DNA of 64,000 bases, taken from the NCBI RefSeq assembly GCF_029433335.1, contig NZ_JAQTHX010000001.1, positions 868,001 through 932,000 on the forward strand, in the 5' to 3' direction. Every line of letters begins with the position of its first letter. Within the stretch, counting starts at the first letter, position 1. Below the pieces are notes generated by a model, which did not search any database, was not told the origin of the DNA, and saw nothing but the letters and a program-made list of their open reading frames with translations. Both the position numbers and the translations under genes were made by a program. This DNA is from Bifidobacterium sp. ESL0745. GTDB taxonomy: Bacteria > Actinomycetota > Actinomycetes > Actinomycetales > Bifidobacteriaceae. Of the stretch, positions 1-64,000 are shown one piece after another.

Positions 1-176
1 CAGTATTCGTGGCTGGCACGCACAGTCGTCTCGCCGGTATCGTTGGTGCCGTCGCTCGGCTCCTTGGTCACGTCCGCGGCGAAATGCTCCTTGCCATGCG
101 GATGTTTTGACGCGTCCAGGATGACCTCCTGATACATCTGTTCGAGATCGTCCCCGCTCATACCAAAATCACTCAT
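1..176 (-). CDS. sufU: SufU, Fe-S cluster assembly scaffold / sulfur-transfer protein (N-terminal part, cut by window edge)
   Basis: The reading frame begins at the ATG complementary to 174-176 and runs off the left edge, so only about 58 N-terminal residues are visible. They read MSDFGMSGDDLEQMYQEVIL followed by DASKHPHGKEHF, the typical start of SufU/IscU-like proteins (LYxxVILDHxxxPHxxG). In Gram-positive bacteria SufU is a zinc protein that accepts persulfide sulfur from SufS and passes it to the SufBCD scaffold. The start lies 3 nt after the sufS stop codon, so the two are cotranscribed. The zinc-binding cysteines lie outside the window and cannot be checked. Confidence 0.88.
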   Translation of the reverse strand, partial: MSDFGMSGDDLEQMYQEVILDASKHPHGKEHFAADVTKEPSDGTNDTGETTVRASHEY

Positions 177-179
177 TGC

Positions 180-1451
180 TCACACCTCAAAGAACGAACG
201 GACTTTACCGGCCGTTTCGACTAGTTGTTTGGCTTCCTCGACGGTATTGTACACGCCGGTCGAAGCACGGCTCGATGCGAAGAGGCCGAAATGACGATGT
301 ACGGGCTGGGCGCAATGGTGACCAACACGCACGGCGACGCCCTGTGCGTCGAAGAACTGGCCAACATCATGGGGATGCACGCCTTCGACATCGAACGACA
401 CTGTGCCGATACGATCCTTGTTCTCTAACGGACCAAGCACACGGAAGCCAGGGACATCGTTCAACTTAAGGAGCTCTGCAGTAATAGTCTTTTCGTGAGC
501 CTCGACGTTTTCCATCCCGATTTCACGCATCCAATCGGCGGCGACACCTGCGGCAACAACCTGAGCGACAGGCTGGGTTCCGGCTTCAAAACGTGCTGGT
601 GGTTCCATATACTCCGCCGGCTTGTCCATCCAGGCGAGTTCGACCATCGACCCACCGAAACTGGCCGGCGGGAGGGCTTCCAGGAACTCTCGCTTGCCGT
701 ACAAGAAGCCGACGCCGGTAGGCCCATACATCTTGTGCGCGCTCCAGGCGGCGAAATCGACATCCATCTTGTGGAAATCGATTTTCAGATGCGGAACAGA
801 CTGACAAGCGTCGAGGATAAAGATGGCACCGACTTCATGCGCCCGTTTGATAATGGGTTCAATATCGGTGATGGCCCCGGTGACGTTGCTGATATGCGTA
901 ACCGCGACAATCTTGGTGCGGTCGGTGATGACCTCATCGGCGGTATCGGAACGAATACGTCCATCATCGGTCAGGTCGAACCACTTCAGCGTGGCGCCGG
1001 TGCGATAAGCCAATTCCTGGAATGGCAGCAAAACTGAATGATGTTCGGCTTTGGAAACGACGATCTCGTCCCCCGGCTTCAAAGCAAACCTCTTGGCCGC
1101 GTCCCCGCCGCGTCCCAGCGAGGCATTGCCAAAGGCGGTGGCCAGCAGATTGAGCCCCGCGGTTGCACCGGCAGTAACAACGATCTCTTCCTGCCCTTCA
1201 ACAGAGTTGGCACCAACCAACTTAGCAACCTTGGCACGAGCCTCTTCAAAGGCAACAGTGCTACGAGCAGCCAACTCATGCGCCCCACGATGCACCCCGG
1301 CATTGATGGTCTCGTAGAACCGACTCTCGGCATCAATCACGCACTGCGGCTTCTGCGCAGTAGCCGCAGAGTCAAAGTACACCAGCTGATGTCCATGGAC
1401 CTCCTGCCCCAAAATAGGAAACTGCTTCCGCAACTCCAAAAAATCCACCAT
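180..1451 (-). CDS. sufS: SufS, group II cysteine desulfurase
   Basis: PLP-dependent enzyme that takes sulfur from L-cysteine as a persulfide for Fe-S cluster assembly. The family signatures are all present (numbering from the upstream ATG at 1454): the EHHS cofactor-stacking histidine near residue 138, the Schiff-base lysine in SAHK (241), the catalytic cysteine in RVGHHCAQP (381), and the SRAST substrate arginine near 396. About 423 aa, normal for SufS. Two ATGs stand in tandem (1454, 1451). The AGAGG ribosome site is only 2 nt from the first and 5 nt from the second, so 1451 is preferred. It follows sufC after an unusually wide 540-nt gap holding two hairpin elements, and sufU follows after 3 nt. 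Confidence 0.95.
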   Translation of the reverse strand: MVDFLELRKQFPILGQEVHGHQLVYFDSAATAQKPQCVIDAESRFYETINAGVHRGAHELAARSTVAFEEARAKVAKLVGANSVEGQEEIVVTAGATAGLNLLATAFGNASLGRGGDAAKRFALKPGDEIVVSKAEHHSVLLPFQELAYRTGATLKWFDLTDDGRIRSDTADEVITDRTKIVAVTHISNVTGAITDIEPIIKRAHEVGAIFILDACQSVPHLKIDFHKMDVDFAAWSAHKMYGPTGVGFLYGKREFLEALPPASFGGSMVELAWMDKPAEYMEPPARFEAGTQPVAQVVAAGVAADWMREIGMENVEAHEKTITAELLKLNDVPGFRVLGPLENKDRIGTVSFDVEGVHPHDVGQFFDAQGVAVRVGHHCAQPVHRHFGLFASSRASTGVYNTVEEAKQLVETAGKVRSFFEV

Positions 1452-1495
1452 CATTGCCTCTCATACTCATTTAATTCTATAAAGCTTCGACTCCC

Positions 1496-1670
1496 GTGGT
1501 GGGGAGGGATATACGATGTCCGACACACGCTCTGGGCTTTGGCGTTAAGCGTTCAGTCCAGTGGATTGAACGTAGCCAAAGTGAGCGCAAAACCCGAGCA
1601 CGAAAGTAAAATCTCCAGATTTTACAGGCCAAGTCTTTACGGTCTGACATCGCATATCCCTCCCCACCAC
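1496..1670 (+). repeat. Long hairpin element, copy 1 (long-core form, forward)
   Basis: Arms 1496-1520 and 1646-1670 are inverted repeats matching at 24 of 25 positions. The 125-nt interior contains nested inverted repeats: a CAGTCC/GGATTG pair at about 1555-1568, CTTTGGC/GCCAAAG flanking it, and AAAATCT/AGATTTT at about 1609-1624. The same interior motifs occur, reverse-complemented, in copy 6 (43980-44149), with substitutions that keep pairing. Unlike the other copies it lacks an outer TTGGTC flank. It lies inside the suf gene run between sufC and sufS. Together with copy 2 it fills most of the gene-free stretch 1452-1994; between them (1671-1851) I see only AT-rich sequence. Confidence 0.75.
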
Positions 1671-1851
1671 TCATTACGTATCCAACTCAACAATAGTCAA
1701 AAAATTCTGACTGAACAGAAATTTTTCTTAGCTATCAAAATTGCTAAACCACGCTGTAACCGTACAGGCGAAGCCTGCAGATTTCGATACTCGATGTATC
1801 GAAATCTTCCAAAGCCCTAAAAAAATAACCTGCCAAACAAACGCAACATAA

Positions 1852-1948
1852 GCGGATTGGGAAAGAATGCCTTGTTGAGGAGTAAAGCTCGGCCTACCGG
1901 CCTTGAGGGTTCCGAAACAAGACATTCTTTCCCAATCCGCGACCAACC
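1852..1948 (-). repeat. Long hairpin element, copy 2 (short-core form, reverse)
   Basis: Arms 1852-1876 and 1916-1940 pair over 25 nt with one G-T wobble. The 39-nt core carries GGCCTACCGGCC, nearly identical to the core of copy 4 at 11831-11869 and related, in reverse complement, to copies 3 and 5. The element is followed by GACCAAC, the shared outer flank. It faces copy 1 in opposite orientation. No run of T follows either arm, so it does not look like an ordinary intrinsic terminator. Confidence 0.78.
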
Positions 1949-1994
1949 GACAAAAGCAAGTTAGCTACGAAATGTAACTAGTCATCAAACTAAA

Positions 1995-2771
1995 TCAAGC
2001 AAGCGCCGATTCCGTAGACCCCTCCGGCAGATACTGATCATATCCAGTCTCTTCGAGTTCATCCGCCAGCTCAGGCCCGCCAGTCTTGACAAACCGTCCG
2101 CCAGCGAAGACATGCACAATATCCGGCTTGATATACTTCAAAATGCGCGTGTAATGCGTAATGAGCATAATCCCGAGTCCGGTGTTTGCCTTGGCGCGGT
2201 TCACACCTTCGGAGACAATGCGCAGCGCGTCAACGTCAAGGCCTGAATCGGTTTCATCCATGATGGCGAACTTGGGCTTCAAAAGCTCAAGTTGCAGCAC
2301 TTCGGCACGCTTCTTCTCGCCGCCGGAGAAACCTTCGTTGACGGAACGGGAAGCGAACTTCTTGTCCATTCTGAGGTTCTTCATCGCGTCCTGCAGTTCC
2401 TTGGTCCAGGTGCGGATGGCCGGAGCCTTGCCGTCGACCTCGGTCTTGGCGGTGCGCAGGAAGTTGGTCATCGATACGCCCGGCACTTCCACCGGATACT
2501 GCATGGCCAGGAACAGGCCGGCCTTCGCGCGCTCGTCGGGCTTCATCTTCAGCAGGTCCTCGCCGTCAAGCAGGGCCTCGCCGGAATCGACGAAGTACTT
2601 CGGGTGGCCGGCCAGCGTGTAGGCCAGCGTGGACTTGCCGGAACCGTTGGGACCCATGATGGCATGCGTTTCGCCGGAATTGACGGTCAGGGTCGCACCC
2701 TTCAAGATCTGCTTGCGGCCTTCCTTGGTCTCCACCGATGCGTAGAGATCCTTGATTTCCAATGTTGACAT
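1995..2771 (-). CDS. sufC: SufC, ABC-type ATPase of the SufBCD Fe-S scaffold
   Basis: Cytosolic ATPase that powers the SufB-SufD scaffold during Fe-S cluster assembly. The 258-aa protein has Walker A GPNGSGKST at about 40-48, the ABC signature FSGGEKKR at 148-155, Walker B FAIMDE at 168-173, the D-loop SGLD at 176-179 and the switch histidine H206 in LITH. There is no membrane segment, as expected for SufC. Its ATG overlaps the sufD stop codon by one base (TAATG), indicating translational coupling. Confidence 0.96.
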   Translation of the reverse strand: MSTLEIKDLYASVETKEGRKQILKGATLTVNSGETHAIMGPNGSGKSTLAYTLAGHPKYFVDSGEALLDGEDLLKMKPDERAKAGLFLAMQYPVEVPGVSMTNFLRTAKTEVDGKAPAIRTWTKELQDAMKNLRMDKKFASRSVNEGFSGGEKKRAEVLQLELLKPKFAIMDETDSGLDVDALRIVSEGVNRAKANTGLGIMLITHYTRILKYIKPDIVHVFAGGRFVKTGGPELADELEETGYDQYLPEGSTESALA

Positions 2772-3994
2772 TACTTATCCTCCAATACCGCTTGCATGTC
2801 GGCACTTTCGCCGCGCGCGAGCCTGCGGTCAATGACATTCATAAGGTGTTCGGCGATGCTGGGCACGCCTATTTGTTCGATCAGATCAGCGAAGAAACCA
2901 CGAACTACCAGCTTGCGGGCCTCGGATTCCGTGATGCCACGCGACTGCAGGTAGAAGAGCTCTTCGTCGTCAAAGTGGCCGACGGAGCTGGCGTGGCCGG
3001 CACCGATGATGTTGCCGTTCTCGATTTCGAGGTTGGGCTCGGAATCGGCCACAGGACCAGGTGTGAGCACCAAGTTACGGTTGAGTTCGTAGGAATCAGT
3101 GTTCGGCGCCTGCGGCTGGATCAGCGCGTTGCCGACCCACGTCGAATGTGCGTCCTTGCCATCCAAAGCACCCTTGTAGACCACGCGGGACTTACACTCC
3201 GGATAGTTGTGAACCACCATCGTGCGATGTTCCAGATGCTGGCCGGCCTCGGCGAAGTAGATGCCGAGCATGTTGAGGTCGCCCTGAGGTCCGCCGAATT
3301 CCTGATCCATGCGCAGACGCACGACGTCGCCACCGAGGGTGACCACGGCGTGGCGAAGCGAGGCGTTGTCGCCGACGTGGATGCGCTGGTTGCCCACATG
3401 TTTGGAGCCCCTGTCCCATTCCTGCACGAAGGTCGTGGAAACGTGGGAGTCCTTGCCGGTGATGATTTCGATGCCCTCGGCAAGACGGGCCAGACCCTGA
3501 TGACGTACGACGATATCGGCGTGCGTACGGTCGGCAATCTGAAGCACAAGATGCAAAGAATCAAGGTCCGTGCCATGACCTTCGACTTCCACCAGTACCG
3601 GCTGATCAAGCTCTCCGGAGATGGAAACGACGACGGTTTTGCTACCACTGTTCCATTCGACGGCCGAAACACGGTCATTCGGCTTCATCACAGTTCCTGA
3701 AGGAGCCTCACTACGGTCAATGACCGACTTGGTCACTTTGCTGTTATCAATCGGCGTTCCGTCAATATTACTGACGGTTACCTCAGTCTCACCACTTGGG
3801 GTGAAGACGCTGAAGAACTCCTCGATACGTTCGAGCGGCGTATAGCGCCAATCTTCCTGCTTGCGCGTCGGCATCTTGAAGTCCTCGACCTCGAACGAAC
3901 GACGCTCATTGTCGGCGCTGGACGGCATGGCCGCCGGCATCGCGTAGGGATCATTGGGATCCGCCACTGGAATATTCACTTCTTTTTCGGCCAT
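2771..3994 (-). CDS. sufD: SufD, Fe-S cluster assembly scaffold subunit
   Basis: 407-aa partner of SufB in the SufBC2D complex. The C-terminal beta-helix region has the family hallmarks IGAGHASSVGHFDDEELFYL and SRGITESEARKLVVRGFF, matching the equivalent [21 protein letters not shown] stretch of SufB. The N-terminal part (RKQEDWRYTPLERI) is the usual SufD lead-in. It lies 3 nt downstream of sufB and overlaps sufC by 1 nt, so sufBDC is a tight operon. Confidence 0.95.
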   Translation of the reverse strand: MAEKEVNIPVADPNDPYAMPAAMPSSADNERRSFEVEDFKMPTRKQEDWRYTPLERIEEFFSVFTPSGETEVTVSNIDGTPIDNSKVTKSVIDRSEAPSGTVMKPNDRVSAVEWNSGSKTVVVSISGELDQPVLVEVEGHGTDLDSLHLVLQIADRTHADIVVRHQGLARLAEGIEIITGKDSHVSTTFVQEWDRGSKHVGNQRIHVGDNASLRHAVVTLGGDVVRLRMDQEFGGPQGDLNMLGIYFAEAGQHLEHRTMVVHNYPECKSRVVYKGALDGKDAHSTWVGNALIQPQAPNTDSYELNRNLVLTPGPVADSEPNLEIENGNIIGAGHASSVGHFDDEELFYLQSRGITESEARKLVVRGFFADLIEQIGVPSIAEHLMNVIDRRLARGESADMQAVLEDK

Positions 3995-3997
3995 CGA

Positions 3998-5494
3998 TCA
4001 GCCCACCGATCCTTCCATTTGCAACTCGACCAGCCTGTTGAGCTCCAACGCGTATTCCATCGGCAGTTCGCGGCTGATTGGCTCGACGAATCCTCGCACG
4101 ATCATACCCATGGCTTCCTTCTCCTCCAGCCCTCGGCTCATCAGGTAGAAGAGCTGGTCCTCGGAGACCTTGGAAACGGTCGCCTCGTGCGCCATCGTTA
4201 CGTCGTCCTCGCGGATGTCGACATGCGGATAGGTGTCGGAACGCGAGTAATCATCGACCAACAGTGTGTCGCAGACCACCGAAGAGCTCGATCCCTTGGC
4301 ACCGTCAATAACCTTGACCAGGCCGCGGTATGCGCAACGTCCGCCGCCGCGCGAAATCGACTTGGCGACGATGGTGGAGCTCGTGTGCGGGGCAAGATGG
4401 ATCATCTTGGCGCCGGTGTCCTGATACTGTCCTTTTCCGGCGAAGCTCAGCGACATGGTGGAGGCCTTGGCGTATGGCTCGGCCAGGATGCAGGACGGGT
4501 ACTTCATACTCGCCTTGGAGCCGATATTGCCATCGACCCATTCCATGGTGCCGCCCTCTTTGACGTAGGCGCGCTGGGTGACGAGATTGTAAACGTTGTT
4601 CGACCAGTTCTGCACGGTCGTATAGCGCACGCGGGCGTTCTTGCCGACGATGATCTCGACGTTGGCCGCATGCAGCGAATCCGTCGCGTAGATCGGGGCC
4701 GTGCAGCCTTCGACGTAGTGGACGTAGGAGCCTTCCTCGGCGATGATCAACGTGCGTTCGAACTGGCCCATGTTCGGCGTATTGATACGGAAATAGGCCT
4801 GTAGCGGGATATCGACGTGAACACCCTTGGGAACGTAGACGAACGAGCCGCCGGACCATGCAGCCGTGTTGAGCGCCGCGAATTTGTTGTCATCATAAGG
4901 AATGACGGTCGCGAAATATTTCTTGACCAGATCCGGATACTCGCGCAATGCAGTATCCGTATCGGTGAAAATCACGCCTTCCTTCTTCAGGTCCTCCTGA
5001 ATGGAGTTGTAGATGACCTCGGACTCGTACTGCGCGGCGACACCGGAGACCAGACGCTTCTTTTCTGCATCGGGAATGCCCAACTTATCGTATGTATTGC
5101 GGATATCTGTGGGCAGGTCTTCCCAGCTCTTGGCCGGCTTGTCGATTGGCTTTACATAATACTTGAAATCATCGGCATCGAAATCGGAAAGATCCACGCC
5201 CCACTTGGGCATGGGCTTTTCGATGAACGAACGATAACCCTTCAAGCGCATATCGAGCATCCACTGCGGTTCGCCCTTATCGGCGGAAATGGCGCGAACG
5301 ACGTTCTCGTCAATGCCCTTCTTCGCAGCTTCACCGGCCGCATCGGAATCGTGCCAGCCGTAGTTGTACTCGCCGAATTCCTGGATGATCTCGTCATCCT
5401 TTTTGATCTTATCCTCGTTGACACGTTCACGATCAGCCACATACTGGCTCATCTCCGTATCAGACGCGGCGTTTGGTGTTGGTTTTTCTGCCAC
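3998..5494 (-). CDS. sufB: SufB, Fe-S cluster assembly scaffold subunit
   Basis: Core scaffold subunit on which Fe-S clusters are built. Recognised by [26 protein letters not shown], the [20 protein letters not shown] stretch and the C-terminal [21 protein letters not shown] segment. Frame-open sequence extends to a TTG at 5527, but a GTG at 5494 sits 9 nt after a strong GGGAGG site, giving 498 aa beginning (M)[15 protein letters not shown]. That start is preferred. First gene of the minus-strand sufBDC run; the about 310-nt gap upstream must hold its promoter and also contains the pyrG terminator. Confidence 0.95.
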
Positions 5495-5705
5495 CGTACG
5501 CTGCCTCCCATCATTGACTACACTCAATATAAACGTAACAGAATCGGACTTTTATTACTAGGGTTGTGTAAGAAAGAACGCCGACAACGAAAGTGATTTA
5601 ATTCACAAGTGTTACATATTGACGATTTCTGCATCATTACACCGATTTGGCTTTGGTACAGGTTTTCCTGACCTGCATCCTACTTATCTTACGTATAGCA
5701 GAAAA

Positions 5706-5721
5706 CCCCACCGAGGCGGGG
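5706..5721 (-). terminator. Intrinsic terminator of pyrG
   Basis: Read on the minus strand, CCCCGC-CTCG-GTGGGG forms a 6-bp GC stem (one G-T pair) followed directly by TTTTC, about 90 nt after the pyrG stop codon. The rest of 5495-5808 shows no other gene; it should also contain the suf promoter, which I could not place with confidence. Confidence 0.75.
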
Positions 5722-5808
5722 TCTTCTTACGTTCGATTTTGCAGCAACAATAAGCAGCATCACCAACCGATGATGACACTCGGCTCAATTATTGCCGCAG
5801 GGGCAGGC

Positions 5809-7488
5809 TCAGTCCTGTTCAGACTGGCTCTTGCGGGCCTCCTGATGATCGAGCGCGGCCTTCACCAGACCCTGGAACAGCGGGTGCGGCTTGGTCGGGC
5901 GGGACTTGAACTCGGGATGCGCCTGTGTGCCGACGTAGAACGGATGCACGTCCTGCGGCAGTTCGACAAACTCAGTGAGCTCGCCGTCGGGGCTTTCGCC
6001 GGAAATATCGAGCCCGCCTTCGTGCAGACGGTCCTTATACGCCACGTTGACCTCGTAACGATGGCGATGGCGTTCGCTGACGTGAGTTGTGCCGTACAGC
6101 TTGGCGACAAGCGAACCTTCCTTGAGCACAGCCGGATAGGCGCCGAGACGCATGGTATGGCCCATATCCGAATTCGCGAGGATATCCTTCTGCTCTTCCA
6201 TCGTGGCGATGACCGGGTTCTTGCATCCGGGCTCGAACTCGGAGGAATCAGCATCCTCAAGTTCCAGCACGTCACGTGCATACTCGATGACCATGCACTG
6301 CAGGCCGAGGCACAGGCCCAATGCGGGCAGCTTGTGCTCGCGGGCGTAGCGCAGTGCGCCGATCTTACCGTCGATACCGCGCACACCGAAACCACCGGGA
6401 ACGATGATGCCGTCCATGTCACGCAGCTCAGCATCAGCACCAGCTTCGGACTCGCACAGGTCAGCCGCGACAAGCTTGACGTTGGCCTTGGCATAATTGC
6501 CGAAGCCACCGGCCTTGACGGCCTCGATGACGGAAAGGTAGGCATCGGGCAGGTCGATGTACTTGCCGACGATGGCGATGTTGACCTCTTCTTTCGGATG
6601 GTGCACGCGCTCGAGCAGATCGTCCCATTCGGCCCAATCCACATCGTGGGCGGACATCTCAAGGAATCGGACCACATAGGAGTCAAGGCCCTCATTGTGC
6701 AGGATCTTCGGCACGTCGTAGATGCTCGGGGCATCCACGCAGTTGACCACGCCTTCCTCATCGACGTCACACATCAGGGAAATCTTGTCCTTGATGCCTT
6801 GGTTGAGCGGGCGGTCGCTACGCAGCACGAGCGCGTCAGGGGTGATGCCGAGCTGGCGCAGGGTCATCACGGAGTGCTGAGTCGGTTTGGTCTTCAGCTC
6901 ATGGGCGGCCGGCAGGTATGGCACCAGGGAGACATGCACGAACATGCAGTTGTGCGGGCCAAGTTCACGCTTGACCTCACGCGCCGCCTCGAGGAACGGC
7001 TGGGACTCGATGTCGCCGACAGTGCCGCCGATCTCGGTGATGATCACGTCGACATCATCCGCGGCCTGGGCGCGCATGCGACTCTTGATCTCATTGGTGA
7101 TATGTGGAATGACTTGCACGCACTGGCCGAGATATTTTCCGGCGCGTTCCTTCTCAAGAACGGACTGGTAGATCTGACCGGTGGTGACGTTCGCTTTCTG
7201 AGAAAGGAAGACGTCGAGGAAGCGCTCGTAATGGCCGATATCCAGATCGGTTTCGGCGCCGTCTTCGGTGACGTAGACCTCGCCGTGCTGGAACGGGTTC
7301 ATTGTACCCGGGTCAACGTTGATATAAGGATCGAGTTTCTGCTGCAGAACGCGGAGACCACGGCTACGGAGAAGGCGACCGAGAGAAGATGCTGTCAGGC
7401 CCTTACCAAGGGAAGAAACAACGCCACCGGTGACGAAAATATGCTTGGTGACATGTCCATGGGAATTATCATTTTGTTCTCTTGCCAT
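5809..7488 (-). CDS. pyrG: CTP synthase (glutamine-hydrolysing)
   Basis: Converts UTP to CTP using ATP and glutamine; last step of de novo CTP synthesis. 559 aa. N-terminal synthetase domain with the P-loop [10 protein letters not shown] at 21-30 and the [20 protein letters not shown] metal/UTP region at about 51-70. C-terminal class I glutamine amidotransferase with nucleophile C393 in GLCLGLQ and the His/Glu pair H524/E526 in AHPEF. The start context has only a weak Shine-Dalgarno. It is the last gene of the aroC-aroKB-aroQ-pyrG run, 65 nt after aroQ. Confidence 0.97.
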
Positions 7489-7553
7489 GGAACTTCAGCC
7501 TATCAGCCTCTATTGACTCGGCGTGTTCGTAGGCGGGGATGAATGTAATGCTT

Positions 7554-8000
7554 TTATCGCGCCAGTAGATGAGCCACGGCATCGAGGGCGAGCTTATAGC
7601 CGTAAAAGCCCATACCGGTGATGGTACCAGTGGCGACAGGACTGATAACGCTGTATTTGCGGAAGGAATCGCGAGCCGACGGGTTGGAGATGTGCACCTC
7701 CATCAGTGGCAGGCCGGCGTCCGTGACCATTTTGGCGGCGTCGGAAAGACCGTAGCTGTAATGGGTGAACGCGGCAGGGTTCATCACCACAGGGGTCTGC
7801 TCGTCAACGGCCTGGTGCATCCAGCCGATGACTTCGGCCTCATCGTCAGACTGGCGCACTTCGACCTCCAGGCCAAGTGTCTTGCCCCATCCGGCACAGT
7901 CTTTGCGCAGGGTTTGCAAGTCCTGATGGCCGTACACGTCGGGTTCACGCACTCCCAGACGTCCGAGATTCGGCCCGTTGACGACGATTACCTTGGTCAT
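7554..8000 (-). CDS. aroQ: Type II 3-dehydroquinate dehydratase
   Basis: Third step of the shikimate pathway, 3-dehydroquinate to 3-dehydroshikimate. 148 aa, normal for the type II (dodecameric) enzyme. N-terminus MTKVIVVNGPNLGRLGVREP is diagnostic; NPAAFTHYSYGLSDA carries the active-site asparagine/histidine region and EVHISNPSARDSFRKYS the conserved EVHxSN motif. The frame is open upstream to 8045, but the ATG at 8000 has AAAGGA 7-8 nt before it and starts at the conserved residue. Downstream of aroKB on the same strand. Confidence 0.95.
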   Translation of the reverse strand: MTKVIVVNGPNLGRLGVREPDVYGHQDLQTLRKDCAGWGKTLGLEVEVRQSDDEAEVIGWMHQAVDEQTPVVMNPAAFTHYSYGLSDAAKMVTDAGLPLMEVHISNPSARDSFRKYSVISPVATGTITGMGFYGYKLALDAVAHLLAR

Positions 8001-8118
8001 TTGTTGTGTCCTTTTGTGTGATGTGGAGTAAATTTGCCAACACAAGTCGGCAAATGGCTTTTTAAGAACCTTGATATTCCGCTGATCTTTAAAACCTATT
8101 TACAGACTTGTGCATCGT

Positions 8119-9744
8119 TCAACCGCGAATGCGCTGGAACGCCTCGACGAGCGCATCCATCGGCGGATCCTCGAGGTGCATCGGATGACCAACACTGTCG
8201 AGAATGACGAAGCGCAGCGTGTTGCCGCGTGCCTTCTTATCTTTGTGCATCAACGCCAGCACCGAATCCCAATCGCCGCCATTCCAGGAAATCGGCAGGC
8301 CGAGCGAGGAGAAGATCGAACGATGAAGATCGACGGTTTCCTGATCAATGTGGCCGAGGATACAGGAAAGTTCGGCGGCGTAGACGCAACCGACAGCAAC
8401 GGCGTTGCCATGACGCCAGCGGAAATTCTCCAGTTTCTCGATGGCATGGGCCAACGTGTGCCCGTAGTTGAGAAACTCTCGCAGGCCGGCTTCCTTCAAA
8501 TCGTTGGAAACGTGATAAGCCTTGACGCGAACGGTGCGCTCGATGAGTTCGGCGACCACATCCTCAAGCGGCGAACCAAGGAAATCATCACCGTTGAAGT
8601 TCCTCAATTCCTCGGCGTGTTCCTGCAAAATGTCGAGAATCTTCGTGTCACGGATGAACCCGGATTTGGTGACCTCCCCAAGTCCCTCGGTAAAGATGTC
8701 GCGCGGCAACGTCTTCAACGTGCGCAAATCAGCGAGCACGCCGGCTGGCGTATAGAAGGAGCCGACCAGATTCTTGCCCTCGTCGGTGTTGATACCCGTT
8801 TTGCCGCCTGTCGAGGCGTCAACCATCGCCAGCAGCGAGGTCGGGCAGTTGACATAACGGATGCCGCGCATCCAGGTGGCCGCGATAAAACCGGCCAGAT
8901 CGGTCGCGGCTCCTCCTCCGAGGCCAACGATGGCGTCGGAACGGGTGAAGCCAATCTCACCGAGCCGCTTCCAGATGGTTTTGGCCACGTCGATGGTCTT
9001 GCCTTTTTCCGCGTCAGGAATGACCATATCGTAGACTTCATAGCCAGACTGGCGAAGCAGGGCTCGTGCTTGATCGGAGTGACGCTGCACGGGTTGGGTA
9101 TGGATCAGCGCGACTCGCAGTACGTCATCTCCGAGCATTTCCGGCAAACGGTTCAATGCGCCTTCACCGATGCAGACGTCATAGGGCTCAATGCCCGAAC
9201 CAGTGACATGAACGATACGTTCCTGAATCATATTGCTCAGCTTCCTTGCCGCCACGCGCGGCGTCGAACCATGGGTGTGCACATGCAGATTGGAGATTTT
9301 GCGGAAAACGGGATCACGTTCCTCATAGAGCTTCATCCAGCGTTTGTTGGCGTCACCGTTAAGCATCGGCCGGTTGCCACTGCGGGAAGCCCGTTCCATC
9401 GCCTCATGCGTGTCTGCTTCCAGATAGACAAGCTTGCCACCGTCGGCAATGTAATCGGCCAGTACTTCGCGCGTCGATTCCGTCATCGGCGCCCCACCGC
9501 CAAGCGCGAGCAGCCCGTCAAATGAGACCAGCAAGTCGGCAATGACATCGGCTTCCAGCTCGCGGAACGCAGGTTCCCCGTATTTTTCGAAATATCGGGG
9601 AATCTTCATACCGGCCTCGTGCTCAATCTCGATATCGGCGTCGGCGAAATCAACATCGAGCATCTGCGCCGCCTCACGCCCCACCCGTGTCTTACCGGCA
9701 CCGGGCATCCCGATGATGACGGCAAGCGGACGATGACCACTCAT
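8119..9744 (-). CDS. aroKB: Bifunctional shikimate kinase / 3-dehydroquinate synthase (AroK-AroB fusion)
   Basis: Two shikimate-pathway enzymes in one 541-aa chain. Residues 1 to about 170 are shikimate kinase: P-loop GMPGAGKT at 12-19, DADIEIE metal site near 35-41, and the GGGAPM loop near 82-87. Residues from about 178 are 3-dehydroquinate synthase: NAD-binding [13 protein letters not shown] near 274-286 and the [11 protein letters not shown] motif at about 309-319. The two activities are not consecutive in the pathway (steps 5 and 2). Start chosen at the ATG directly before the kinase domain; an in-frame ATG lies 11 codons upstream. The fusion is usual for bifidobacteria. Sits between aroC and aroQ. 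Confidence 0.95.
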
Positions 9745-9843
9745 GATTGCCACACCTTGTCTCTCTGCATTCCGCATTTTCTCTTTCGTATCGAGTCTCG
9801 CCTTCGCCGCAATCAAACCCTGCGGGTTCCGGCGAAATGTAGA

Positions 9844-11028
9844 TCAGCGCATGTGCTCCGGCCAGGAATCGAGATAATTCTGGGCATTGCGACGAGTCTC
9901 TTCGACACTGTCACCGCCGAACTTTTCAAGCACGAACTTGGCCAGCGTCAGGCGCACCATGGCCTCGGCTACAACGGAAGCAGCCGGTACCGCGGTGGTA
10001 TCGGAACGCTGGTTGATGGCCTTGGCCTCTTCACCAGTTGCGACATCCACGGTACGCAACGCCCGCGGAATGGAAGGAATCGGCTTCATCGCAGCCCGTA
10101 CACGAATCGGCTGCCCGTCGGACATACCGCCTTCAGTGCCGCCGGAACGGTTGGAATAGCGCCGGATATGACCGTTGTCATCCACGAACATCTCGTCGTG
10201 GGCCTCGGAACCAAATCGCTCAGCCTCAAGGAATCCATCGCCGACCTCGACACCCTTCATGGCCTGAATCCCCATCAATGCACCTGCCAACGCGGCATCA
10301 AGCCTGCGGTCGCTTTCCACATACGCGCCCAACCCTGCAGGCACGCCGTAGGCAATGACCTCCACCACGCCGCCCAGCGTATCGGCACGGGACTTGGCCT
10401 CGTCAACCTTGGCCATCATGCGCTTTTCCGCGTCCTTGTCAAGTGTGCGCACCGGCGAAGCATCAAGCGCCCCGATATCGGCGGGCGTCGGCAGCGTACT
10501 CGTATCAGCTTTTTCACCGCCCAAAGCAACCACATGGGCGACCGTGCGGATGCCGACTGTCTGCTCCAGGAATTTGGCAGCAACCTCACCCAAAGCCACA
10601 CGCGAAGCCGTCTCACGGGCGCTGGAACGCTCAAGCGCATTGCGGGCGTCGTCAAAACCATACTTGCGCATGCCGGTAAGGTCGGCATGACCGGGACGCG
10701 GACGGGTCAGCGGTTCATTGCGTCCGGTCGGAGGCAACTCGTGATCAAGCGGATCCGCGCTCATGACTTCGGTCCACTTCGGCCATTCGGTGTTGGCAAT
10801 CTCGATGGTCACGGGCGATCCCAGCGTCTTTCCGTGACGAACCCCAGTCAGCAGCCGCACCTTGTCCTGCTCGAACTTCATGCGCGCCCCACGGCCGTAT
10901 CCCAGACGACGCCGCGCCAACGCATCCACGATATCCTGCGAGCGCACTTCGACGCCGGCCGGAAGCCCCTCAATCATCGCGACCAACGCCTCACCGTGCG
11001 ACTCCCCAGCCGTCTGCCAACGCAACAT
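9844..11028 (-). CDS. aroC: Chorismate synthase
   Basis: Final shikimate-pathway step, EPSP to chorismate, using reduced FMN. The 394-aa protein begins [18 protein letters not shown], the standard N-terminus; further signatures are [27 protein letters not shown] and [17 protein letters not shown]. The frame is open 31 codons further upstream, but the ATG at 11028 is preceded by AAGGAG at ideal spacing. First gene of the aroC-aroKB-aroQ-pyrG run, divergent from the prepilin peptidase gene. Confidence 0.96.
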
Positions 11029-11134
11029 GCCTACTCCTTGTCGAACCTTGACGAACCACCTTGAAAACCTTGAATTTTTCGCTTTTCGCGCTTTCCATTC
11101 GTCAAATAATGGGTTTATCAACTATCTTACCGAT

Positions 11135-11614
11135 ATGGCCTACATTGCTGTACTGCCGAGTCTGATCTGCGGACTGGCGCTTGCGCTCGAAGACATCCGC
11201 CGTTTTCGCGTGCCCCGAACGTGGGTGGCGACCGGAGTGTTGACGCAGCTGGCAGTCTTCCTTGCGTTTTCCGTCTTCGAACACAATCCCGCCAAAGTTC
11301 TGCTGCCCCTAGGATATGCATTATTTTCCGCTGCTATCCAGTTCTTGCTTTCGCGCTTAAAGCCGGGCGCCCTGGGCTTCGGTGACGTCACCGCATCGTT
11401 CCTGACTGGCCTTGCCATAGGTTCATTCGGCCTCATGCCCTATCTCTATTGGTGGCTTCTCATGGGCGTCCTAGGCCTGCTCTGGATCCCCCTCTACCCC
11501 AAACTCGTCAAGCCCTCAACCTCTAAGCCCTCATCCTCTCCCTCATCAAAGGCCCCGTTCGTCCCCGTAATCGTAACTTCCGCAATTATTGCAGCGTTTT
11601 TGTCCGTTTTATAG
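11135..11614 (+). CDS. Minimal prepilin peptidase (type IV leader peptidase, A24 family) domain protein
   Basis: 159-aa very hydrophobic protein. It carries the two aspartate motifs of A24 aspartic peptidases: EDIRRFRVP with D20 and GFGDV with D84. These enzymes cleave prepilin or pseudopilin leader peptides at the membrane. The N-terminal methyltransferase domain of full PilD is absent, as in TadV/FlaK-type minimal peptidases. No Shine-Dalgarno precedes the ATG, so the true start or a leaderless mRNA is uncertain. Alone on the plus strand inside a minus-strand core block, and no pilin or tad genes are visible in the window; its substrate is unknown. Confidence 0.7.
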   Translation: MAYIAVLPSLICGLALALEDIRRFRVPRTWVATGVLTQLAVFLAFSVFEHNPAKVLLPLGYALFSAAIQFLLSRLKPGALGFGDVTASFLTGLAIGSFGLMPYLYWWLLMGVLGLLWIPLYPKLVKPSTSKPSSSPSSKAPFVPVIVTSAIIAAFLSVL

Positions 11615-11653
11615 TTCGCTTCGCTTCATTCATTATTTAGCTTACGTTCCGAG

Positions 11654-11749
11654 GTTGGTCGCGGGTTTGGCGGGATATACAATGTTCTGGACACTCAAGG
11701 CCGTTCGGCCAAGCCTACGCCAGAACATCGCATATCCCGCCAAACCCGC
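11654..11749 (+). repeat. Long hairpin element, copy 3 (short-core form, forward)
   Basis: Begins with the outer flank GTTGGTC. Arms 11661-11690 and 11720-11749 pair at 28 of 30 positions. The 29-nt core includes ACTCAAGGCCGTTCGGCC, itself palindromic and shared with copy 5. Lies after the prepilin peptidase stop. Sequence just inside the element (TTATGTTGCGT) recurs, inverted, next to copy 2. Confidence 0.78.
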
Positions 11750-11804
11750 TTATGTTGCGTACAAAAATATTCTTAGATTTCGTTAAGATTCCCAGCTTAC
11801 ATGA

Positions 11805-11902
11805 GTGGATTTGGGGGAATATGCGATGCTGAGGCGTAAAGCTTGGCCTACCGGCCTGGAGGGTGCCGAAGCATTGTATATTCCCCCAAATCCACGACCA
11901 AC
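11805..11902 (-). repeat. Long hairpin element, copy 4 (short-core form, reverse)
   Basis: Arms 11805-11830 and 11870-11895 pair over 26 nt, with two positions kept as G-T wobbles. Core 11831-11869 differs from the copy 2 core at only about five positions. Followed by GACCAAC. With copy 3 it forms an inverted pair filling most of the gap between the convergent prepilin peptidase and mltG genes (11615-11951). Confidence 0.78.
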
Positions 11903-11951
11903 CGCCTAAAGTAACTTGGTCACAAACCACACCACGAACTAAACAAATAAC

Positions 11952-13136
11952 TCAGTTGGCACCAGGATTTTGGGTCTTGTATTCCTGACGAATCTGGTTG
12001 AATTCAGCTTCGGTGGCGACGAACTTGGTCTCGCCGGTCTGCAGGTTCGTAGTGACGAAATAAAGCCAGTTGCCGGGGGTTGGGGCCATAGCGGCATTGA
12101 TGGCATCGTCTCCGGGCGAGCTGATCGGGGTGGGCGGCAGACCTTTGTTGATGCGCGTATTGTAATGATCAGCCGGGTCGTTCAACATGGCGTTGGTCAA
12201 TTGGCTCGGTTTTACATTCGCGCCGTAGGCCACCGTCGAATCCATACCCAACGCCATGCCCTGAGCAAGACGGTTGAGAATGACACGCACGACCTTGCCG
12301 TAGTACTCCGGTCGGTTCACTTCGGATTCGGCGATCGAGGCCATATTGAGGATGGTTTCGCGTTCCGGGCCCGCCGGAACCTTCAGGTCATTGAGCTTTG
12401 CGACGCGTTTGTCGACAATCTGTTTGAGGATCGAAGCGGCGGTGCTACCCTTCTTTTTCACATCGTAAATGCCGGGTTCCAGCCAACCTTCGAACTTGCC
12501 ACCGGCTTCAGGGGGCAGAATACCCTGACCGCCGCCGTTGACCACGGCATCGAATTGGGCTTGGTCAATGCCGGAAAGCTGTGCGGCCTGGGCTATGACA
12601 TCCGCGCTGCGCTCCCCGGACTTTACTTCAAGGAATCCAGTGGCCTTGGTCTTGTCAGAAAGAATTTTCACCGCATCCACGGAAGTCATGTGCTTTTTGA
12701 GCTCGTACATACCCGGATAGAGCGTGCTGTTATTGGCGGACACCGTGCTGGCAAACGTATCGGCGTTCTTGACGACATTCGCCTTGACCAGGTTCTTGGC
12801 GATCGAGGCAACGCCTTCGCCCGTATCGATGGTGAACCATACCTTGCCGGTTCCCGGCCCCGGATAGTCGGTTGAGACACTCTTGGAATCGTCACCGCCA
12901 AAATGACGGGCAACGGCTCGAATGCCGAAGAACCCGCCACAACCCACAATCACAATGACAACGGCCACAATGGCCGCAATAATCAAATGCTGGCGCCGTT
13001 GACGCTGCTTTACAAGCCTCCGCTCACGCATTTCATGGCGGGATTTCGGAGGCTTGGGTGGTTCACTTGAAGGCTGGTCATCAGTGCCAACCCACTCGGC
13101 GTTGGTGTCGAAAAGCTCGTTGAAGTCTTCGGGCAT
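11952..13136 (-). CDS. mltG: MltG, endolytic murein transglycosylase (YceG-like)
   Basis: Membrane-anchored enzyme that cuts nascent peptidoglycan strands and is thought to release finished glycan chains. 394 aa: an acidic cytoplasmic N-terminus, one transmembrane helix at about 49-72 (IIAAIVAVVIVIVGCGGFFG), a LysM-like region, then the catalytic domain with ASIAESEVNRPEYY (the catalytic glutamate in the family's IxExE), RLAQGMALGMDSTVAY and YNTRINKGLPPTPISSPG. GAGAGGA precedes the ATG. ruvX and alaS lie upstream on the same strand, the order common in actinobacteria. Confidence 0.93.
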   Translation of the reverse strand: MPEDFNELFDTNAEWVGTDDQPSSEPPKPPKSRHEMRERRLVKQRQRRQHLIIAAIVAVVIVIVGCGGFFGIRAVARHFGGDDSKSVSTDYPGPGTGKVWFTIDTGEGVASIAKNLVKANVVKNADTFASTVSANNSTLYPGMYELKKHMTSVDAVKILSDKTKATGFLEVKSGERSADVIAQAAQLSGIDQAQFDAVVNGGGQGILPPEAGGKFEGWLEPGIYDVKKKGSTAASILKQIVDKRVAKLNDLKVPAGPERETILNMASIAESEVNRPEYYGKVVRVILNRLAQGMALGMDSTVAYGANVKPSQLTNAMLNDPADHYNTRINKGLPPTPISSPGDDAINAAMAPTPGNWLYFVTTNLQTGETKFVATEAEFNQIRQEYKTQNPGAN

Positions 13137-13160
13137 GAATCCTCTCTCTGTCCTGGAGCG

Positions 13161-13616
13161 TCAGTTACGCCCGTCCAAAGCCGACTGAAGAATAACAACC
13201 GCCGACTGCTGATCGACCACCGGCCTATGGTTTCTGCTCTGAACGCTGGCTTGGCTTAATTGGTGGTGTGCGCTCACCGTAGTGAGACGTTCGTCCTGAA
13301 GTACTATTTCAGGAACCTTGCCTATTTTATAATCCTCGCTCTGGACGGCCATTTCAAGCCGTTTGGCAAGGTTTGCAGCCCAACGCCTGGCCTTTTTGGC
13401 GCTTTTGCCCGCCTCTCCGCTCAGCAGCAAAGGAAGACCGACAACCACCCGATCAATGTCGGTATGATCGTCGATAAAATCCACCACTTCGTCCAAGGCC
13501 CGGAACGAATCACCATTGGACTGGATGTTGCCTTCGGGATGGGCAAAGGAGAGCTCAGGGTCGCTCAAAGCCAAACCGACCCTGGCATCTCCCAAATCCA
13601 CGCCCAACCACGTCAT
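13161..13616 (-). CDS. ruvX: RuvX/YqgF family nuclease (putative Holliday junction resolvase; 16S pre-rRNA processing)
   Basis: 151-aa RNase H-fold protein. The N-terminus MTWLGVDLGDARVGLALSD carries the first catalytic aspartate, VVVGLPLLLSG the second strand motif, and LQDERLTTVSA the conserved DERxTT acid. The third acidic residue is in VVDQQSAVVILQSAL (DxxAAxxILQ type). Lies 8 nt downstream of alaS and 24 nt upstream of mltG, so part of an alaS-ruvX-mltG operon. Confidence 0.92.
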   Translation of the reverse strand: MTWLGVDLGDARVGLALSDPELSFAHPEGNIQSNGDSFRALDEVVDFIDDHTDIDRVVVGLPLLLSGEAGKSAKKARRWAANLAKRLEMAVQSEDYKIGKVPEIVLQDERLTTVSAHHQLSQASVQSRNHRPVVDQQSAVVILQSALDGRN

Positions 13617-13624
13617 AGAAGGGT

Positions 13625-16306
13625 TCAGTCCTTGCGTACGGCCTGACGCAGGGATTTCAGCGCCTCGTCGATCTTGGAAGCATCGGCACCGCCGCCCTGT
13701 GCGAAGTCCGGCTTGCCGCCGCCACCGCCGCCAAGCACCTTGGATGCCACACGCACGAGGTCTCCGGCCTTGAATCCGGCCTTGCGTGCGGGATCGTTGG
13801 TGGCCACCGCGACCATCGGCTTGCCCTGCTCATTGACACCGGAAAGCGCGATAACCGCCGACTTCTTGTCACCAAGCTTGGCACGAATGTCCATTACGGT
13901 CTTGCGCAATGCGTCAAAGGAACCGAAGTGACCGACGTTGGAAGACACCAGTTCCACCGGGGCATCGTCATCCGCCTCTGCCTGTGCAATAAGCGCAGGC
14001 ACCGCAGCCTCAAGTTGGGATTCATACAGCGAGTTCAGACGCAGATCGGCTTCCTTGACCTTGTTTTCAAGGGCGAGCACGCGGTCGCGCAGCTCTTCGG
14101 GACGGACCTTGAGCTCATCGGCCAAGCCGGAAACGGTCTTGTGCTGCTTGTCGTTGAATTCGTAGGCTTTCTTACCCATGAACGCTTCGATACGACGGAC
14201 GCCAGAACCAACGGAAGACTCGGAAGTGATGACAAATTCGCCGATTTTGCCGGTGGCATCAAGGTGAGTGCCGCCACAAAGCTCACGACTCCACGCGTCC
14301 TCCCCAATGGTCACCACACGCACGCGGTCGCCGTATTTTTCGCCGAACAGATGCATGGAACCAAGCTTGATGGCTTCCTTGTAGTCCATTTCCACCATCG
14401 TGACCGGCAGATCGTCGCAGGCGCGTTCGACGACGCGAGCCTCGACCTGGTCAATCTGTTCGCGGGTCATGGCGGTAGGCCACTGGAAGTCGAAATGCAG
14501 GTAATCGGGGGCCACGAGCGAACCACGCTGGGTCGCCTGCTCACCGAGCACCTCGCGCAGGGCCTTGTGCAGCATATGCGTGGCAGTGTGGGAACGCGCC
14601 AAGCCACGACGACGTTCCTCGTCGATGGTGGCGTTGACGTTGTTGCCGACGCTGAGCTTGCCCTCGGTAAGTCTGCAGCTGTGAACGATCAGGTCCTTGA
14701 TGGGCTTCTGCACATCGTCGACCTCAAGCACCGCGCCATCGTCGGAAATCATTTCTCCTTCATCGGCAAGCTGACCGCCTTGCTCGGCATAAAACGGGGT
14801 ACGGTCGAGTACGATTTCGACGTTGGCCGGGCCTTCTACACTCGTTACGCTGCCCTTACCTTCCTCGAAAATGCCCAGGATGGTGGAACGGCTGGAATGA
14901 TCCTTGTAACCAAGGAATTCAATCGGATTCTTAAGGGTCTTCTTGAAGTCGTCGTAGACACTGACATCCACATTATGGCGCTTCTTCAGGGCATCGGCGC
15001 GGGCACGGGACTTCTGTTCGTCCATCAGCTCGTGGAAGCCTTTTTCATCGACCTTGACGCCCTGCTCACCAGCGATCTCGAGGGTGAGTTCGATTGGGAA
15101 ACCGTAGGTATCGTGAAGCGTGAAGGCGTCCTTGCCGGAAACCTCACCGTCTTCGGACTTCTTGGCCTTCTTGACGGCGGTATCGAGAATGGTCGTACCG
15201 TTTTCAAGCGTGCGGCGGAACGCATCCTCCTCACCGTATGCGGCTTCGGAAACGTCATGGAACGTGTCGTTCAGTTCTGGATAGCTAGGCACCATCGCGT
15301 CCTTGGAAACCGGGAAAAGCGTGGGCAGCACCGGCTCGTTGACGCCGAGCATCTTCATCGAACGCACGGTACGACGCAACAGACGGCGCAGCACATAGCC
15401 ACGGCCAACATTGCTCGGGCGCACACCATCGCTCATGATCATCAGCGCAGAACGCACATGGTCAGCCACGACGCGGAAGCGGACATCGGATTCCTGGTCC
15501 TCGCCGTATTTGTGGCCGGAGATCTTCTCGGCGGCTTCGATGACCGGATAGATTTCATCGGTTTCGTAGATGTTCTGCTTGCCCTGAAGCAAATAAGCGA
15601 CACGCTCAAGACCGGCACCGGTATCGATGTTCTTGTGCTCGAGCTCGCCGACGATGTGCAGGTCCGTCTTGGACTTGACGTTGTCGACGGCGTAGTTCTC
15701 AAAAACCAGATCCCAGATCTCGATGTAACGGTTGTCGTCGGCGCTGGGACCACCTTCCTTGCCATACTTCGGGCCACGGTCGACGTAGATCTCGGAGCAG
15801 GGGCCGCCGGGGCCGGGGCCGCCGGTGGTCCAGAAGTTGTCTTCCATGCCAAGGATCTCCATGTGTTCGGGATCCATACCCTCATTGACCCACAGGGAAC
15901 GTGCCTCATCGTCATCGGTATAGGTGGTGACCCAAAGCGTTTCGGGGTCGAAGCCCAGGCCGCCCTTGTCCTGCGGAGTGGTTAGCAGATCCCACGCATA
16001 ATGAATCGCCTCAGCCTTGAAATAGTCACCGAAGGAGAAGTTGCCAAGCATCTGGAAGAAGGTGCCGTGACGAGTGGTTTTGCCAACCTCGTCAATATCA
16101 AGGGTGCGCACGCACTTCTGGTTGGAGGTCACCCGTTTGCTCGGTGGGGTCTGTTCACCCAGAAGATAGGGAATGAACGGCACCATGCCGGCAATGGTGA
16201 ACAACGTCGTTGGATTCGGTGAGATCAATGACGCGGAAGGAAGAACCAGATGGCCCTGCTTTTCGAAATACTGTTGGAACCGACTGGCGATTTCAGAGGT
16301 GCGCAT
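13625..16306 (-). CDS. alaS: Alanyl-tRNA synthetase
   Basis: Charges tRNA-Ala and edits misacylated Ser/Gly. About 893 aa, normal length. Aminoacylation core at the N-terminus ([54 protein letters not shown]); editing domain with zinc motifs HTATH near residue 572 and CGGTH near 677; C-Ala/DHHA1 domain ending in a glycine-rich stretch followed by [11 protein letters not shown]. The frame runs 11 codons further upstream, but homologues begin MRTSEIA, with a GGAG about 11 nt before. Upstream gap 16307-16510 shows no gene. Confidence 0.97.
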
Positions 16307-16510
16307 ACTTGCTGCTGCTCCTTGCTTAGTTTGCAACACATTTGTTGCGATTCAATATTTTAAGATAAAACTAAAACTATTTAATTTGGAACCTTCTCGA
16401 TTCCTTGCCGTTCACATTGGCCTTTAGACCGCCCTTTAATCGAACGTTTTTGCGATCTGTGTAGCGAATCCATTGCCATCGAATCTGTGTCCGATTACCA
16501 ACATCAGGAA

Positions 16511-16747
16511 TCAGATGAGCTTATCGGCGTATTGGGCGTTGAGCTCCTCTTCTCGGGCAATACGAGTGGCGTTGAACTCGTCAAAAAGGCCGCGCAATGA
16601 ACGCTGCATCACATGATCCTGATCGGGGCCAAGCACGAACTGTCGTGCCTTATCCGGCGTATTGGAGCGAACATAGGCCTCGGCCTTCGAAACAGCCACC
16701 ACACCGATGACCACGCCAAGCGATACCCAGAAAATTCGTTTGACCAT
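16511..16747 (-). CDS. Small single-pass membrane protein (DUF6167-like position and layout)
   Basis: 78 aa. One N-terminal hydrophobic helix (about 5-22, FWVSLGVVIGVVAVSKAEAY) followed by a charged soluble tail with FVLGPDQDHVMQRSLRGLFD. In many actinobacteria a small protein of this layout (DUF6167) lies between a DUF948 protein and alaS, exactly as here, so the assignment rests mainly on synteny. Function unknown. The start lies 2 nt after the DUF948 gene. Confidence 0.7.
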   Translation of the reverse strand: MVKRIFWVSLGVVIGVVAVSKAEAYVRSNTPDKARQFVLGPDQDHVMQRSLRGLFDEFNATRIAREEELNAQYADKLI

Positions 16748-16749
16748 CG

Positions 16750-17172
16750 TTACTCCTTGCCGCTTTTCGCCTTGTAGGCTGCAGCCTTGGGCTTTTCAGC
16801 AGCATTGGAAGCCGCACTTTTCTCATGCATGAAACTTTGTGCGGTTGATTTCAGCGCGTAGAAGGACGACGCCAATTTGATGACCGGTTTGCCCAAGAAC
16901 GATCCGTAAAGATCGGTCAATGCGCCGATATTGCCGGCTGTGGTCGAAGCGGCCGAGGAAATCTTGTTGACATCCTCAAGCGACTTGTTGACCTGGCGGA
17001 CGGTGGTCACGCCTTCGTCAAGCGCCGGGATGGCATGATCACCAGAATCCTTGACGGTCTGCGCAAGCTGGTCAAAGAGCTTGCCCAGCCTGATGAGCGG
17101 ATAAATCAGGAACCCCGCCAGCACAGCGAATGCTATGGCGGCGATAAGCCCTGCGATGTCCCCAATACTCAT
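16750..17172 (-). CDS. DUF948 family membrane protein
   Basis: 140 aa. N-terminal transmembrane helix (IAGLIAAIAFAVLAGFLIYPLI) and a helical tail with VRQVNKSLEDVNKI and ITxGNIGALTDLYG-like spacing, typical of DUF948 (YtxG-like) proteins. The C-terminus is Lys/Ala rich. Usually encoded between rpsD and alaS in actinobacteria; here rpsD is about 5 kb away because other genes lie between. Function unknown. Overlapping regulation with the 78-aa downstream gene is likely (2-nt gap). Confidence 0.8.
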   Translation of the reverse strand: MSIGDIAGLIAAIAFAVLAGFLIYPLIRLGKLFDQLAQTVKDSGDHAIPALDEGVTTVRQVNKSLEDVNKISSAASTTAGNIGALTDLYGSFLGKPVIKLASSFYALKSTAQSFMHEKSAASNAAEKPKAAAYKAKSGKE

Positions 17173-17259
17173 GTAAGCCTCTTTCCGATACAGTCCCTTG
17201 ACATTTCAGCCATAATAAAGTCCAAGGTTACCCAACGCCCGCGACGCTGAATCCCAGGT

Positions 17260-17934
17260 TCATTGATTGTAGGAAACGACGGTTACCGCCGTTTCGATTG
17301 GCTTGCTGGTGTCGAAATCGAGCGAGGTGACGCTGCCGTTCGCCGGACGTTCGGAAAGGTCATAACCTGGTCCGGCAAAGCGATGCATCAGGCTCAAAAG
17401 CGTATTACCGTGCGATATCTGCAGGATGTCATCACCATCTTTGAGCGCCGTGTTCGAGGCGATCAAAGCGAATCCACCCTCGATGCGTTTCCAGTATTCC
17501 TCATCACTTTCGGCGTCATGGAACGGATCGGCTTCTTTCAGGAAATCCCTCGTACCCTTTAGGCCGTATTGTTCGACGATCTGGTTGTAGGTTTTGGCAC
17601 CATGTGGGGCTCCTGCGGCCCACCATGCCATGGCCATGTCCTGCCCTTCGAAATACCCGTAGAACTGTTCGCGAAAATGCATATCGGCAACAAGCTGCGG
17701 ACGGGTGTGGCCAGCCCGCTCATTGACGTCGAGAATGCGTGCGGCGGTCTGCTCGGCACGGGTGGTGTCGGAGCAATAGGCCGCGGCGAAATCGAAACCT
17801 TCAAGCTTCGCGGCGGCTTTGTCGGCGTCGGCAAGCCCTGATTGGGTCAGCGGTGAATTCGACCAGCCCTGCAGACGGTTATAGCGATTGAAATAGGTCT
17901 GCCCGTGGCGGACCAGATGAAGATGCAACAACAT
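17260..17934 (-). CDS. Histidine phosphatase superfamily protein (phosphoglycerate mutase-like)
   Basis: About 224 aa with the catalytic LVRHGQT at the N-terminus and the second histidine in LQISHGNTLLSLMHRF. RLQGWSNSPLTQSG is the usual substrate-loop motif. Such proteins dephosphorylate small phosphorylated metabolites; the substrate cannot be told, and true dPGM is unlikely from the extra helical insert. Start ambiguous: the ATG at 17934 begins the conserved MLLHLHLVRHGQT but has GGAG only 2 nt away; the ATG at 17958 has a TAATAT-like -10 close upstream and could be leaderless. Confidence 0.82.
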   Translation of the reverse strand: MLLHLHLVRHGQTYFNRYNRLQGWSNSPLTQSGLADADKAAAKLEGFDFAAAYCSDTTRAEQTAARILDVNERAGHTRPQLVADMHFREQFYGYFEGQDMAMAWWAAGAPHGAKTYNQIVEQYGLKGTRDFLKEADPFHDAESDEEYWKRIEGGFALIASNTALKDGDDILQISHGNTLLSLMHRFAGPGYDLSERPANGSVTSLDFDTSKPIETAVTVVSYNQ

Positions 17935-18051
17935 GGCTCCATTATCGCACAGCGCCATGTCTCATATTATGAGTCACGATTTTGTCGTTTCCGGCGCGTC
18001 CATCTATGGTTAAGTTACATTTTCAAATGCAGAAGGAAAGGAGCAGTCGAC

Positions 18052-18108
18052 ATGATTTCGACATCGTGGCTCCCGTTGCATTTTCTTTGGCGTGGCTGGC
18101 GTAGCTGA
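18052..18108 (+). CDS. Trp-rich leader peptide, candidate attenuator of the trpXYZ-like operon
   Basis: An 18-codon ORF, MISTSWLPLHFLWRGWRS, with an excellent AAAGGAG site 6-7 nt before its ATG. Three of 18 codons are tryptophan (positions 6, 13, 16), far above the usual about 1 percent. It stops 212 nt before the substrate-binding protein gene of an ABC transporter family proposed to carry tryptophan. Ribosome stalling at these codons when Trp-tRNA is short would be the classical attenuation signal. No gene lies between. The peptide is too short for homology to be meaningful; the call rests on SD strength, Trp content and context. Confidence 0.6.
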   Translation: MISTSWLPLHFLWRGWRS

Positions 18109-18263
18109 ATAAAAAATCAAGCAAACCAGAATTTAATATCGAACTTTCGCCAAGCGTTTATTAATAATTCGTATGGAATGATCATTGGTTTGCTGTCGTA
18201 TTGTTTCGACCGCATCGTTTCCATATTGATACGTTCCATCAGCACGTCTGAGATGTTGTGCTG
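18087..18263 (+). promoter_or_regulatory. Possible attenuator structures in the trpXYZ leader
   Basis: The Trp-codon zone TTGGCG (18087-18092) can pair with CGCCAA (18148-18153). AGCAAACCA (18120-18128) pairs perfectly with TGGTTTGCT (18186-18194), and CAGCAC (18240-18245) with GTGCTG (18258-18263). Alternative pairings involving the leader ORF are what attenuation needs, but I do not see a classical GC stem followed by a T-run, so the downstream step could be another mechanism such as sequestering the ribosome site. No T-box sequence was found. Confidence 0.4.
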
Positions 18264-18320
18264 CTGATACCATTTCCACTTGGGCTGGGTTCGAAAGCCG
18301 GAAGAGCAACAGGAGAAGCA

Positions 18321-19409
18321 ATGAGCAACGAAAACCACCAAACCTCGCACGGAAAGGCGCTGACCGCGACGATCATCGTCATCGCCCTCATCCTTGTGGG
18401 CGGATTTACCTATGAATTGGGTAGACGAGCCGGCATCAAGGAAGCGTCAGGCGGAAAAGCCACCAACCAATCGGTGCAATCGGCACCGAGCGCCAATGGC
18501 ATGAAACGTGTCGGCATTCTTCAATATGTCAGCCATCCGGCATTGAACCAGATTCATAAAGGTGTGGTCGACGAGCTAAAAAAAGAGGGATTCGTCGATG
18601 GTAAGAACATTCAGATTCTTGATCAGAACGGACAGGCCGACCAGAGCAAGCTCGCGACTATGAGTGAGCAGCTGGTCAACAAGAAGTCCGACGTCCTGGT
18701 CGGCATCGCCACCCCGGCTGCACAGGCACTGGCCAATGCCACCGGCACCACCCCGATCGTGCTCGGCGCGGTCACCGATCCCGTCGCCGCAGGACTGGTG
18801 AAAGACATGAAGGCTCCTGGCAAGAACATCACCGGCGTCTCCGATCAGCCACCCGTCGCCGCCGAAATCAAGCTCGGCAGAGAACTGATGCCTCAGGCCA
18901 AGACGGTCGGTATGCTCTACTCCTCCACCGAAGACAATTCCAAGTCGCAAGTCGATACCGCCACCAAGGCAGCCGAAGCGCTCGGGCTGCAGGTCAAGAA
19001 ATTCGCGGTGCCATCCAGCAATGAGATCGCCCAGACCGTGCAGGTGATGAGCGATCAGTGCGACTTCATCTATACCCCGCTTGACAACACCATCGCCAAC
19101 GCCATGCCCACGGTGACGCAGGAGGCCAACAAGAAGAAGCGGCCGGTCATCAACTCGGTGGACACGATGGTCAAGCAGGGCGGGCTGGCCACCATCGGCG
19201 TCAACCAGTACCAGCTCGGGATCCAGACTGGAAAGATGGCGGCGAACATCCTCAAAGGCAAGAGCAAGCCGGCCACCACACCCGTCTATACCTTCACCAC
19301 CGGCGACACCATCATCAACAAGGAACAGGCACAGCTGCTGGGCATCACCATTCCCGACGACCTGATGAAAAACGCCAAACTCGTCACCACAGAGGTGGGC
19401 AAGCAATGA
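18321..19409 (+). CDS. trpX: ABC transporter substrate-binding protein, TrpX-like (COG2984 type)
   Basis: 362 aa. A short cytoplasmic N-terminus and one hydrophobic segment (ATIIVIALILVGGFTYELG, about 15-33) act as anchor or uncleaved signal, then a two-lobed binding domain with VGILQYVSHPALNQIHKGV and the family motifs GIATPAAQALANAT, VLGAVTDPVAAGLV and TIGVNQYQLGIQTGKMAA. These mark the ABC family whose streptococcal members (TrpXYZ) are predicted tryptophan transporters. AGGAG precedes the ATG by 5 nt; the frame opens earlier but lacks an SD. Overlaps the permease gene by 4 nt. Substrate inferred from family and from the Trp-rich leader. Confidence 0.8.
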   Translation: MSNENHQTSHGKALTATIIVIALILVGGFTYELGRRAGIKEASGGKATNQSVQSAPSANGMKRVGILQYVSHPALNQIHKGVVDELKKEGFVDGKNIQILDQNGQADQSKLATMSEQLVNKKSDVLVGIATPAAQALANATGTTPIVLGAVTDPVAAGLVKDMKAPGKNITGVSDQPPVAAEIKLGRELMPQAKTVGMLYSSTEDNSKSQVDTATKAAEALGLQVKKFAVPSSNEIAQTVQVMSDQCDFIYTPLDNTIANAMPTVTQEANKKKRPVINSVDTMVKQGGLATIGVNQYQLGIQTGKMAANILKGKSKPATTPVYTFTTGDTIINKEQAQLLGITIPDDLMKNAKLVTTEVGKQ

Positions 19410-20329
19410 TCATCTCATCGATCGGCCAGGGCATGCTCTGGAGCATGCTCGGCCTCGGCATCTTCATGACCTACCGCATCCTGGGCTTCCCCGATATGAC
19501 GACGGAAGGTTCGTTCCCGCTGGGAGGCGCGGTGTGCGTCGCGGCGATTACCGCGGGTGTCAACCCGTTCCTGGCCACCCTGCTCGGCGTCTTGGCTGGC
19601 ATGTGTGCAGGACTGGTGACCGGCCTGCTCTATACGAAAGGCAAGATTCCCGTGGTGCTGGCCGGCATTCTCGTGATGTCAGCACTGAATTCCGTAATGC
19701 TTTTCGTGATGAAGTCGCCGAACCTTTCCCTGCTGAACCTGCCGAAGATCCAGGACGTCTTCATCCCACTGAACCTGCCGGAAAACTACGACACTGTTTT
19801 CATCGGTCTGCTGGCGGTAACCATCGTCATCGGGCTGATGTCGCTATTCTTCAATACCGAATTCGGCCAGGCCTACATCGCCACCGGCGACAACGAGTCC
19901 ATGGCAAAATCGCTTGGCATTCACACTGAACGTATGACAAATGTAGGGCTCATGCTTTCCAATGGTCTGATTGCGCTTTCCGGCGCGCTCATCTCCCAAC
20001 ACGACGGCTACGCCGACGTGAGCAAGGGCGTGGGCACCATCGTCATCGGCCTCTCCTCCATCATCATCGGCGAGGTCCTTTTCGGCGAGCTTTCCTTCTT
20101 CCAGCGCATGCTCGCCACTGTGGTCGGCAGCATTATCTATCAGCTCCTGATTCTGCTGGTCATCCGGCTCGGCTTCGACACCACGTACCTGAAGTTCTTC
20201 TCGGCCGTCGTGCTCTCGCTGTGCATGCTCATCCCGCAGTTCAAGCGGGCGCTGCACCTGACTACAGGATTCGAGAAATACTTCAAGAAGAACGACGTGG
20301 TGGCAACCAGCGGAAAGGCGGAAGCATGA
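19406..20329 (+). CDS. trpY: ABC transporter permease, TrpY-like (COG4120 type)
   Basis: 307-aa integral membrane protein with about 8-9 hydrophobic helices, beginning MIISSIGQGMLWSMLGLGIF and containing YRILGFPDMTTEGSFPLGGA, the conserved cytoplasmic-entry motif of this permease family, and ATGDNESMAKSLGI, the likely coupling helix contacting the ATPase. ATGA overlaps with both neighbours couple its translation to trpX and trpZ. Confidence 0.85.
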   Translation: MIISSIGQGMLWSMLGLGIFMTYRILGFPDMTTEGSFPLGGAVCVAAITAGVNPFLATLLGVLAGMCAGLVTGLLYTKGKIPVVLAGILVMSALNSVMLFVMKSPNLSLLNLPKIQDVFIPLNLPENYDTVFIGLLAVTIVIGLMSLFFNTEFGQAYIATGDNESMAKSLGIHTERMTNVGLMLSNGLIALSGALISQHDGYADVSKGVGTIVIGLSSIIIGEVLFGELSFFQRMLATVVGSIIYQLLILLVIRLGFDTTYLKFFSAVVLSLCMLIPQFKRALHLTTGFEKYFKKNDVVATSGKAEA

Positions 20330-21186
20330 AAGACGAAACCATGACCAAGCCGAATGCAACCGACGCCATGTCAACTGCCAGCGAGGCTGAAGCTGAAGCT
20401 GAAAACGCTGCCAGCCCTAAAGATATCCGCCTTGCGGTCGAGCACTGCTCGGTGGTCGTCGACAATGGGATGGACGACACCAAGGAAATCCTAAGCGACG
20501 CGAACCTCGCGGTGAAACCCGCTGATTTTATTACCGTGCTCGGCGGCAATGGTGCAGGCAAAAGCACGCTGTTCAACGTCATCGCCGGTGGCATTCACCC
20601 CACCAAAGGACGCGTACTGCTCAATGGTGAGGACATTACTTCAACTTCACAGGAAACTCGCGCCAAGTACATCGCCCGCGTCTTCCAGGATCCGAAAATG
20701 GGTACCGCCCCACGTATGACAGTTGCGGAAAACCTGCTGCTGGCTACTCGTCGTGGGCAACCTAGACGCTTTAAAATGCGCGAAATGGCCTCTAACCATG
20801 ACCGGTTCTACGAACTATGCAAAGGCATCGGCAACGGGCTTGAGGAACATCTGAACACCCCTGCCGGCAATCTTTCCGGTGGTCAACGTCAGGCGTTGAG
20901 CCTCATTATGGCGACCATCACCAAGCCCGACTTGCTACTGCTCGACGAGCATACGGCCGCGTTGGATCCTAAAACTTCCAAACAGCTCATGGCGATTACC
21001 GCCAGCACCATCACCGAGCAGCACTTGACCTGCCTGATGATCACGCACCGCCTCGATGACGCGCTGAAGTATGGCAACCGGCTTATCGTGCTGCAAAAAG
21101 GCCAGATCGTCCGCGATCTCAACGCCGAAGAGAAGCAGAAACTCAGCATGAGCGACCTGCTCGAGTTCTTCGAGGACGGATTCTAA
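20326..21186 (+). CDS. trpZ: ABC transporter ATP-binding protein, TrpZ-like (COG1101 type)
   Basis: 286 aa. An Ala/Glu-rich N-terminal extension of about 35 residues (ASEAEAEAENAASP) precedes a standard ATPase: Walker A GGNGAGKST, Q-loop FQDPKMGTAPRMTVAENL, signature LSGGQRQALSLIM, Walker B LLLLDEHTAALDP and switch histidine in MITHRLDDALKYGNR. The DEHTAALDP form is typical of this family. Start at 20326 chosen because it overlaps the permease stop as ATGA. Confidence 0.88.
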   Translation: MKDETMTKPNATDAMSTASEAEAEAENAASPKDIRLAVEHCSVVVDNGMDDTKEILSDANLAVKPADFITVLGGNGAGKSTLFNVIAGGIHPTKGRVLLNGEDITSTSQETRAKYIARVFQDPKMGTAPRMTVAENLLLATRRGQPRRFKMREMASNHDRFYELCKGIGNGLEEHLNTPAGNLSGGQRQALSLIMATITKPDLLLLDEHTAALDPKTSKQLMAITASTITEQHLTCLMITHRLDDALKYGNRLIVLQKGQIVRDLNAEEKQKLSMSDLLEFFEDGF

Positions 21187-21208
21187 AGACGCAGAACAGT
21201 CGCCATCG

Positions 21209-21283
21209 AAATCGACCTGTGGATAATCGTTCAGAACTTGGTAACGGTAACAAGTATACGAATGTCAATTCACAGGTCGATTT
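21209..21283 (+). terminator. Probable terminator of the trpXYZ-like operon
   Basis: A 13-nt stem: 21209-21221 pairs with 21271-21283, and the right arm runs into TTTTT (21281-21285). The loop is long (49 nt). The remainder of the gene-free stretch 21187-21552 is AT-rich with no further structure I could identify. Confidence 0.6.
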
Positions 21284-21552
21284 TTATCCGGTTCACTCTG
21301 CCATTTCACAACATCATCAATTTCGTAACATATACAGACCGGACGTTTGACCGCCTATTGATGCATCGTCAAGCGGCATGTGACTTCACTGCCGAGAAAG
21401 AAAACCCTACGGAACACTTACTGCCATAAAGTGTAACAGCCAATAAAAAGCCCACTTTCTGACGTTAACTCCGGTTCAACCATTGGCGAAGCACTTGAAA
21501 ATGTTCTGAAAACAGCGGTCTATAATCGTTTCTTCTTTGCCATACTGGTTTC

Positions 21553-21942
21553 ATGACACGATTTTTCACCCGCTGGATCATCCTGACCATCGCGGCCGCC
21601 GCCATGGTGTTGCTCATCCCCAGCATGCAGCCCATCGGCACTCCCCCGATTCTCGGCATCGCCGTATTCGCGCTGTTTCTGGCGCTGGTCAACGCCGTCG
21701 TCAAGCCTGTTTTGAACTGGGTGACACAGATTTTGGCGTTGCCGTTTTCAATCATGACATTAGGCGTTATTTCGATCATTCTGCTCTTGGTCGTCAACTG
21801 GCTGTGCATGCGGCTTGCCTCGTGGCTCGCAGTATCGCTTTTCGGCGTAGGCGTTTACATTTCTGGTTTCTTCGCATCCATCATCGGCACCATCATCATG
21901 TCGATCGTCTCCGCCATTGTCGACGCCGTCATCGGCGAGTGA
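21553..21942 (+). CDS. Phage holin family (PF04020/YvlD-like) small membrane protein
   Basis: 129 aa, four predicted transmembrane helices (about 8-25, 34-54, 66-88, 96-122). The segment ALVNAVVKPVLNWVTQILALPFSIMTLG is the characteristic NxxxKPxLxxxxxPxxxLTLG motif of the family once named for mycobacterial phage holins. Chromosomal members are widespread and no phage genes are nearby, so it is unlikely to be a lysis protein; function unknown. Faces rpsD, sharing the bidirectional terminator at 22037-22071. Confidence 0.8.
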   Translation: MTRFFTRWIILTIAAAAMVLLIPSMQPIGTPPILGIAVFALFLALVNAVVKPVLNWVTQILALPFSIMTLGVISIILLLVVNWLCMRLASWLAVSLFGVGVYISGFFASIIGTIIMSIVSAIVDAVIGE

Positions 21943-22036
21943 CTTACCGAGAAACTCGAAAACCTAATCCGGAAAATCCTACGGTTTGAATCTTTCCAAA
22001 GAGTAATCCAATCTGATAATCCAACCCAACAACGCC

Positions 22037-22071
22037 AAGGGCCCTGTGAGCTTGAAACTCACAGGGCCCTT
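22037..22071. terminator. Bidirectional terminator between the holin-like gene and rpsD
   Basis: 14-bp perfect stem: 22037-22050 (AAGGGCCCTGTGAG) pairs with 22058-22071, loop of 7 nt. Flanked by AA/TT on the two sides. Positioned between convergent genes. Confidence 0.85.
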
Positions 22072-22104
22072 GCGGTATGTCCTAAAAGGAATGGGATTCA
22101 GAAA

Positions 22105-22731
22105 TCAGCGAGCGTAGAACTCGACGACATACTGAATGTTGACCTCGACCGGAATCTCTTTGGTTTCCGGCTTACGGGTGAGAGTCGCCTTGAGCGAAGG
22201 CAGGTTGACGTCCAGGTATCCGGGGACGGCGGGCAGCACATCGCGGTGCACGCCCTCAGCGGCGATCTGGAAGGGAACCATGGTCTGGCTCTTCGGCTTG
22301 ACCTGAATGGTCTGGCCGGGCTTGACGCGGTAGGACGGACGGTCCACCACGTTGCCGTCGACCATGATGTGACGGTGCACGACATACTGGCGTGCCTGGG
22401 CGGTCGTGCGGGCGAAGCCTGCGCGAAGCACCAGGGCGTCGAGACGGGTCTCGAGATCGACGAGCATTGCATCGCCGGTCTGGCCCTTGGTGTGGGTGCC
22501 CTTTTCATAAGCTGCACGAAGCTGCTTCTCGGAGACGCCGTACTGGGCGCGCAGACGCTGCTTCTCGCGCAGACGAACCGCATAATCGGATTCGGTGCGG
22601 CGACGCGTGCGGCCATGCTCACCAGGAGCGTACGGACGCTTCTCGAAGATGCGCTGAGCCTTGGGAGTCAGTGCGATGCCGAGGGCACGCGAAAGGCGCA
22701 CCTGACGGCGAGAACGCTGAATGTTGGTCAT
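22105..22731 (-). CDS. rpsD: 30S ribosomal protein S4
   Basis: 208-aa primary 16S rRNA-binding protein of the small subunit. N-terminus MTNIQRSRRQVRLSRALGIA, KRPYAPGEHGRTRRR loop and the S4 RNA-binding domain (RLDALVLRAGFARTTAQARQ, HRHIMVDGNVVDRPSYRVKPG). Frame is open to 22848, but AAAGGA lies 8 nt before the ATG at 22731 and homologues start there. The N-terminus lacks the zinc cysteines, i.e. the C-minus form of S4. Confidence 0.97.
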   Translation of the reverse strand: MTNIQRSRRQVRLSRALGIALTPKAQRIFEKRPYAPGEHGRTRRRTESDYAVRLREKQRLRAQYGVSEKQLRAAYEKGTHTKGQTGDAMLVDLETRLDALVLRAGFARTTAQARQYVVHRHIMVDGNVVDRPSYRVKPGQTIQVKPKSQTMVPFQIAAEGVHRDVLPAVPGYLDVNLPSLKATLTRKPETKEIPVEVNIQYVVEFYAR

Positions 22732-22950
22732 TGCATTGTTCCTTTGTATTCTGTCGTTATCTGAACGGAACGCGGAATCTTGAAGAAACCGCGCTGAGCC
22801 GGGCCTCTCCAGTGCTTCATGGCGCCAAACGCCAACGATGTCCATCACTTACGCGAGGAACCGCCGACCCACTGATGGGCTAAGACTCCAGATAATGCCC
22901 GCCTTATGGCAGGCACAAAATGCCATTTTACTCTCAGGCTGTGGACGAGG

Positions 22951-22985
22951 CTCGCATTTTTCCAGACCTTTGAAAAAATGCGAGT
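22951..22985. repeat. Hairpin with A/T-rich upper stem, upstream of rpsD
   Basis: CTCGCATTTTT (from 22951) pairs with AAAAATGCGAG ending at 22985. A second hairpin 92 nt downstream (23077-23113) has the same design with CAC/GTG in place of CGC/GCG. Both lie in the 391-nt gap 22732-23122 between rpsD and the helicase gene. This one lies upstream of rpsD and downstream of no plus-strand gene, so its termination role, if any, would be for the minus-strand helicase. Confidence 0.6.
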
Positions 22986-23076
22986 CGGAATCAAACATTC
23001 ACCGGCAGCTGAATTACCATAACTGTTGAAATATCAGCGTTTCATGAGCATTCGGCAAATTTGACAATGTTCATTT

Positions 23077-23113
23077 GGCTCACATTTTTATTCTTGCTCA
23101 AAAAATGTGAGCC
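23077..23113 (-). terminator. Probable terminator of the PcrA/UvrD helicase gene
   Basis: 13-bp perfect stem GGCTCACATTTTT (23077-23089) with 23101-23113, loop 11 nt. Read on the minus strand it begins GGCTCACATTTTT just 10 nt after the helicase stop codon. The stem itself supplies the T-run. Confidence 0.65.
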
Positions 23114-23122
23114 TCGCGTTAT

Positions 23123-25978
23123 CTACAGCTTCTCAATCGGGGCAACGCGGAGCATCAGACGTTTGACTCCGTCGGAACCGAAATCGACGGTGATGATCGA
23201 GTTGCGGCCCTTGTCCTGGGTGTCGACGACCGTGCCCAAGCCGTACTGGTCGTGGGTGATCTTGTCGCCGATTTTGAAATCGGAGATGTCGAGCTTATTG
23301 TCTTTTTTGAGAGATGACGCCGGAACCGCGCGCGAGGCGGATTTCGGAGAAGTGTGGCGCGTCGTCACTTTCCCGCCGCGGGTAGAACCGGAACCATAGG
23401 ATGACGAACCATAGCCAGAACGCGAGCCGTATGAGGAACCGCCAGAAGAATGGGAACCGTAACCTGAACGGGAAGAAGAACCGCGGTAGCCGGAGCCGGA
23501 ACCATATAAGGAGCGGGAACCTGAACGCGAACTTTGAGCAGAACCGGAACGGGAACCGTACGAAGAACCCGAATGAGATCTGTACGACGAACCTGAGCCA
23601 TACGAACCGGATCGCGAGCCATGCGAAGAACCATAACCCGAACGTCCGGAGCCATATCCGGAACCGTGTGAACCGCCATACGAAGATGATGAACCGGAAC
23701 CACCGAAGGTGGAACCGGATGAGAAGCCGTCGTCATCTTCCCAACCGCCGAACTCATCGTCGAAATCGCTGTCACCTCCGTCCGAGCTCCAACCGGAATG
23801 CATACGCTCTACGCCGGCCTCGCGCCGCTTCCAGTCGATGAGGTTGTCGGGAATCTCGTCAAGGAACTGGCTGGGCAGCATGTCGGCGGTCTGGCCCCAC
23901 TGCGAGCGCACCGCCGCGCGGGTGACATAAAGGCGCTGCTTGGCGCGTGTAATACCAACGTAAGCCAAACGCCGTTCCTCGGAAAGTTCCTGCTCGTCCT
24001 CAAGCGAGCGCGAGTGCGGGAACGTGCCCTGCTCCATACCGGTAAGGAAAACGACCGGATATTCAAGGCCCTTGGCCGTATGCAGGGTCATCAGTGTGAC
24101 CTTGCCTGTGTCTTCCCCCTCGCTGGGCAATTGGTCGGAATCCGCGACCAACGCCGTGGTCTCGAGGAATCCGGCAAGGGTGGCATCCGGCGTTTTCTGC
24201 TCGAATTCGGCGGCCACGGACTGCAACTGCGAAAGGTTCTCGACACGCGACTCGTCCTGCGGGTCAGTGGAACGCTGCAATTCCTCAAGCAGTTTGGATT
24301 GGCTGAGCACTTCCGCCACGATCTCGGAAGGCTTGGAATCATGGTCGGCAGCGAATTGCATCAGTCCGCGCATCAGGTCACGGAATTCGGCAAGCTTCGT
24401 GCGGGTGCGTGTCGGAAGGTCGGGAATTTCGTCCATGTGCTCGATGCCGCCCCAGAACGGCACGTTGTGTGTATCGGCATAGTCGGCGACCAGAGCCTCA
24501 GCCCGTGCTCCAAGCCCGCGTTTCGGCGTGTTCATGATCCGGCGCATGTTGACGCTGTCGGCCGGGTTGGTGATGGCTTGCAGGTAGGCGATGGCGTCCT
24601 TGACCTCACGGCGTTCGTAGAACTTCGTGCCGCCGACCAGCTGGTAGGGAATGCCCGCGTTGATCAGCGCTTCCTCAAGCGCCCGCGACTGCGCGTTGGC
24701 GCGGTACATGATGGCCATGTCGGCATAGCGGTACCCGTTTTCACTCTTGAGGTTGGCGATCTCGTTGGCGATCCAAGCGCCTTCCTGCTGGGCGTTGTCG
24801 GCGGCGTAACCGACGATCGGCTCCCCCTTGCCAAGCGAGGTCCAGAGCTTCTTGGGTTTGCGTCCGGTGTTCTTGGAAATGACGGCATTGGCTGCGTCGA
24901 GGATGGTCTGGGTGGAACGGTAGTTCTGTTCCAGCATGATGGTCAGTGCCCCCGGGAAGTCCTTCTCAAAGTCCTGAATGTTGCTGATGTCCGCCCCGCG
25001 GAAGGCATAAATGGACTGGTCGGAATCACCGACCACCGTCACCCAAGCCGGCCCTTCGCGTCCGGCTGTCGGCTGGTTCGGGGCAGGCACGGCCTTCTTG
25101 TCGTCAACGCCGGAAAGCTCACGTACCAGCTCATATTGGGCGTGGTTGGTGTCCTGGTATTCGTCGACCAGAATGTAACGGAACTTGTGGTGATAGTAAT
25201 CTGTGACTTCGGGATGGTCGTGCAAAAGCTCGACGGTACGCACAATCAGGTCATCGAAATCGACGGCGTTCGCGGCGGCAAGCCGGTGCTGGTACTCGGC
25301 GTACACAACAGCGTAGAGCGCTTCCGTATTGTCGTAACGGCCTATCTGATAGCCCTGTTGGCCGGGTGTGTAGTCCGGCGCGTAGGTCTTGAGCAGTTCC
25401 TGCCAACCGACGAGTTTGTTTTTATAGTCGGAAATCTGGCCCAGGATGGCGCGGGGCGTATAGCGTTTCAGATCGATGTTGAGGCTGGTGCCGATGAGCT
25501 TGATAAGCCGCTGGCTGTCGGCGGTGTCGTAGATGGAGAAGCCTGAATTGAGGCCGATGGCCTTGCCGTCACGCCGCAAAATGCGCACGCACGCGGAATG
25601 GAAGGTCGAAATCCACATGCGTTGCGCGACCGGACCGATCAGCGTCTCCAGACGTTCCCGCATTTCTGCTGCGGCCTTGTTGGTGAAGGTGATAGCAAGA
25701 ATCTGGCTGGGGTAGGCACCGAAGTGCGAAAGAATCCATGCCACGCGGCGGGTCAGCACACGGGTCTTGCCCGATCCGGCGCCCGCGCCGATCAGCAGCG
25801 CCGGGCCGCGATACTGCACCGCCTTGGCCTGTTGCCCGTTGAGGTCGCCGAGAAGTTCCTCGGCGCTTCGTGCAATGAAATCCGGATCCTGTGCCACACC
25901 TGTTCCCTTCGAAAAAGCCGCCTGCGAGCGCCTTAGTTTCACTTTTGCGCGCCCACTATAGGTCTTCATTTTTACCAC
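23123..25978 (-). CDS. pcrA: ATP-dependent DNA helicase PcrA/UvrD with a Ser/Gly/Tyr-rich linker
   Basis: 951-aa superfamily 1A 3'-5' helicase for repair and removal of stalled RNA polymerase. Motif I GAGAGSGKT near 64-72, then QILAITFTNKAAAEMRERL (Ia), LVDEYQDTN (II), TVVGDSDQSIYAFRGAD (III), EQNYRST (IV), VTLMTLHTAKGLEYPVVFL (V), EERRLAYVGITRAKQRLY (VI). The last about 50 residues (FKIGDKITHDQYGLGTVVD) form the Tudor-like RNA-polymerase-binding domain of PcrA. Between them, residues about 751-869 (23372-23728) are almost only Ser, Gly, Tyr, Arg and His, with 12 tyrosines mostly in SYGS/GYGS units. Homologues generally have a much shorter linker. Start uncertain: N-terminal 30 residues are basic and weakly supported by an SD. 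Confidence 0.93.
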   Translation of the reverse strand: MVKMKTYSGRAKVKLRRSQAAFSKGTGVAQDPDFIARSAEELLGDLNGQQAKAVQYRGPALLIGAGAGSGKTRVLTRRVAWILSHFGAYPSQILAITFTNKAAAEMRERLETLIGPVAQRMWISTFHSACVRILRRDGKAIGLNSGFSIYDTADSQRLIKLIGTSLNIDLKRYTPRAILGQISDYKNKLVGWQELLKTYAPDYTPGQQGYQIGRYDNTEALYAVVYAEYQHRLAAANAVDFDDLIVRTVELLHDHPEVTDYYHHKFRYILVDEYQDTNHAQYELVRELSGVDDKKAVPAPNQPTAGREGPAWVTVVGDSDQSIYAFRGADISNIQDFEKDFPGALTIMLEQNYRSTQTILDAANAVISKNTGRKPKKLWTSLGKGEPIVGYAADNAQQEGAWIANEIANLKSENGYRYADMAIMYRANAQSRALEEALINAGIPYQLVGGTKFYERREVKDAIAYLQAITNPADSVNMRRIMNTPKRGLGARAEALVADYADTHNVPFWGGIEHMDEIPDLPTRTRTKLAEFRDLMRGLMQFAADHDSKPSEIVAEVLSQSKLLEELQRSTDPQDESRVENLSQLQSVAAEFEQKTPDATLAGFLETTALVADSDQLPSEGEDTGKVTLMTLHTAKGLEYPVVFLTGMEQGTFPHSRSLEDEQELSEERRLAYVGITRAKQRLYVTRAAVRSQWGQTADMLPSQFLDEIPDNLIDWKRREAGVERMHSGWSSDGGDSDFDDEFGGWEDDDGFSSGSTFGGSGSSSSYGGSHGSGYGSGRSGYGSSHGSRSGSYGSGSSYRSHSGSSYGSRSGSAQSSRSGSRSLYGSGSGYRGSSSRSGYGSHSSGGSSYGSRSGYGSSSYGSGSTRGGKVTTRHTSPKSASRAVPASSLKKDNKLDISDFKIGDKITHDQYGLGTVVDTQDKGRNSIITVDFGSDGVKRLMLRVAPIEKL

Positions 25979-26268
25979 ACCCAGTTGTCATCAAATCGCC
26001 CACCCTGAACGGAATCCGGCATCAATCGGCCGCAAATCGGACATTGGTGATTTCGGAATATTCACGTTTTGAGTAGCCTATGAGAGCTTATGGGCAGCAT
26101 CTTTATATCTCTAATGAAATTATTTAAAAGCAACGAATATAAATAGAATATATTACTGACCACAAGTCTGTCTTATGTTCGTCACCTCCCGTGATTATGC
26201 TCGTAGACCATATATACGCGTTGCAAGAGGCATCGCCGAGAACTAACCGACGGAAATGAGAGGATGAC

Positions 26269-26847
26269 ATGAAGGAACTTGAAGACAGGATTCGTCGGGA
26301 TGGAACCGTAAAGCCGGGCGACGTGCTCAAGGTCGATGCCTTCCTCAACCACCAGTGCGACGTGACGCTGTTCGACCATATGGGAGCCGAATGGGCGCGC
26401 ATCTTCGCTGGCAAGAAAATCGACAAGATTTTGACCATCGAGGCCAGTGGTATCGGCATTGCCTGCATCGCGGCGCAGCATTTCGGCAATGTCCCCGTGG
26501 TTTTCGCCAAGAAATCGCAATCCATCAACCTTGACGGCGACCAGTATGCCGCCAAAGTCTATTCCTACACCAAGCAAAAGGAATTCCCCGTCATCGTTTC
26601 CAAGCGCTTCCTCACCAAAGGAGAACATGTCCTCCTGATCGATGATTTCCTCGCCAATGGCAAGGCCATGCACGGCCTCATCGACATCTGCAACGAGGCT
26701 GGTGTGGTCATTGAAGGCATTGGCATCGCCATCGAAAAAGGTTTCCAGCGTGGTGGCAAGGAACTGCGTGGGGCCGGCTATGATGTCGCTTCACTTGCGA
26801 TTGTCAAAGCGATGGACGGCGAAAGCGGCACCATCGAATTCGACTGA
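26269..26847 (+). CDS. xpt: Xanthine phosphoribosyltransferase
   Basis: Salvages xanthine to XMP with PRPP. 192 aa. N-terminus [20 protein letters not shown] and [18 protein letters not shown] match Xpt; the PRPP-binding loop is [13 protein letters not shown] (about 121-133). GAGAGGA precedes the ATG by 4-5 nt. Followed after 302 nt by a nucleobase permease, the common xpt-pbuX pairing. I checked the 290-nt upstream region for the purine riboswitch consensus and did not find it. Confidence 0.94.
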
Positions 26848-26878
26848 GTTTCCATATTTATTATTCATTCAACTCACT

Positions 26879-26920
26879 GCGGCCTGCCTGAAAGATATTG
26901 TATCCGGCGGCCGCTTTTTT
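26879..26920 (+). terminator. Intrinsic terminator after xpt
   Basis: GCGGCC (26879-26884) plus GCC pairs with GGC plus GGCCGC (26906-26914) with one bulged T, followed by TTTTTT. The rest of 26848-27149 is AT-rich with no other feature seen. A terminator here suggests the permease has its own promoter or depends on read-through. Confidence 0.75.
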
Positions 26921-27149
26921 ATTATCGATTTGGATGTCTACGTTACGTTCCGGCGCTTATTTATATTTCAGCGCTTATTGCTGGATTCACTGATTCCAAA
27001 ACGGTATGCGGCCGAACAAATCCTAACAGTTTCATATCGGAACAAACCGCGTCACCTTAGAGAAACACCCTGAACCCCGTCTGCCCACTGCCGGGCGTAC
27101 AATTTTCAGCTGTCAGCACTATCTCAATTTCACCAGGAAAAGAGACCCT

Positions 27150-28709
27150 TTGAGCACTGATCAGCACGACATCCAGAACGATGCCAAATCTTCGAATATC
27201 AATCCATCACATGATGAACATATGGCTGCCGACAGACCTGCACCGGCTTCATCGAATCCGCAGGCGACTTCATCGAGCAATCACGATTCAGGATTCGCCT
27301 CTCATCTGCCTTGGCGAAAACACAGCAGCGGTGACTCTTCCGATAGTTCCAAACAGCCGAAACCCAGTACCGAAGAGGCTCTGACCAATCTTGACGGGCA
27401 GATTTCCTTCTGGCGCGGCATCCCCTTCGGTTTGCAGCACGTCATGGCGATGTTCGTCGCCAACCTCGCCCCAATCTTCCTGGTGACGGCCGCCGCGCAT
27501 CTGACGCCCGCGCAATCGGCAATGATCATTCAGAACGGCCTTCTGGTGGCTGGCCTCGGCACTTGCCTGCAACTCTACCCGCTGTGGCGTGTCGGCAGCC
27601 GTCTGCCCATGGTCACCGGCATCTCCTTCACCTACGTCGCCGCGGCCACCGCCATCGTCGGCAAACAGGGCTACGGTGCGCTTGTCGGAGCCGTTATCGT
27701 CGGTGGCCTGCTTGAGTTGATACTTGGCTTGACCGCACAATTCTGGAAGAAATACGTGCCGCCGATCGTCTCCGCCATCGTCGTGACTTCGATTGGTTTT
27801 TCATTGCTTTCCACCGGTGCCTCATCGTTCGGCGGCGGCGCGGGAGCCAAGGACTTCGGCAGCTGGCAGAATCTTACGCTCGGTCTCATCTCGCTGGTCG
27901 CCTGCCTTGCCTTCCAGCTGTTGATGAAGGGTACCGTCAAGCAGCTTTCGATTCTCTTCGGTCTGGTCGTGGGCTATATCGTCGCCATTTTCTTCGGCAA
28001 GGTCGATTTCTCCGGCTTCCAGCACCTGCAGGTGGTAAGCATCCCGCATTTCATGCCGTTCGCGCCGACCTTCGACATCGGTTCCATCATTTCCTTCGCC
28101 CTGCTCTATGTCGTCTCTTCCGTTGAGGTTCTGGGTGACACCGCCGCACTTTCCCAAGTAGGTCTGAATCGTCTGCCTACCGACAGAGAGACTTCGGGGG
28201 CCATCGCCGGCGACGGTCTTATCTCCACCATCTCCGGTTTGTTTGGCTGCCTGCCGCTAACCTCGTTCGCCCAGAACATCGGACTGGTGGCGGTCACCAA
28301 GGTCGTCAACCGCAAGGTCATACTTTCCGGCGGGCTCATTCTGATTCTCGCCAGTTTCGTACCGGCTGTCGCACAGCTCTTCAACTCCATGCCGCAGGCC
28401 GTGCTCGGCGGCTGCACCATCATGATGTTCGGCAACATCATCCTCTCCGGCTTCCAGATGATCGCGGAGGCGGGCTTCAGCCAGCGCAACACCACCATCG
28501 CGGCGCTTTCGCTTACGATCGGCATCGGTTTCACGCAGGTCGGCGGCATTTTCGCCCAGTTCCCGCAACTCTTCCAGTCGATCTTCGCCACCAACTGCAT
28601 CGCCGTCTCGTTCGTGGTCGCGGTCATTTTGAACGCCGTGCTCCCCAGCGAGGAACATTTCCTGGTCAACACGCATGCCGGTTCCGAAGACAAGAACACA
28701 TCCGAATGA
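27150..28709 (+). CDS. pbuX: NCS2 family uracil/xanthine permease (PbuX-like)
   Basis: 519 aa. The first about 80 residues are hydrophilic and Ser/His rich, longer than usual. From GIPFGLQHVMAMFVANLAPIF onward it is a standard NCS2 transporter with about 12-14 helices and the motif SSVEVLGDTAALSQVGLNRLPTD-like (helix 8 glutamate) and SFAQNIGLVAVTKVVNR. Imports purine or pyrimidine bases with protons; xanthine is favoured by the xpt neighbour. Starts with TTG; AGGAAAAGAG precedes it. An in-frame ATG 24 codons later is an alternative. Confidence 0.88.
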   Translation: MSTDQHDIQNDAKSSNINPSHDEHMAADRPAPASSNPQATSSSNHDSGFASHLPWRKHSSGDSSDSSKQPKPSTEEALTNLDGQISFWRGIPFGLQHVMAMFVANLAPIFLVTAAAHLTPAQSAMIIQNGLLVAGLGTCLQLYPLWRVGSRLPMVTGISFTYVAAATAIVGKQGYGALVGAVIVGGLLELILGLTAQFWKKYVPPIVSAIVVTSIGFSLLSTGASSFGGGAGAKDFGSWQNLTLGLISLVACLAFQLLMKGTVKQLSILFGLVVGYIVAIFFGKVDFSGFQHLQVVSIPHFMPFAPTFDIGSIISFALLYVVSSVEVLGDTAALSQVGLNRLPTDRETSGAIAGDGLISTISGLFGCLPLTSFAQNIGLVAVTKVVNRKVILSGGLILILASFVPAVAQLFNSMPQAVLGGCTIMMFGNIILSGFQMIAEAGFSQRNTTIAALSLTIGIGFTQVGGIFAQFPQLFQSIFATNCIAVSFVVAVILNAVLPSEEHFLVNTHAGSEDKNTSE

Positions 28710-28716
28710 ACGATGC

Positions 28717-28759
28717 GTCTTATTCAGCAGCAACAACAAATCTGACTGCTGAATAAGAC
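28717..28759 (+). terminator. Hairpin after the purine permease gene
   Basis: 14-bp perfect stem GTCTTATTCAGCAG (28717-28730) with 28746-28759, 15-nt loop. First of three stems in the 325-nt gap 28710-29034. No T-run follows, so termination by it alone is doubtful. Confidence 0.6.
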
Positions 28760-28782
28760 CTTAATTGCCGACATAATTGCGT

Positions 28783-28836
28783 ATTTGCGTCTTTTCCAGC
28801 ATTAACCACGGTATATCTGCTGGAAAAGACGTAAAT
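28783..28836. repeat. Tandem hairpin A (19-bp stem)
   Basis: 28783-28801 pairs with 28818-28836 (one G-T). Upper stem ends TTTTCCAGCA. The 16-nt loop is close to the reverse complement of the loop in the next hairpin (GATAT...GTTA shared), so the two are copies of one element in opposite orientation. Confidence 0.7.
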
Positions 28837-28845
28837 AGAACGTTT

Positions 28846-28899
28846 AAATGCGCTTTTTCCAGCAGATATGCACCTGTTAGTGCTGGAAAAAGCGCATTT
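28846..28899 (+). repeat. Tandem hairpin B (19-bp stem), likely terminator
   Basis: 28846-28864 pairs perfectly with 28881-28899; loop of 16 nt. Stem top TTTTTCCAGCA is shared with hairpin A while the base differs with compensating changes. The right arm ends in ATTTTTA, so on the plus strand it could terminate transcription from the permease. Confidence 0.7.
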
Positions 28900-28930
28900 T
28901 TATTCAATGAGGACAAGCGAGACTCGAAAA

Positions 28931-28975
28931 ATAAGACCGGCGGCCTTACGCATTACGTAAAACTACCGGTCTTAT
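28931..28975 (-). terminator. Terminator of the M20 peptidase gene
   Basis: ATAAGACCGG (28931-28940) pairs with CCGGTCTTAT (28966-28975), with an inner TTACG/CGTAA stem in the loop. On the minus strand the right side continues TTATTTTTC, a T-run, 60 nt after the stop codon of the peptidase gene. Confidence 0.7.
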
Positions 28976-29034
28976 CCATGTATTGCACCACTTATGCCTG
29001 TAAAACATTAAACTTTGGCGGGCATGCAATCACC

Positions 29035-30207
29035 TCACTTTTTGATGCCCATGTACTCGTCGATGATGTCCTTATAGATGCCGATGAAATCGAAGTACAT
29101 CGCTTTCGGCAGGCTTTCGTTGACACAGTGCATGGTGTTGTTGCCCGGTCCGAACATCACGTAGGCCGTGTCCTTGGGGCTCTGAAGCAGCAGCACGCTG
29201 CCGTCGGTACCGCCGGAGACGCCGAACATCGGAATCTCGGCCGGTTTGCCCTGCGCCTGTAGGTGACGCTCCCCCACGGACTTGACGATGTCGACGAGCC
29301 TTGCATCTTTGGGTCCGATCACCGGGATGATATCCATGCCCACGGTGTAAGAAACGATGGCCTTGTGGCTCTTGTTGAACTTGTCCACTTCCTCGTCCAA
29401 GATTGCCAGGATCTCCTTGTTGCGCAACTCGGGGATGATGCGGATATTAATCTCGGCACTGGCGGATTCGGGGATGGCGTTGACCTGCTGGCCGCCACGG
29501 ATGACGTCGATGTTATAGACGGTGTCGCCGAGATCGGCGTTGCTCTTGCCAGCCGCCGCGGCCTTGATGCGCTTGGAGATGATATCAAGGAACTCAAGCA
29601 GATTCTCCACCGCGTTGATGCCGAGCGCCGGAGTCGAGCTGTGTGCGGCCTTGCCCTTCATATTGATGTTGAGATTGAGTTCGCCCTTGGTGGCGTAAAC
29701 GATGTTGTATCCGGAAGGCTCGCCGACGAGTAGCGCCTCGACCCCTTTCATATACCCCTGCTTTTCAAGCGCAGCGGCACCCGGCATACCGACTTCTTCG
29801 CCTGCAGTCACCAGGAAACGCACGGTGCCGTGCATCTGATCTTCATGCTTCTTCAAGTCGAGCATGGCAAAGACCATGGCGGCAAGCCCAGCCTTCATAT
29901 CGGTCACGCCTCGTCCGTAGATCAGATCGCCGTCTTCGGTGACCTTGAACGGGTCCGTCTTCCATCCTTCCTGCTGGGCCGAGACGGTATCCATATGGCC
30001 AGTGATACCCAGCACTGGCTCGCCGTGGCCAAGTTCGGCGACCAGATTGGCGCGGGTCGGATCCTCTTCCAGCGGCAGAACCTTGCAGGGTACACCGGCA
30101 CGATCGAAGATGGCTTTGATCTCATCGGCGACTATCTTCTCATTGCCGTTCTCGGTGTGCATCCCGACGAACTTGCGCAGCAGGTCCATGGCTTCGTTTT
30201 CATTCAT
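29035..30207 (-). CDS. M20 family metallopeptidase (ArgE/DapE-type deacylase)
   Basis: 390-aa di-zinc hydrolase. Metal ligands are visible in GITGHMDTVSA (His and Asp), GRGVTDMKAG (bridging Asp), TAGEEVGMPG (catalytic and metal Glu) and VGEPSGYN. The dimerisation domain follows from about 180 (KGKAAHSSTPALGINA carries the second-shell histidine). Family members remove acyl groups in lysine or arginine synthesis, or cleave peptides; the substrate cannot be fixed. ATG at 30207 has GAAAGGAAA before it; the frame opens 13 codons earlier without an SD. No biosynthetic neighbours. Confidence 0.88.
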   Translation of the reverse strand: MNENEAMDLLRKFVGMHTENGNEKIVADEIKAIFDRAGVPCKVLPLEEDPTRANLVAELGHGEPVLGITGHMDTVSAQQEGWKTDPFKVTEDGDLIYGRGVTDMKAGLAAMVFAMLDLKKHEDQMHGTVRFLVTAGEEVGMPGAAALEKQGYMKGVEALLVGEPSGYNIVYATKGELNLNINMKGKAAHSSTPALGINAVENLLEFLDIISKRIKAAAAGKSNADLGDTVYNIDVIRGGQQVNAIPESASAEINIRIIPELRNKEILAILDEEVDKFNKSHKAIVSYTVGMDIIPVIGPKDARLVDIVKSVGERHLQAQGKPAEIPMFGVSGGTDGSVLLLQSPKDTAYVMFGPGNNTMHCVNESLPKAMYFDFIGIYKDIIDEYMGIKK

Positions 30208-30397
30208 AGTGTTTCCTTTCGAGACAGCGGGCTGTTCCGACTTCATTAAATCACGTTTTCCGTCCGCTCATATTTCGGAAAAGAAAACATGGTTCCGCAT
30301 CGAAACAGTGATGGGATTCGTTTTGCATCCGGCGTTTCCTCAAGGTGTACACTTCATGAGTTGCTGTTTGACTAAAAAGAAAAGTTGGTGATCATTT

Positions 30398-30742
30398 ATG
30401 GAAATCGGTTCAGTTGCCGATTGGGCCACTGCCGTCGCCGAGACCGCAGCGGTTATCGTCGCATTGTTTTTGCCCTATATCGACAGGCGTAAAAAAGACA
30501 GGAAAGATTCACGTAACATCAAACTCATGCTGCGAGGACTTGTCACACGAGCACTTCAAGACGACAATCCCAATTCCCTTGAATCGTTTTTGAACGTTGC
30601 CGCCTTCACCGATGCAGGCGAACGTGACAAAGAGACCCTTGCCACCGCTCGTCAGATTCTCGAACTGTTCAACATTGACAATACTGATATCGAACAGCGA
30701 AACAACGAAATCCGGGCGTTGCTTGAAACCATTCATCCTTAA
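30398..30742 (+). CDS. Hypothetical small protein with N-terminal transmembrane helix
   Basis: 114 aa. Residues about 8-26 (DWATAVAETAAVIVALFLPY) form one hydrophobic helix, followed by the basic cluster DRRKKDRKD and a helical soluble domain. No family recognised. A terminator follows at 30816. Only a weak SD is seen (GTTGGTG), so the start is moderately supported. Confidence 0.55.
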   Translation: MEIGSVADWATAVAETAAVIVALFLPYIDRRKKDRKDSRNIKLMLRGLVTRALQDDNPNSLESFLNVAAFTDAGERDKETLATARQILELFNIDNTDIEQRNNEIRALLETIHP

Positions 30743-30815
30743 ATTTCTCACGAAAAGAGCAATAAATGGCTGAAATCGGCCGATAACACCATCGCCGATA
30801 GCTGAAATTCCATTC

Positions 30816-30862
30816 AACACAGCCGTGATTCCGACAATCAAAATCAGGATCACGGCTGTGTT
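30816..30862. terminator. Bidirectional terminator between convergent genes
   Basis: 14-bp perfect stem AACACAGCCGTGAT (30816-30829) with 30849-30862, then TTTTA; the other strand reads ...GTGTTGAATGG. Lies between the 114-aa gene and the aldo/keto reductase. Confidence 0.78.
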
Positions 30863-30901
30863 TTAGCATAATTTCCCCGAACCACCCATATTGAAAGGAA
30901 C

Positions 30902-31750
30902 TCAGCGCTGGCTGGGATTGTGGTTGTCGGGATCCGGATCGGCGAAGGCTTTCAGCGTCGTCATATCAGCGTCGCTGATGGTGAAATCAACCTGCGCATT
31001 GGCTTCGATATGTTCATGATGTGTCGCCTTGGGCAATGGCAGCACTCCGTTTTGCAGGCAGAAGCGAATCGCCAGCTGAGCGGTGGAGACCTCATACTTC
31101 TCCGCCATCGTCTTAAGTTCCGGCGAACCGAGCAGCCCACCGGTGGCAAGCGGCGAATACGCCTCAATGAGCAGACCGTGGGATTGCGCGAACGTCCGGT
31201 TTCTGGGTTCGGTAGCACCAACGTAATACTGAATCTGATTGACCGCAGGTGTCACTTCCGCGTGATCGAGGATGTTCCTAAGATCATGGTCATCGAAATT
31301 CGATACACCGATGGCACGCACACGGCCGGAACGGTAGATTCTCTCCATTTCATTCCAAACAGACAGGTTCTCGTCATCCATACGCATCGTCCCGGCGTGA
31401 CTCCACGGCCATGGGGCATGAATCAGGTAAAGGTCAAGCGTGTCAAGCCCCAGATTTTCCATAGTCTCTTCAAAACGAGGGAACACGGCGTCAGCCTTTT
31501 TCACGTCGGCCGGCAGCTTCGAGGTCACGAAAATCTCGTCGCGTTCAATACCAGATTCACGGATGGCACGTCCGACGCTGCGTTCGTTGCCATAGACATA
31601 GGCGGTATCGATATGGCGATAGCCAACATCCAACGCCATCCGTACAGAATCGTAAGCCACCTCGCCGTCGGGAATCTGCCAGGTGCCGAATCCGATCTTA
31701 GGAATCTTCACACCGTTGTTGAGCGTATAGGTATCGGTAAGAATCGTCAT
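30902..31750 (-). CDS. Aldo/keto reductase
   Basis: 282-aa TIM-barrel NADPH-dependent oxidoreductase. Catalytic tetrad: Asp in RHIDTAYVYGNE, Tyr in the same motif, Lys in VTSKLP, His in YLIHAPWPW. GVSNFDDHDLRNI and the C-terminal LPLPKATHHEHIEANAQ bind the cofactor. AAAGG lies 8 nt before the ATG. A clear paralogue sits at 59874-60737 (same MTIL...YTLNNGVKIPK start). Such enzymes reduce sugars or aldehydes (2,5-diketogluconate reductase-like); substrate unknown. Confidence 0.92.
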   Translation of the reverse strand: MTILTDTYTLNNGVKIPKIGFGTWQIPDGEVAYDSVRMALDVGYRHIDTAYVYGNERSVGRAIRESGIERDEIFVTSKLPADVKKADAVFPRFEETMENLGLDTLDLYLIHAPWPWSHAGTMRMDDENLSVWNEMERIYRSGRVRAIGVSNFDDHDLRNILDHAEVTPAVNQIQYYVGATEPRNRTFAQSHGLLIEAYSPLATGGLLGSPELKTMAEKYEVSTAQLAIRFCLQNGVLPLPKATHHEHIEANAQVDFTISDADMTTLKAFADPDPDNHNPSQR

Positions 31751-32010
31751 TGCTTCAGCCTTTCATATACGATAATCAGCAATTCCATGGTATCGTGACA
31801 GGTCTCCATCAACGTGCCAATATTCTTTGCAAAAGCAGGACGATCATCAGAATAATCAGCATTCTTACCACGCACAATAAAACGTGTTCCTTCGACTTTT
31901 CGACGGAAGCAATAACGTTTTGCGGCTTTTGTGGATCGACTTTCGACCGCCGGCCGGCGACAAAGCATACCGCAAAAGACATATAACGACTCGTAGCTAT
32001 TATTAAAAGA

Positions 32011-32517
32011 ATGGAACTCCAAGTAAGGCTTGCCGATGACACGGCGAAAATGCTCAAAATGCTCAAAGAAAAATATGAGAAGGAAAACGGCATCAAATTC
32101 TCAAAGGGCGAGGTGTTGTCGAAAGCGATCAACGACACCTATGGCTCTTGGTCCAAAACGGATTGGAAAACCATTGCACAGGCCAAGGTTCCTCTTCCTC
32201 AGAAAAATCCTACACAGAGCGAAAAACGCCCCAAATTTCAGGTTTCGAATACCGTCAAATCGAAAATCGACGAGCTTGAAGAAGGAATCAGAAAAAACGT
32301 TGATGCCTCATATGTGACCACAGGGGCCGCCATCAAGTTCGTTCTCAAACTGGCGATCCTTCAAGCCCAAAAGGACAACGACGTTTCAGTTGGGTCAATA
32401 ATCGACAACACCCTGGCAAATACACTGAAAAAAACAACGGACCGTGAAACCAAGAAAGCCCTTGAGAAATTCGCCGATGAAGTGAAAACAAGGTTAAAAA
32501 TTGCTGATTTACTATAA
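32011..32517 (+). CDS. Hypothetical protein with possible ribbon-helix-helix N-terminus
   Basis: 168 aa, Lys-rich and predicted mostly helical. The start MELQVRLADDTAKMLKMLKE then GIKFSKGEVLSKAINDTY has the beta strand plus two-helix pattern of small DNA-binding RHH proteins, but no family is recognised. No clear SD; an AT-rich region precedes it. Marks the left end of an AT-rich accessory stretch. Confidence 0.55.
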   Translation: MELQVRLADDTAKMLKMLKEKYEKENGIKFSKGEVLSKAINDTYGSWSKTDWKTIAQAKVPLPQKNPTQSEKRPKFQVSNTVKSKIDELEEGIRKNVDASYVTTGAAIKFVLKLAILQAQKDNDVSVGSIIDNTLANTLKKTTDRETKKALEKFADEVKTRLKIADLL

Positions 32518-32616
32518 CCTGAATGATAGGAGAATTGCTGGCTCATAAAAATTGACATCAATGCTCCCCTATGTTAATCTCTTCAATTGTCAGAAGTCAA
32601 TGAAAGAGGTTAGCAA

Positions 32617-32940
32617 ATGTCAGTCAATATCATCGGTCTCAACGAAATCCAGGATTCTCGATATGCAACGAAGCTGCAAAGCACATTAGGAAACTACCTG
32701 GGCTCCTACCTTCTCAACGACAACCATAAGGTGGAAGACCGGGTCGAAGATCAGACCGTGAATCTGCTTAAAGAATGCAACGGTTTCCTTGCCGAAAACC
32801 ACCTGCCCAAGCTCTGCGAGATCTATGACGTCTTCGGTTTGGAACAGGACGCGTTCATCATCTACCAAGGCGTCGTGAATCACTTGATCGAAAAGCAGCA
32901 GGACCAACGCTTCGAAATCACCGTCAGGGAAGTAAAGTAG
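32617..32940 (+). CDS. Hypothetical acidic protein
   Basis: 107 aa, soluble, acidic, predicted mixed alpha/beta. GAAAGAGG lies 8-10 nt before the ATG at 32617, a good ribosome site. No recognised family. Followed by a hairpin (32964-32994) and a GTG-started gene. Its position between two other unrecognised genes suggests a small accessory operon. Confidence 0.55.
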   Translation: MSVNIIGLNEIQDSRYATKLQSTLGNYLGSYLLNDNHKVEDRVEDQTVNLLKECNGFLAENHLPKLCEIYDVFGLEQDAFIIYQGVVNHLIEKQQDQRFEITVREVK

Positions 32941-32963
32941 TTTCTTCAAAAACCGAATAAAAA

Positions 32964-32994
32964 GAGCCTGGCCTTTAGGTCAACCGCCAGGCTC
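32964..32994 (-). terminator. Hairpin oriented as a minus-strand terminator between two plus-strand genes
   Basis: GAGCCTGGC (32964-32972) pairs with GCCAGGCTC (32986-32994), loop 13 nt. On the plus strand no T-run follows (CTGACA). On the minus strand the stem is followed by TTTTTATT, the form of an intrinsic terminator, yet no minus-strand gene ends here. Confidence 0.6.
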
Positions 32995-33012
32995 CTGACA
33001 AAGGAGTCCGAT

Positions 33013-34104
33013 GTGGATAACAGCAAAACATGGGTGCGCAAATGGTTGGAATACTGCGAAGAGGAGAGTATCAAACCTTGGAATTTCGATTTCAAACGGT
33101 GCTATACCAGTGAAGATATTTCCAGTTTGCAATTGGAGCTCAAGTACAAATACACAAAATCTTTAGACACTGTCGACGCCAATAACGAAGATTTCCGTTT
33201 ACGCGTAGATAAAAACGGCAACAGTAGAAACAAGCAGCCAATATATGACGCAATCTACAAAAAAAGAGATTGCGACAAGCGAGCTTCCTATATTTACCAG
33301 GTTTTAAGATGGCAATCTGACGCAGAAGACCAAATTCGTGGCGATACCATGAACTCCTTCACCACAACGTTTACCCAACTATTGGCAGCCAAAAAGAAAG
33401 GTTCTTTCGGCAGAGAAAATGAAAGCGCATGGGAAGCTATATATAAAGCCAAAAATACGCAAATGCCGAAGTTAATAATCATTCTAAAAGAATGGGCAGG
33501 TACCAGAGATTGCGAAAAGACACTAGGGAATTTTCTTCAAGACGCACATAATATCGAGGAAAAATCAACAGACAACCTCGTTGGCGAAATCAGTACATTT
33601 GCCAGTTTGACTCATTCCATCGGCAATTTCACTGTTCTGCCGTCATGGATGAATACAGGGCGCGGAAGCTATGTCAGCACAACGAAAGATTATTGGGATA
33701 TTACACTAATGGACGTATACGACTTTCTCACGCAGCTCACCCATGGATCAGCTGTATGCGATGAAATCATCAAAAAATACTATCTGCAACCGTACTTTAA
33801 AAGTGATGGAAAAGTAGCAGAACTTTGGAAGGGACACTGCGCCAATAACGTTTTTCCTAAGAATCTTCGAGACTTTCAGCAGTTCTATCACAATGCCAAC
33901 ATTCTGATTGAAGAACGCGGCAAATGGATGACCAAAATCCTTTGCGAAAAAGTGGGCAAGACCGATTTAGACTTCTATCAGAAAGATCTGGCAGTTATAA
34001 AGAACCTGAAAGATGAAAATGATAAAAATGAGAACGATAAGAGGGAAAAAGGGCACCCTAAATACTTCGATGAGCTTCCAACCGAAAGGGAAACGTCCAA
34101 TTAA
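33013..34104 (+). CDS. Hypothetical protein with an IGN motif (possibly DUF1524/DUF6994-like)
   Basis: 363 aa from a GTG with AAGGAG 6 nt before it. AT-rich (many AAA/AAT/ATA codons), unlike the core genes. From about residue 205 it reads HSIGNFTVLPSWMN then Y and K at fixed spacing; the same spacing S-x-G-N-x3-L-x4-N-x5-Y-x4-K occurs in the DUF1524 part of the DUF262 protein at 35461. Alternatively the IGN...KDYWDIT and later FPKNLRDFQQF/IEERG pattern resembles DUF6994 as I recall it. The tail is Asp/Lys/Asn repeats. No function assigned. Confidence 0.6.
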   Translation: MDNSKTWVRKWLEYCEEESIKPWNFDFKRCYTSEDISSLQLELKYKYTKSLDTVDANNEDFRLRVDKNGNSRNKQPIYDAIYKKRDCDKRASYIYQVLRWQSDAEDQIRGDTMNSFTTTFTQLLAAKKKGSFGRENESAWEAIYKAKNTQMPKLIIILKEWAGTRDCEKTLGNFLQDAHNIEEKSTDNLVGEISTFASLTHSIGNFTVLPSWMNTGRGSYVSTTKDYWDITLMDVYDFLTQLTHGSAVCDEIIKKYYLQPYFKSDGKVAELWKGHCANNVFPKNLRDFQQFYHNANILIEERGKWMTKILCEKVGKTDLDFYQKDLAVIKNLKDENDKNENDKREKGHPKYFDELPTERETSN

Positions 34105-34212
34105 TAGCAATAAAGATTAAGAATTGTTGCTCGACAAAGCAACCGGCTGATTTCAACATCAAGGAATATCAATTCGGTTCTGAAGATTTTGAATCTGGCA
34201 GGGTGCTACTCT

Positions 34213-35409
34213 CTAAAGATTTTCGTAGATGTTGCGATGGCGGATGATGACCAGGCCGGCGGTGAACATCACGAAGATGACGACGAGGACAAGCACGACG
34301 ATGGGCGTCCACGTGTGGAGCAGACCGTTCAGAGCCCCTAGGGCAACCGGGCCGATAGCAGCGAAGAGATAGCCGCCTGATTGCGCCATTCCAGACAAAC
34401 GGGCGGTGTCAGCAGCCGAAGTCGTGCGCTTCTGGAAGAAGACGATGCAGATGCTGAATGACGCGGCCGTCGCCAGGCCCATGCATACCGCCGAAATCAC
34501 GTTAATCGGCAGATTCGCGCCGGGAACGAGGATTCCCAGTATCCCCAGTGCAAAGCCTCCCCCGGCGATGCCGTTGACTATCGCCAACCCGTGCTTACGT
34601 TCAGCGATCAGCGGCACTGTCATCGTTAGTGGCATGCCGCTCAACTGGAACAGCGTGGCGAGATTGCCGGCGACCATGGCACTGAAGCCAGCTGCCTGCC
34701 ATATCGACGGCAGCCATGTCAGAAGCGAATAATACAACATTGATTGCATACCGAAATAAGCAAGAATCACCCAAGCCAGCGGCGAGCGCCACGGCGTCCT
34801 GTCCACAAGCGGACGGGCATCCGCCTTCGTCTCGACCGCAGGTTTGCGGGAAGGGCCGGAAAGCCAAATAACCAACCAGGCAACGAGTGCGATTGGCCCC
34901 AGCAGGGCAAACAATCCCATGCTGCCTTTGATGCCGATATGAGCAGCGATGATGCCGGAGGTGGCGGTGCCCAACGAGGCGACCAGCACCTGCGCGGTGG
35001 TATACAGCGTGGTTTTCCCGGCAATGCTTTTGGGGAAACGTTCCTTGATGACCGCAGGCAGAAGCACATTCCCGCCGGCGATGCCGATTCCAAGCGCCGC
35101 GGTGCCGATAAACAACGCCCAGACCGAAGGAATGATACGCAGGTAGCTGCCAAGACTCAATATGACAAGTGCCATCACCAGCACCTTTTCGCTGCCATGC
35201 CGCGCTCCGAACCTGCCCATCAGTGGTGAGGCAAGCGCGAATGCGAGAAGCGGAATGGTGGTCAGGAGTCCGGCAAGGGATGTCGGCAGGCCGATTTCCG
35301 CTTTGAGATTCGGCAGAAGCGGCGGCATCATCGTAATCGGCATCCGCAGGTTCGCGCCGGCCAACACCAGCCCAAGCACCACCAACCAGGTGCGTTTACG
35401 CTTGCTCAC
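34213..35409 (-). CDS. MFS transporter, CynX/NimT (cyanate permease-like) family
   Basis: About 398 aa, 12 predicted transmembrane helices. N-terminal LVVLGLVLAGANLRMPITMMPPLLP and FGARHGSEKVL (helix 2-3 loop of MFS proteins) fit the cyanate-permease branch, and the central loop RKPAVETKADARPLVDRTPW joins the two halves. Substrate unknown; named members carry cyanate, nitroimidazole or glucose-like compounds. Two GTG codons stand in tandem at 35412 and 35409; AAAGG is 6 nt from the second. GC-rich like core genes, so it breaks up the AT-rich accessory stretch. Confidence 0.87.
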   Translation of the reverse strand: MSKRKRTWLVVLGLVLAGANLRMPITMMPPLLPNLKAEIGLPTSLAGLLTTIPLLAFALASPLMGRFGARHGSEKVLVMALVILSLGSYLRIIPSVWALFIGTAALGIGIAGGNVLLPAVIKERFPKSIAGKTTLYTTAQVLVASLGTATSGIIAAHIGIKGSMGLFALLGPIALVAWLVIWLSGPSRKPAVETKADARPLVDRTPWRSPLAWVILAYFGMQSMLYYSLLTWLPSIWQAAGFSAMVAGNLATLFQLSGMPLTMTVPLIAERKHGLAIVNGIAGGGFALGILGILVPGANLPINVISAVCMGLATAASFSICIVFFQKRTTSAADTARLSGMAQSGGYLFAAIGPVALGALNGLLHTWTPIVVLVLVVIFVMFTAGLVIIRHRNIYENL

Positions 35410-35460
35410 CACTGCCCTTTCTTTCTACGCTTATCAAGCTCGAATATATGAATCAGACAA

Positions 35461-37194
35461 CTATTCCTTTATCAAGCCATTATCGCCAAGATAATTTACG
35501 AAAGAATCAATAATTTTGGACGTCCTGGTCGTGATGTCGTCTTCAGTAAAATCATCCTTCTGCGCGGCAAAGTCTTGCAGTTCATGGATATTGGTGCCCG
35601 CATGTGGCCTGTTATGCGCATCGGTAAAACCAGTATAGTATTTCCGCTTGTCTGCAAAACGGTAATCGGATGCCCTGATATTGATTCTCTTCTCCAAAAG
35701 CGCCTTATTGCCCAAAGAATCAAGATTGGCCTGATCGGCCAAAGGCGTCAGCTCATTACGTTTTTTCGCATAGATATGTTCTATTTCCAATTTAGTATCC
35801 ATCGACAGCAGTGATTGCTGGGGATCGCTATACGCCCACCACGTAAGCATTGATTTTGTTATCGGCCTTCCATTGGTAAACACATACGCATGGAAACGAT
35901 TGGTGATCTCATCTCGAGTAAATTGATAATTTGAGAATGTCACCGGACTGTGATTGACGATATTGATCATTTCCGGATAGACCGGCGAACGCAAGGCATT
36001 GACGCCTGGACGCTCGATCGAATACGCATAGATGAAGGCAATGATTACATTAAGGAAATTATATAAAGACTCCTCATCAAGTTCATTGTTTTCATCCCTG
36101 TTGGCAAGGAACCAAACGCTCAAAAGATAGGTCCACATGCCATTCGGCGCATATGACAACACGAACAAACACCGCAAGACACGGTCCGAAAAACCGTCTT
36201 GGGTGTCCACTTGTTGCCAGAATCCAAGCAGCGCCTCAAGATCGCTGAGCGTTTCGTCGCTTTTGAGCATGGCATAGGAATCCCGGCTAAAGAAATCCCT
36301 TAAGCTCTGTGTGGTGGTATCCCTTATTCCCATTTTTGCACGCCTGAAATACATATACCGCGTAAATAATTCATCCATCGGGGTACCGCGCAAAGGAGTA
36401 AAAACGGAACTCGCCCCATCTTCGAGCACCTTCCAACGCTGTACAAACGAGTCCTTCATCCCTTCTGAAGAGAAATACTTATAGAACTGGCTTTTAAAAA
36501 TATCCGCATCGGATAGAGGGAGACCACGATCATTAAGTGTCGAAAAAATGCGTAGTGCGGTGTCTTGAGACTCCGCTTCTATGGGAAGCAAAATTACATT
36601 ACGAATAATTCGAGTGGCGAAAATAGCCAGATACGTCGGAGCCGAATTGACCAGCTGACTTATCCTCTCCTGGAAATAGGAAAAGTTTTTAGCATAGTTG
36701 CTCGTCCAGCCAAGTTCGACCATGCCGGTTCTCAGAATTTGCAGGAACTCGTTTTTATCGTTGTCGGAGGCAACTTCGGAATCTATTTTCAGTCTCGTCA
36801 TATCCGGTTCGTCGAACTCATTGGTCTTCCAAACGCAGCAGGCGATGTCACTGTGCATCTTCGTTGAAGGTTTGTCCTTCATATTCGCGAATTTATCGTA
36901 AAAAGCGCGAAGCAAAAGCATTATGGTTGTCAGCCGCTGTTGGCCATCTATGATTTCCAGTTGATTGTTTTGGTTCTTGAAAGTGACAATAGGTCCGAGA
37001 AAATACTCATCATTTGCATCAAATTGATCACAGTCATCATTGGGGAACGCAAAAGCGAAAAGGTCATCCCATAATGTCGCGCACTCATCTTCTCCCCAAG
37101 CGTATGGGCGCTGATAATCAGGAATAAGAAAATCTGTTCTCTTATTGGTCAACAACTCACGAATTGATTTCTGGTCGATATTCAACTTTGACAT
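35461..37194 (-). CDS. DUF262/DUF1524 protein (GmrSD/SspE-like, probable modification-dependent restriction or defence protein)
   Basis: 577 aa. DUF262 ParB/Srx-like NTPase part: IPDYQRPYAWGEDE at 24-37, FLGPIV then LEIIDGQQRLTTIM at 79-92, and FSTLNDRGLPLSDADIFKSQ near 218. DUF1524 HNH-like nuclease part near the C-terminus: LEIEHIYAKK near 469-478, SLGNKALLEKRIN near 495, YRFADKRKYY. Single-chain DUF262+DUF1524 proteins include type IV restriction enzymes acting on modified phage DNA (GmrSD, BrxU, SspE). No dnd/ssp or BREX genes are in the window. AT-rich, likely horizontally gained. Start uncertain: a GTG at 37212 and the ATG at 37194 both lack a good SD. Confidence 0.85.
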   Translation of the reverse strand: MSKLNIDQKSIRELLTNKRTDFLIPDYQRPYAWGEDECATLWDDLFAFAFPNDDCDQFDANDEYFLGPIVTFKNQNNQLEIIDGQQRLTTIMLLLRAFYDKFANMKDKPSTKMHSDIACCVWKTNEFDEPDMTRLKIDSEVASDNDKNEFLQILRTGMVELGWTSNYAKNFSYFQERISQLVNSAPTYLAIFATRIIRNVILLPIEAESQDTALRIFSTLNDRGLPLSDADIFKSQFYKYFSSEGMKDSFVQRWKVLEDGASSVFTPLRGTPMDELFTRYMYFRRAKMGIRDTTTQSLRDFFSRDSYAMLKSDETLSDLEALLGFWQQVDTQDGFSDRVLRCLFVLSYAPNGMWTYLLSVWFLANRDENNELDEESLYNFLNVIIAFIYAYSIERPGVNALRSPVYPEMINIVNHSPVTFSNYQFTRDEITNRFHAYVFTNGRPITKSMLTWWAYSDPQQSLLSMDTKLEIEHIYAKKRNELTPLADQANLDSLGNKALLEKRINIRASDYRFADKRKYYTGFTDAHNRPHAGTNIHELQDFAAQKDDFTEDDITTRTSKIIDSFVNYLGDNGLIKE

Positions 37195-37334
37195 ATCTAT
37201 TACCCGCTTCACTTTCTACGTGATCAGTCCGAAGTTCCTTGCACGACCCAAGAACAGCTAAGATTCTGAGGCCCAGATGAAATTCACAGGATACAATCCG
37301 ACAATACTCGCAGCTTATGTCAACAATGCAAAAA

Positions 37335-37385
37335 TTGAGCTTTAGAGACGGGAAACAAGCCTGTACCCACTTCTCTAAAGCTCAA
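37335..37385 (-). terminator. Terminator of guaA
   Basis: 14-bp stem TTGAGCTTTAGAGA (37335-37348) with 37372-37385; on the minus strand followed by TTTTTGC. Ends 17 nt from the guaA stop. Confidence 0.8.
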
Positions 37386-37402
37386 AACCAGATATCTGAA
37401 CA

Positions 37403-38965
37403 TCACTCCCACTCGATGGTGGCCGGCGGCTTGGAGGTGCAGTCAAGCACCACACGATTGATGCCACGACACTCGTTGGTGATGCGCGTGGAAATCGTGG
37501 CGAGCACATCATAGGGCAGACGGTACCAGTCGGCGGTCATCGCGTCGTCGGAGGAAATCGGGCGCAGCACGATCGGAGAGCCGTACGTACGTTCATCGCC
37601 TTGCACACCTACGGAATGAACATTGGCGAGCAACACCACCGGGCACTGCCAGATGTCTCGGTCGAGACCGGCCTTGGTCATTTCCTCACGGGCGATGGCA
37701 TCGGCTTCACGCAACAGGTCGAGACGCTCCTTGGTGACCTCGCCGATGATGCGGATGCCTAGACCCGGACCCGGGAACGGCTGGCGCCACACGATATTGT
37801 CCGGCAGGCCGAGCTTGGTGCCGATGGCACGGACCTCGTCCTTGAACAAACTGCGCAGCGGCTCGATCAGCTTGAATTTGACATCCTTCGGCAGACCGCC
37901 GACGTTGTGATGCGACTTGATGTTGGCCGCGCCATCACCCCCGCCGGATTCGACAACGTCCGGATAGAGTGTGCCTTGCACCAGGAACTTGACTTCCTTG
38001 CCGCGGGCACCGGCCTCTTCGAGCACCTGTTTCTGCGCTTTTTCAAAGGTTCGAATGAATTTCTCGCCAATGATCTTGCGCTTGCGCTCCGGTTCGGTAA
38101 CACCTTTCAGAGCCGTCAGGAACTCCTCGGAAGCGTCCACTTCGATGAGACGGATGCCAGTGGCATCTATGAAATCATGGCGGACCTGCTCGGCCTCGCC
38201 CTTACGCAGCATGCCATGGTCGACGAAAACGCAGGTGAGCTGGTCGCCGATGGCCTTGTGGACCAAGGTCGCCGCAACGGCGGAATCCACACCACCCGAA
38301 AGACCGCAGATGACTTCGGCGTCACCGACCTCTTCACGGATCTTCTTGACTTGTGTGTCAATGATGTTGTCGGCATCCCAATCGCTGGGCAGATCCGCGC
38401 ACTTGTGAAGGAATGTGGAGAACAGTTCGTCGCCAAGCGGGGTGTGCTTGACTTCGGGATGCCACTGCACGCCGTAGAGCCTTCGGGACTCGTCCTCCAT
38501 CGCAGCCACCGGTGCTCCCTCGGTATGAGCGAGCACCTTGAAACCCTTCGGCGCTTCTTCGACGGCCACACCGTGGCTCATCCATGTCGTCTGTTCTGCG
38601 GGTGAACCGGCCAAAACGCCCTCGGCATCGTCAATCACGGCTTCGGTCTTGCCGTATTCGCCAAGCGCCGCCTTGTCGACCTTGCCACCCAACTCGTTGG
38701 CCATGACCTGGAAGCCGTAGCAGATACCAAGCACCGGCACCCCAGCGTCGAAGATCTTCTTGTCGATGCCCGGAGCGCCGGGCTCGTAGACAGAAGCCGG
38801 GCCACCTGAAAGGATGATGGCCTTCGGGTCCTTGGCCAGCATCTCGTCCACCGGCATGGAATGCGGCACCAATTCGGAATAGACATGCGCTTCGCGCACG
38901 CGGCGCGCGATAAGCTGAGCGTATTGCGCACCGAAGTCAACGACAAGCACTGGACCTTTTGCCAT
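37403..38965 (-). CDS. guaA: GMP synthase (glutamine-hydrolysing)
   Basis: Converts XMP to GMP. 520 aa. Class I glutaminase: nucleophile C82 in LGICYGFQ, H169 and E171 in QWHPEV. ATP pyrophosphatase P-loop SGGVDS at 223-228; dimerisation domain with [18 protein letters not shown]-terminus [18 protein letters not shown] is the conserved GuaA end. GGGAGAA precedes the ATG. Divergent from xfp across 445 nt, an arrangement typical of bifidobacteria. Confidence 0.97.
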
Positions 38966-39410
38966 GGATTCTCCCTATAAATATTACCGGTATGAAACAG
39001 ATACAAAGTAGTGTCCATTCTCGTGGTTCAAGGCGACAAAATCAAGTGTTTTCCTGGTTCAAGCGGAACAAACAAAAAACAACAATACAAAAAACAACAC
39101 GCCGCGTGAACTTTCTGTGAATCGAACATCGATAAGCGTTGATAGACCGAGGTTTTTGGCTCAGTTTCAACGTTTGCAAGTCGTTGCATTACGTTCGAAA
39201 ATCTCACAAATTTTTTGTAGAATAAAACATTATCTAACAAAAACATCTCAGAAATGCACATAGATGCAAAAAAACGTCCAAAAGGTCTGAGTCGGCACGT
39301 AAAATCAACATCGATTGGGCACGAACCCTGAACATCAATAGTAACAAGGGTTTGCGCCTGAAGAAAATAATCAATTGCACACAAATGTGTACAGGAGTAC
39401 AGGAGCATAA
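38966..39410. promoter_or_regulatory. Divergent guaA/xfp intergenic region
   Basis: 445 nt with no gene. The xfp side is very AT-rich; TTCGAA-18 nt-TAGAAT at about 39194-39223 is a candidate sigma-70-like promoter, leaving a leader of about 180 nt. The leader holds AACCCT/AGGGTT (about 39322-39352) and CACA/TGTG (about 39378-39388) inverted repeats; the latter and two AGGAG copies lie just before the xfp ATG. Promoter call is tentative. Confidence 0.4.
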
Positions 39411-41891
39411 ATGACTAGTCCTGTTATTGGCACCCCGTGGAAGAAGCTCGGCAAGCCGGTTTCTGATGAGGCTCTTGAAGGAGTCGACAAGTATTGGCGT
39501 ACCGCCAACTATCTTTCCATCGGTCAGATTTATCTGCGTAGCAACCCTCTGATGAAGGAACCCTTCACCCGCAAGGACGTCAAGTACCGTCTCGTGGGTC
39601 ACTGGGGCACCACCCCTGGCCTGAACTTCCTGTTCGGCCACATCAACCGTCTTATTGCTGATCACCAGCAGAACACCGTATTCATCATGGGCCCCGGCCA
39701 CGGCGGCCCTGCAGGCACGTCGCAGTCCTACCTCGACGGCACCTACACCGAATATTATCCGAACATCACCAAGGATGAGACCGGACTGCAGAAGTTCTTC
39801 CGTCAGTTCTCCTATCCTGGCGGCATTCCTTCCCACTACGCACCGGAGACCCCGGGCTCCATCCATGAAGGCGGCGAACTCGGTTACGCGCTGAGCCATG
39901 CATACGGCGCCATCATGAACAATCCAAGCCTCTTCGTGCCCGCAGTGGTCGGCGACGGCGAAGCCGAGACCGGCCCGCTGGCGACCAGCTGGCAGTCCAA
40001 CAAGCTTGTCAACCCCCGCACCGACGGCATCGTTCTGCCGATCCTGCACCTGAACGGCTACAAGATCGCCAACCCATCCATTCTTTCCCGTATCCCCGAT
40101 GAAGAGCTCCACGAGTTCTTCGAGGGCATGGGCTATGAGCCTTACGAATTCGTCGCCGGCTTCGATGATGAGGACCACATGTCCATTCACCGTCGCTTCG
40201 CCGACATGCTCGAAGAGGTCTTCGACAAGATCTGCGACATCAAGGCAAAGGCGCAGACCGACGATATGGATCGTCCGACCTACCCGATGATCATCTTCCG
40301 CACGCCGAAGGGCTGGACCTGCCCGAAGTACATCGACGGCAAGAAGACCGAAGGTTCCTGGCGCGCTCACCAGGTGCCACTGGCCAGCGCCCGCGACACC
40401 GAGGCCCACTTCCAGGTCCTCAAGGGCTGGCTCGAATCCTACAAGCCGGAAGAGCTCTTCGATGAGAAGGGCGCCATCCGCCCCGAAGTCACCGCGTTCA
40501 TGCCCAAGGGCGAACTGCGTCTGGGCCAGAACCCGAACGCCAACGGCGGCCGTATCCGCGAGGATCTGAAGCTCCCCGATCTCGACGCTTACGAAGTCAA
40601 GGGCGTCAAGGAGTTCGGCCACGGCTGGGGTCAGCTCGAAGCCACCCGTCAGCTGGGCAACTACACCCGCGACATCATCAAGATGAACCCGGATTCGTTC
40701 CGTATCTTCGGACCTGACGAAACCGCGTCCAACCGTCTGCAGGCCGCCTATGAGGTCACCAACAAGCAATGGGACAACGGCTATCTCTCCGAGCAGACCG
40801 ATGAGCACATGGCCGTCACCGGCCAGGTCACCGAGCAGCTTTCCGAGCACCAGATGGAAGGCTTCCTCGAAGGCTATGTCCTGACCGGCCGTCATGGCAT
40901 CTGGAGCACCTACGAGTCCTTCGCCCATGTGATTGACTCCATGTTGAACCAGCACGCCAAGTGGCTCGAAGCCACGGTTCGCCACATCCCATGGCGCAAG
41001 CCTGTCGCTTCGATCAACATGCTGATCTCCTCGCACGTGTGGCGTCAGGATCACAACGGATTCTCCCACCAGGATCCGGGCGTGAGCTCCGTGCTGCTCA
41101 ACAAGACGTTCAACAACGATCACGTTGTGGCCGAGTACTTCCCCGCCGACGCCAACATGCTGCTGGCCGTCGCCGAGAAGTCCTTCAAGTCCACCAACAA
41201 GATCAACGCCATCTTCGCCGGCAAGCAGCCTGCCGCCACCTGGCAGACCCTTGACGAGGCTCGTGCCGAGCTCGAGAAGGGCGCAGCCGAATGGAAGTGG
41301 GCCTCCACCGCCAAGAACAACGACGAAGCGCAGATCGTACTCGCCTCCGTCGGCGACGTCCCCACGCTGGAGACCATGGCCGCCAGCGAGAAGCTCAAGG
41401 AATTCGGCATCAAGTTCAAGGTCGTCAACGTTGTTGACATCCTGAAGCTGCAGAGCCCCAAGGACAACGACGAGGCCCTTTCCGACGCCGAGTTCACCGA
41501 ACTCTTCACCGCCGACAAGCCGGTTCTCTTCGCATATCATTCCTATGCCCACGACATCCAGTCCATCATCTTCAGCCGCCCGAACCACGACAACTTCAAC
41601 GTTCACGGCTACAAGGAGCAGGGCTCGACCACCACGCCGTATGACATGGTGCGCGTCAACGACATGGACCGTTACGAGCTGACCGCCGAGGTGCTGCGCA
41701 CCCTCGACGCCGACAAGTACGCCCATGAGATCGACAAGCTGGAGCAGTTCCGCAAGGACGCTTTCCAGTTCGCCGTCGACGAAGGATACGATCACCCGGA
41801 TTACACCGGTTTCGTGTACTCCGACGTGAAGAACCAGGACGCCAAGGCGACCGCAAAGGCTGCCATGAGCACCGGTAGCGACAACGAGTGA
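39411..41891 (+). CDS. xfp: Xylulose-5-phosphate/fructose-6-phosphate phosphoketolase
   Basis: Key enzyme of the bifid shunt: cleaves fructose-6-P to acetyl-P plus erythrose-4-P and xylulose-5-P to acetyl-P plus glyceraldehyde-3-P, with thiamine diphosphate. 826 aa, standard for bifidobacteria. ThDP/Mg motif GDGEAETGP at 181-189, active-site histidines H64 (GHWGTTPG) and H97 (GPGHGGP), [19 protein letters not shown] in the pyrimidine domain, and [20 protein letters not shown] near the C-terminus. Strongly GC-biased third positions, as expected for a highly expressed gene. Acetyl-P made here is used by Pta and AckA encoded just downstream. Confidence 0.98.
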
Positions 41892-41933
41892 GCTGATTCT
41901 CATTCGGTTATGCTTGACGTAACCACGTAATAA

Positions 41934-41969
41934 AAGGGACATCGGGTTTCGACCTGATGTCCCTTTTGT
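41934..41969 (+). terminator. Intrinsic terminator of xfp
   Basis: 16-bp stem (41934-41949 with 41954-41969, one G-T) around a TTCG tetraloop; the right arm ends CCCTTTT. Separates xfp from pta transcription. Confidence 0.88.
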
Positions 41970-42085
41970 TGTTTATGGACTCGATAGAAACCAATGAACT
42001 CGTCACACCTTCGCATAAAATGGAGGTGATCGATATCGTTGTTGATCACAAAGATCGTGCGCATAATGCACAAAGGAGTTACATC

Positions 42086-43768
42086 GTGACAAACGAAGTC
42101 ATTTATATCGCAAGTCCTGAAGGCAAGAACGGCCGCAATGTAGTGGCCTATGGTGTTGTGGAAGCCCTCGCCGCGCAAGGTAAGACGGCGGTGTTCCGTC
42201 CGGTGGCATGCAAAAAGGAGGACTTCACCGACGAACTGCTCAAGGCGGCCAATGCCGGTCAGTCCATCGACAATGTTCGCGCTATTTGCCCCAAGTGCGC
42301 ACGCAAAGACAAGAGCACCGCACGCGGTGATATCGTGGCCGCGTACAGCGCCGAGCTGGAACGCACCGATCCCGATGCCATGGTCATCGTCGGCAGCGAC
42401 GGTTCCGCCGTATACGACCCGGAAGCGTTCACGTTCAACGCCGAAATCGCTTCAGACCTCAAGGCCAAGACCTTCCTGGCCATCTGTACCATTCCCCGTA
42501 ACGGCGAACAGGTGAAAGCCAGCGTCGACGTCTGCACGGCTGAAGTGGAACAGGCCGGCGGAAAAGTCGCCGGAATCTTCGTCACCGGTTGCACCGATAC
42601 CAAGGCGGCCGACGCCAAGGAAGCGTTGAAGGACTCCCCCGTACCGGTCTGGACCATTCCCGCCGTAGAGTTCCCATCCGACACCGATCCCGATGCCGCC
42701 GACAAGGCCGCCAAGGCGTTTGCCGACAACGCGCCGGCCAATGAGGTCGTGGCTGCCGCCCGTGCCCCATTTGAGGCCCCGACCACTCCGTATGCCTTCC
42801 AGAACGACCTGCTGGTCAAGGCCAAGGCCGGCAAGAAGACCATCGTGCTTCCCGAAGGCTCGGAAGACCGCATCATCAAGGCTGCGGATTATCTGCTGCA
42901 GCGCGACATCGTCAAGCTTATTATCGTCGGCGATAAGAATGCCATCCTTGCCCGCGGCAAGGAACTCGGCCTCAATTCGCTTGACAAGGCCTCTTACCAG
43001 CCGATGGATGATGAGGAAGTCTTGAAGCCGATGGTCTCCAAGCTTTGCGAACTTCGCGCCAAGAAGGGCATGACCGAGGAACAGGCCCGCAAGCAACTGA
43101 CCGACCCAAGCTACTTCGGCACCATGCTGGTCGTGCTTGGCAAGGCCGACGGCCTTGTCTCCGGTTCGATCAATTCCACTGCCAACACCGTTCGCCCCGC
43201 GTTGCAGGTCATCAAGACCAAACCTGGTGCTTCGCTGGTTTCCGGCGCGTTCCTGATGTGCTTCAAGGACCATGTCGCCGTCTTTGCCGATTGCGCTATC
43301 AACCTCAACCCGAACGCCGAGCAGCTGGCCGACATCGCCATCCAGTCCGCCGACACCGCACGTGCCTTCGGTGTGGATCCCAAGGTGGGCATGCTCTGCT
43401 ACTCCACCCTCGGTAGCGGCAAAGGCCCGGATGTCGACCTGGTCGAGGAAGCCACGAAGCTCGTCCACGAGAAGGCTCCGGATCTGCCGGCCGTCGGCTC
43501 GATCCAGTTCGACGCCGCCTGGTCGCCCACTGTGGCCGCCACGAAGGCCAAGGGCAACGACGTGGCAGGTCATGTCAACGTCTTCGTCTTCCCGAGCCTT
43601 GCTGCCGGCAACATCGCCTACAAGGCCGTACAACGCACCTCCGGCGCCATCGCCATCGGACCGGTACTGCAAGGCCTCAACAAGCCCGTCAACGACCTCT
43701 CGCGCGGTGCCTTGGTAGAAGACATCATCAACACGGTAGCCTTGACCGCCGTAGAAGCTCAGCAGTAA
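42086..43768 (+). CDS. pta: Phosphate acetyltransferase
   Basis: Interconverts acetyl-CoA and acetyl-P. 560 aa: an N-terminal P-loop-like (DRTGG/BioD-type) domain starting (M)TNEVIYIASPEGKNGRNVVA, then from about 260 the catalytic PTA_PTB domain with KKTIVLPEGSEDRIIKAADY, GSINSTANTVRPALQVIKT and GSIQFDAAWSPTVAATKAKG. The start is a GTG at 42086 with AAAGGAG 7 nt before it; the frame stays open upstream into the xfp terminator. Long two-domain form rather than the short 330-aa form. Confidence 0.94.
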   Translation: MTNEVIYIASPEGKNGRNVVAYGVVEALAAQGKTAVFRPVACKKEDFTDELLKAANAGQSIDNVRAICPKCARKDKSTARGDIVAAYSAELERTDPDAMVIVGSDGSAVYDPEAFTFNAEIASDLKAKTFLAICTIPRNGEQVKASVDVCTAEVEQAGGKVAGIFVTGCTDTKAADAKEALKDSPVPVWTIPAVEFPSDTDPDAADKAAKAFADNAPANEVVAAARAPFEAPTTPYAFQNDLLVKAKAGKKTIVLPEGSEDRIIKAADYLLQRDIVKLIIVGDKNAILARGKELGLNSLDKASYQPMDDEEVLKPMVSKLCELRAKKGMTEEQARKQLTDPSYFGTMLVVLGKADGLVSGSINSTANTVRPALQVIKTKPGASLVSGAFLMCFKDHVAVFADCAINLNPNAEQLADIAIQSADTARAFGVDPKVGMLCYSTLGSGKGPDVDLVEEATKLVHEKAPDLPAVGSIQFDAAWSPTVAATKAKGNDVAGHVNVFVFPSLAAGNIAYKAVQRTSGAIAIGPVLQGLNKPVNDLSRGALVEDIINTVALTAVEAQQ

Positions 43769-43823
43769 TGATATAGATTCCTTAGAGTACGGAAAAGTTT
43801 GATGATTACATTACTTTAAGTGG

Positions 43824-43914
43824 TTGGTCGTTGGAGGCTGGGATAAACTTTCACGGGACACTCAAGGCCGTTCGGCCAAGCTTACGCCCGAGAAAGTTCA
43901 TCCCAGCTTCCAAC
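43824..43914 (+). repeat. Long hairpin element, copy 5 (short-core form, forward)
   Basis: Begins TTGGTC (43824-43829). Arms 43830-43852 and 43892-43914 pair at 21-22 of 23 positions. Core 43853-43891 holds ACTCAAGGCCGTTCGGCC, identical to copy 3. Its arm AAACTTTCACGGGACACT recurs, inverted, in copy 6, so these two share arm sequence as well as core type. Confidence 0.78.
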
Positions 43915-43979
43915 TCATGTTCCGACAGAATTTATTCGAGTTGTTATTCAAAGAATTGAAATCTCTATTTGATTAGTTG

Positions 43980-44149
43980 GGGGTTTGGATAAACTTTCTG
44001 TGACGTAAGACACGGCCGTGCAAAATCATAGATTTTGTCTTCGCGCGATTTACGCGCTCACTTCGCCTACAGGCAATCCACTGGATTGCCCGCTTAACGG
44101 CTCAGCCGCAGTGTCCCGTGAAAGTTTATTCCAACCCCACACGACCAAC
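43980..44149 (-). repeat. Long hairpin element, copy 6 (long-core form, reverse)
   Basis: Arms 43980-43998 and 44120-44138 pair over 19 nt with one mismatch and one wobble, and GACCAAC follows at 44143-44149. The long interior is the reverse complement of the copy 1 interior type: CCAGTGGATTG hairpin, CGTTAAGCG, GAAGTGAGCGC and AAAATC/GATTTT. Where copy 1 has TT...AA closing the CCAGTGG stem, copy 6 has GG...CC. Copies 5 and 6 occupy most of the gene-free stretch 43769-44292 between pta and ackA. The remaining 44150-44292 has only a CCGTGG/CCACGG stem (44245-44262) before ackA. Confidence 0.75.
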
Positions 44150-44292
44150 TACGAGACTGCAGATACAGCTAAAAACAAGCCAAACCTAAACTGAATTCAG
44201 GAATATCTTTGTAACAGCTCTTGAGTAAGCTAGAAACTTGGTAGCCGTGGTAACATCCACGGGTCAATTAATCTATTTGGAGGATGCACACA

Positions 44293-45522
44293 ATGGCGAA
44301 AACCGTCCTTGTCATCAATTCCGGTTCCAGCTCAATCAAGTATCAGCTGGTGGATCTCGAAAACGGAGAAGCTCTCGCAAGCGGCCTCGTAGAGAAGATC
44401 GGCGAACCCATCGATGGCCATTACAAGCACGAATACAAGGGTGAGAAGCACGAGCTCGAGGAGCCCATCAAGACCCACGCCGACGGCTTGAAGCGCGTCC
44501 TCGGTTTCTTCAAGGAATACGGCCCTGATCTTCAGGAGTCCGGCATCGTCGCTGTCGGCCACCGCGTGGTGCAAGGCGGCTCCGTCTTCCCGCAGCCGGC
44601 GCTCGTCAATGCCAAGACCATCCAGCAGGTCAAGGACCTCGCCGTACTTGCCCCGCTCCACAACGGCCCTGAGGCCACCGGCGCCGAGGTCATGGAACAG
44701 CTTCTGCCTGATGTCCCGCAGATTTTCGTCTTCGATTCCTCCTTCTTCTTCCAGCTGCCGAAAGAAGCCAGCACCTACGCACTGAACAAGGAAGTCGCGG
44801 AGAAGTACAAGATTCGTCGCTACGGCGCCCATGGCACCAGCCATGAGTACATCGGCTCCGTCGTCCCCGGCATTGTCGGCAAGCCCGCCGAAGGCCTGAA
44901 GCAGATCGTGCTGCACATCGGCAACGGCGCTTCCGCCTCCGCGCAGATCTCCGGCCGTCCGATCGACACCTCGATGGGCCTGACCCCGCTTGAAGGTCTG
45001 ATGATGGGCGGACGCACCGGTGACATCGACCCGGCCGCCGTCTTCCACCTCATCCGCAATGCCCACATGAACGTGGACGAGATCGACGAGCTCTTCAACA
45101 AGAAGTCCGGCATGACCGGCATGACCGGTTACGGCGACATGCGTGAGGTCGATCGCCTCATCAGCGAAGGCAACGAGGACGCCATTCTTGCGATGGACGT
45201 CTACATCCACCGCATCGTCGGCTACATCGGCAACTACACCGCCCAAATGGGTGGCGTCGACGTCATCACCTTCACCGCCGGCGTCGGCGAGAATGACAGC
45301 AACGTGCGTGCCCGCGTCTGCGAGCGTCTCGCGCCGTTCGGCGTGAAGCTTGACAAGGCGAAGAACGATGCCCGTTCCAAAGAACCGCGCATCATCTCCA
45401 CGCCTGACAGCTCAGTGATCATCGCCGTCATCCCCACCAACGAGGAGCTGGCGATTGCTCACAAGGCCGACAAGATCGCCACCGAAGGCAAGGACAGCTA
45501 CGGCAACGTCTTCAAGAAGTGA
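44293..45522 (+). CDS. ackA: Acetate kinase
   Basis: Makes ATP and acetate from acetyl-P, the energy-yielding end of the bifid shunt. 409 aa. ASKHA-fold motifs: VLVINSGSSSIKYQLVD at the N-terminus, GHRVVQGG, FDSSFFFQLPKEASTYALN, RRYGAHGTSHEYIGS, HIGNGASASAQISGRPIDT and TFTAGVGENDSNVRARV. ATGs at 44284 and 44293; GGAGG abuts the first and is 9 nt from the second, so 44293 is used. Confidence 0.97.
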   Translation: MAKTVLVINSGSSSIKYQLVDLENGEALASGLVEKIGEPIDGHYKHEYKGEKHELEEPIKTHADGLKRVLGFFKEYGPDLQESGIVAVGHRVVQGGSVFPQPALVNAKTIQQVKDLAVLAPLHNGPEATGAEVMEQLLPDVPQIFVFDSSFFFQLPKEASTYALNKEVAEKYKIRRYGAHGTSHEYIGSVVPGIVGKPAEGLKQIVLHIGNGASASAQISGRPIDTSMGLTPLEGLMMGGRTGDIDPAAVFHLIRNAHMNVDEIDELFNKKSGMTGMTGYGDMREVDRLISEGNEDAILAMDVYIHRIVGYIGNYTAQMGGVDVITFTAGVGENDSNVRARVCERLAPFGVKLDKAKNDARSKEPRIISTPDSSVIIAVIPTNEELAIAHKADKIATEGKDSYGNVFKK

Positions 45523-45563
45523 ATCTGTTGTGTTTCGTTGGATTTTAAATCCTGCGTAAACGG

Positions 45564-45603
45564 AAAGGCCGGAACCGAATATTTCAATCGGTTCCGGCCT
45601 TTT
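45564..45603. terminator. Bidirectional terminator between ackA and aroA
   Basis: 15-bp stem AAAGGCCGGAACCGA (45564-45578) with 45588-45602, followed by TTT on the plus strand and TTTCC on the minus strand. Lies between convergent genes. Confidence 0.85.
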
Positions 45604-45623
45604 CATATCCATAATCGGATGTT

Positions 45624-47207
45624 TCAGGCGTCAAGCATGTTCCGCCACATCCCCGGAAAATCGGGAATGGTCTTGCGCGTGGTGGCAACGTTACGAATGC
45701 GGGTATTGGGCACAACCAAGCCGATCATCGCTGCGAAGGTCGCCATTCGATGGTCAGCATACGTTTCCATGATCTTACCATGCAATTGGTCGTGAGCCAC
45801 TGGTGTGATGGCTAGCCCATCCGGCAATTCCTTGGCTCCGGCACCAATGCGGGTGATTTCCGAGACAAGCGCGGCCAGACGGTTCGTCTCATGACCACGC
45901 AAATGGCCGATGCCGACGAGCTCACTGGGACTGTCCGCCAACGTCGCCAAAGCGGCGATGCTAGGCGTTATCTCCCCTGCCGCCGACAGATCGAAATCAT
46001 TGCCCAGCCCGTGAATCGAACCGTTCATCGACACCGTCAACGTCCCGTTCTTGGGCACAGAACCCTGATTGCGCCGATGTACATCCGCAATGACATCATC
46101 AAATGGCTGTCCGTCCAAGGTGACACTTGCACCCATTTTCTGCAGGATATCGGGAAGCAGACCTCCAGGCTGGGTGGTGGAAGTCGGCCAGTTAGGGACG
46201 CTCACTCGACCGCCGGCAATCATCGCGGCACCGAGGAATGGCGCGGCATTCGAAAGATCCGGTTCGACCACTACCCCATCCGGCAATTGCAAATCTCGAT
46301 GTGCCACACACCAGTGGCCGATTTCAGGCATGTCGACCTGTCCACCTGCACCATTGACATCGGCCATGGTCATGCGGATGTGCGGCATGCTGGGAAGCTT
46401 GTTGCCGGTGTGCCTCAAATCCAAACCATGCTGCAGACGCGAGCCAATCAACAGCAGGCTGGAAATGAACTGAGATGACGATGACGAATCAATCGCAACC
46501 TTTGCCAGCCCAGAGTTCAACGAGCTGTCACAATTACTTGAAAGGCTCAATTCTCCATGATTTTGCTGCCCAGCGTCGGATTTCTCGGTTTTCGGGGGTG
46601 TAATAGTGAACGGCAGGAAACCTGCCTTGCCTTCGTATTCAATCGAGGCACCCAACTGCTCAAGCCCATCGAGCACCGGATGCATCGGACGTGCATAGGC
46701 TTGCTCATCACCATCGAAACGCACCGGACCATCAGCGAACAGCGCCAGACCCGGCACGAAGCGCATCACCGTACCGGCAAGGCCGCAGAAAACGGTGACA
46801 TTGCCATTGAACCGGCCATTTGCAGGAGGTGTCACCGTGACGCGAGTTTCCTCATCCTTATCGAATTCGACACCGACTCCGAGCGTTCTCAATGCAGCGG
46901 CCATCAGTTCGGTGTCACGCGAGCGCAATAGGCCCGCAATAGTAACGGGCTTGTGCCCCAAGGCGGCCAAAATCAGGTACCGATTCGACAGCGACTTGCT
47001 CCCGGGAATCACCACTGTGGCTTCCAACGACCGAACAGCCACAGGCGCAGGCCAAGGGTCAGGCGGATCAACCGCCTCGGCATACGAAGTTGTACCCGCA
47101 TACCCGGATTTGCCACTTCCTGATAGTCCACGGCCGGACGTGCCACCATCAGCACGATCACGATAACTGCCGTCTTGCTTGTCATCAAAGACTTCAACGC
47201 TTGTCAT
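45624..47207 (-). CDS. aroA: 3-phosphoshikimate 1-carboxyvinyltransferase (EPSP synthase)
   Basis: Sixth shikimate step, shikimate-3-P plus PEP to EPSP; the product feeds AroC. 527 aa versus about 430 for typical enzymes. Motifs: VVIPGSKSLSNRYLILAAL, the catalytic LAGTVMRF (usually NAGTAMR), DGDEQAYARPMHPVLDGL, KVAIDSSSSSQFISSLLL, and the C-terminal YADHRMATFAAMIGL. Extra length is a Gly/Ser-rich 40-residue N-terminal extension and a 30-residue Ser/Asn insert just before KVAIDSS. Leu in place of the usual Asn in (N/L)AGT is worth noting. Separated from the aroC cluster by about 35 kb. Confidence 0.93.
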   Translation of the reverse strand: MTSVEVFDDKQDGSYRDRADGGTSGRGLSGSGKSGYAGTTSYAEAVDPPDPWPAPVAVRSLEATVVIPGSKSLSNRYLILAALGHKPVTIAGLLRSRDTELMAAALRTLGVGVEFDKDEETRVTVTPPANGRFNGNVTVFCGLAGTVMRFVPGLALFADGPVRFDGDEQAYARPMHPVLDGLEQLGASIEYEGKAGFLPFTITPPKTEKSDAGQQNHGELSLSSNCDSSLNSGLAKVAIDSSSSSQFISSLLLIGSRLQHGLDLRHTGNKLPSMPHIRMTMADVNGAGGQVDMPEIGHWCVAHRDLQLPDGVVVEPDLSNAAPFLGAAMIAGGRVSVPNWPTSTTQPGGLLPDILQKMGASVTLDGQPFDDVIADVHRRNQGSVPKNGTLTVSMNGSIHGLGNDFDLSAAGEITPSIAALATLADSPSELVGIGHLRGHETNRLAALVSEITRIGAGAKELPDGLAITPVAHDQLHGKIMETYADHRMATFAAMIGLVVPNTRIRNVATTRKTIPDFPGMWRNMLDA

Positions 47208-47403
47208 AGAAGAAATTTTAAAGGGACTCCCCTACACCTTTTTCTTCGAGACGTGGAAAATGACCTTGGATATCCATCATCTGCCTTATGCGTTGCCCAC
47301 CCCAAAGCATCCCACCCGCAACCGTGACATCACATGTCACACGCATATCATGAAATTGGATCAGTTCGACCAAACCCAAGACGCGACCATGAACACGTTT
47401 CCA

Positions 47404-49161
47404 TCAATCATCCCCGTAACCGCCGCCCTGCAATTGGTACAGCGCGCCCGACGCCCCGGATTGGGTACGACTATTGGCGAAGGCGTGGGTGTATTCGTCG
47501 AATATCCGCTCACGTTCACCGACCTGGTCGTAAGTCAGTTGATGGCCCAGTTGCTCGTATGCCTTGCTTTGTTTGCCAGCCTCGGCATCATGGTAAGAGC
47601 CAAATGCCTTCATTTTATCAATGACTGAGCCATTCTTGTCCAGATTGGCCGTCATCTTGGTGACCAGCCGGTGCAAGCGCTGGTCTTGGGGATTGTCCAG
47701 CGGCTTCAACACCGCACGGCAGGAATCAAGAGCGCCAATATAAGTGGCATAGGTCGGATCCGACTCATCAAGCTGGGGGAACGTGACGCACACCGATTTG
47801 GCTTGGGAAACCGGAAGCATCGTTGGAATGTATGCGCCAACGGTCACTTTTTCCTTGTCGTATGCGGTCACGAAATCCTTGAATGGCCGGTAATCCCCGT
47901 TCCCGCTCGCGCTCAATTGGTCGGCGAGCGTCTGATTGGCCTTGTCCGCAGTACTAATTACATCATTGATGTCATCGATATCGGCCTGTTCCAGATTGCC
48001 CATGCCTTTGAAACTGCGATCATAGACCGTCGAATCCATCAAGCTCCATCGTTTGGCCACCTCGGCCATGGCATCGGTGATCTTCTTTGCCGTATCCCCC
48101 TTGAACGCCTTGCCCGGACCCTTGGGGAAACCTTCATGCACACTCTTTTCCCAGTCCTCGGCGCTTTTCTGCGACTGGGCAACATCATAGGCGCGGTCGA
48201 AGGCCCAATCGAGATGCAGCGCATCACGTTTTTTCTGCAAAGCCCAGCTGTACCGGTAGCTATAATCCTGCACTCTGGTGGAAATATCGATACTCTTGTT
48301 AAGCTGGTCTTCCTGTTGTTCAACGGATCTGTCGTTTGTCGCACTTGCATGGAGCACAGCGAGCTGCCCGGCGGCCTTGCCGCTTTCTTCCAATGCGCCG
48401 GTAACGGAGGAAACGAACGTTTTCATGGCTTCGTCATCTGAGCCGGACAGTGGTTGCAACGCCGCGGTGCATGACGCCGAATGCTTGTCGTAACTTTGTT
48501 TCTCGGATTCGCCACCGAATATGTAGGTCCAGGATTCGCCGCAGGCCTTGTTCACCGCAGACAGCGCCTTGGCTTTTCCGACAAAATCGTTCAGGATTGT
48601 CTTGTCGGCCTGTGTGGCCTTCGTATAGCGGTCAAGTTGCCGCTTCACTTCAGCGTTGTTCATGATTGGCAGGCTTGCAAAGGCGGCGTTATCCTTGTCG
48701 GTTTTGTCGATTAGCGAGGTGAGCTTGGCGATATCCTTATCGCCGGTTTGGGAACCGGTGGCCAGACTCTCCAGACTGTAGACGAGGTGGCGGTGATCGT
48801 CATGGATGTCTTCAATCCCCTTGCTCACTTTGTCTACGGGCACGGGATCCTTGTGATGCGTATCAGGGTTAGCGATATGTCGCAATTGGCTGGAACCCTG
48901 CAATGATGACGTTATTGTCCTGATGAGCGGATTCGCGGTTACAACCAGCGCCACGACGACGACTATACAGACGATAAATACTACTGCCTTCGATTTCCCA
49001 GACCGAAGACGGCGCCCATCCGACGGTGCCCACGCAACCTGATCGGAACCTGGGGCACCGTCGGCAGACACCGAGCTGGATGTCGCGATGTCGTCATCCA
49101 CGTCAGAGAAAACCTGATCATTGCCTTGGTCAAAAGGCTTTTGCCCTGTATCACGCCCCAT
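47404..49161 (-). CDS. Membrane-anchored extracellular protein with two Cys-containing modules (unknown function)
   Basis: About 585 aa. Acidic cytoplasmic N-terminus, one transmembrane helix (about 55-78, SKAVVFIVCIVVVVALVV), then a large, mostly helical outer domain. It contains two copies of a module also present once in the neighbour at 49238: F..LP.M.N..VK ... A..A...C about 25-30 residues ... C.AAL.P. Cysteine pairs are ACGESW/SASCTAAL and SVCVTF/DSCRAVL. Not a lipoprotein. Frame opens at TTG 49167; the ATG at 49161 is used (GGGG 6 nt before). The C-terminus is Gly/Tyr rich. No known family recognised. Confidence 0.75.
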   Translation of the reverse strand: MGRDTGQKPFDQGNDQVFSDVDDDIATSSSVSADGAPGSDQVAWAPSDGRRLRSGKSKAVVFIVCIVVVVALVVTANPLIRTITSSLQGSSQLRHIANPDTHHKDPVPVDKVSKGIEDIHDDHRHLVYSLESLATGSQTGDKDIAKLTSLIDKTDKDNAAFASLPIMNNAEVKRQLDRYTKATQADKTILNDFVGKAKALSAVNKACGESWTYIFGGESEKQSYDKHSASCTAALQPLSGSDDEAMKTFVSSVTGALEESGKAAGQLAVLHASATNDRSVEQQEDQLNKSIDISTRVQDYSYRYSWALQKKRDALHLDWAFDRAYDVAQSQKSAEDWEKSVHEGFPKGPGKAFKGDTAKKITDAMAEVAKRWSLMDSTVYDRSFKGMGNLEQADIDDINDVISTADKANQTLADQLSASGNGDYRPFKDFVTAYDKEKVTVGAYIPTMLPVSQAKSVCVTFPQLDESDPTYATYIGALDSCRAVLKPLDNPQDQRLHRLVTKMTANLDKNGSVIDKMKAFGSYHDAEAGKQSKAYEQLGHQLTYDQVGERERIFDEYTHAFANSRTQSGASGALYQLQGGGYGDD

Positions 49162-49237
49162 AATCAACCCCGTTCAATGACAATCTTCTTTCAACACCGT
49201 ACCATTCGGCGCTGCAGCTTCCGAAACATGCGAACGC

Positions 49238-50299
49238 CTAATGTTTCGAGACCATGTTCCAGATGGCTGTAGACAGATCCGGATCACCGCTGTCTTTGTC
49301 GTCCGCATCATTCATCCCCTTCGTCAATGTCTGGAGAGGCTTGACCGTTACTTCGCGTTCGTTTTCTTCGGTTTGAGACAGCGTGCGCTCCAGATTGTCG
49401 TAACGTTCCTGCTGGTTGGAGGAGAATTGGTCACTCGGCCCGAGCGCTTGTATGGCCGCATAGGCCTCACTGGTCTTGGCGGCATAAGCGTTCCACGACG
49501 CCTTATAACTCGCCACGTCAGCGTTTTTCACGTCCGGAATCGCATCGACGGCGGCCTTGCAAGTTGTCAGATAATTGCTCTGCTCCGACCAGGTAGGGTC
49601 CATGGGCACGTACAGCGGCGTCTTCCCGCAGATACGATTGGCTTGGGAAGCGGCAGGAGCCACCGTCATGATGTCACGCGCATAGGCGATCTTGCGTTCA
49701 TAACGTGCTTTATATTGTGTGAATGCTTTTTTCACACCGACGTTGTCCATCGCCGGCAGCTTTTCGAATTCCCCACCTACCTTTTCGACCTTGGCGATGC
49801 TCTTGGCCACGGCATCCACGTCGCTTTGCTTGACACTTTGCCTATCCGCCGTGGTCATATCATCAATCAGGTCACGCAATTTGGAGTCCATGTCGTATGT
49901 GGCACGATTCAGGTCCTGACGTTTGTCTTCCGCGTCGCATTGGACCTTGCCTTGGCATATCGGCATCGGATGCCTTGCCTCGTTGATTTTGGAAATGGCG
50001 ACAAGCACGCCGACCACGACTACGACAAGAACGATGACAATCAGCACGACACAAAGAGCAACCTTAAGCACATGCGCGCCCCCGCTGTGACCGTTGCCTC
50101 TGGCTGCTTTGCGATAGGCCGCCCGCCGCCTTCTCTCCTCACGTTTGAGCAAACGTTGCGTACCGTCGTCATCGGCAACGTCGGACCAAGAGTCATCAAC
50201 ATCTTCGAATACCTTGGGGTCCGACGACATTGACGTGGACGACATATCACTGGAGAAATCTATTTGGTCATCCTGGCCTTTATCGTTTTTTGCAAACAT
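49238..50299 (-). CDS. Membrane-anchored extracellular protein with one Cys-containing module (paralogue of the next gene)
   Basis: 353 aa with the same layout as the 585-aa neighbour: acidic N-terminus, RKAARGN basic stretch, transmembrane helix (about 78-103), outer helical domain. FEKLPAMDNVGVKKAF, then ASQANRICGKTPLY and LTTCKAAVDAI align with the neighbour's module. An extra Cys pair (PICQGKVQCDAED) follows the helix. GGAG lies 5 nt before the ATG. The two genes are codirectional, 76 nt apart, likely one operon made by duplication. Function unknown. Confidence 0.75.
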   Translation of the reverse strand: MFAKNDKGQDDQIDFSSDMSSTSMSSDPKVFEDVDDSWSDVADDDGTQRLLKREERRRRAAYRKAARGNGHSGGAHVLKVALCVVLIVIVLVVVVVGVLVAISKINEARHPMPICQGKVQCDAEDKRQDLNRATYDMDSKLRDLIDDMTTADRQSVKQSDVDAVAKSIAKVEKVGGEFEKLPAMDNVGVKKAFTQYKARYERKIAYARDIMTVAPAASQANRICGKTPLYVPMDPTWSEQSNYLTTCKAAVDAIPDVKNADVASYKASWNAYAAKTSEAYAAIQALGPSDQFSSNQQERYDNLERTLSQTEENEREVTVKPLQTLTKGMNDADDKDSGDPDLSTAIWNMVSKH

Positions 50300-50387
50300 T
50301 TTTCTCCAACTCCACCCGACTTTATCTTCTCTGCCTTCGAAAAGTCCACTATGAAAACTTCTCCGGAAACAAGTCCTGATAATTCAT

Positions 50388-50406
50388 GTTATTGCAAGGC
50401 AATAAC
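50388..50406. promoter_or_regulatory. Palindromic site upstream of the surface-protein genes
   Basis: GTTATTGC-AAG-GCAATAAC, 8-bp arms, 3-nt spacer, 89 nt upstream of the ATG at 50299 and 240 nt upstream of the MerR-type gene. Suits a dimeric regulator. It could instead be a weak hairpin. Part of the gene-free stretch 50300-50645. Confidence 0.4.
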
Positions 50407-50561
50407 CTTGGCACCGGCGAAGAGAAACGTCTGATGCCACCAACAAGCGAGGGAGAATCCGGCCGACTGATCGATACCGTCTACGTCTGATCAATTATCC
50501 CTCAATAGTAATAAAAGCAAGCGGCAACTGCTCCTAAAAATCTGCGACACGCCGATGGTTG

Positions 50562-50592
50562 TTGACCCTGACATATTGTCAGGGCATAGCTT
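50562..50592 (+). promoter_or_regulatory. MerR-type promoter with operator in a 19-bp spacer
   Basis: TTGACC (50562-50567) as -35 and TAGCTT (50587-50592) as -10 lie 19 bp apart. The spacer region holds the perfect dyad CCCTGACATATTGTCAGGG (50566-50584). A long spacer with a centred dyad is the hallmark of MerR-activated promoters. It precedes a MerR/TipA-like gene by about 55 nt, so autoregulation is likely. A 17-bp alternative -10 (CATAGC) is weaker. Confidence 0.7.
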
Positions 50593-50645
50593 TTCTCTTG
50601 CGACCGGCAAACCGGCCGCAGACAAGACAACGAAAGAGGAACGGA

Positions 50646-51446
50646 ATGCACGGGACAAACGCAGCTAACACTCGTTGGACACCGGACAAGCCATTCGGCC
50701 TGACCATTGGCGAAGTCTCAATGATGTTCCACGTCAGTGTACGCATGCTTCGGCACTGGGAAGACCTCGGTCTGCTCACTCCGGCTCGCGATGCCAGCGG
50801 GTACCGGGTCTACTGCCCCGGCGATCTGAACCGCCTCCGCCGTCTGCTCGTCTACAAAGAGCTGGGTGTACCAGCCACGCGCATCGGGCGGCTGCTCGAC
50901 GCGCCGGCGCCAGTTGTCATCAAGGAACTCAAAGCGGGACGGACCAACCTCGAAAAGAAGCTGCGGCATTTGCAGCAAACCCTTGAAAACATCAACCGGC
51001 TCATCGACATGGCAGAGAAAGGAACGACCATGGCAAATGCAGAAACACTCGACCCAAGGCAAAGCGAGGCCAAGGACCGTTGGGGTGACACCAAGCAGTG
51101 GATGGAGTTCGCCGAACGGCAGACCACGATGGACGGAAAGACCAAAATGCAGAAAGAACAACGCATGCGCGACGTTGAAGCAAAACTGGCCGACGCCAAG
51201 CGTCGGGGCGTGGAACCTGGCAGCGATGAAGCCAACGCGTTTGCCGAAGAACACCGAGCGTCACTTTACTATTACGAGGTCAGCCCATCCATGCAGGTCT
51301 GTCTGGGCCGGCTGTACGTCGCCGACCAGCGTTTCAAGAAACACTATGACGACATCGAACCGGGACTCGCCCAGTGGCTTCACGACATCATTGATGCCAA
51401 CGCCAAGACCCAAGGTATCGATCTAGACAATGTGCAATGGGAGTAG
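50646..51446 (+). CDS. MerR family transcriptional regulator with TipAS-like C-terminus
   Basis: 266 aa. The winged-helix MerR domain spans about residues 18-88 (GLTIGEVSMMFHVSVRMLRHW, LTPARDASGYRVYCPGDLNRL); a long coiled coil follows (LEKKLRHLQQTLENINRLI), then from about 150 a TipAS-type region (KTKMQKEQRMRDVEAKLAD, HRASLYYYEVSPSMQVCLGRLY, IEPGLAQWLHDIIDANA). TipAL proteins bind thiopeptide-like ligands and activate their own promoter. AAAGAGGA precedes the ATG. No adjacent efflux pump; targets unknown besides its own operator. Confidence 0.88.
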   Translation: MHGTNAANTRWTPDKPFGLTIGEVSMMFHVSVRMLRHWEDLGLLTPARDASGYRVYCPGDLNRLRRLLVYKELGVPATRIGRLLDAPAPVVIKELKAGRTNLEKKLRHLQQTLENINRLIDMAEKGTTMANAETLDPRQSEAKDRWGDTKQWMEFAERQTTMDGKTKMQKEQRMRDVEAKLADAKRRGVEPGSDEANAFAEEHRASLYYYEVSPSMQVCLGRLYVADQRFKKHYDDIEPGLAQWLHDIIDANAKTQGIDLDNVQWE

Positions 51447-51450
51447 ACGG

Positions 51451-51508
51451 TAGTTGGGGAAATGGAAGGCAAACCAATTAACTGGTTTGCCTTCCATTTC
51501 CCCAACTA
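51451..51508. repeat. Perfect 26-bp inverted repeat after the MerR gene
   Basis: 51451-51476 and 51483-51508 are exact reverse complements, 6-nt loop ATTAAC. Lies between convergent genes, so it may stop transcription from both sides, but the stem is much longer than usual and no T-run follows. It lacks the TTGGTC flank and GGCC core of the six-copy hairpin family. Confidence 0.8.
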
Positions 51509-51564
51509 ATACAAAATCTCAAATCATCGATTTATTTAATGAATAATCACAAAAACAAAGCCCA

Positions 51565-52638
51565 TTACTCATCTTCAACAACCACGTTGATGACATCACC
51601 ATCACCGGTCTCGCCGGTGATCTCATTAATACGATCTTCTTTCTCGGTAAGGAAACGTTTGTGATAGAAGATGTCAGCATATTGCAAAACACTGCTCATC
51701 TGTCCAGAATCCACAAGTGCACTAAAACCAGCGGATAGAATCGGCACGGCTTTATCGATCGTCTTAAGAGTTAAACCTCTTCCAATCTGTTCGAACATAG
51801 TCTTGAAAATACTGTTTTCCAATCCATTTTTACCCGCTTTTTGTAACGCTTTTTTAGCAGCCACATTCGCAAGTGCTCTCATCTGAACGAGCAATAAAGC
51901 AGGACCACCTTTGTCGGCCATCGCAACCCAGCCTTTTTTAGAGGCTTGTTTGATTCCTTGTGAAGCAGAAATTGTCATAAATTTTGCGACAAAATCAGAC
52001 ACATCGGAAGCACCTGTAGCCACACCTTTAGGATTCAAAGCATCTGAAAAGACGCTGCTGGCTATATACAATTCACTGGGATCATTTTTCACGTCATACC
52101 CGTATGCCATCGCCACTGTTTGTACGGCACGATATTCAAGAAATGTAATAAATACAAAACTTAAGGGAATTCCCGCCACACCTATCGCTCCCGTTCCAGC
52201 ACCCTCAGCAACCGCCGCCACAATATTATGCGAGGTGTATTTGTTCGCCGCCTTACTGACGTCATAACTTCTCATAAAACAAATATCATCGAGACAACTT
52301 ATCGTTTCTTGGTTCAACACAGCATTGAGGTTCTTTACAATAGTTGTCTCATCAACACTGTATTTAGCGGCTTGTTCCTCGAGAGTATGAAAACCTTTTG
52401 AAGCTATTTCCATCGCCCTCTTATAGATTTCCTGTTCGGAAATATCATCTTTTAGAGTGGAGGCTTTGTTTTTTATATTTTCCGGTATGCGCTCAACAAT
52501 CTTTTTACCTGCCTGAGCGATATGTCCTGGAGTCGTCAGCTTTTCAAACCTTTTGTTCAATTCCTCAAACTCATTGCATTCTTTGACATCCAATATTGGA
52601 TCTGGCACCGTTGGTGTTTTTCTACTTTTCTCTTCCAT
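51565..52638 (-). CDS. EcsC family protein
   Basis: 357 aa. The central segment AEGAGTGAIGVAGIPLSFVF followed by ITFLEYRAVQTVAMAYGYD is the typical glycine-rich EcsC motif (PF12787). The family is named after a B. subtilis operon partner of an ABC transporter, but stand-alone members have no firm function. N-terminal region charged and helical, C-terminal tail acidic. AAAGGAG before the ATG. Somewhat AT-rich and codon use less biased than core genes; possibly acquired. Confidence 0.8.
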   Translation of the reverse strand: MEEKSRKTPTVPDPILDVKECNEFEELNKRFEKLTTPGHIAQAGKKIVERIPENIKNKASTLKDDISEQEIYKRAMEIASKGFHTLEEQAAKYSVDETTIVKNLNAVLNQETISCLDDICFMRSYDVSKAANKYTSHNIVAAVAEGAGTGAIGVAGIPLSFVFITFLEYRAVQTVAMAYGYDVKNDPSELYIASSVFSDALNPKGVATGASDVSDFVAKFMTISASQGIKQASKKGWVAMADKGGPALLLVQMRALANVAAKKALQKAGKNGLENSIFKTMFEQIGRGLTLKTIDKAVPILSAGFSALVDSGQMSSVLQYADIFYHKRFLTEKEDRINEITGETGDGDVINVVVEDE

Positions 52639-52771
52639 AACCGACTCCTTTAGCGGTCGAGATGAGTATTTTCTAAAAATGATAACATTTCAAACAGGCA
52701 TTATAAATGACATTGTTTGAGCAACAAGAAGCATTTCAGTGTGACAATTACACGACTACAAGGGAAAACTT

Positions 52772-52894
52772 ATGACAAGCTCATACAAAGCCATTGATAT
52801 AGGCCATAAATTCGACAATAGTGAAGACGTTTGCAAATATTTTGATATGGACATCCCATCTATAATCTGCGAGAATAAGCCGATAGTAAGGTGA
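52772..52894 (+). CDS. Possible small ORF in the EcsC-YaaA gap
   Basis: 40 codons beginning MTSSYKAIDIGHKFDNSEDV, preceded by AAGGGA about 6-7 nt upstream. A second short frame (GTG at 52891, NLTLTGRVMERLDSEAGN) overlaps its stop as GTGA and ends at 52983. No family recognised; they may be remnants or an uncharacterised pair. The rest of the gene-free stretch 52639-53082 is AT-rich with nothing further seen. Confidence 0.25.
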   Translation: MTSSYKAIDIGHKFDNSEDVCKYFDMDIPSIICENKPIVR

Positions 52895-53082
52895 ATCTGA
52901 CCTTGACCGGACGGGTGATGGAACGTTTGGACAGCGAAGCTGGCAACATCATGATAAACCGTAATACACTAATCAATGTTTGACCCGTTGAGCGTATCGA
53001 TGACGAAGACAGTCAGCGCCGGCTTGTTTATTAAAAATCCTGGCTTCCCGATTCTACTCGTCATAAACCTATGCGGACAGTA

Positions 53083-53850
53083 TCAGAGCCCAGTCGGCAC
53101 TAAAACAAGACGACAAATATTATCTTCTGCCTCGACACTCACCATACCGAGGGTGCGGGCGACCTCATCTACGGGTTGAGTTGGGGCGTCGAGTAGGGCT
53201 CTCGTTAGTAAGCCTCGGTAGTGCTTGGCCATGTGCGAGATAGTTTTGCTTTGGGAATTGGCGATGCGGACATCCCACCATTGGACATTGTTGTTTGACT
53301 GATTTGGCTTTGTGACACGATAAAGTTCGGATCGCAAATCAACCGCGACATTATCGTTATCACCGGAGCTTATTGACGAGTTTCGGATTCCCCTATCATT
53401 ATCAACTTTTGCTCGATTCGGACTCCACTGCGCAAACTGCTTGCGCCAGAATGACTTTAACGGACCGACGCCGGGAAGCGAGACGTTCATCGAAAGACGA
53501 TAGGAGGGTATCAAGTCCTCGCCTGTGGTCACGCCGAATAAACCTGAGAAGATCAGCACGTCATCACCCTTGTGCAACTGCGCCGCCTCGTATAGCACGC
53601 CTGTATACACCTCGCGCGCCGGTGCACAGGGTGCCGAAAGAATGTCACATTGCGCGACAATTTCATGGGCACCCTTGGCCCCGACCTTCAATATTCTGGC
53701 TGCGTCATCACGTTTCGATACTTCAATTAACGCTGAGAGAACCGCTCCTCTGGCTTCGTTCAGTTCTGGGAAAGACAGACGTTCCAAGTCGAACGTCGGG
53801 CCTCCCCTGGGTGTGGCCTTGCCTTCGGACGGCGGTAAAAGGAGATGCAT
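53083..53850 (-). CDS. yaaA: YaaA family peroxide stress response protein
   Basis: 255 aa. MHLLLPPSEGKATPRGGPTF is the diagnostic N-terminus (LLSPSKTL/LLPPSEGK type); ILKVGAKGAHE, YTGVLYEAA, LIFSGLFGVTTGEDLIPSYRLSM, and the C-terminal SKTISHMAKHYRG are further YaaA motifs. In E. coli YaaA limits free iron and thereby Fenton damage under H2O2. Divergent from the catalase gene across 352 nt with a shared palindrome, which supports a common peroxide-defence role here. Confidence 0.92.
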   Translation of the reverse strand: MHLLLPPSEGKATPRGGPTFDLERLSFPELNEARGAVLSALIEVSKRDDAARILKVGAKGAHEIVAQCDILSAPCAPAREVYTGVLYEAAQLHKGDDVLIFSGLFGVTTGEDLIPSYRLSMNVSLPGVGPLKSFWRKQFAQWSPNRAKVDNDRGIRNSSISSGDNDNVAVDLRSELYRVTKPNQSNNNVQWWDVRIANSQSKTISHMAKHYRGLLTRALLDAPTQPVDEVARTLGMVSVEAEDNICRLVLVPTGL

Positions 53851-54088
53851 GATCCCAAGTCTATCGAACCGGCGATCCCAAACTCAACATGAATCGAGTC
53901 CGCACCGTCGAGACAAACGGAACATCGTCTGCAAACACCACATTGAACATTCGAATCAATTAACGAACTTTTGTAAGCCAACAATCAGCCTTTAGAACCG
54001 CTACAAACGTTTTCAACACGTTCACTAGTTGTAAATCCAAATCCAATTTAATGATCCCAGAACTTCTGTAAATAAACGAAAATCACAA

Positions 54089-54103
54089 TGTAAAGACTTT
54101 ACA
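54089..54103. promoter_or_regulatory. Candidate operator between yaaA and katA
   Basis: TGTAAAG-A-CTTTACA, a perfect 7-1-7 palindrome, lies 99 nt before the katA ATG, with a lone TGTAAA half-site at about 54067. TTGTTT-16 nt-TTATCT (54143-54170) is a possible katA promoter just downstream. Size and symmetry suit a dimeric regulator of the divergent genes; which one cannot be told from sequence. The rest of 53851-54202 holds no gene. Confidence 0.5.
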
Positions 54104-54202
54104 GACAAAATGTCGCAAAGCCCACAAAACGATATAAAACCATTGTTTTATGCAAATGAAATTGTTATCTTCTTCTTACATTGCCACAAAATAAGGAGTT
54201 TC

Positions 54203-55657
54203 ATGACCAACAATCTCAATACCGCGTCCGGCCAGCCTTGGGCCGACAACACCCATTCGCAGACCGCCGGCGTGCGCGGCCCGGTGCTGCTACAGGACTA
54301 CCAGCTGGTCGAAAAGCTCGCCCACTTCAACCGCGAGCGCATCCCGGACCGCGTAGTGCACGCCAAGGGCGCCGGTGCTTACGGCACCTTCAAGCTCACT
54401 CGCGACATGAGCGAATACACGAAGGCGGACGTCTTCAACGGCGTCGGCAAGAAGACCCCGATCTTCCTGCGCTTCTCCCAGGTGGCCGGCGAGCTCGGCT
54501 ACCCCGACACCCTGCGCGACGTGCGCGGCTTCGCGTTGCGTTTCTACACCCAGCAAGGCAACTACGACATCGTCGGCAACAACACGCCGACCTTCTTCAT
54601 CCAGGACCCGCTGAAGTTCCCCGACTTCATCCACTCCCAGAAGCGCGACCTGCGCACCCACCTGCGCAATCAGACCCGCCAGTGGGATTTCTGGGCGCAC
54701 TCCCCCGAGAGCGTGCACCAGGTCACCTATCTGATGGGCGACCGCGGCAACCCGGCCAGCTACCGCACCATGAACGGCTATGGCAGCCATACCTTCAAGT
54801 GGGTCACCGCCGACGGCACCGCCTTCTGGGTCAAGTACCACTTCATGAGCGAGCAGGGTGTGGTCAACATGAGCGAAGAGACCGCCACCAAAGCCGCCAG
54901 CGAAGACACCGACTACCTGCTGCACGAGCTCTTCGACGCCATCGAGTCCAAGAACTACCCGTCCTGGAAGGTCTGCGTGCAGATCCTGCCTTACGAAGAG
55001 GGTCTGAACTACAAGCACGACATCTTCGACATCACCAAGGTCGTCTCCCACAAGGACTACCCGCTGATCAAGATCGGCGAGTTCACCCTGAACCGCAACC
55101 CCGACAACTACTTCGAGGACGTCGAGGAATCCGCGTTCGCGCCGGCCAACTTCGTGCCGGGCATCGAGCCAACACCTGACAAAATGCTGCAGGGCCGCCT
55201 CTTCGCTTATAAGGACGCCGCGCGCTACCGCCTCGGTGCCAACTACGAACAGCTCAAGGTTAACCGCCCCATCAATGGGGTACACAACTACGAGCGTGAC
55301 GGCAACATGACCAACAACGCGCAGGATGGCTCCGTTGACTATGAGCCGAACAGCTTCGACGGCCCGACCGAGGACACCTCCGCCCGCAACCACGGCGACC
55401 AGCTGGAAGGTAAGACCGGAAACTATGCCGCCTACGAGCCCGACAACTTCTCTGCCGCCGGCGCGCTTTACAATGTGCTGAGCGAGGAAGAGAAGCAGCG
55501 TCTGGTCGCCACCATCGCCTCCAACCTAGGTCAGGTCGAAGGCGAGCATGCCGAAGAAATCAAAGTCCTCGAGACCAAGCAGTTCTATCAGGCCGACCCC
55601 GATTACGGCACCCGCGTTGCCGAGGCGCTCGGGCTGAATCTTGACGACATCAAGTGA
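54203..55657 (+). CDS. katA: Monofunctional haem catalase (small-subunit type)
   Basis: Breaks down H2O2 to water and oxygen. 484 aa, the size of clade 3 small-subunit catalases. Distal histidine H53 in RVVHAKGAGAYG, distal asparagine N126 in DIVGNNTPTFF, proximal tyrosine Y336 in GRLFAYKDAARYRLG; the NADPH-binding region is present. AAGGAG precedes the ATG by 4 nt; the frame opens upstream without an SD. Most bifidobacteria lack catalase. The genus is not known to make haem, so activity would depend on haem uptake. GC-rich with strong codon bias, unlike the AT-rich flanks. Confidence 0.96.
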   Translation: MTNNLNTASGQPWADNTHSQTAGVRGPVLLQDYQLVEKLAHFNRERIPDRVVHAKGAGAYGTFKLTRDMSEYTKADVFNGVGKKTPIFLRFSQVAGELGYPDTLRDVRGFALRFYTQQGNYDIVGNNTPTFFIQDPLKFPDFIHSQKRDLRTHLRNQTRQWDFWAHSPESVHQVTYLMGDRGNPASYRTMNGYGSHTFKWVTADGTAFWVKYHFMSEQGVVNMSEETATKAASEDTDYLLHELFDAIESKNYPSWKVCVQILPYEEGLNYKHDIFDITKVVSHKDYPLIKIGEFTLNRNPDNYFEDVEESAFAPANFVPGIEPTPDKMLQGRLFAYKDAARYRLGANYEQLKVNRPINGVHNYERDGNMTNNAQDGSVDYEPNSFDGPTEDTSARNHGDQLEGKTGNYAAYEPDNFSAAGALYNVLSEEEKQRLVATIASNLGQVEGEHAEEIKVLETKQFYQADPDYGTRVAEALGLNLDDIK

Positions 55658-55705
55658 AACGGAGCAACTGACCTGACGCGTTCAATGCGAGTCTGAACAG
55701 TTCAG

Positions 55706-55752
55706 AGTGGAGTCCTTCTTGTGTACAACGCATGAGGAGGGCTCCACTTTTG
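55706..55752 (+). terminator. Terminator of katA
   Basis: AGTGGAG (55706-55712) pairs with CTCCACT (55742-55748), extended by a CCT/AGG pair with a bulge, followed by TTTTG. 48 nt after the stop codon. Confidence 0.75.
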
Positions 55753-55795
55753 TATGTTCACACCATCAAAATCCTTCAAGGATATTTGGAAAAAT

Positions 55796-55835
55796 AAAAG
55801 GTATCCCTCTCAGCTCTTGGCGAGGAATACCTTTT
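55796..55835. terminator. Bidirectional terminator between katA and the flavin oxidoreductase
   Basis: AAAAGGTAT...CCTC (55796-55809) pairs with 55822-55835 with one mismatch, ending CCTTTT. The minus-strand side serves the oxidoreductase ending at 55901. A third CAGGCT/AGCCTG stem (about 55845-55882) lies between it and that stop codon. Confidence 0.7.
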
Positions 55836-55900
55836 GCGATATTCAGGCTATCAGCCGACAGAACTCGTCGCTGACAGCCTGAGTCCAATTCCAATGCGGT

Positions 55901-56917
55901 TTACAAGTACATTTCAGCCAAATACTTGTATGTGTTCTTGCGCGCTTCAAGGCTGTAGACCGGAACATGAACCATTAGCTCGTCAATCTGGTAGGCGGCG
56001 ATTTCATCGTCCAAAATCTCCTTGACCTGCTGCTTTGTGCCCTTAATCAGTATCCGGTTATCATAGGCGTGCTTCAAGCGTTCCTCATCGGATTCGGTAT
56101 AGACATACGATTCGGCCCTATCCGGAGACACCAACGTGGCTTGCGGATGGCCGAGCGTCAAATACGACAGTTCAAATGACTTCTCATGGCGGCGCAGCTC
56201 CTCCTCGGTTTCGGTGATGAGCACCCGGTAGTCCATACTCACGATTGGACGGTCAAAGAAGACGCTCGGTTTGAAGGATTCACGGTACTCGCGGAAGACG
56301 CTCGGCGAAATGCCAGGGTTGTAGCCGAACCATTTCACGAAGCTGTAACCTAGACCAAGCTGCGCGGCTTTCAACGCCGACTGCCCGCTTGACCCCAGCA
56401 TCCATGGCTCCGGCACGTCTTCACCGGTGTTAGGAGCCGCGAAAACATTACGATACAGCGGACTGGCCTCGGTGGCCTGCGTGTCCTTGAGCAGCGCAAG
56501 GATATCGTTGATTTTGCCGTACATCTGCGGGTCCCGGTCCAGCTGCGACTGACCTTCCGACAACGCCATGATTTCCGCAGGCCCGCCGCCCGGAGCCCTG
56601 CCCAACCCCAAATCGATGCGTCCAGGAGCGATGGCTTCGAGTGTCTTGAAGGTTTCGGCGATTTTCAACGGCGAATAATGCATGATCATGGTGCCACCGG
56701 TGCCAAGCCGGATATTCTTCGTGGCAGCTGCATAGTAGGCTACCAGCAGTTCCGGCGCGATGCTGGCACTGGCCGGGAAACCATGGTGCTCGGAGAACCA
56801 ATAGCGGCTGTAGCCAAGGCTTTCAACATATTGAACAAGCCCCTTGGTCTTTTGCACGTTCTCTTTCGGCGTTTCCCCGGTGTTGAGCATCAACAAATCA
56901 TGAACGGCTAATCTCAA
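55901..56917 (-). CDS. LLM class flavin-dependent oxidoreductase (luciferase-like)
   Basis: 338-aa TIM-barrel protein of the luciferase-like monooxygenase family. GYSRYWFSEHHGFPA (the xEHH active-site region), IRLGTGGTMIMHYSPLKIAETF, GRIDLGLGRAPGG and a flavin-phosphate-binding C-terminal region are present. Uses FMNH2/F420-type cofactors on unknown substrates; MsnO8-like subgroup. Starts with TTG at 56917, with GGGAGA 8 nt before. Divergent from the TetR-family gene at 57196, a possible target of it. Confidence 0.88.
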   Translation of the reverse strand: MRLAVHDLLMLNTGETPKENVQKTKGLVQYVESLGYSRYWFSEHHGFPASASIAPELLVAYYAAATKNIRLGTGGTMIMHYSPLKIAETFKTLEAIAPGRIDLGLGRAPGGGPAEIMALSEGQSQLDRDPQMYGKINDILALLKDTQATEASPLYRNVFAAPNTGEDVPEPWMLGSSGQSALKAAQLGLGYSFVKWFGYNPGISPSVFREYRESFKPSVFFDRPIVSMDYRVLITETEEELRRHEKSFELSYLTLGHPQATLVSPDRAESYVYTESDEERLKHAYDNRILIKGTKQQVKEILDDEIAAYQIDELMVHVPVYSLEARKNTYKYLAEMYL

Positions 56918-57154
56918 GGCTGGTCTCCCATCTGTTACTCGTATAGGAACATTTTCAATGTTGCGCTATAGTGGAATTTCTTTGCAACATCAATAACCAA
57001 ACCGGTCAGACAGCTGCATTTCCTTATTTTCAACGCTACAACAATCAAGACGCAGGAATCAATGATTTCCGCTTTAGCCCGAAAAGATGCCGTTCCTAAC
57101 TCAAGCGAGCTTATCGAACTTGGACACCAGGAGATAAGAAAACTTGAAATCCAT

Positions 57155-57188
57155 AGTTTTTGACTATTCGTTCAAAAACTGGTATAGT
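57155..57188 (+). promoter_or_regulatory. Promoter and operator of the TetR-family gene (leaderless)
   Basis: TTGACT (57160-57165), 17-nt spacer, TATAGT (57183-57188): close to sigma-70 consensus. The ATG at 57196 is 7 nt after the -10, so transcription would begin at or next to the start codon; there is no Shine-Dalgarno. A 9-bp inverted repeat AGTTTTTGA (57155-57163) / TCAAAAACT (57172-57180) covers the -35 and spacer, ideal for self-repression by the TetR protein. Confidence 0.72.
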
Positions 57189-57195
57189 GCCAGGT

Positions 57196-57756
57196 ATGGC
57201 AAGACCAAGAAGTTTTGATGAACACAAGGTGCTCGAACAATGTCGCGAGATTTTCTGTATGCACGGCTACGACGCCACTTCGATCGATGACCTCGTAGCC
57301 GCTGCCGGGCTGAAACGCGGGAGTCTCTACCAGGCGTTTGGCAGCAAACGCGGGGTGTTTCTGAAAGTATTGCAAGGAACATTGGACGCTACTACGACCG
57401 GGAGCAGGGTAGCAGACAAATCTGAAACTGACGGGCATGATGAAATTCCTGCCGAAACCACTTCCGTTCCAGACCGATCCGCATCTACCGAAAAAATTAT
57501 CCGAGCCGAACCGCAATCCCCCACAAACAACCTATTCTCGAAGGATGTTCTGAACCTTGTCACCATCGCCTGCTTGGAACTTGCACCACATGACGCGAAG
57601 GTCCGCGACACCATCGCACAGTGGCAATCTCTGATTCCGCCCGAACAAGCCGCACTGCTATCGCAAGCCCTCGGAGACAATCTGCTTAACCGTGCGGGCA
57701 TTGTCGCAGGGCAGACAACAGACTCAATCAATTCAATCCGCATATATCCGAATTAA
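57196..57756 (+). CDS. TetR family transcriptional regulator
   Basis: 186 aa. The HTH reads FCMHGYDATSIDDLVAAAGL then KRGSLYQAFGSKRGVFLKVL (about residues 20-60). The ligand domain is short, with a Ser/Glu/Thr-rich linker in the middle. Probably leaderless. Repressors of this family usually control the adjacent genes; the flavin oxidoreductase (divergent) and the 140-aa gene downstream (42 nt) are the likely targets. Confidence 0.85.
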   Translation: MARPRSFDEHKVLEQCREIFCMHGYDATSIDDLVAAAGLKRGSLYQAFGSKRGVFLKVLQGTLDATTTGSRVADKSETDGHDEIPAETTSVPDRSASTEKIIRAEPQSPTNNLFSKDVLNLVTIACLELAPHDAKVRDTIAQWQSLIPPEQAALLSQALGDNLLNRAGIVAGQTTDSINSIRIYPN

Positions 57757-57797
57757 TCAAACTTTTTAAAACCAAGATCACAAAAGGAAGTATCACT

Positions 57798-58220
57798 ATG
57801 TCCGAAACACAGAATAAGCAGGAAAACGACAACGACGCAAGCCGTAACGATTCTAGGAATACGGGTAGCAACACCGTAACGATCGAAGGAAGGACCCTGA
57901 AAGTCGTGCCGAATGGTCTTAACAAACTTTGGTCGTTCAAGGGCAATCTCGAGATTCCGCTGAGCCACGTGGCAGGCGCGACGCTCGACCCCGGATTCAA
58001 CATGTCCGGACGCCGTGCGTTCCGCAATCCCGGCCTAGCCACTCCCGGCAAAAAAGCCGGAACGTTCAAGTTTCCCGACGGAGACACTGAGTTTTGGAAC
58101 ATTGCCCAGCCCGAACAACCGCTGGTCGTTCAGCTGCACGATGAGAAATTCGACCGGTTGGTTCTGGGCATAGCCGACCCGAGACAGGTTGCAGATGCCA
58201 TCAATGCTGCGATTGAATAA
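57798..58220 (+). CDS. Bacterial PH-like domain protein
   Basis: 140 aa. After an Asn/Asp-rich N-terminus of about 28 residues, a beta-rich domain: LWSFKGNLEIPLSHVAGATLD, NPGLATPGKKAGTFKFPDGD, EFWNIAQPEQPLVVQLHD, and VADAINAAI helix. This is the pattern of small bacterial PH-domain proteins. Function unknown. AAAGGAAG lies 8 nt before the ATG; in operon with the TetR gene. Confidence 0.7.
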   Translation: MSETQNKQENDNDASRNDSRNTGSNTVTIEGRTLKVVPNGLNKLWSFKGNLEIPLSHVAGATLDPGFNMSGRRAFRNPGLATPGKKAGTFKFPDGDTEFWNIAQPEQPLVVQLHDEKFDRLVLGIADPRQVADAINAAIE

Positions 58221-58303
58221 AAGACCGGGCTACGATATTCAATCGGTTTCCTGATAAGCTTGTCTCTATTGAAAAGAGACAACCGGAAGAAAGCCGATTA
58301 TTT

Positions 58304-59242
58304 ATGACTGCCAATGTTGACAACCCACAGGCGCAGGATCCCGCGAAACGCGATTCACAGGAGATCGAAGACAATCGCGAGAATTGGGACGACCGCGCCG
58401 CAGTCCATTTCAACGGCAGCTACGGGGATATTGACGCGCGGATCAATGCCTCTCCCTTGTCAAATCCCATCGTCCGGCGCGATTATGAAGTCCTGAAACC
58501 GTACCTGCCAAATCACTCAGTCGAAGGCCAGCGGCTGCTGCATTTGCAATGCCATATCGGCACCGACACTGTCTGCTGGGCCCAGCTGGGCGCGAAAGAC
58601 GTCTGCGGGCTGGACTTCTCCCCCGCCTCGCTGCGTTACGCCCGTCAGATAGCCAAAAAGGCCGGAGAAGATATCACCTATGTTGAGGCCGACGCTCGTA
58701 AAGCGGCCGAAGCACTTCCCGGCAAACAATTCGACGTCATTGTCACCAGTGTCGGAACGGTGACGTGGCTTCCGACGTTGGATCAATGGGCGCAATCCAT
58801 CTCCAAGCTTCTCGCCCCGAACGGCGTCTTCATGATCCGCGACAACCATCCGCTGCAGTTTGCGCTCGGCGATGACGGCTTGAGCATTGGCAACAGCTAC
58901 TTCCCGGGCACCGAGGATTCGTACGATACCGAAAACACCTACACTCTGGCACCTCAGAACGAAGATTCCGACAACACCAATTCGGACAAGCCCGAAAACG
59001 AAGGCTCAGCAACACCGAAAATCACCCATACCCACAACCACAACTGGGCCCATGATTTCGATGAGATGACCACGGTGCTGATTGACGCTGGCCTACGCAT
59101 TGAGAAGATCAGCGAATACGACATCTCCGACTGGCAGGCGACGCCGCTCCTCGAATTCGATGAACAAGACCAATCGTGGCATATGCCGCAAGGTTATCCG
59201 AAAATTCCACTTACGTTCTCCATTGTGGCGCGAAAAGCCTGA
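58304..59242 (+). CDS. Class I SAM-dependent methyltransferase
   Basis: 312 aa. SAM-binding motif I reads LLHLQCHIGTDTVCWAQLGA (about 73-92), acidic motif II DVCGLDFSPASLRYARQ, then EADARKAAEALPGKQFDVIVTSVGTVTWLP. A low-complexity Asn/Asp/Glu/Ser insert (about 205-240) precedes THTHNHNWAHDFDEM. Target unknown, likely a small molecule. Weak SD (GGAAGAAAG). Its stop is immediately followed by a decayed GNAT fragment. Confidence 0.85.
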   Translation: MTANVDNPQAQDPAKRDSQEIEDNRENWDDRAAVHFNGSYGDIDARINASPLSNPIVRRDYEVLKPYLPNHSVEGQRLLHLQCHIGTDTVCWAQLGAKDVCGLDFSPASLRYARQIAKKAGEDITYVEADARKAAEALPGKQFDVIVTSVGTVTWLPTLDQWAQSISKLLAPNGVFMIRDNHPLQFALGDDGLSIGNSYFPGTEDSYDTENTYTLAPQNEDSDNTNSDKPENEGSATPKITHTHNHNWAHDFDEMTTVLIDAGLRIEKISEYDISDWQATPLLEFDEQDQSWHMPQGYPKIPLTFSIVARKA

Positions 59243-59243
59243 G

Positions 59244-59330
59244 CTGCATAATGATACCCACAAGTTCTACCAAGCCATCGACTACACGCTAGATAAGCTG
59301 CAGACACAATTCGGTAAAAGGCTGAAGTAA
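59244..59330 (+). pseudogene. Fragment of a GNAT acetyltransferase (C-terminal 28 codons)
   Basis: Frame LHNDTHKFYQAIDYTLDKLQ then TQFGKRLK and stop. This aligns with the last residues of the complete GNAT gene at 61111-61551 (DAHKFYQAIGYTLDKMQTRF...), about 80 percent identical, ending at the same residue. It begins 1 nt after the methyltransferase stop; the other 80 percent of the gene is missing. A relic of duplication and deletion. Confidence 0.75.
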
Positions 59331-59337
59331 GCAGCGG

Positions 59338-59748
59338 TCAGTTCAGTTTGGCGTATTCTTCTGGGTCGACCGGTTCAAGCCACTCGTTCGAGGCGCTTTC
59401 CTGCGGCACCATCACGGCTACGTGAGAGAACGGTTCGTTCGGGCTGGCGCCGTGCCAGTGCTTGGTTTCCGGAGGCACGACCACCACGTCGCCGGGGCGC
59501 AGTTCGCGCACCGGCTCGCCCTCGAACTGGCAGTATCCGCGCCCGCCGACGGCGATGAGGATCTGCGTGGCCTTGTGGTGAATATGCCAATGGTTCCTGC
59601 AACAGGCCTCGAAGGTCACGTTGGCGACCCTGGCCTGATCCGTGCCACCCAGCGGGGCATTGTAGCTCTGGCCGTCAAAATACTGGGCGTAGGCATCGTT
59701 GGGATGACCCATCGGGAACGGGCTTGGATTCGTAAATGTTGTTGCCAT
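59338..59748 (-). CDS. Cupin domain protein
   Basis: 136-aa single-domain beta-barrel. Cupin motif 1 is HWHIHHKATQILIAVGGRGY then CQFEGEP (metal-binding histidines), motif 2 LRPGDVVVVPPETKHWHGASP. Resembles small cupins near carboxymuconolactone-decarboxylase-like and aldo/keto reductase genes; likely metal-bound enzyme or binding protein, substrate unknown. AGAAAAAGAAAA lies before the ATG, a weak SD. Codirectional with the aldo/keto reductase 125 nt upstream. Confidence 0.87.
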   Translation of the reverse strand: MATTFTNPSPFPMGHPNDAYAQYFDGQSYNAPLGGTDQARVANVTFEACCRNHWHIHHKATQILIAVGGRGYCQFEGEPVRELRPGDVVVVPPETKHWHGASPNEPFSHVAVMVPQESASNEWLEPVDPEEYAKLN

Positions 59749-59873
59749 TTTCTTTTTCTCTTTCTATCGAAATTGTTCGTAAGTGATATGCGACTCGGTT
59801 TATTAGCCTTCCGATAAGCTAAGTCAGATATCAATCGAGGTATCTGCAATTGCTGATAAAGCCGCCGGCACAA

Positions 59874-60737
59874 TCAGCGGCCACTAAACACCGGGAAATC
59901 GCTGGCCTCGCCGTAATCTTTGACCTTCGGCATATTGCGCAGTGTCTGCATGTCTTCGGTGCTGATGCTGAAATCGACTTCGGCGTTGGCCCTGATGTGC
60001 GCTTCGGAAGAGGCCTTGGGAAGCGGCAACGTGCCAAGTTCCAAACAGTAGCGAATCATAAGTTGCGGCACCGAGACATCGTAACGTTCCGCCATCCTGG
60101 TAAGCGTCGGGTTGCCCGCCATCTCACCGTGGGCAATCGGCGAATAAGCCTCAACCAAGATGTCGTCTTTCTTCGCGGTGTCCAGCAGGTCGAAGCGCGT
60201 ATTACCCACGTGCGTGAGCAGCTGGTTGACCACCGGCTTGATCTCGCCGTGCTGCAGGATGTTGTCAAGGTCGACGTCCTCGAAATTCGAGACGCCGATG
60301 GCACGCACGTTACCGGCCTTCACAGCTTCCTCCATCGCCCGCCATGCCTCAAGATTACCTTCGAAGCAATGGTCGCCCTCATGGAAGTGGCTCCACGGTT
60401 CGGGTGCATGGATGAGCAACAGATCGATGTAGTCGACGTCGAGGGCCTTGAGCGAGGCCTCAATGGAATCCTTGGCGGACTGGTAATCCTTGTGTTCGGC
60501 CCTTACCTTCGTGCTGACGAACACATCCTCGCGCTTCAAGCCCGAGGCGCGAACACCTTCGCCCACGCCACGCTCGTTCTCGTATGCCTGAGCCGTATCA
60601 ACGTAACGGTATCCGCACGCGAGCGCCGTCTGCACTGCCGCCCCGGCCTTGTCATCATCAATCAGCCAGGTCCCGAATCCCAGCTTGGGAATTTTCACCC
60701 CGTTGTTCAATGTGTAATCTTCGTCGAGTATTGTCAT
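59874..60737 (-). CDS. Aldo/keto reductase (second copy)
   Basis: 287 aa. Catalytic tetrad in RYVDTAQAYENE, STKVRAEHK and LLLIHAPEPWSH; GVSNFEDVDLDNI and LPLPKASSEAHIRANAE for NADPH. Paralogue of the protein at 30902, sharing start and end motifs but perhaps 45-50 percent identical. AAAGGAAC lies before the ATG at 60737. Likely one unit with the cupin gene. Confidence 0.92.
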   Translation of the reverse strand: MTILDEDYTLNNGVKIPKLGFGTWLIDDDKAGAAVQTALACGYRYVDTAQAYENERGVGEGVRASGLKREDVFVSTKVRAEHKDYQSAKDSIEASLKALDVDYIDLLLIHAPEPWSHFHEGDHCFEGNLEAWRAMEEAVKAGNVRAIGVSNFEDVDLDNILQHGEIKPVVNQLLTHVGNTRFDLLDTAKKDDILVEAYSPIAHGEMAGNPTLTRMAERYDVSVPQLMIRYCLELGTLPLPKASSEAHIRANAEVDFSISTEDMQTLRNMPKVKDYGEASDFPVFSGR

Positions 60738-60831
60738 CTTTGTTCCTTTCGAATCGCATCTATCGTCGTATAACGACATCTATCGCCAACTATAAAAACT
60801 TCAAGTGCTTGAACACCAAATTACGCCAGCA

Positions 60832-60957
60832 AAGTATTGGTCAGGTTCCGTCTATCGAGGCAACGGCAACCGCTTCCTCCGCCTGAATTTCGTCTGCCCG
60901 CCCGCCATGCTCTAGGACGGACTGCACAGACTAAAGGAATCCGTGGAAAGTTACAAA
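60832..60957 (+). pseudogene. C-terminal remnant of a MalY/PatB-type aminotransferase with in-frame stop
   Basis: The frame reads KYWSGSVYRGNGNRFLRLNF then VCPPAML, a TAG stop (60913-60915), then DGLHRLKESVESYK. The pattern YxGxGxxFLRLNxxCPxxxLxDGLxRL is the C-terminus of PatB/MalY cystathionine beta-lyases; nothing of the PLP domain is left upstream. The gap 60738-61110 otherwise shows nothing. Confidence 0.55.
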
Positions 60958-61110
60958 ACTACCAACCATCAGAAAATAACGAAATCAGCAGATAAAAACT
61001 AAAGGGATATTGTTGCATCGACAGTATTTCGTGCTCACTAGGGAATTTGAAGACAAACCCACGAAACAATAAACACGGATCATTGATACGGACGTTCTAA
61101 GATTGCTGGT

Positions 61111-61551
61111 ATGTGTGAAATTTCCATACGTCAAGCCGTCAGAAACGATGCGGCCGCACTGCAGAAGCTCAATAAGAACTGCCTCGGATATGACTATCCC
61201 CTTGACCGCACGAGTGAGCGACTTGCCGAGCTGCTGGCTAATCCGGATTGTCGCATTTTCGTCGCCGAAAAGAACGGGAATGCTGTCGGCTACGTTCAAG
61301 CCAATACTTATAAGGCGACTTATGGCGACCCTGCGGTCAACGTCATGGGACTTGCAGTTTCGCAGGACGCGCGCGGCAACCACGCAGGACGTCGACTTAT
61401 GGAAGCCGTCGAGGCCTGGGCGCGCAACATCAATGCCAAAGAGGTGCGGCTCAACTCCGCCGAATTCCGCAAGGACGCCCACAAGTTCTATCAGGCCATC
61501 GGTTACACGCTAGACAAGATGCAGACCAGATTCGGAAAACGGCTCCGTTAG
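61111..61551 (+). CDS. GNAT family N-acetyltransferase
   Basis: 146 aa. Acetyl-CoA motif A is VNVMGLAVSQDARGNHAGRR (Q/R-x-x-G-x-G/A type with H in place of the first G), motif D NSAEFRKDAHKFYQAIGY. Substrate unknown. No SD; TAAGAT lies 9 nt before the ATG, so it may be leaderless like the TetR gene. A relic of a second copy lies at 59244. Confidence 0.85.
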   Translation: MCEISIRQAVRNDAAALQKLNKNCLGYDYPLDRTSERLAELLANPDCRIFVAEKNGNAVGYVQANTYKATYGDPAVNVMGLAVSQDARGNHAGRRLMEAVEAWARNINAKEVRLNSAEFRKDAHKFYQAIGYTLDKMQTRFGKRLR

Positions 61552-61718
61552 TGTGCATCGTATTTATCAAAACGTGACATTCAACAAAACTATTCGAATG
61601 TTCCTTCGACACGGCCGGCACCTAGTACTTTGCCATCCAACTCGGCTGCGAGTCTACGATAAGATGCCATCGGCCCACGATTGAATTTCCGACCCACAAC
61701 AAAAGAAGCATCGTTCAG

Positions 61719-62459
61719 CTATTTTTCTTTTCTTTCCTTGTCGATATAGAGCTGATACAGTTTGGCAGACTGTGTCTCATCGATTCGGATTCCACTAGTT
61801 TGAGACGGCACATATTCCCCATGACTCAATGCCTGTAGATCAGGACCAGCGACAAGAGGCTCATCCAGAGGTTTGACAATCGTGTCGAACATTCGCTTAA
61901 GCAATGACAGGTCATCATCGTGCATAGCAGCGATTGATGCTTGATCATTGAAACTCTTTGTCACCAAGCCCCAGTCAAAATGCCAACCGGCATCATGAGC
62001 CACCAGTTCCCAGAAAATTCGTTGTGCACGTCCGTTGCCTTCACGAAAAGGATGCAGGTTGTTGAGATTGTCATAATTGACACTCAACCGCTGAATGAAT
62101 GTCTTGCGGTCCATGCCCTTTAACATGGCATCTTTTTGTAAAACAGACTCAACATGGTGCGACCCGGTCGCCAGAAAAGCCACTGGCAGGAACGTTGAAC
62201 CTCCCTTGGAGATATCGACGGTACGAAATTCACCGGCCCATGGATAAACTTCGAAGAATAACGACCGATGGATAGAACATAGCTGGCTGATTGTTCCTTC
62301 AGCATGCAACTGCTTGCTACGCAAAATAGCACTGGAATAAGTAACAAGCATACTTTCAGCGTGCAGCAAATCCTTCTGAGTCTTTGCACCAACCAGATTT
62401 TTCAGGACATCAGTGCCAGCAATAAGATATGGATCAACAAATCTGCCGCATTCAGGCAT
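61719..62459 (-). CDS. fic: Fic domain toxin (AMPylase-type)
   Basis: 246 aa. The core motif HPFREGNGR is complete (136-144, catalytic H136, phosphate-binding GNGR), followed by AQR. The flap VYPWAGEFRTVDISKGGSTF is intact. Such enzymes transfer AMP (or similar) from nucleotides to target proteins; bacterial class I members hit DNA gyrase and topoisomerase IV. It overlaps the antitoxin gene by 8 nt. All active-site residues present, so probably functional. C-terminal tail Lys/Glu rich. Confidence 0.92.
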   Translation of the reverse strand: MPECGRFVDPYLIAGTDVLKNLVGAKTQKDLLHAESMLVTYSSAILRSKQLHAEGTISQLCSIHRSLFFEVYPWAGEFRTVDISKGGSTFLPVAFLATGSHHVESVLQKDAMLKGMDRKTFIQRLSVNYDNLNNLHPFREGNGRAQRIFWELVAHDAGWHFDWGLVTKSFNDQASIAAMHDDDLSLLKRMFDTIVKPLDEPLVAGPDLQALSHGEYVPSQTSGIRIDETQSAKLYQLYIDKERKEK

Positions 62460-62637
62460 GGGCTAGATCCCGCCGGACACGGTCTTTAACTCGTTGGCCC
62501 CATTCCTCAACATCTATTTTGCCGAAAATGTATTCTTTCGCGTCGGCCATAAATTGCTCATCAACGTGTTGCCCTTCCATCTCAGTGGAATGAACGGCTT
62601 GATACACGTCTTGCGCACGCTTCTCGACAACAGTCAT
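62452..62637 (-). CDS. VbhA-like antitoxin of the Fic pair
   Basis: 61 aa. The helix VHSTEMEGQ fits the Fic inhibitory motif (S/T)xxxE(G/N): S17, E21, G22. The remainder (EYIFGKIDVEEW) resembles the VbhA/antitoxin fold. In class I Fic modules the antitoxin glutamate blocks ATP gamma-phosphate binding. AAGGAAG lies about 11 nt before the ATG. Upstream of and overlapping the toxin gene, the usual order. Confidence 0.88.
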   Translation of the reverse strand: MTVVEKRAQDVYQAVHSTEMEGQHVDEQFMADAKEYIFGKIDVEEWGQRVKDRVRRDLAHA

Positions 62638-63120
62638 AGCGCCAGCATCTTCCTTTCAGAACAACACATCTCGAATAAATCCAGATTATCTCATCAAAGG
62701 TATATCAACTTGGGAAACTTGTATCGTTTAGATTGTTCCTGTCTTCAATTTTTAGAATCGAAATCCCCTTATACGCCGGCCGATAAAACAATGCCGGAGG
62801 AATACCCCCGGCGACTTGGAGCCTCTCCCTTTCAGAGTGAAGCAATATTCATTTTGACAGAAAACACCGTAATACGCAAATTATCTAAAATGACATATAC
62901 CAGTAACTTTATGGCTCATTATCAATAACTATGTTGTCGTTTCAAAGGAGAAGATCTTCCAACAGTACCCACGAAACTTAAAATTGAATCTGGTTTACAA
63001 AGCCGGATAGGGATAAGCCAGCAAACGACGCTAAAAGCGACTACACAACAGTCCCAGAATTTCTCAATTTCGGAAAGCTTGCTGATATTATTCAGAAGTA
63101 GCATTTTTGTTGAGAGGAGC
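62638..63120. other. Gene-free stretch between the Fic pair and the CPBP protease
   Basis: 483 nt, AT-rich, no convincing gene. It contains a short GC hairpin GCCGGAGG-AATA-CCCCCGGC-like (about 62791-62811) and should hold the promoters for both divergent units. No clear promoter could be picked. Confidence 0.5.
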
Positions 63121-63123
63121 ATG

Positions 63124-64000
63124 ATGCTGACGCCAGACCACGAGGACGTGAAAACCGGAAAGAAGCAGGCCGCTGCCCGGACGCTGGTGCATTTTCTCGC
63201 CTTCATCCTGATATTCCTTGTGCTCTATGTGCCCGCCTTCATGCTGGTCAAACATGTTCTGCACATCCAGCGCCACGCCAGCGGCGAGAACCGTTGGATG
63301 CAGTCCATGTCGGTATCGGCCCCGCTGGAAGTCGCGGCGGTCGTCATCGCCTACCTCGTAGTGGTGATGTTGCTCGAAAAGCGCAGAAACCCTTACGAAC
63401 TGTGGCTCTCCCGGCTCCCAGGCCTGCTGGTCGGAATGCTCGCGGGCTTCGGTGTCATTGCCCTGTGCGTCGGTATCCTCTTCCTTACCGGCAGCTATCA
63501 CGTCATCGACTTCAACCCGGACTACTCGCCGTGGATGGATATCTTCGTCATGGGCGTCTGCGGCGGCATCGGCGAGGAAATCGCGTGCCGCGGCATCATC
63601 TTCAGGCTGCTCGAGGAATGGATCGGAACCTGGGGCGGCGTTCTGGTTTCCGCTCTGCTGTTTGGACTCATGCACCTGAACAACCCCGGAGCGACGCTGT
63701 GGGGAGCACTCGCCCTCGCGATAGAGTCCGGCGTACTGTTCGCGGCCATTTACGCATGGACCAGATCATTGTGGTGGGTCATCGGCTTCCATGCCATGTG
63801 GAACGTCGCCGAGGGACCGATATTCGGTTCCGTCGTCTCCGGCACCGGCAAGCAATCGTCATGGCTCATCGCGAGTTGGCAAGGCCCCGCGATCCTGACC
63901 GGCGGCGCTTTCGGCTTCGAAGCCAGCATCGTTCCAGTCGTGGTGTGCGGTGCGATTGCGATGTTTCTCTTGGTGTTTCTACAGAAGGAAGGAAAAATGG
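63124..64000 (+). CDS. CPBP family intramembrane glutamic endopeptidase (cut by window end)
   Basis: The frame is open from ATGs at 63121 and 63124 to the edge, about 290 codons without a stop. Several transmembrane helices (FLAFILIFLVLYVPAFMLV and others). CPBP motifs: GGIGEEIACRGIIFR (EExxxR), LFGLMHLNN (FxxxH) and GFHAMWN (HxxxN). These proteases process prenylated or peptide substrates in the membrane; some bacterial ones mature peptide pheromones or protect against bacteriocins. AGGAG lies 4 nt from the second ATG, which is preferred. GC-rich, unlike the preceding AT-rich gap. Confidence 0.88.
   Translation, partial: MLTPDHEDVKTGKKQAAARTLVHFLAFILIFLVLYVPAFMLVKHVLHIQRHASGENRWMQSMSVSAPLEVAAVVIAYLVVVMLLEKRRNPYELWLSRLPGLLVGMLAGFGVIALCVGILFLTGSYHVIDFNPDYSPWMDIFVMGVCGGIGEEIACRGIIFRLLEEWIGTWGGVLVSALLFGLMHLNNPGATLWGALALAIESGVLFAAIYAWTRSLWWVIGFHAMWNVAEGPIFGSVVSGTGKQSSWLIASWQGPAILTGGAFGFEASIVPVVVCGAIAMFLLVFLQKEGKM

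Follow-up and report, generated by a model that had tools for sequence, protein, structure and literature searches.

The window analysed here, that is, the whole stretch of 64,000 nucleotides (nt) from Bifidobacterium sp. ESL0745, contains six long hairpins, and on reading the sequence we found all six where the original prediction had placed them, as three pairs at loci A, B and C. At locus A a long-core element on the minus strand (A1, 1496..1670, core at 1525-1641) is paired with a short-core element on the plus strand (A2, 1852..1940), which scores 93 bits (L006:1497-1603) with R1, a covariance model built from 11 short-core copies of this genome, and which is followed by a GACCAA tag at 1941..1946 (plus strand). 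Locus B consists of two short-core elements, B1 (11661..11749, minus strand, R1 98.1 bits), preceded by a TTGGTC tag at 11655..11660 (plus strand), and B2 (11805..11895, plus strand, R1 112.9 bits), followed by GACCAA at 11896..11901 (plus strand). Between pta and ackA lies C1 (43830..43914, minus strand, R1 73.3 bits), a short-core element for which orthologues were compared, with its TTGGTC tag at 43824..43829 (plus strand); its partner C2 (43980..44138, plus strand) is long-cored and is tagged by GACCAA at 44143..44148 (plus strand). Every one of the three loci has one element in each orientation, as had been proposed. The TTGGTC/GACCAA outer end is present in five of the six hairpins, the tag of A1 being altered and lacking TTGGTC, and the inner T(T/C)ATGT flank was recovered in four (A2, B1, B2 and C1) and is missing from the other two. 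The GGCC core described for these hairpins holds for the four short-core copies and needs correcting in one respect, namely that there are two core types, the cores between the arms of A1 and C2 measuring 117 nt and about 121 nt, respectively. No T run directly follows the stem in any of the six, as read in the flanks on both strands, and in this they are unlike intrinsic terminators.

The window holds other palindromes. A loop-less near-perfect one with two 29-bp halves at 51451-51508 could be a terminator or a relative that lacks the core; two adjoining hairpins with common TTTTCCAGCA/TGCTGGAAAA arms occupy 28782-28899 and fall by eye outside the paired-hairpin family, and a further hairpin follows them at 28931-28975.

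With the strand set by the core, the unit consists, in order, of an inner flank of the ACATRA or GTTGA type, a 5' arm rich in G, the core, a 3' arm and an outer tag (GACCAAC or CGTCAG type). The arms are about 20-30 bp long, vary between copies and are complementary within each copy. Cores fall into a short class of 25-42 nt (about 29 nt) and a long class of about 110-121 nt (about 115 nt, with several stems). The core is strongly conserved as GTAA(A)G(A)CTTGGCC-NNNN-GGCC, and this conservation spans the genus while the stem covaries; the long core has further stems inside the GGCC/GGCC stem, one of them a covarying palindrome. Our detector called 199 elements in 135 loci, of which the 194 scoring at least 18 were kept and five lower ones dropped; it gave no call in L082, L083 and L152, nor for the long unit of L005. 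Twenty-one of the 194 have the long core. Tags include GACCAAC, CGTCA, GACTACC, GGTCACC and others, and CGTCA or CGCCA stands near the 3' end of the stem in 91 of the 194, a few of these within the arm and so not a tag.

Some copies depart from this plan. The same core occurs beside extra tag classes (GGTCGTT, GACTACCCGT, GACTCACG) in L089:4457-4548, L253, L255 and L295, and a larger, different hairpin structure encloses a long-core-like sequence at about 1495-1700 of L346 (contig 2 of the ESL0745 genome). Beside the pair at locus E of that genome, a separate copy that looks like the long core's inner part (L003, 1615-1727) is found in ESL0745 only among 10 genomes compared, flanked by TCA at both ends where the relatives read TCA once; the long insert may be mobile in its own right.

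The arms were said to differ between copies and yet to pair within each, and this is borne out. In an alignment of 68 distinct sequences from 52 loci (73 before duplicates were removed), 96.6% of cells are paired as compared with 76.0% after shuffling, and two-sided changes occur in 24 of 31 pairs. The covariation score is 0.562, against 0.166 for shuffled and 0.051-0.118 for slid versions, with no shuffle equalling the observed values. For the stem by itself 98.2% are paired and 21 of 23 arm pairs show two-sided changes in the same 68 sequences. The whole long element, for which A1 and C2 are among the 23 aligned sequences, has two-sided changes in 29 of 46 predicted pairs.

The family extends well beyond the window. 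The B pair as BLAST query matched 26 places in its own genome at E<=1, most of them in 11 loci, with pairs at A, B, C, D, E, F, G and J (and a decayed third unit besides the pair at F) and single elements at H, I and K. One weak BLAST place, L025, has no element by eye and no R1 match, and L026 is likewise without an R1 match. R1 gave 21 matches in this genome at E<=1, several being opposite-strand readings of one element, and added a twelfth locus, a single long-core element on contig 3 (L052, 72.2 bits). The covariance-model search proposed with the original prediction thus returned further copies both here and in relatives: within the genus at least 71 of 112 genomes (E<=0.001), within the family at least 83 of 189, spread over 5 of 16 genera (E<=1e-4), and at least 9 of 396 evenly drawn genomes of the order, all nine of them Bifidobacterium (E<=1e-6). 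These counts are lower bounds, as stricter filters apply when more than 40 genomes are searched and weak matches are lost. Higher R1 scores set apart a close clade, consisting of ESL0745 (G000) and G082-G093; such strains come from bees. The best identity between any two of the 17 elements of ESL0745 is 83%, and copies 96-97% identical occur at separate loci within one genome in G083, G087 and G091. Searches of phages, plasmids (one 281-base query each) and viral contigs (one pattern) gave no match.

We note that the paired arrangement is strongly directional. Among 60 neighbours less than 500 bp apart, 57 are tag-out, three are tandem and none is tag-in, with doublet spacers of 40-458 bp (median 107). 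Two of the tandem cases belong to a triple at locus B in G083 and the third is in B. myosotis; single elements are common. Arm likeness within doublets does not exceed the between-pair level (57 pairs, z 0.4-1.3, 60 shuffles), and at loci C and E the arms within the doublet look shared by eye. As regards gene context, none of the 34 clusters with both sides called lies between divergent genes (for 76 of the 110 clusters that were scored, a side was left uncalled), and among 26 control gaps of the window one of the nine with both sides called is divergent. Clusters face gene 3' ends by 95:38, a trend similar to the 18:12 of the control. The tag of single elements points toward the 3' end of the neighbouring gene by 26:9 (p 0.006, with orthologues counted apart). 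The effect on the host would likely be that of a local obstacle or stabiliser for intergenic transcription or replication.

The comparison of orthologous sites, which had been suggested as a check, yielded element-free sites at both B and C. At locus C, compared in 10 of 13 genomes (in G090, G085 and G091 the flanks are not in one locus), the pair is present in ESL0745 and G093, a unit with a remnant in G084, one unit in G089 and G082, and nothing in five of the 10. Across 80 named ackA loci (the best 80 of 99; 1.611 Mb; R1 at E<=0.01) there are 12 R1 matches, two of them opposite-strand readings, leaving 10 elements in nine loci, which in every case precede ackA by at most 450 bp, seven along the genes and three against; Bifidobacterium sp. 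ESL0784, ESL0682 and ESL0763, B. bohemicum and B. bombi are named among these best 80 loci. The pta-ackA gap is either a preferred or a very old site. That the element replaces a pta terminator was considered and found no support: an intrinsic terminator was called in none of nine loci with an element and in four of 64 without, under a strict rule that overlooks some visible by eye, seven of the 80 loci having no adjacent pta.

Locus B, compared in 11 of 13 genomes (the flanks of G088 and G093 are not in one locus), has seven pairs, one triple, one remnant and no element in two of the 11. In five of eight carrier genomes the whole pair is inverted between the same flanking genes. Identity to the ESL0745 composite, inverted and in line respectively, is 87 and 73% in G089, 90 and 73% in G082, 86 and 70% in G092, 88 and 71% in G087 and 82 and 72% in G084, as compared with a composite in G090 that is in line (88% vs 75% inverted) and with 74% between the ESL0745 composite and its own inverse. 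The triple of G083 is a mosaic, its flanks showing a core turned round inside its arms. All 10 genomes compared at locus E (no such region was obtained from G082, G086 and G093) carry units there: the left unit has the long core in ESL0745 and G084, the short core in seven and is absent from G087, while on the right the long core occurs in G087, G091 and G083 and the short one in seven. Cores have been swapped inside like arms at C2, E left and E right, the arms of a slot mostly remaining recognisable despite the change of core; the right E units of G084 and G088 have quite different arms. Sites lacking the element at B and C differ across the entire intergenic gap, and a target duplication of a unit was nowhere readable.

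The arms themselves were tallied over six orthologous slots with 28 elements, taking all pairwise comparisons, which are not independent, and only orthologous-looking units (those of G087, both of G084 and the right one of G088 at locus E were left out). In this tally 1740 pairs are unchanged, 120 changed on both sides and kept Watson-Crick pairing, two changed on both sides and did not, and 70 changed on one side, giving 59 G.U, five A.C and six others; a further 59 base pairs were gained or lost in both arms, some of these being alignment ends. Locus E has runs of three adjacent two-sided changes as well as clear matched length differences. Such runs and length changes are hard to obtain by independent point mutations that compensate one another, and for this reason template switching is favoured here. 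In the literature we consulted, template switching at quasi-palindromes is credited with making the arms alike, with compensatory changes of several bases and with inverting the spacer (PMC8794818, PMC8604942).

The account we favour, with somewhat better than even confidence, is that these are REP/BIME-like non-coding palindromic DNA repeats of the Bifidobacteriaceae, with arms kept alike by template switching. One arm would template the other during replication, and complementarity would chiefly be kept in this way. Such switching would copy multi-base and length changes, which are observed, into both arms, and might at times flip a core or a whole doublet, as the observed inversions suggest; units or parts would in addition be exchanged between loci, by ectopic conversion or by transposition, as the core swaps suggest. 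The main argument for template switching is drawn from the pattern of change. The original prediction had offered a choice between a BIME-like or MITE-like mobile family with arm-to-arm correction and a structured RNA. The former is the better supported, given the dispersed copies, the tag-out pairs and the absent orthologous sites together with inversion in place and the matched multi-base and length changes in both arms, no transposition event of a unit with target duplication being seen. Against our favoured account, a one-strand mismatch near the core survives the homogenisation of the arms, and template switching alone does not explain it. On the same side stand the unreadable target duplication, the lack of a Y1 transposase in ESL0745 and the two Y1-bearing genomes that have no elements, the best identity of only 83% among the ESL0745 elements, the arm likeness within doublets that does not rise above that between pairs, and a lean of one-sided arm differences to G.U.

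Alternatively, the elements might be a structured RNA, cis-acting or small, with the stem selected for pairing and with the long core as the full domain and the short one as its trimmed form. We think this rather unlikely, even though it would account for a core conserved genus-wide beside a covarying stem, for the several stems of the long element with two-sided changes in 29 of its 46 predicted pairs (23 sequences) and for the mismatch at the fixed inner positions, which in 206 of 206 cases is a G.T whose G belongs to the 5' arm. One-sided differences elsewhere in the arms lean to G.U where DNA symmetry would expect about 1:1, and this excess speaks for one-strand selection, so that some strand preference in the arms is likely. 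The ratio of G.U to A.C differs by method: 35:18 at outer positions (pairs 15-26 from the core, summed from the table), 93:38 when the fixed positions defined by motif are set aside, 16:12 outside two fixed positions (counted from the table) and 59:5 in the pairwise tally; the detector itself scored G.U more mildly than A.C. We rejected selection on the arms as RNA only, and note that in the outer arms G.U is only about twice A.C. An RNA is further opposed by the elements at pta-ackA, which face both ways across species (7 with the genes, 3 against, in the best 80 of 99 loci), by the opposite directions within a doublet, such that any one transcript reads one element as antisense, and by the matched length changes and whole-pair inversions. 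A match to a catalogued RNA family was sought: Rfam gave none at gathering score in the window, and at E<=1 three loci returned only mir-5882, at 31.3 bits where the gathering score is 95.

The retained mismatch allows another reading. A G.T with G on the 5' arm occurs at one or more of pairs 9-14 in 134 of 171 close-clade elements and in three of 23 distant ones, and at locus E it stayed while neighbouring pairs changed on both sides, as if something kept it in place. When the strand is read inward from the tag, the mismatch turns TATGCGATG into TATACAATG, with the tag taken as a weak -35. Each close-clade element might thus hold an RNA polymerase promoter running from the tag into the hairpin, with doublets as convergent promoters, a possibility to which we give little credence. 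In the window, TACAAT lies in the outer arm of B1 at 11678..11683 (plus strand), 17 bp past the weakly -35-like TTGGTC, where it overlies one-strand mismatches (A.C on the plus strand, G.T on the other), and in the outer arm of B2 at 11873..11878 (minus strand), 17 bp from the B2 tag. At least nine of 12 matches to TTGACA-N16..18-TATAAT were found on the tag-to-core strand in 45 of 167 distinct elements, as compared with none of 167 on the other strand and one of 167 after shuffling. TACAAT exists through the retained mismatch, and in a second arm sequence at locus E the kept mismatch gives TATACT or CATACT. Yet the 45 share descent and so are not independent, only two of the 17 ESL0745 elements are promoter-like, B1 and B2 each reaching 8 of 12 under the cut of 9, and in distant species one of 23 is promoter-like with one of 23 on the other strand as well, which argues against an ancestral role. 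The wobble could equally serve an RNA or a DNA-binding protein. Frpo single-strand hairpin promoters offer a model that we considered for these elements. We would go so far as to speculate, as a long shot, on a transposase-less genus-wide family renewed by template switching, in which the close clade made one arm an inward promoter, selection holding the mismatched -10 box against the steady homogenisation of the arms, and the doublets became convergent hairpin promoters.

A classical MITE, derived by deletion from a DDE-type insertion sequence that has terminal inverted repeats, is very improbable. Elements of the GACCAAC type share about 20 nt of outer flank outside the stem (28 elements, including orthologues; about 9 nt in CGTCA-type elements), and the flanks of A2, B1, B2 and C1 agree by reading, which gives the doublet inverted ends; against this, single elements are common, there are several tag classes, no target duplication is readable and no parent element emerged from a search that was for Y1 transposases only. 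A site-specific inversion switch built on the paired hairpins is hardly credible, since the inversion of the locus B pair in five of eight carriers would arise anyway by recombination or template switching at inverted repeats, and there are just 40-458 bp spacers and no gene between the units. Two other candidates were rejected: an autonomous element between hairpins about 1.5 kb apart in G091, where the gap reads as an ordinary gene resembling tRNA-dihydrouridine synthase, and an integron attC site, the two flanks of which do not look like complementary R boxes.

On our favoured account of template-switched palindromic repeats, the REP/BIME class comes nearest, and the family differs from it in the length of the stem as well as in core, tag and enzyme. 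The sections consulted of Di Nocera et al. 2013 (PMC3733652) describe REPs as dispersed extragenic palindromes with a one-sided conserved tag, often forming head-head dimers whose spacers run to tens of bases, some of them made of units with different loops, and Table 1 there gives GTAG REPs stems of 5-13 bp and loops of 2-20 nt. The likeness to REP/BIME and to REPINs (GTAG, RAYT-linked) lies in dispersed tagged palindromes with tag-out dimers predominating (57 of 60 here); the differences are stems of 20-30 bp of largely free sequence as opposed to the published 5-13 bp, a core of about 29 or about 115 nt as opposed to loops of 2-20 nt, and neither a GTAG tag nor a Y1 gene in the ESL0745 genome. 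A RAYT/IS200-like transposase gene had been named as something to look for; the search of this genome, which is about 97% complete, was negative for Y1, and Y1_Tnp was found in seven of 112 genomes of the genus, five with elements and two without, and on its absence here and rarity in the genus we rejected such a link. CGTC REPs, according to the same sections (PMC3733652), have stems of 8-9 bp, loops of 4-5 and a CCA tail, predominantly form head-head dimers with tail-tail ones rare, have no dedicated transposase, and are reported from five phyla, Actinobacteria not being one of them (neither that name nor Bifidobacterium has a match in the text). They share with our family the head-head dimers and, in 91 of 194 elements, CGTCA/CGCCA; they differ in that our family has the CGTC tag in part only, with a far longer stem and with GACCAAC, GACTACC and GGTCACC tags as well. 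Template-switched quasi-palindromes, as treated in the portions consulted of PMC8794818 and PMC8604942, resemble our elements in arm homogenisation, compensatory multi-base change and spacer inversion, and are the mark of a mutational process and not a repeat family; here that process would act on a family conserved genus-wide. We thus call the family BIME-like by arrangement, with no membership in the BIMEs implied.

The double-hairpin elements of Allomyces mitochondria are short mobile hairpin units with compensated stems; they are mitochondrial and of other sequence. In searches of the open-licence PubMed Central literature, none of the titles and abstract openings returned describes a family like the bifidobacterial one, and the term Bifidobacterium has no match in PMC3733652, PMC12306157, PMC4666352 and PMC2864571 except in one reference title of the last. 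This large repeat family appears to be unnamed.

Our finding adds a large repeat family, present in at least 83 of 189 genomes of the Bifidobacteriaceae, to a lineage for which we found none described. It also carries a caution, in that covariation by itself is no proof of an RNA. Whether compensated stems reflect template switching or selection is a long-standing dilemma, as set out in the part of PMC8794818 consulted. Here the orthologous copies can be aligned locus by locus, which makes them a natural test between the two, and arms that change in step between species provide a natural record of DNA copying errors.
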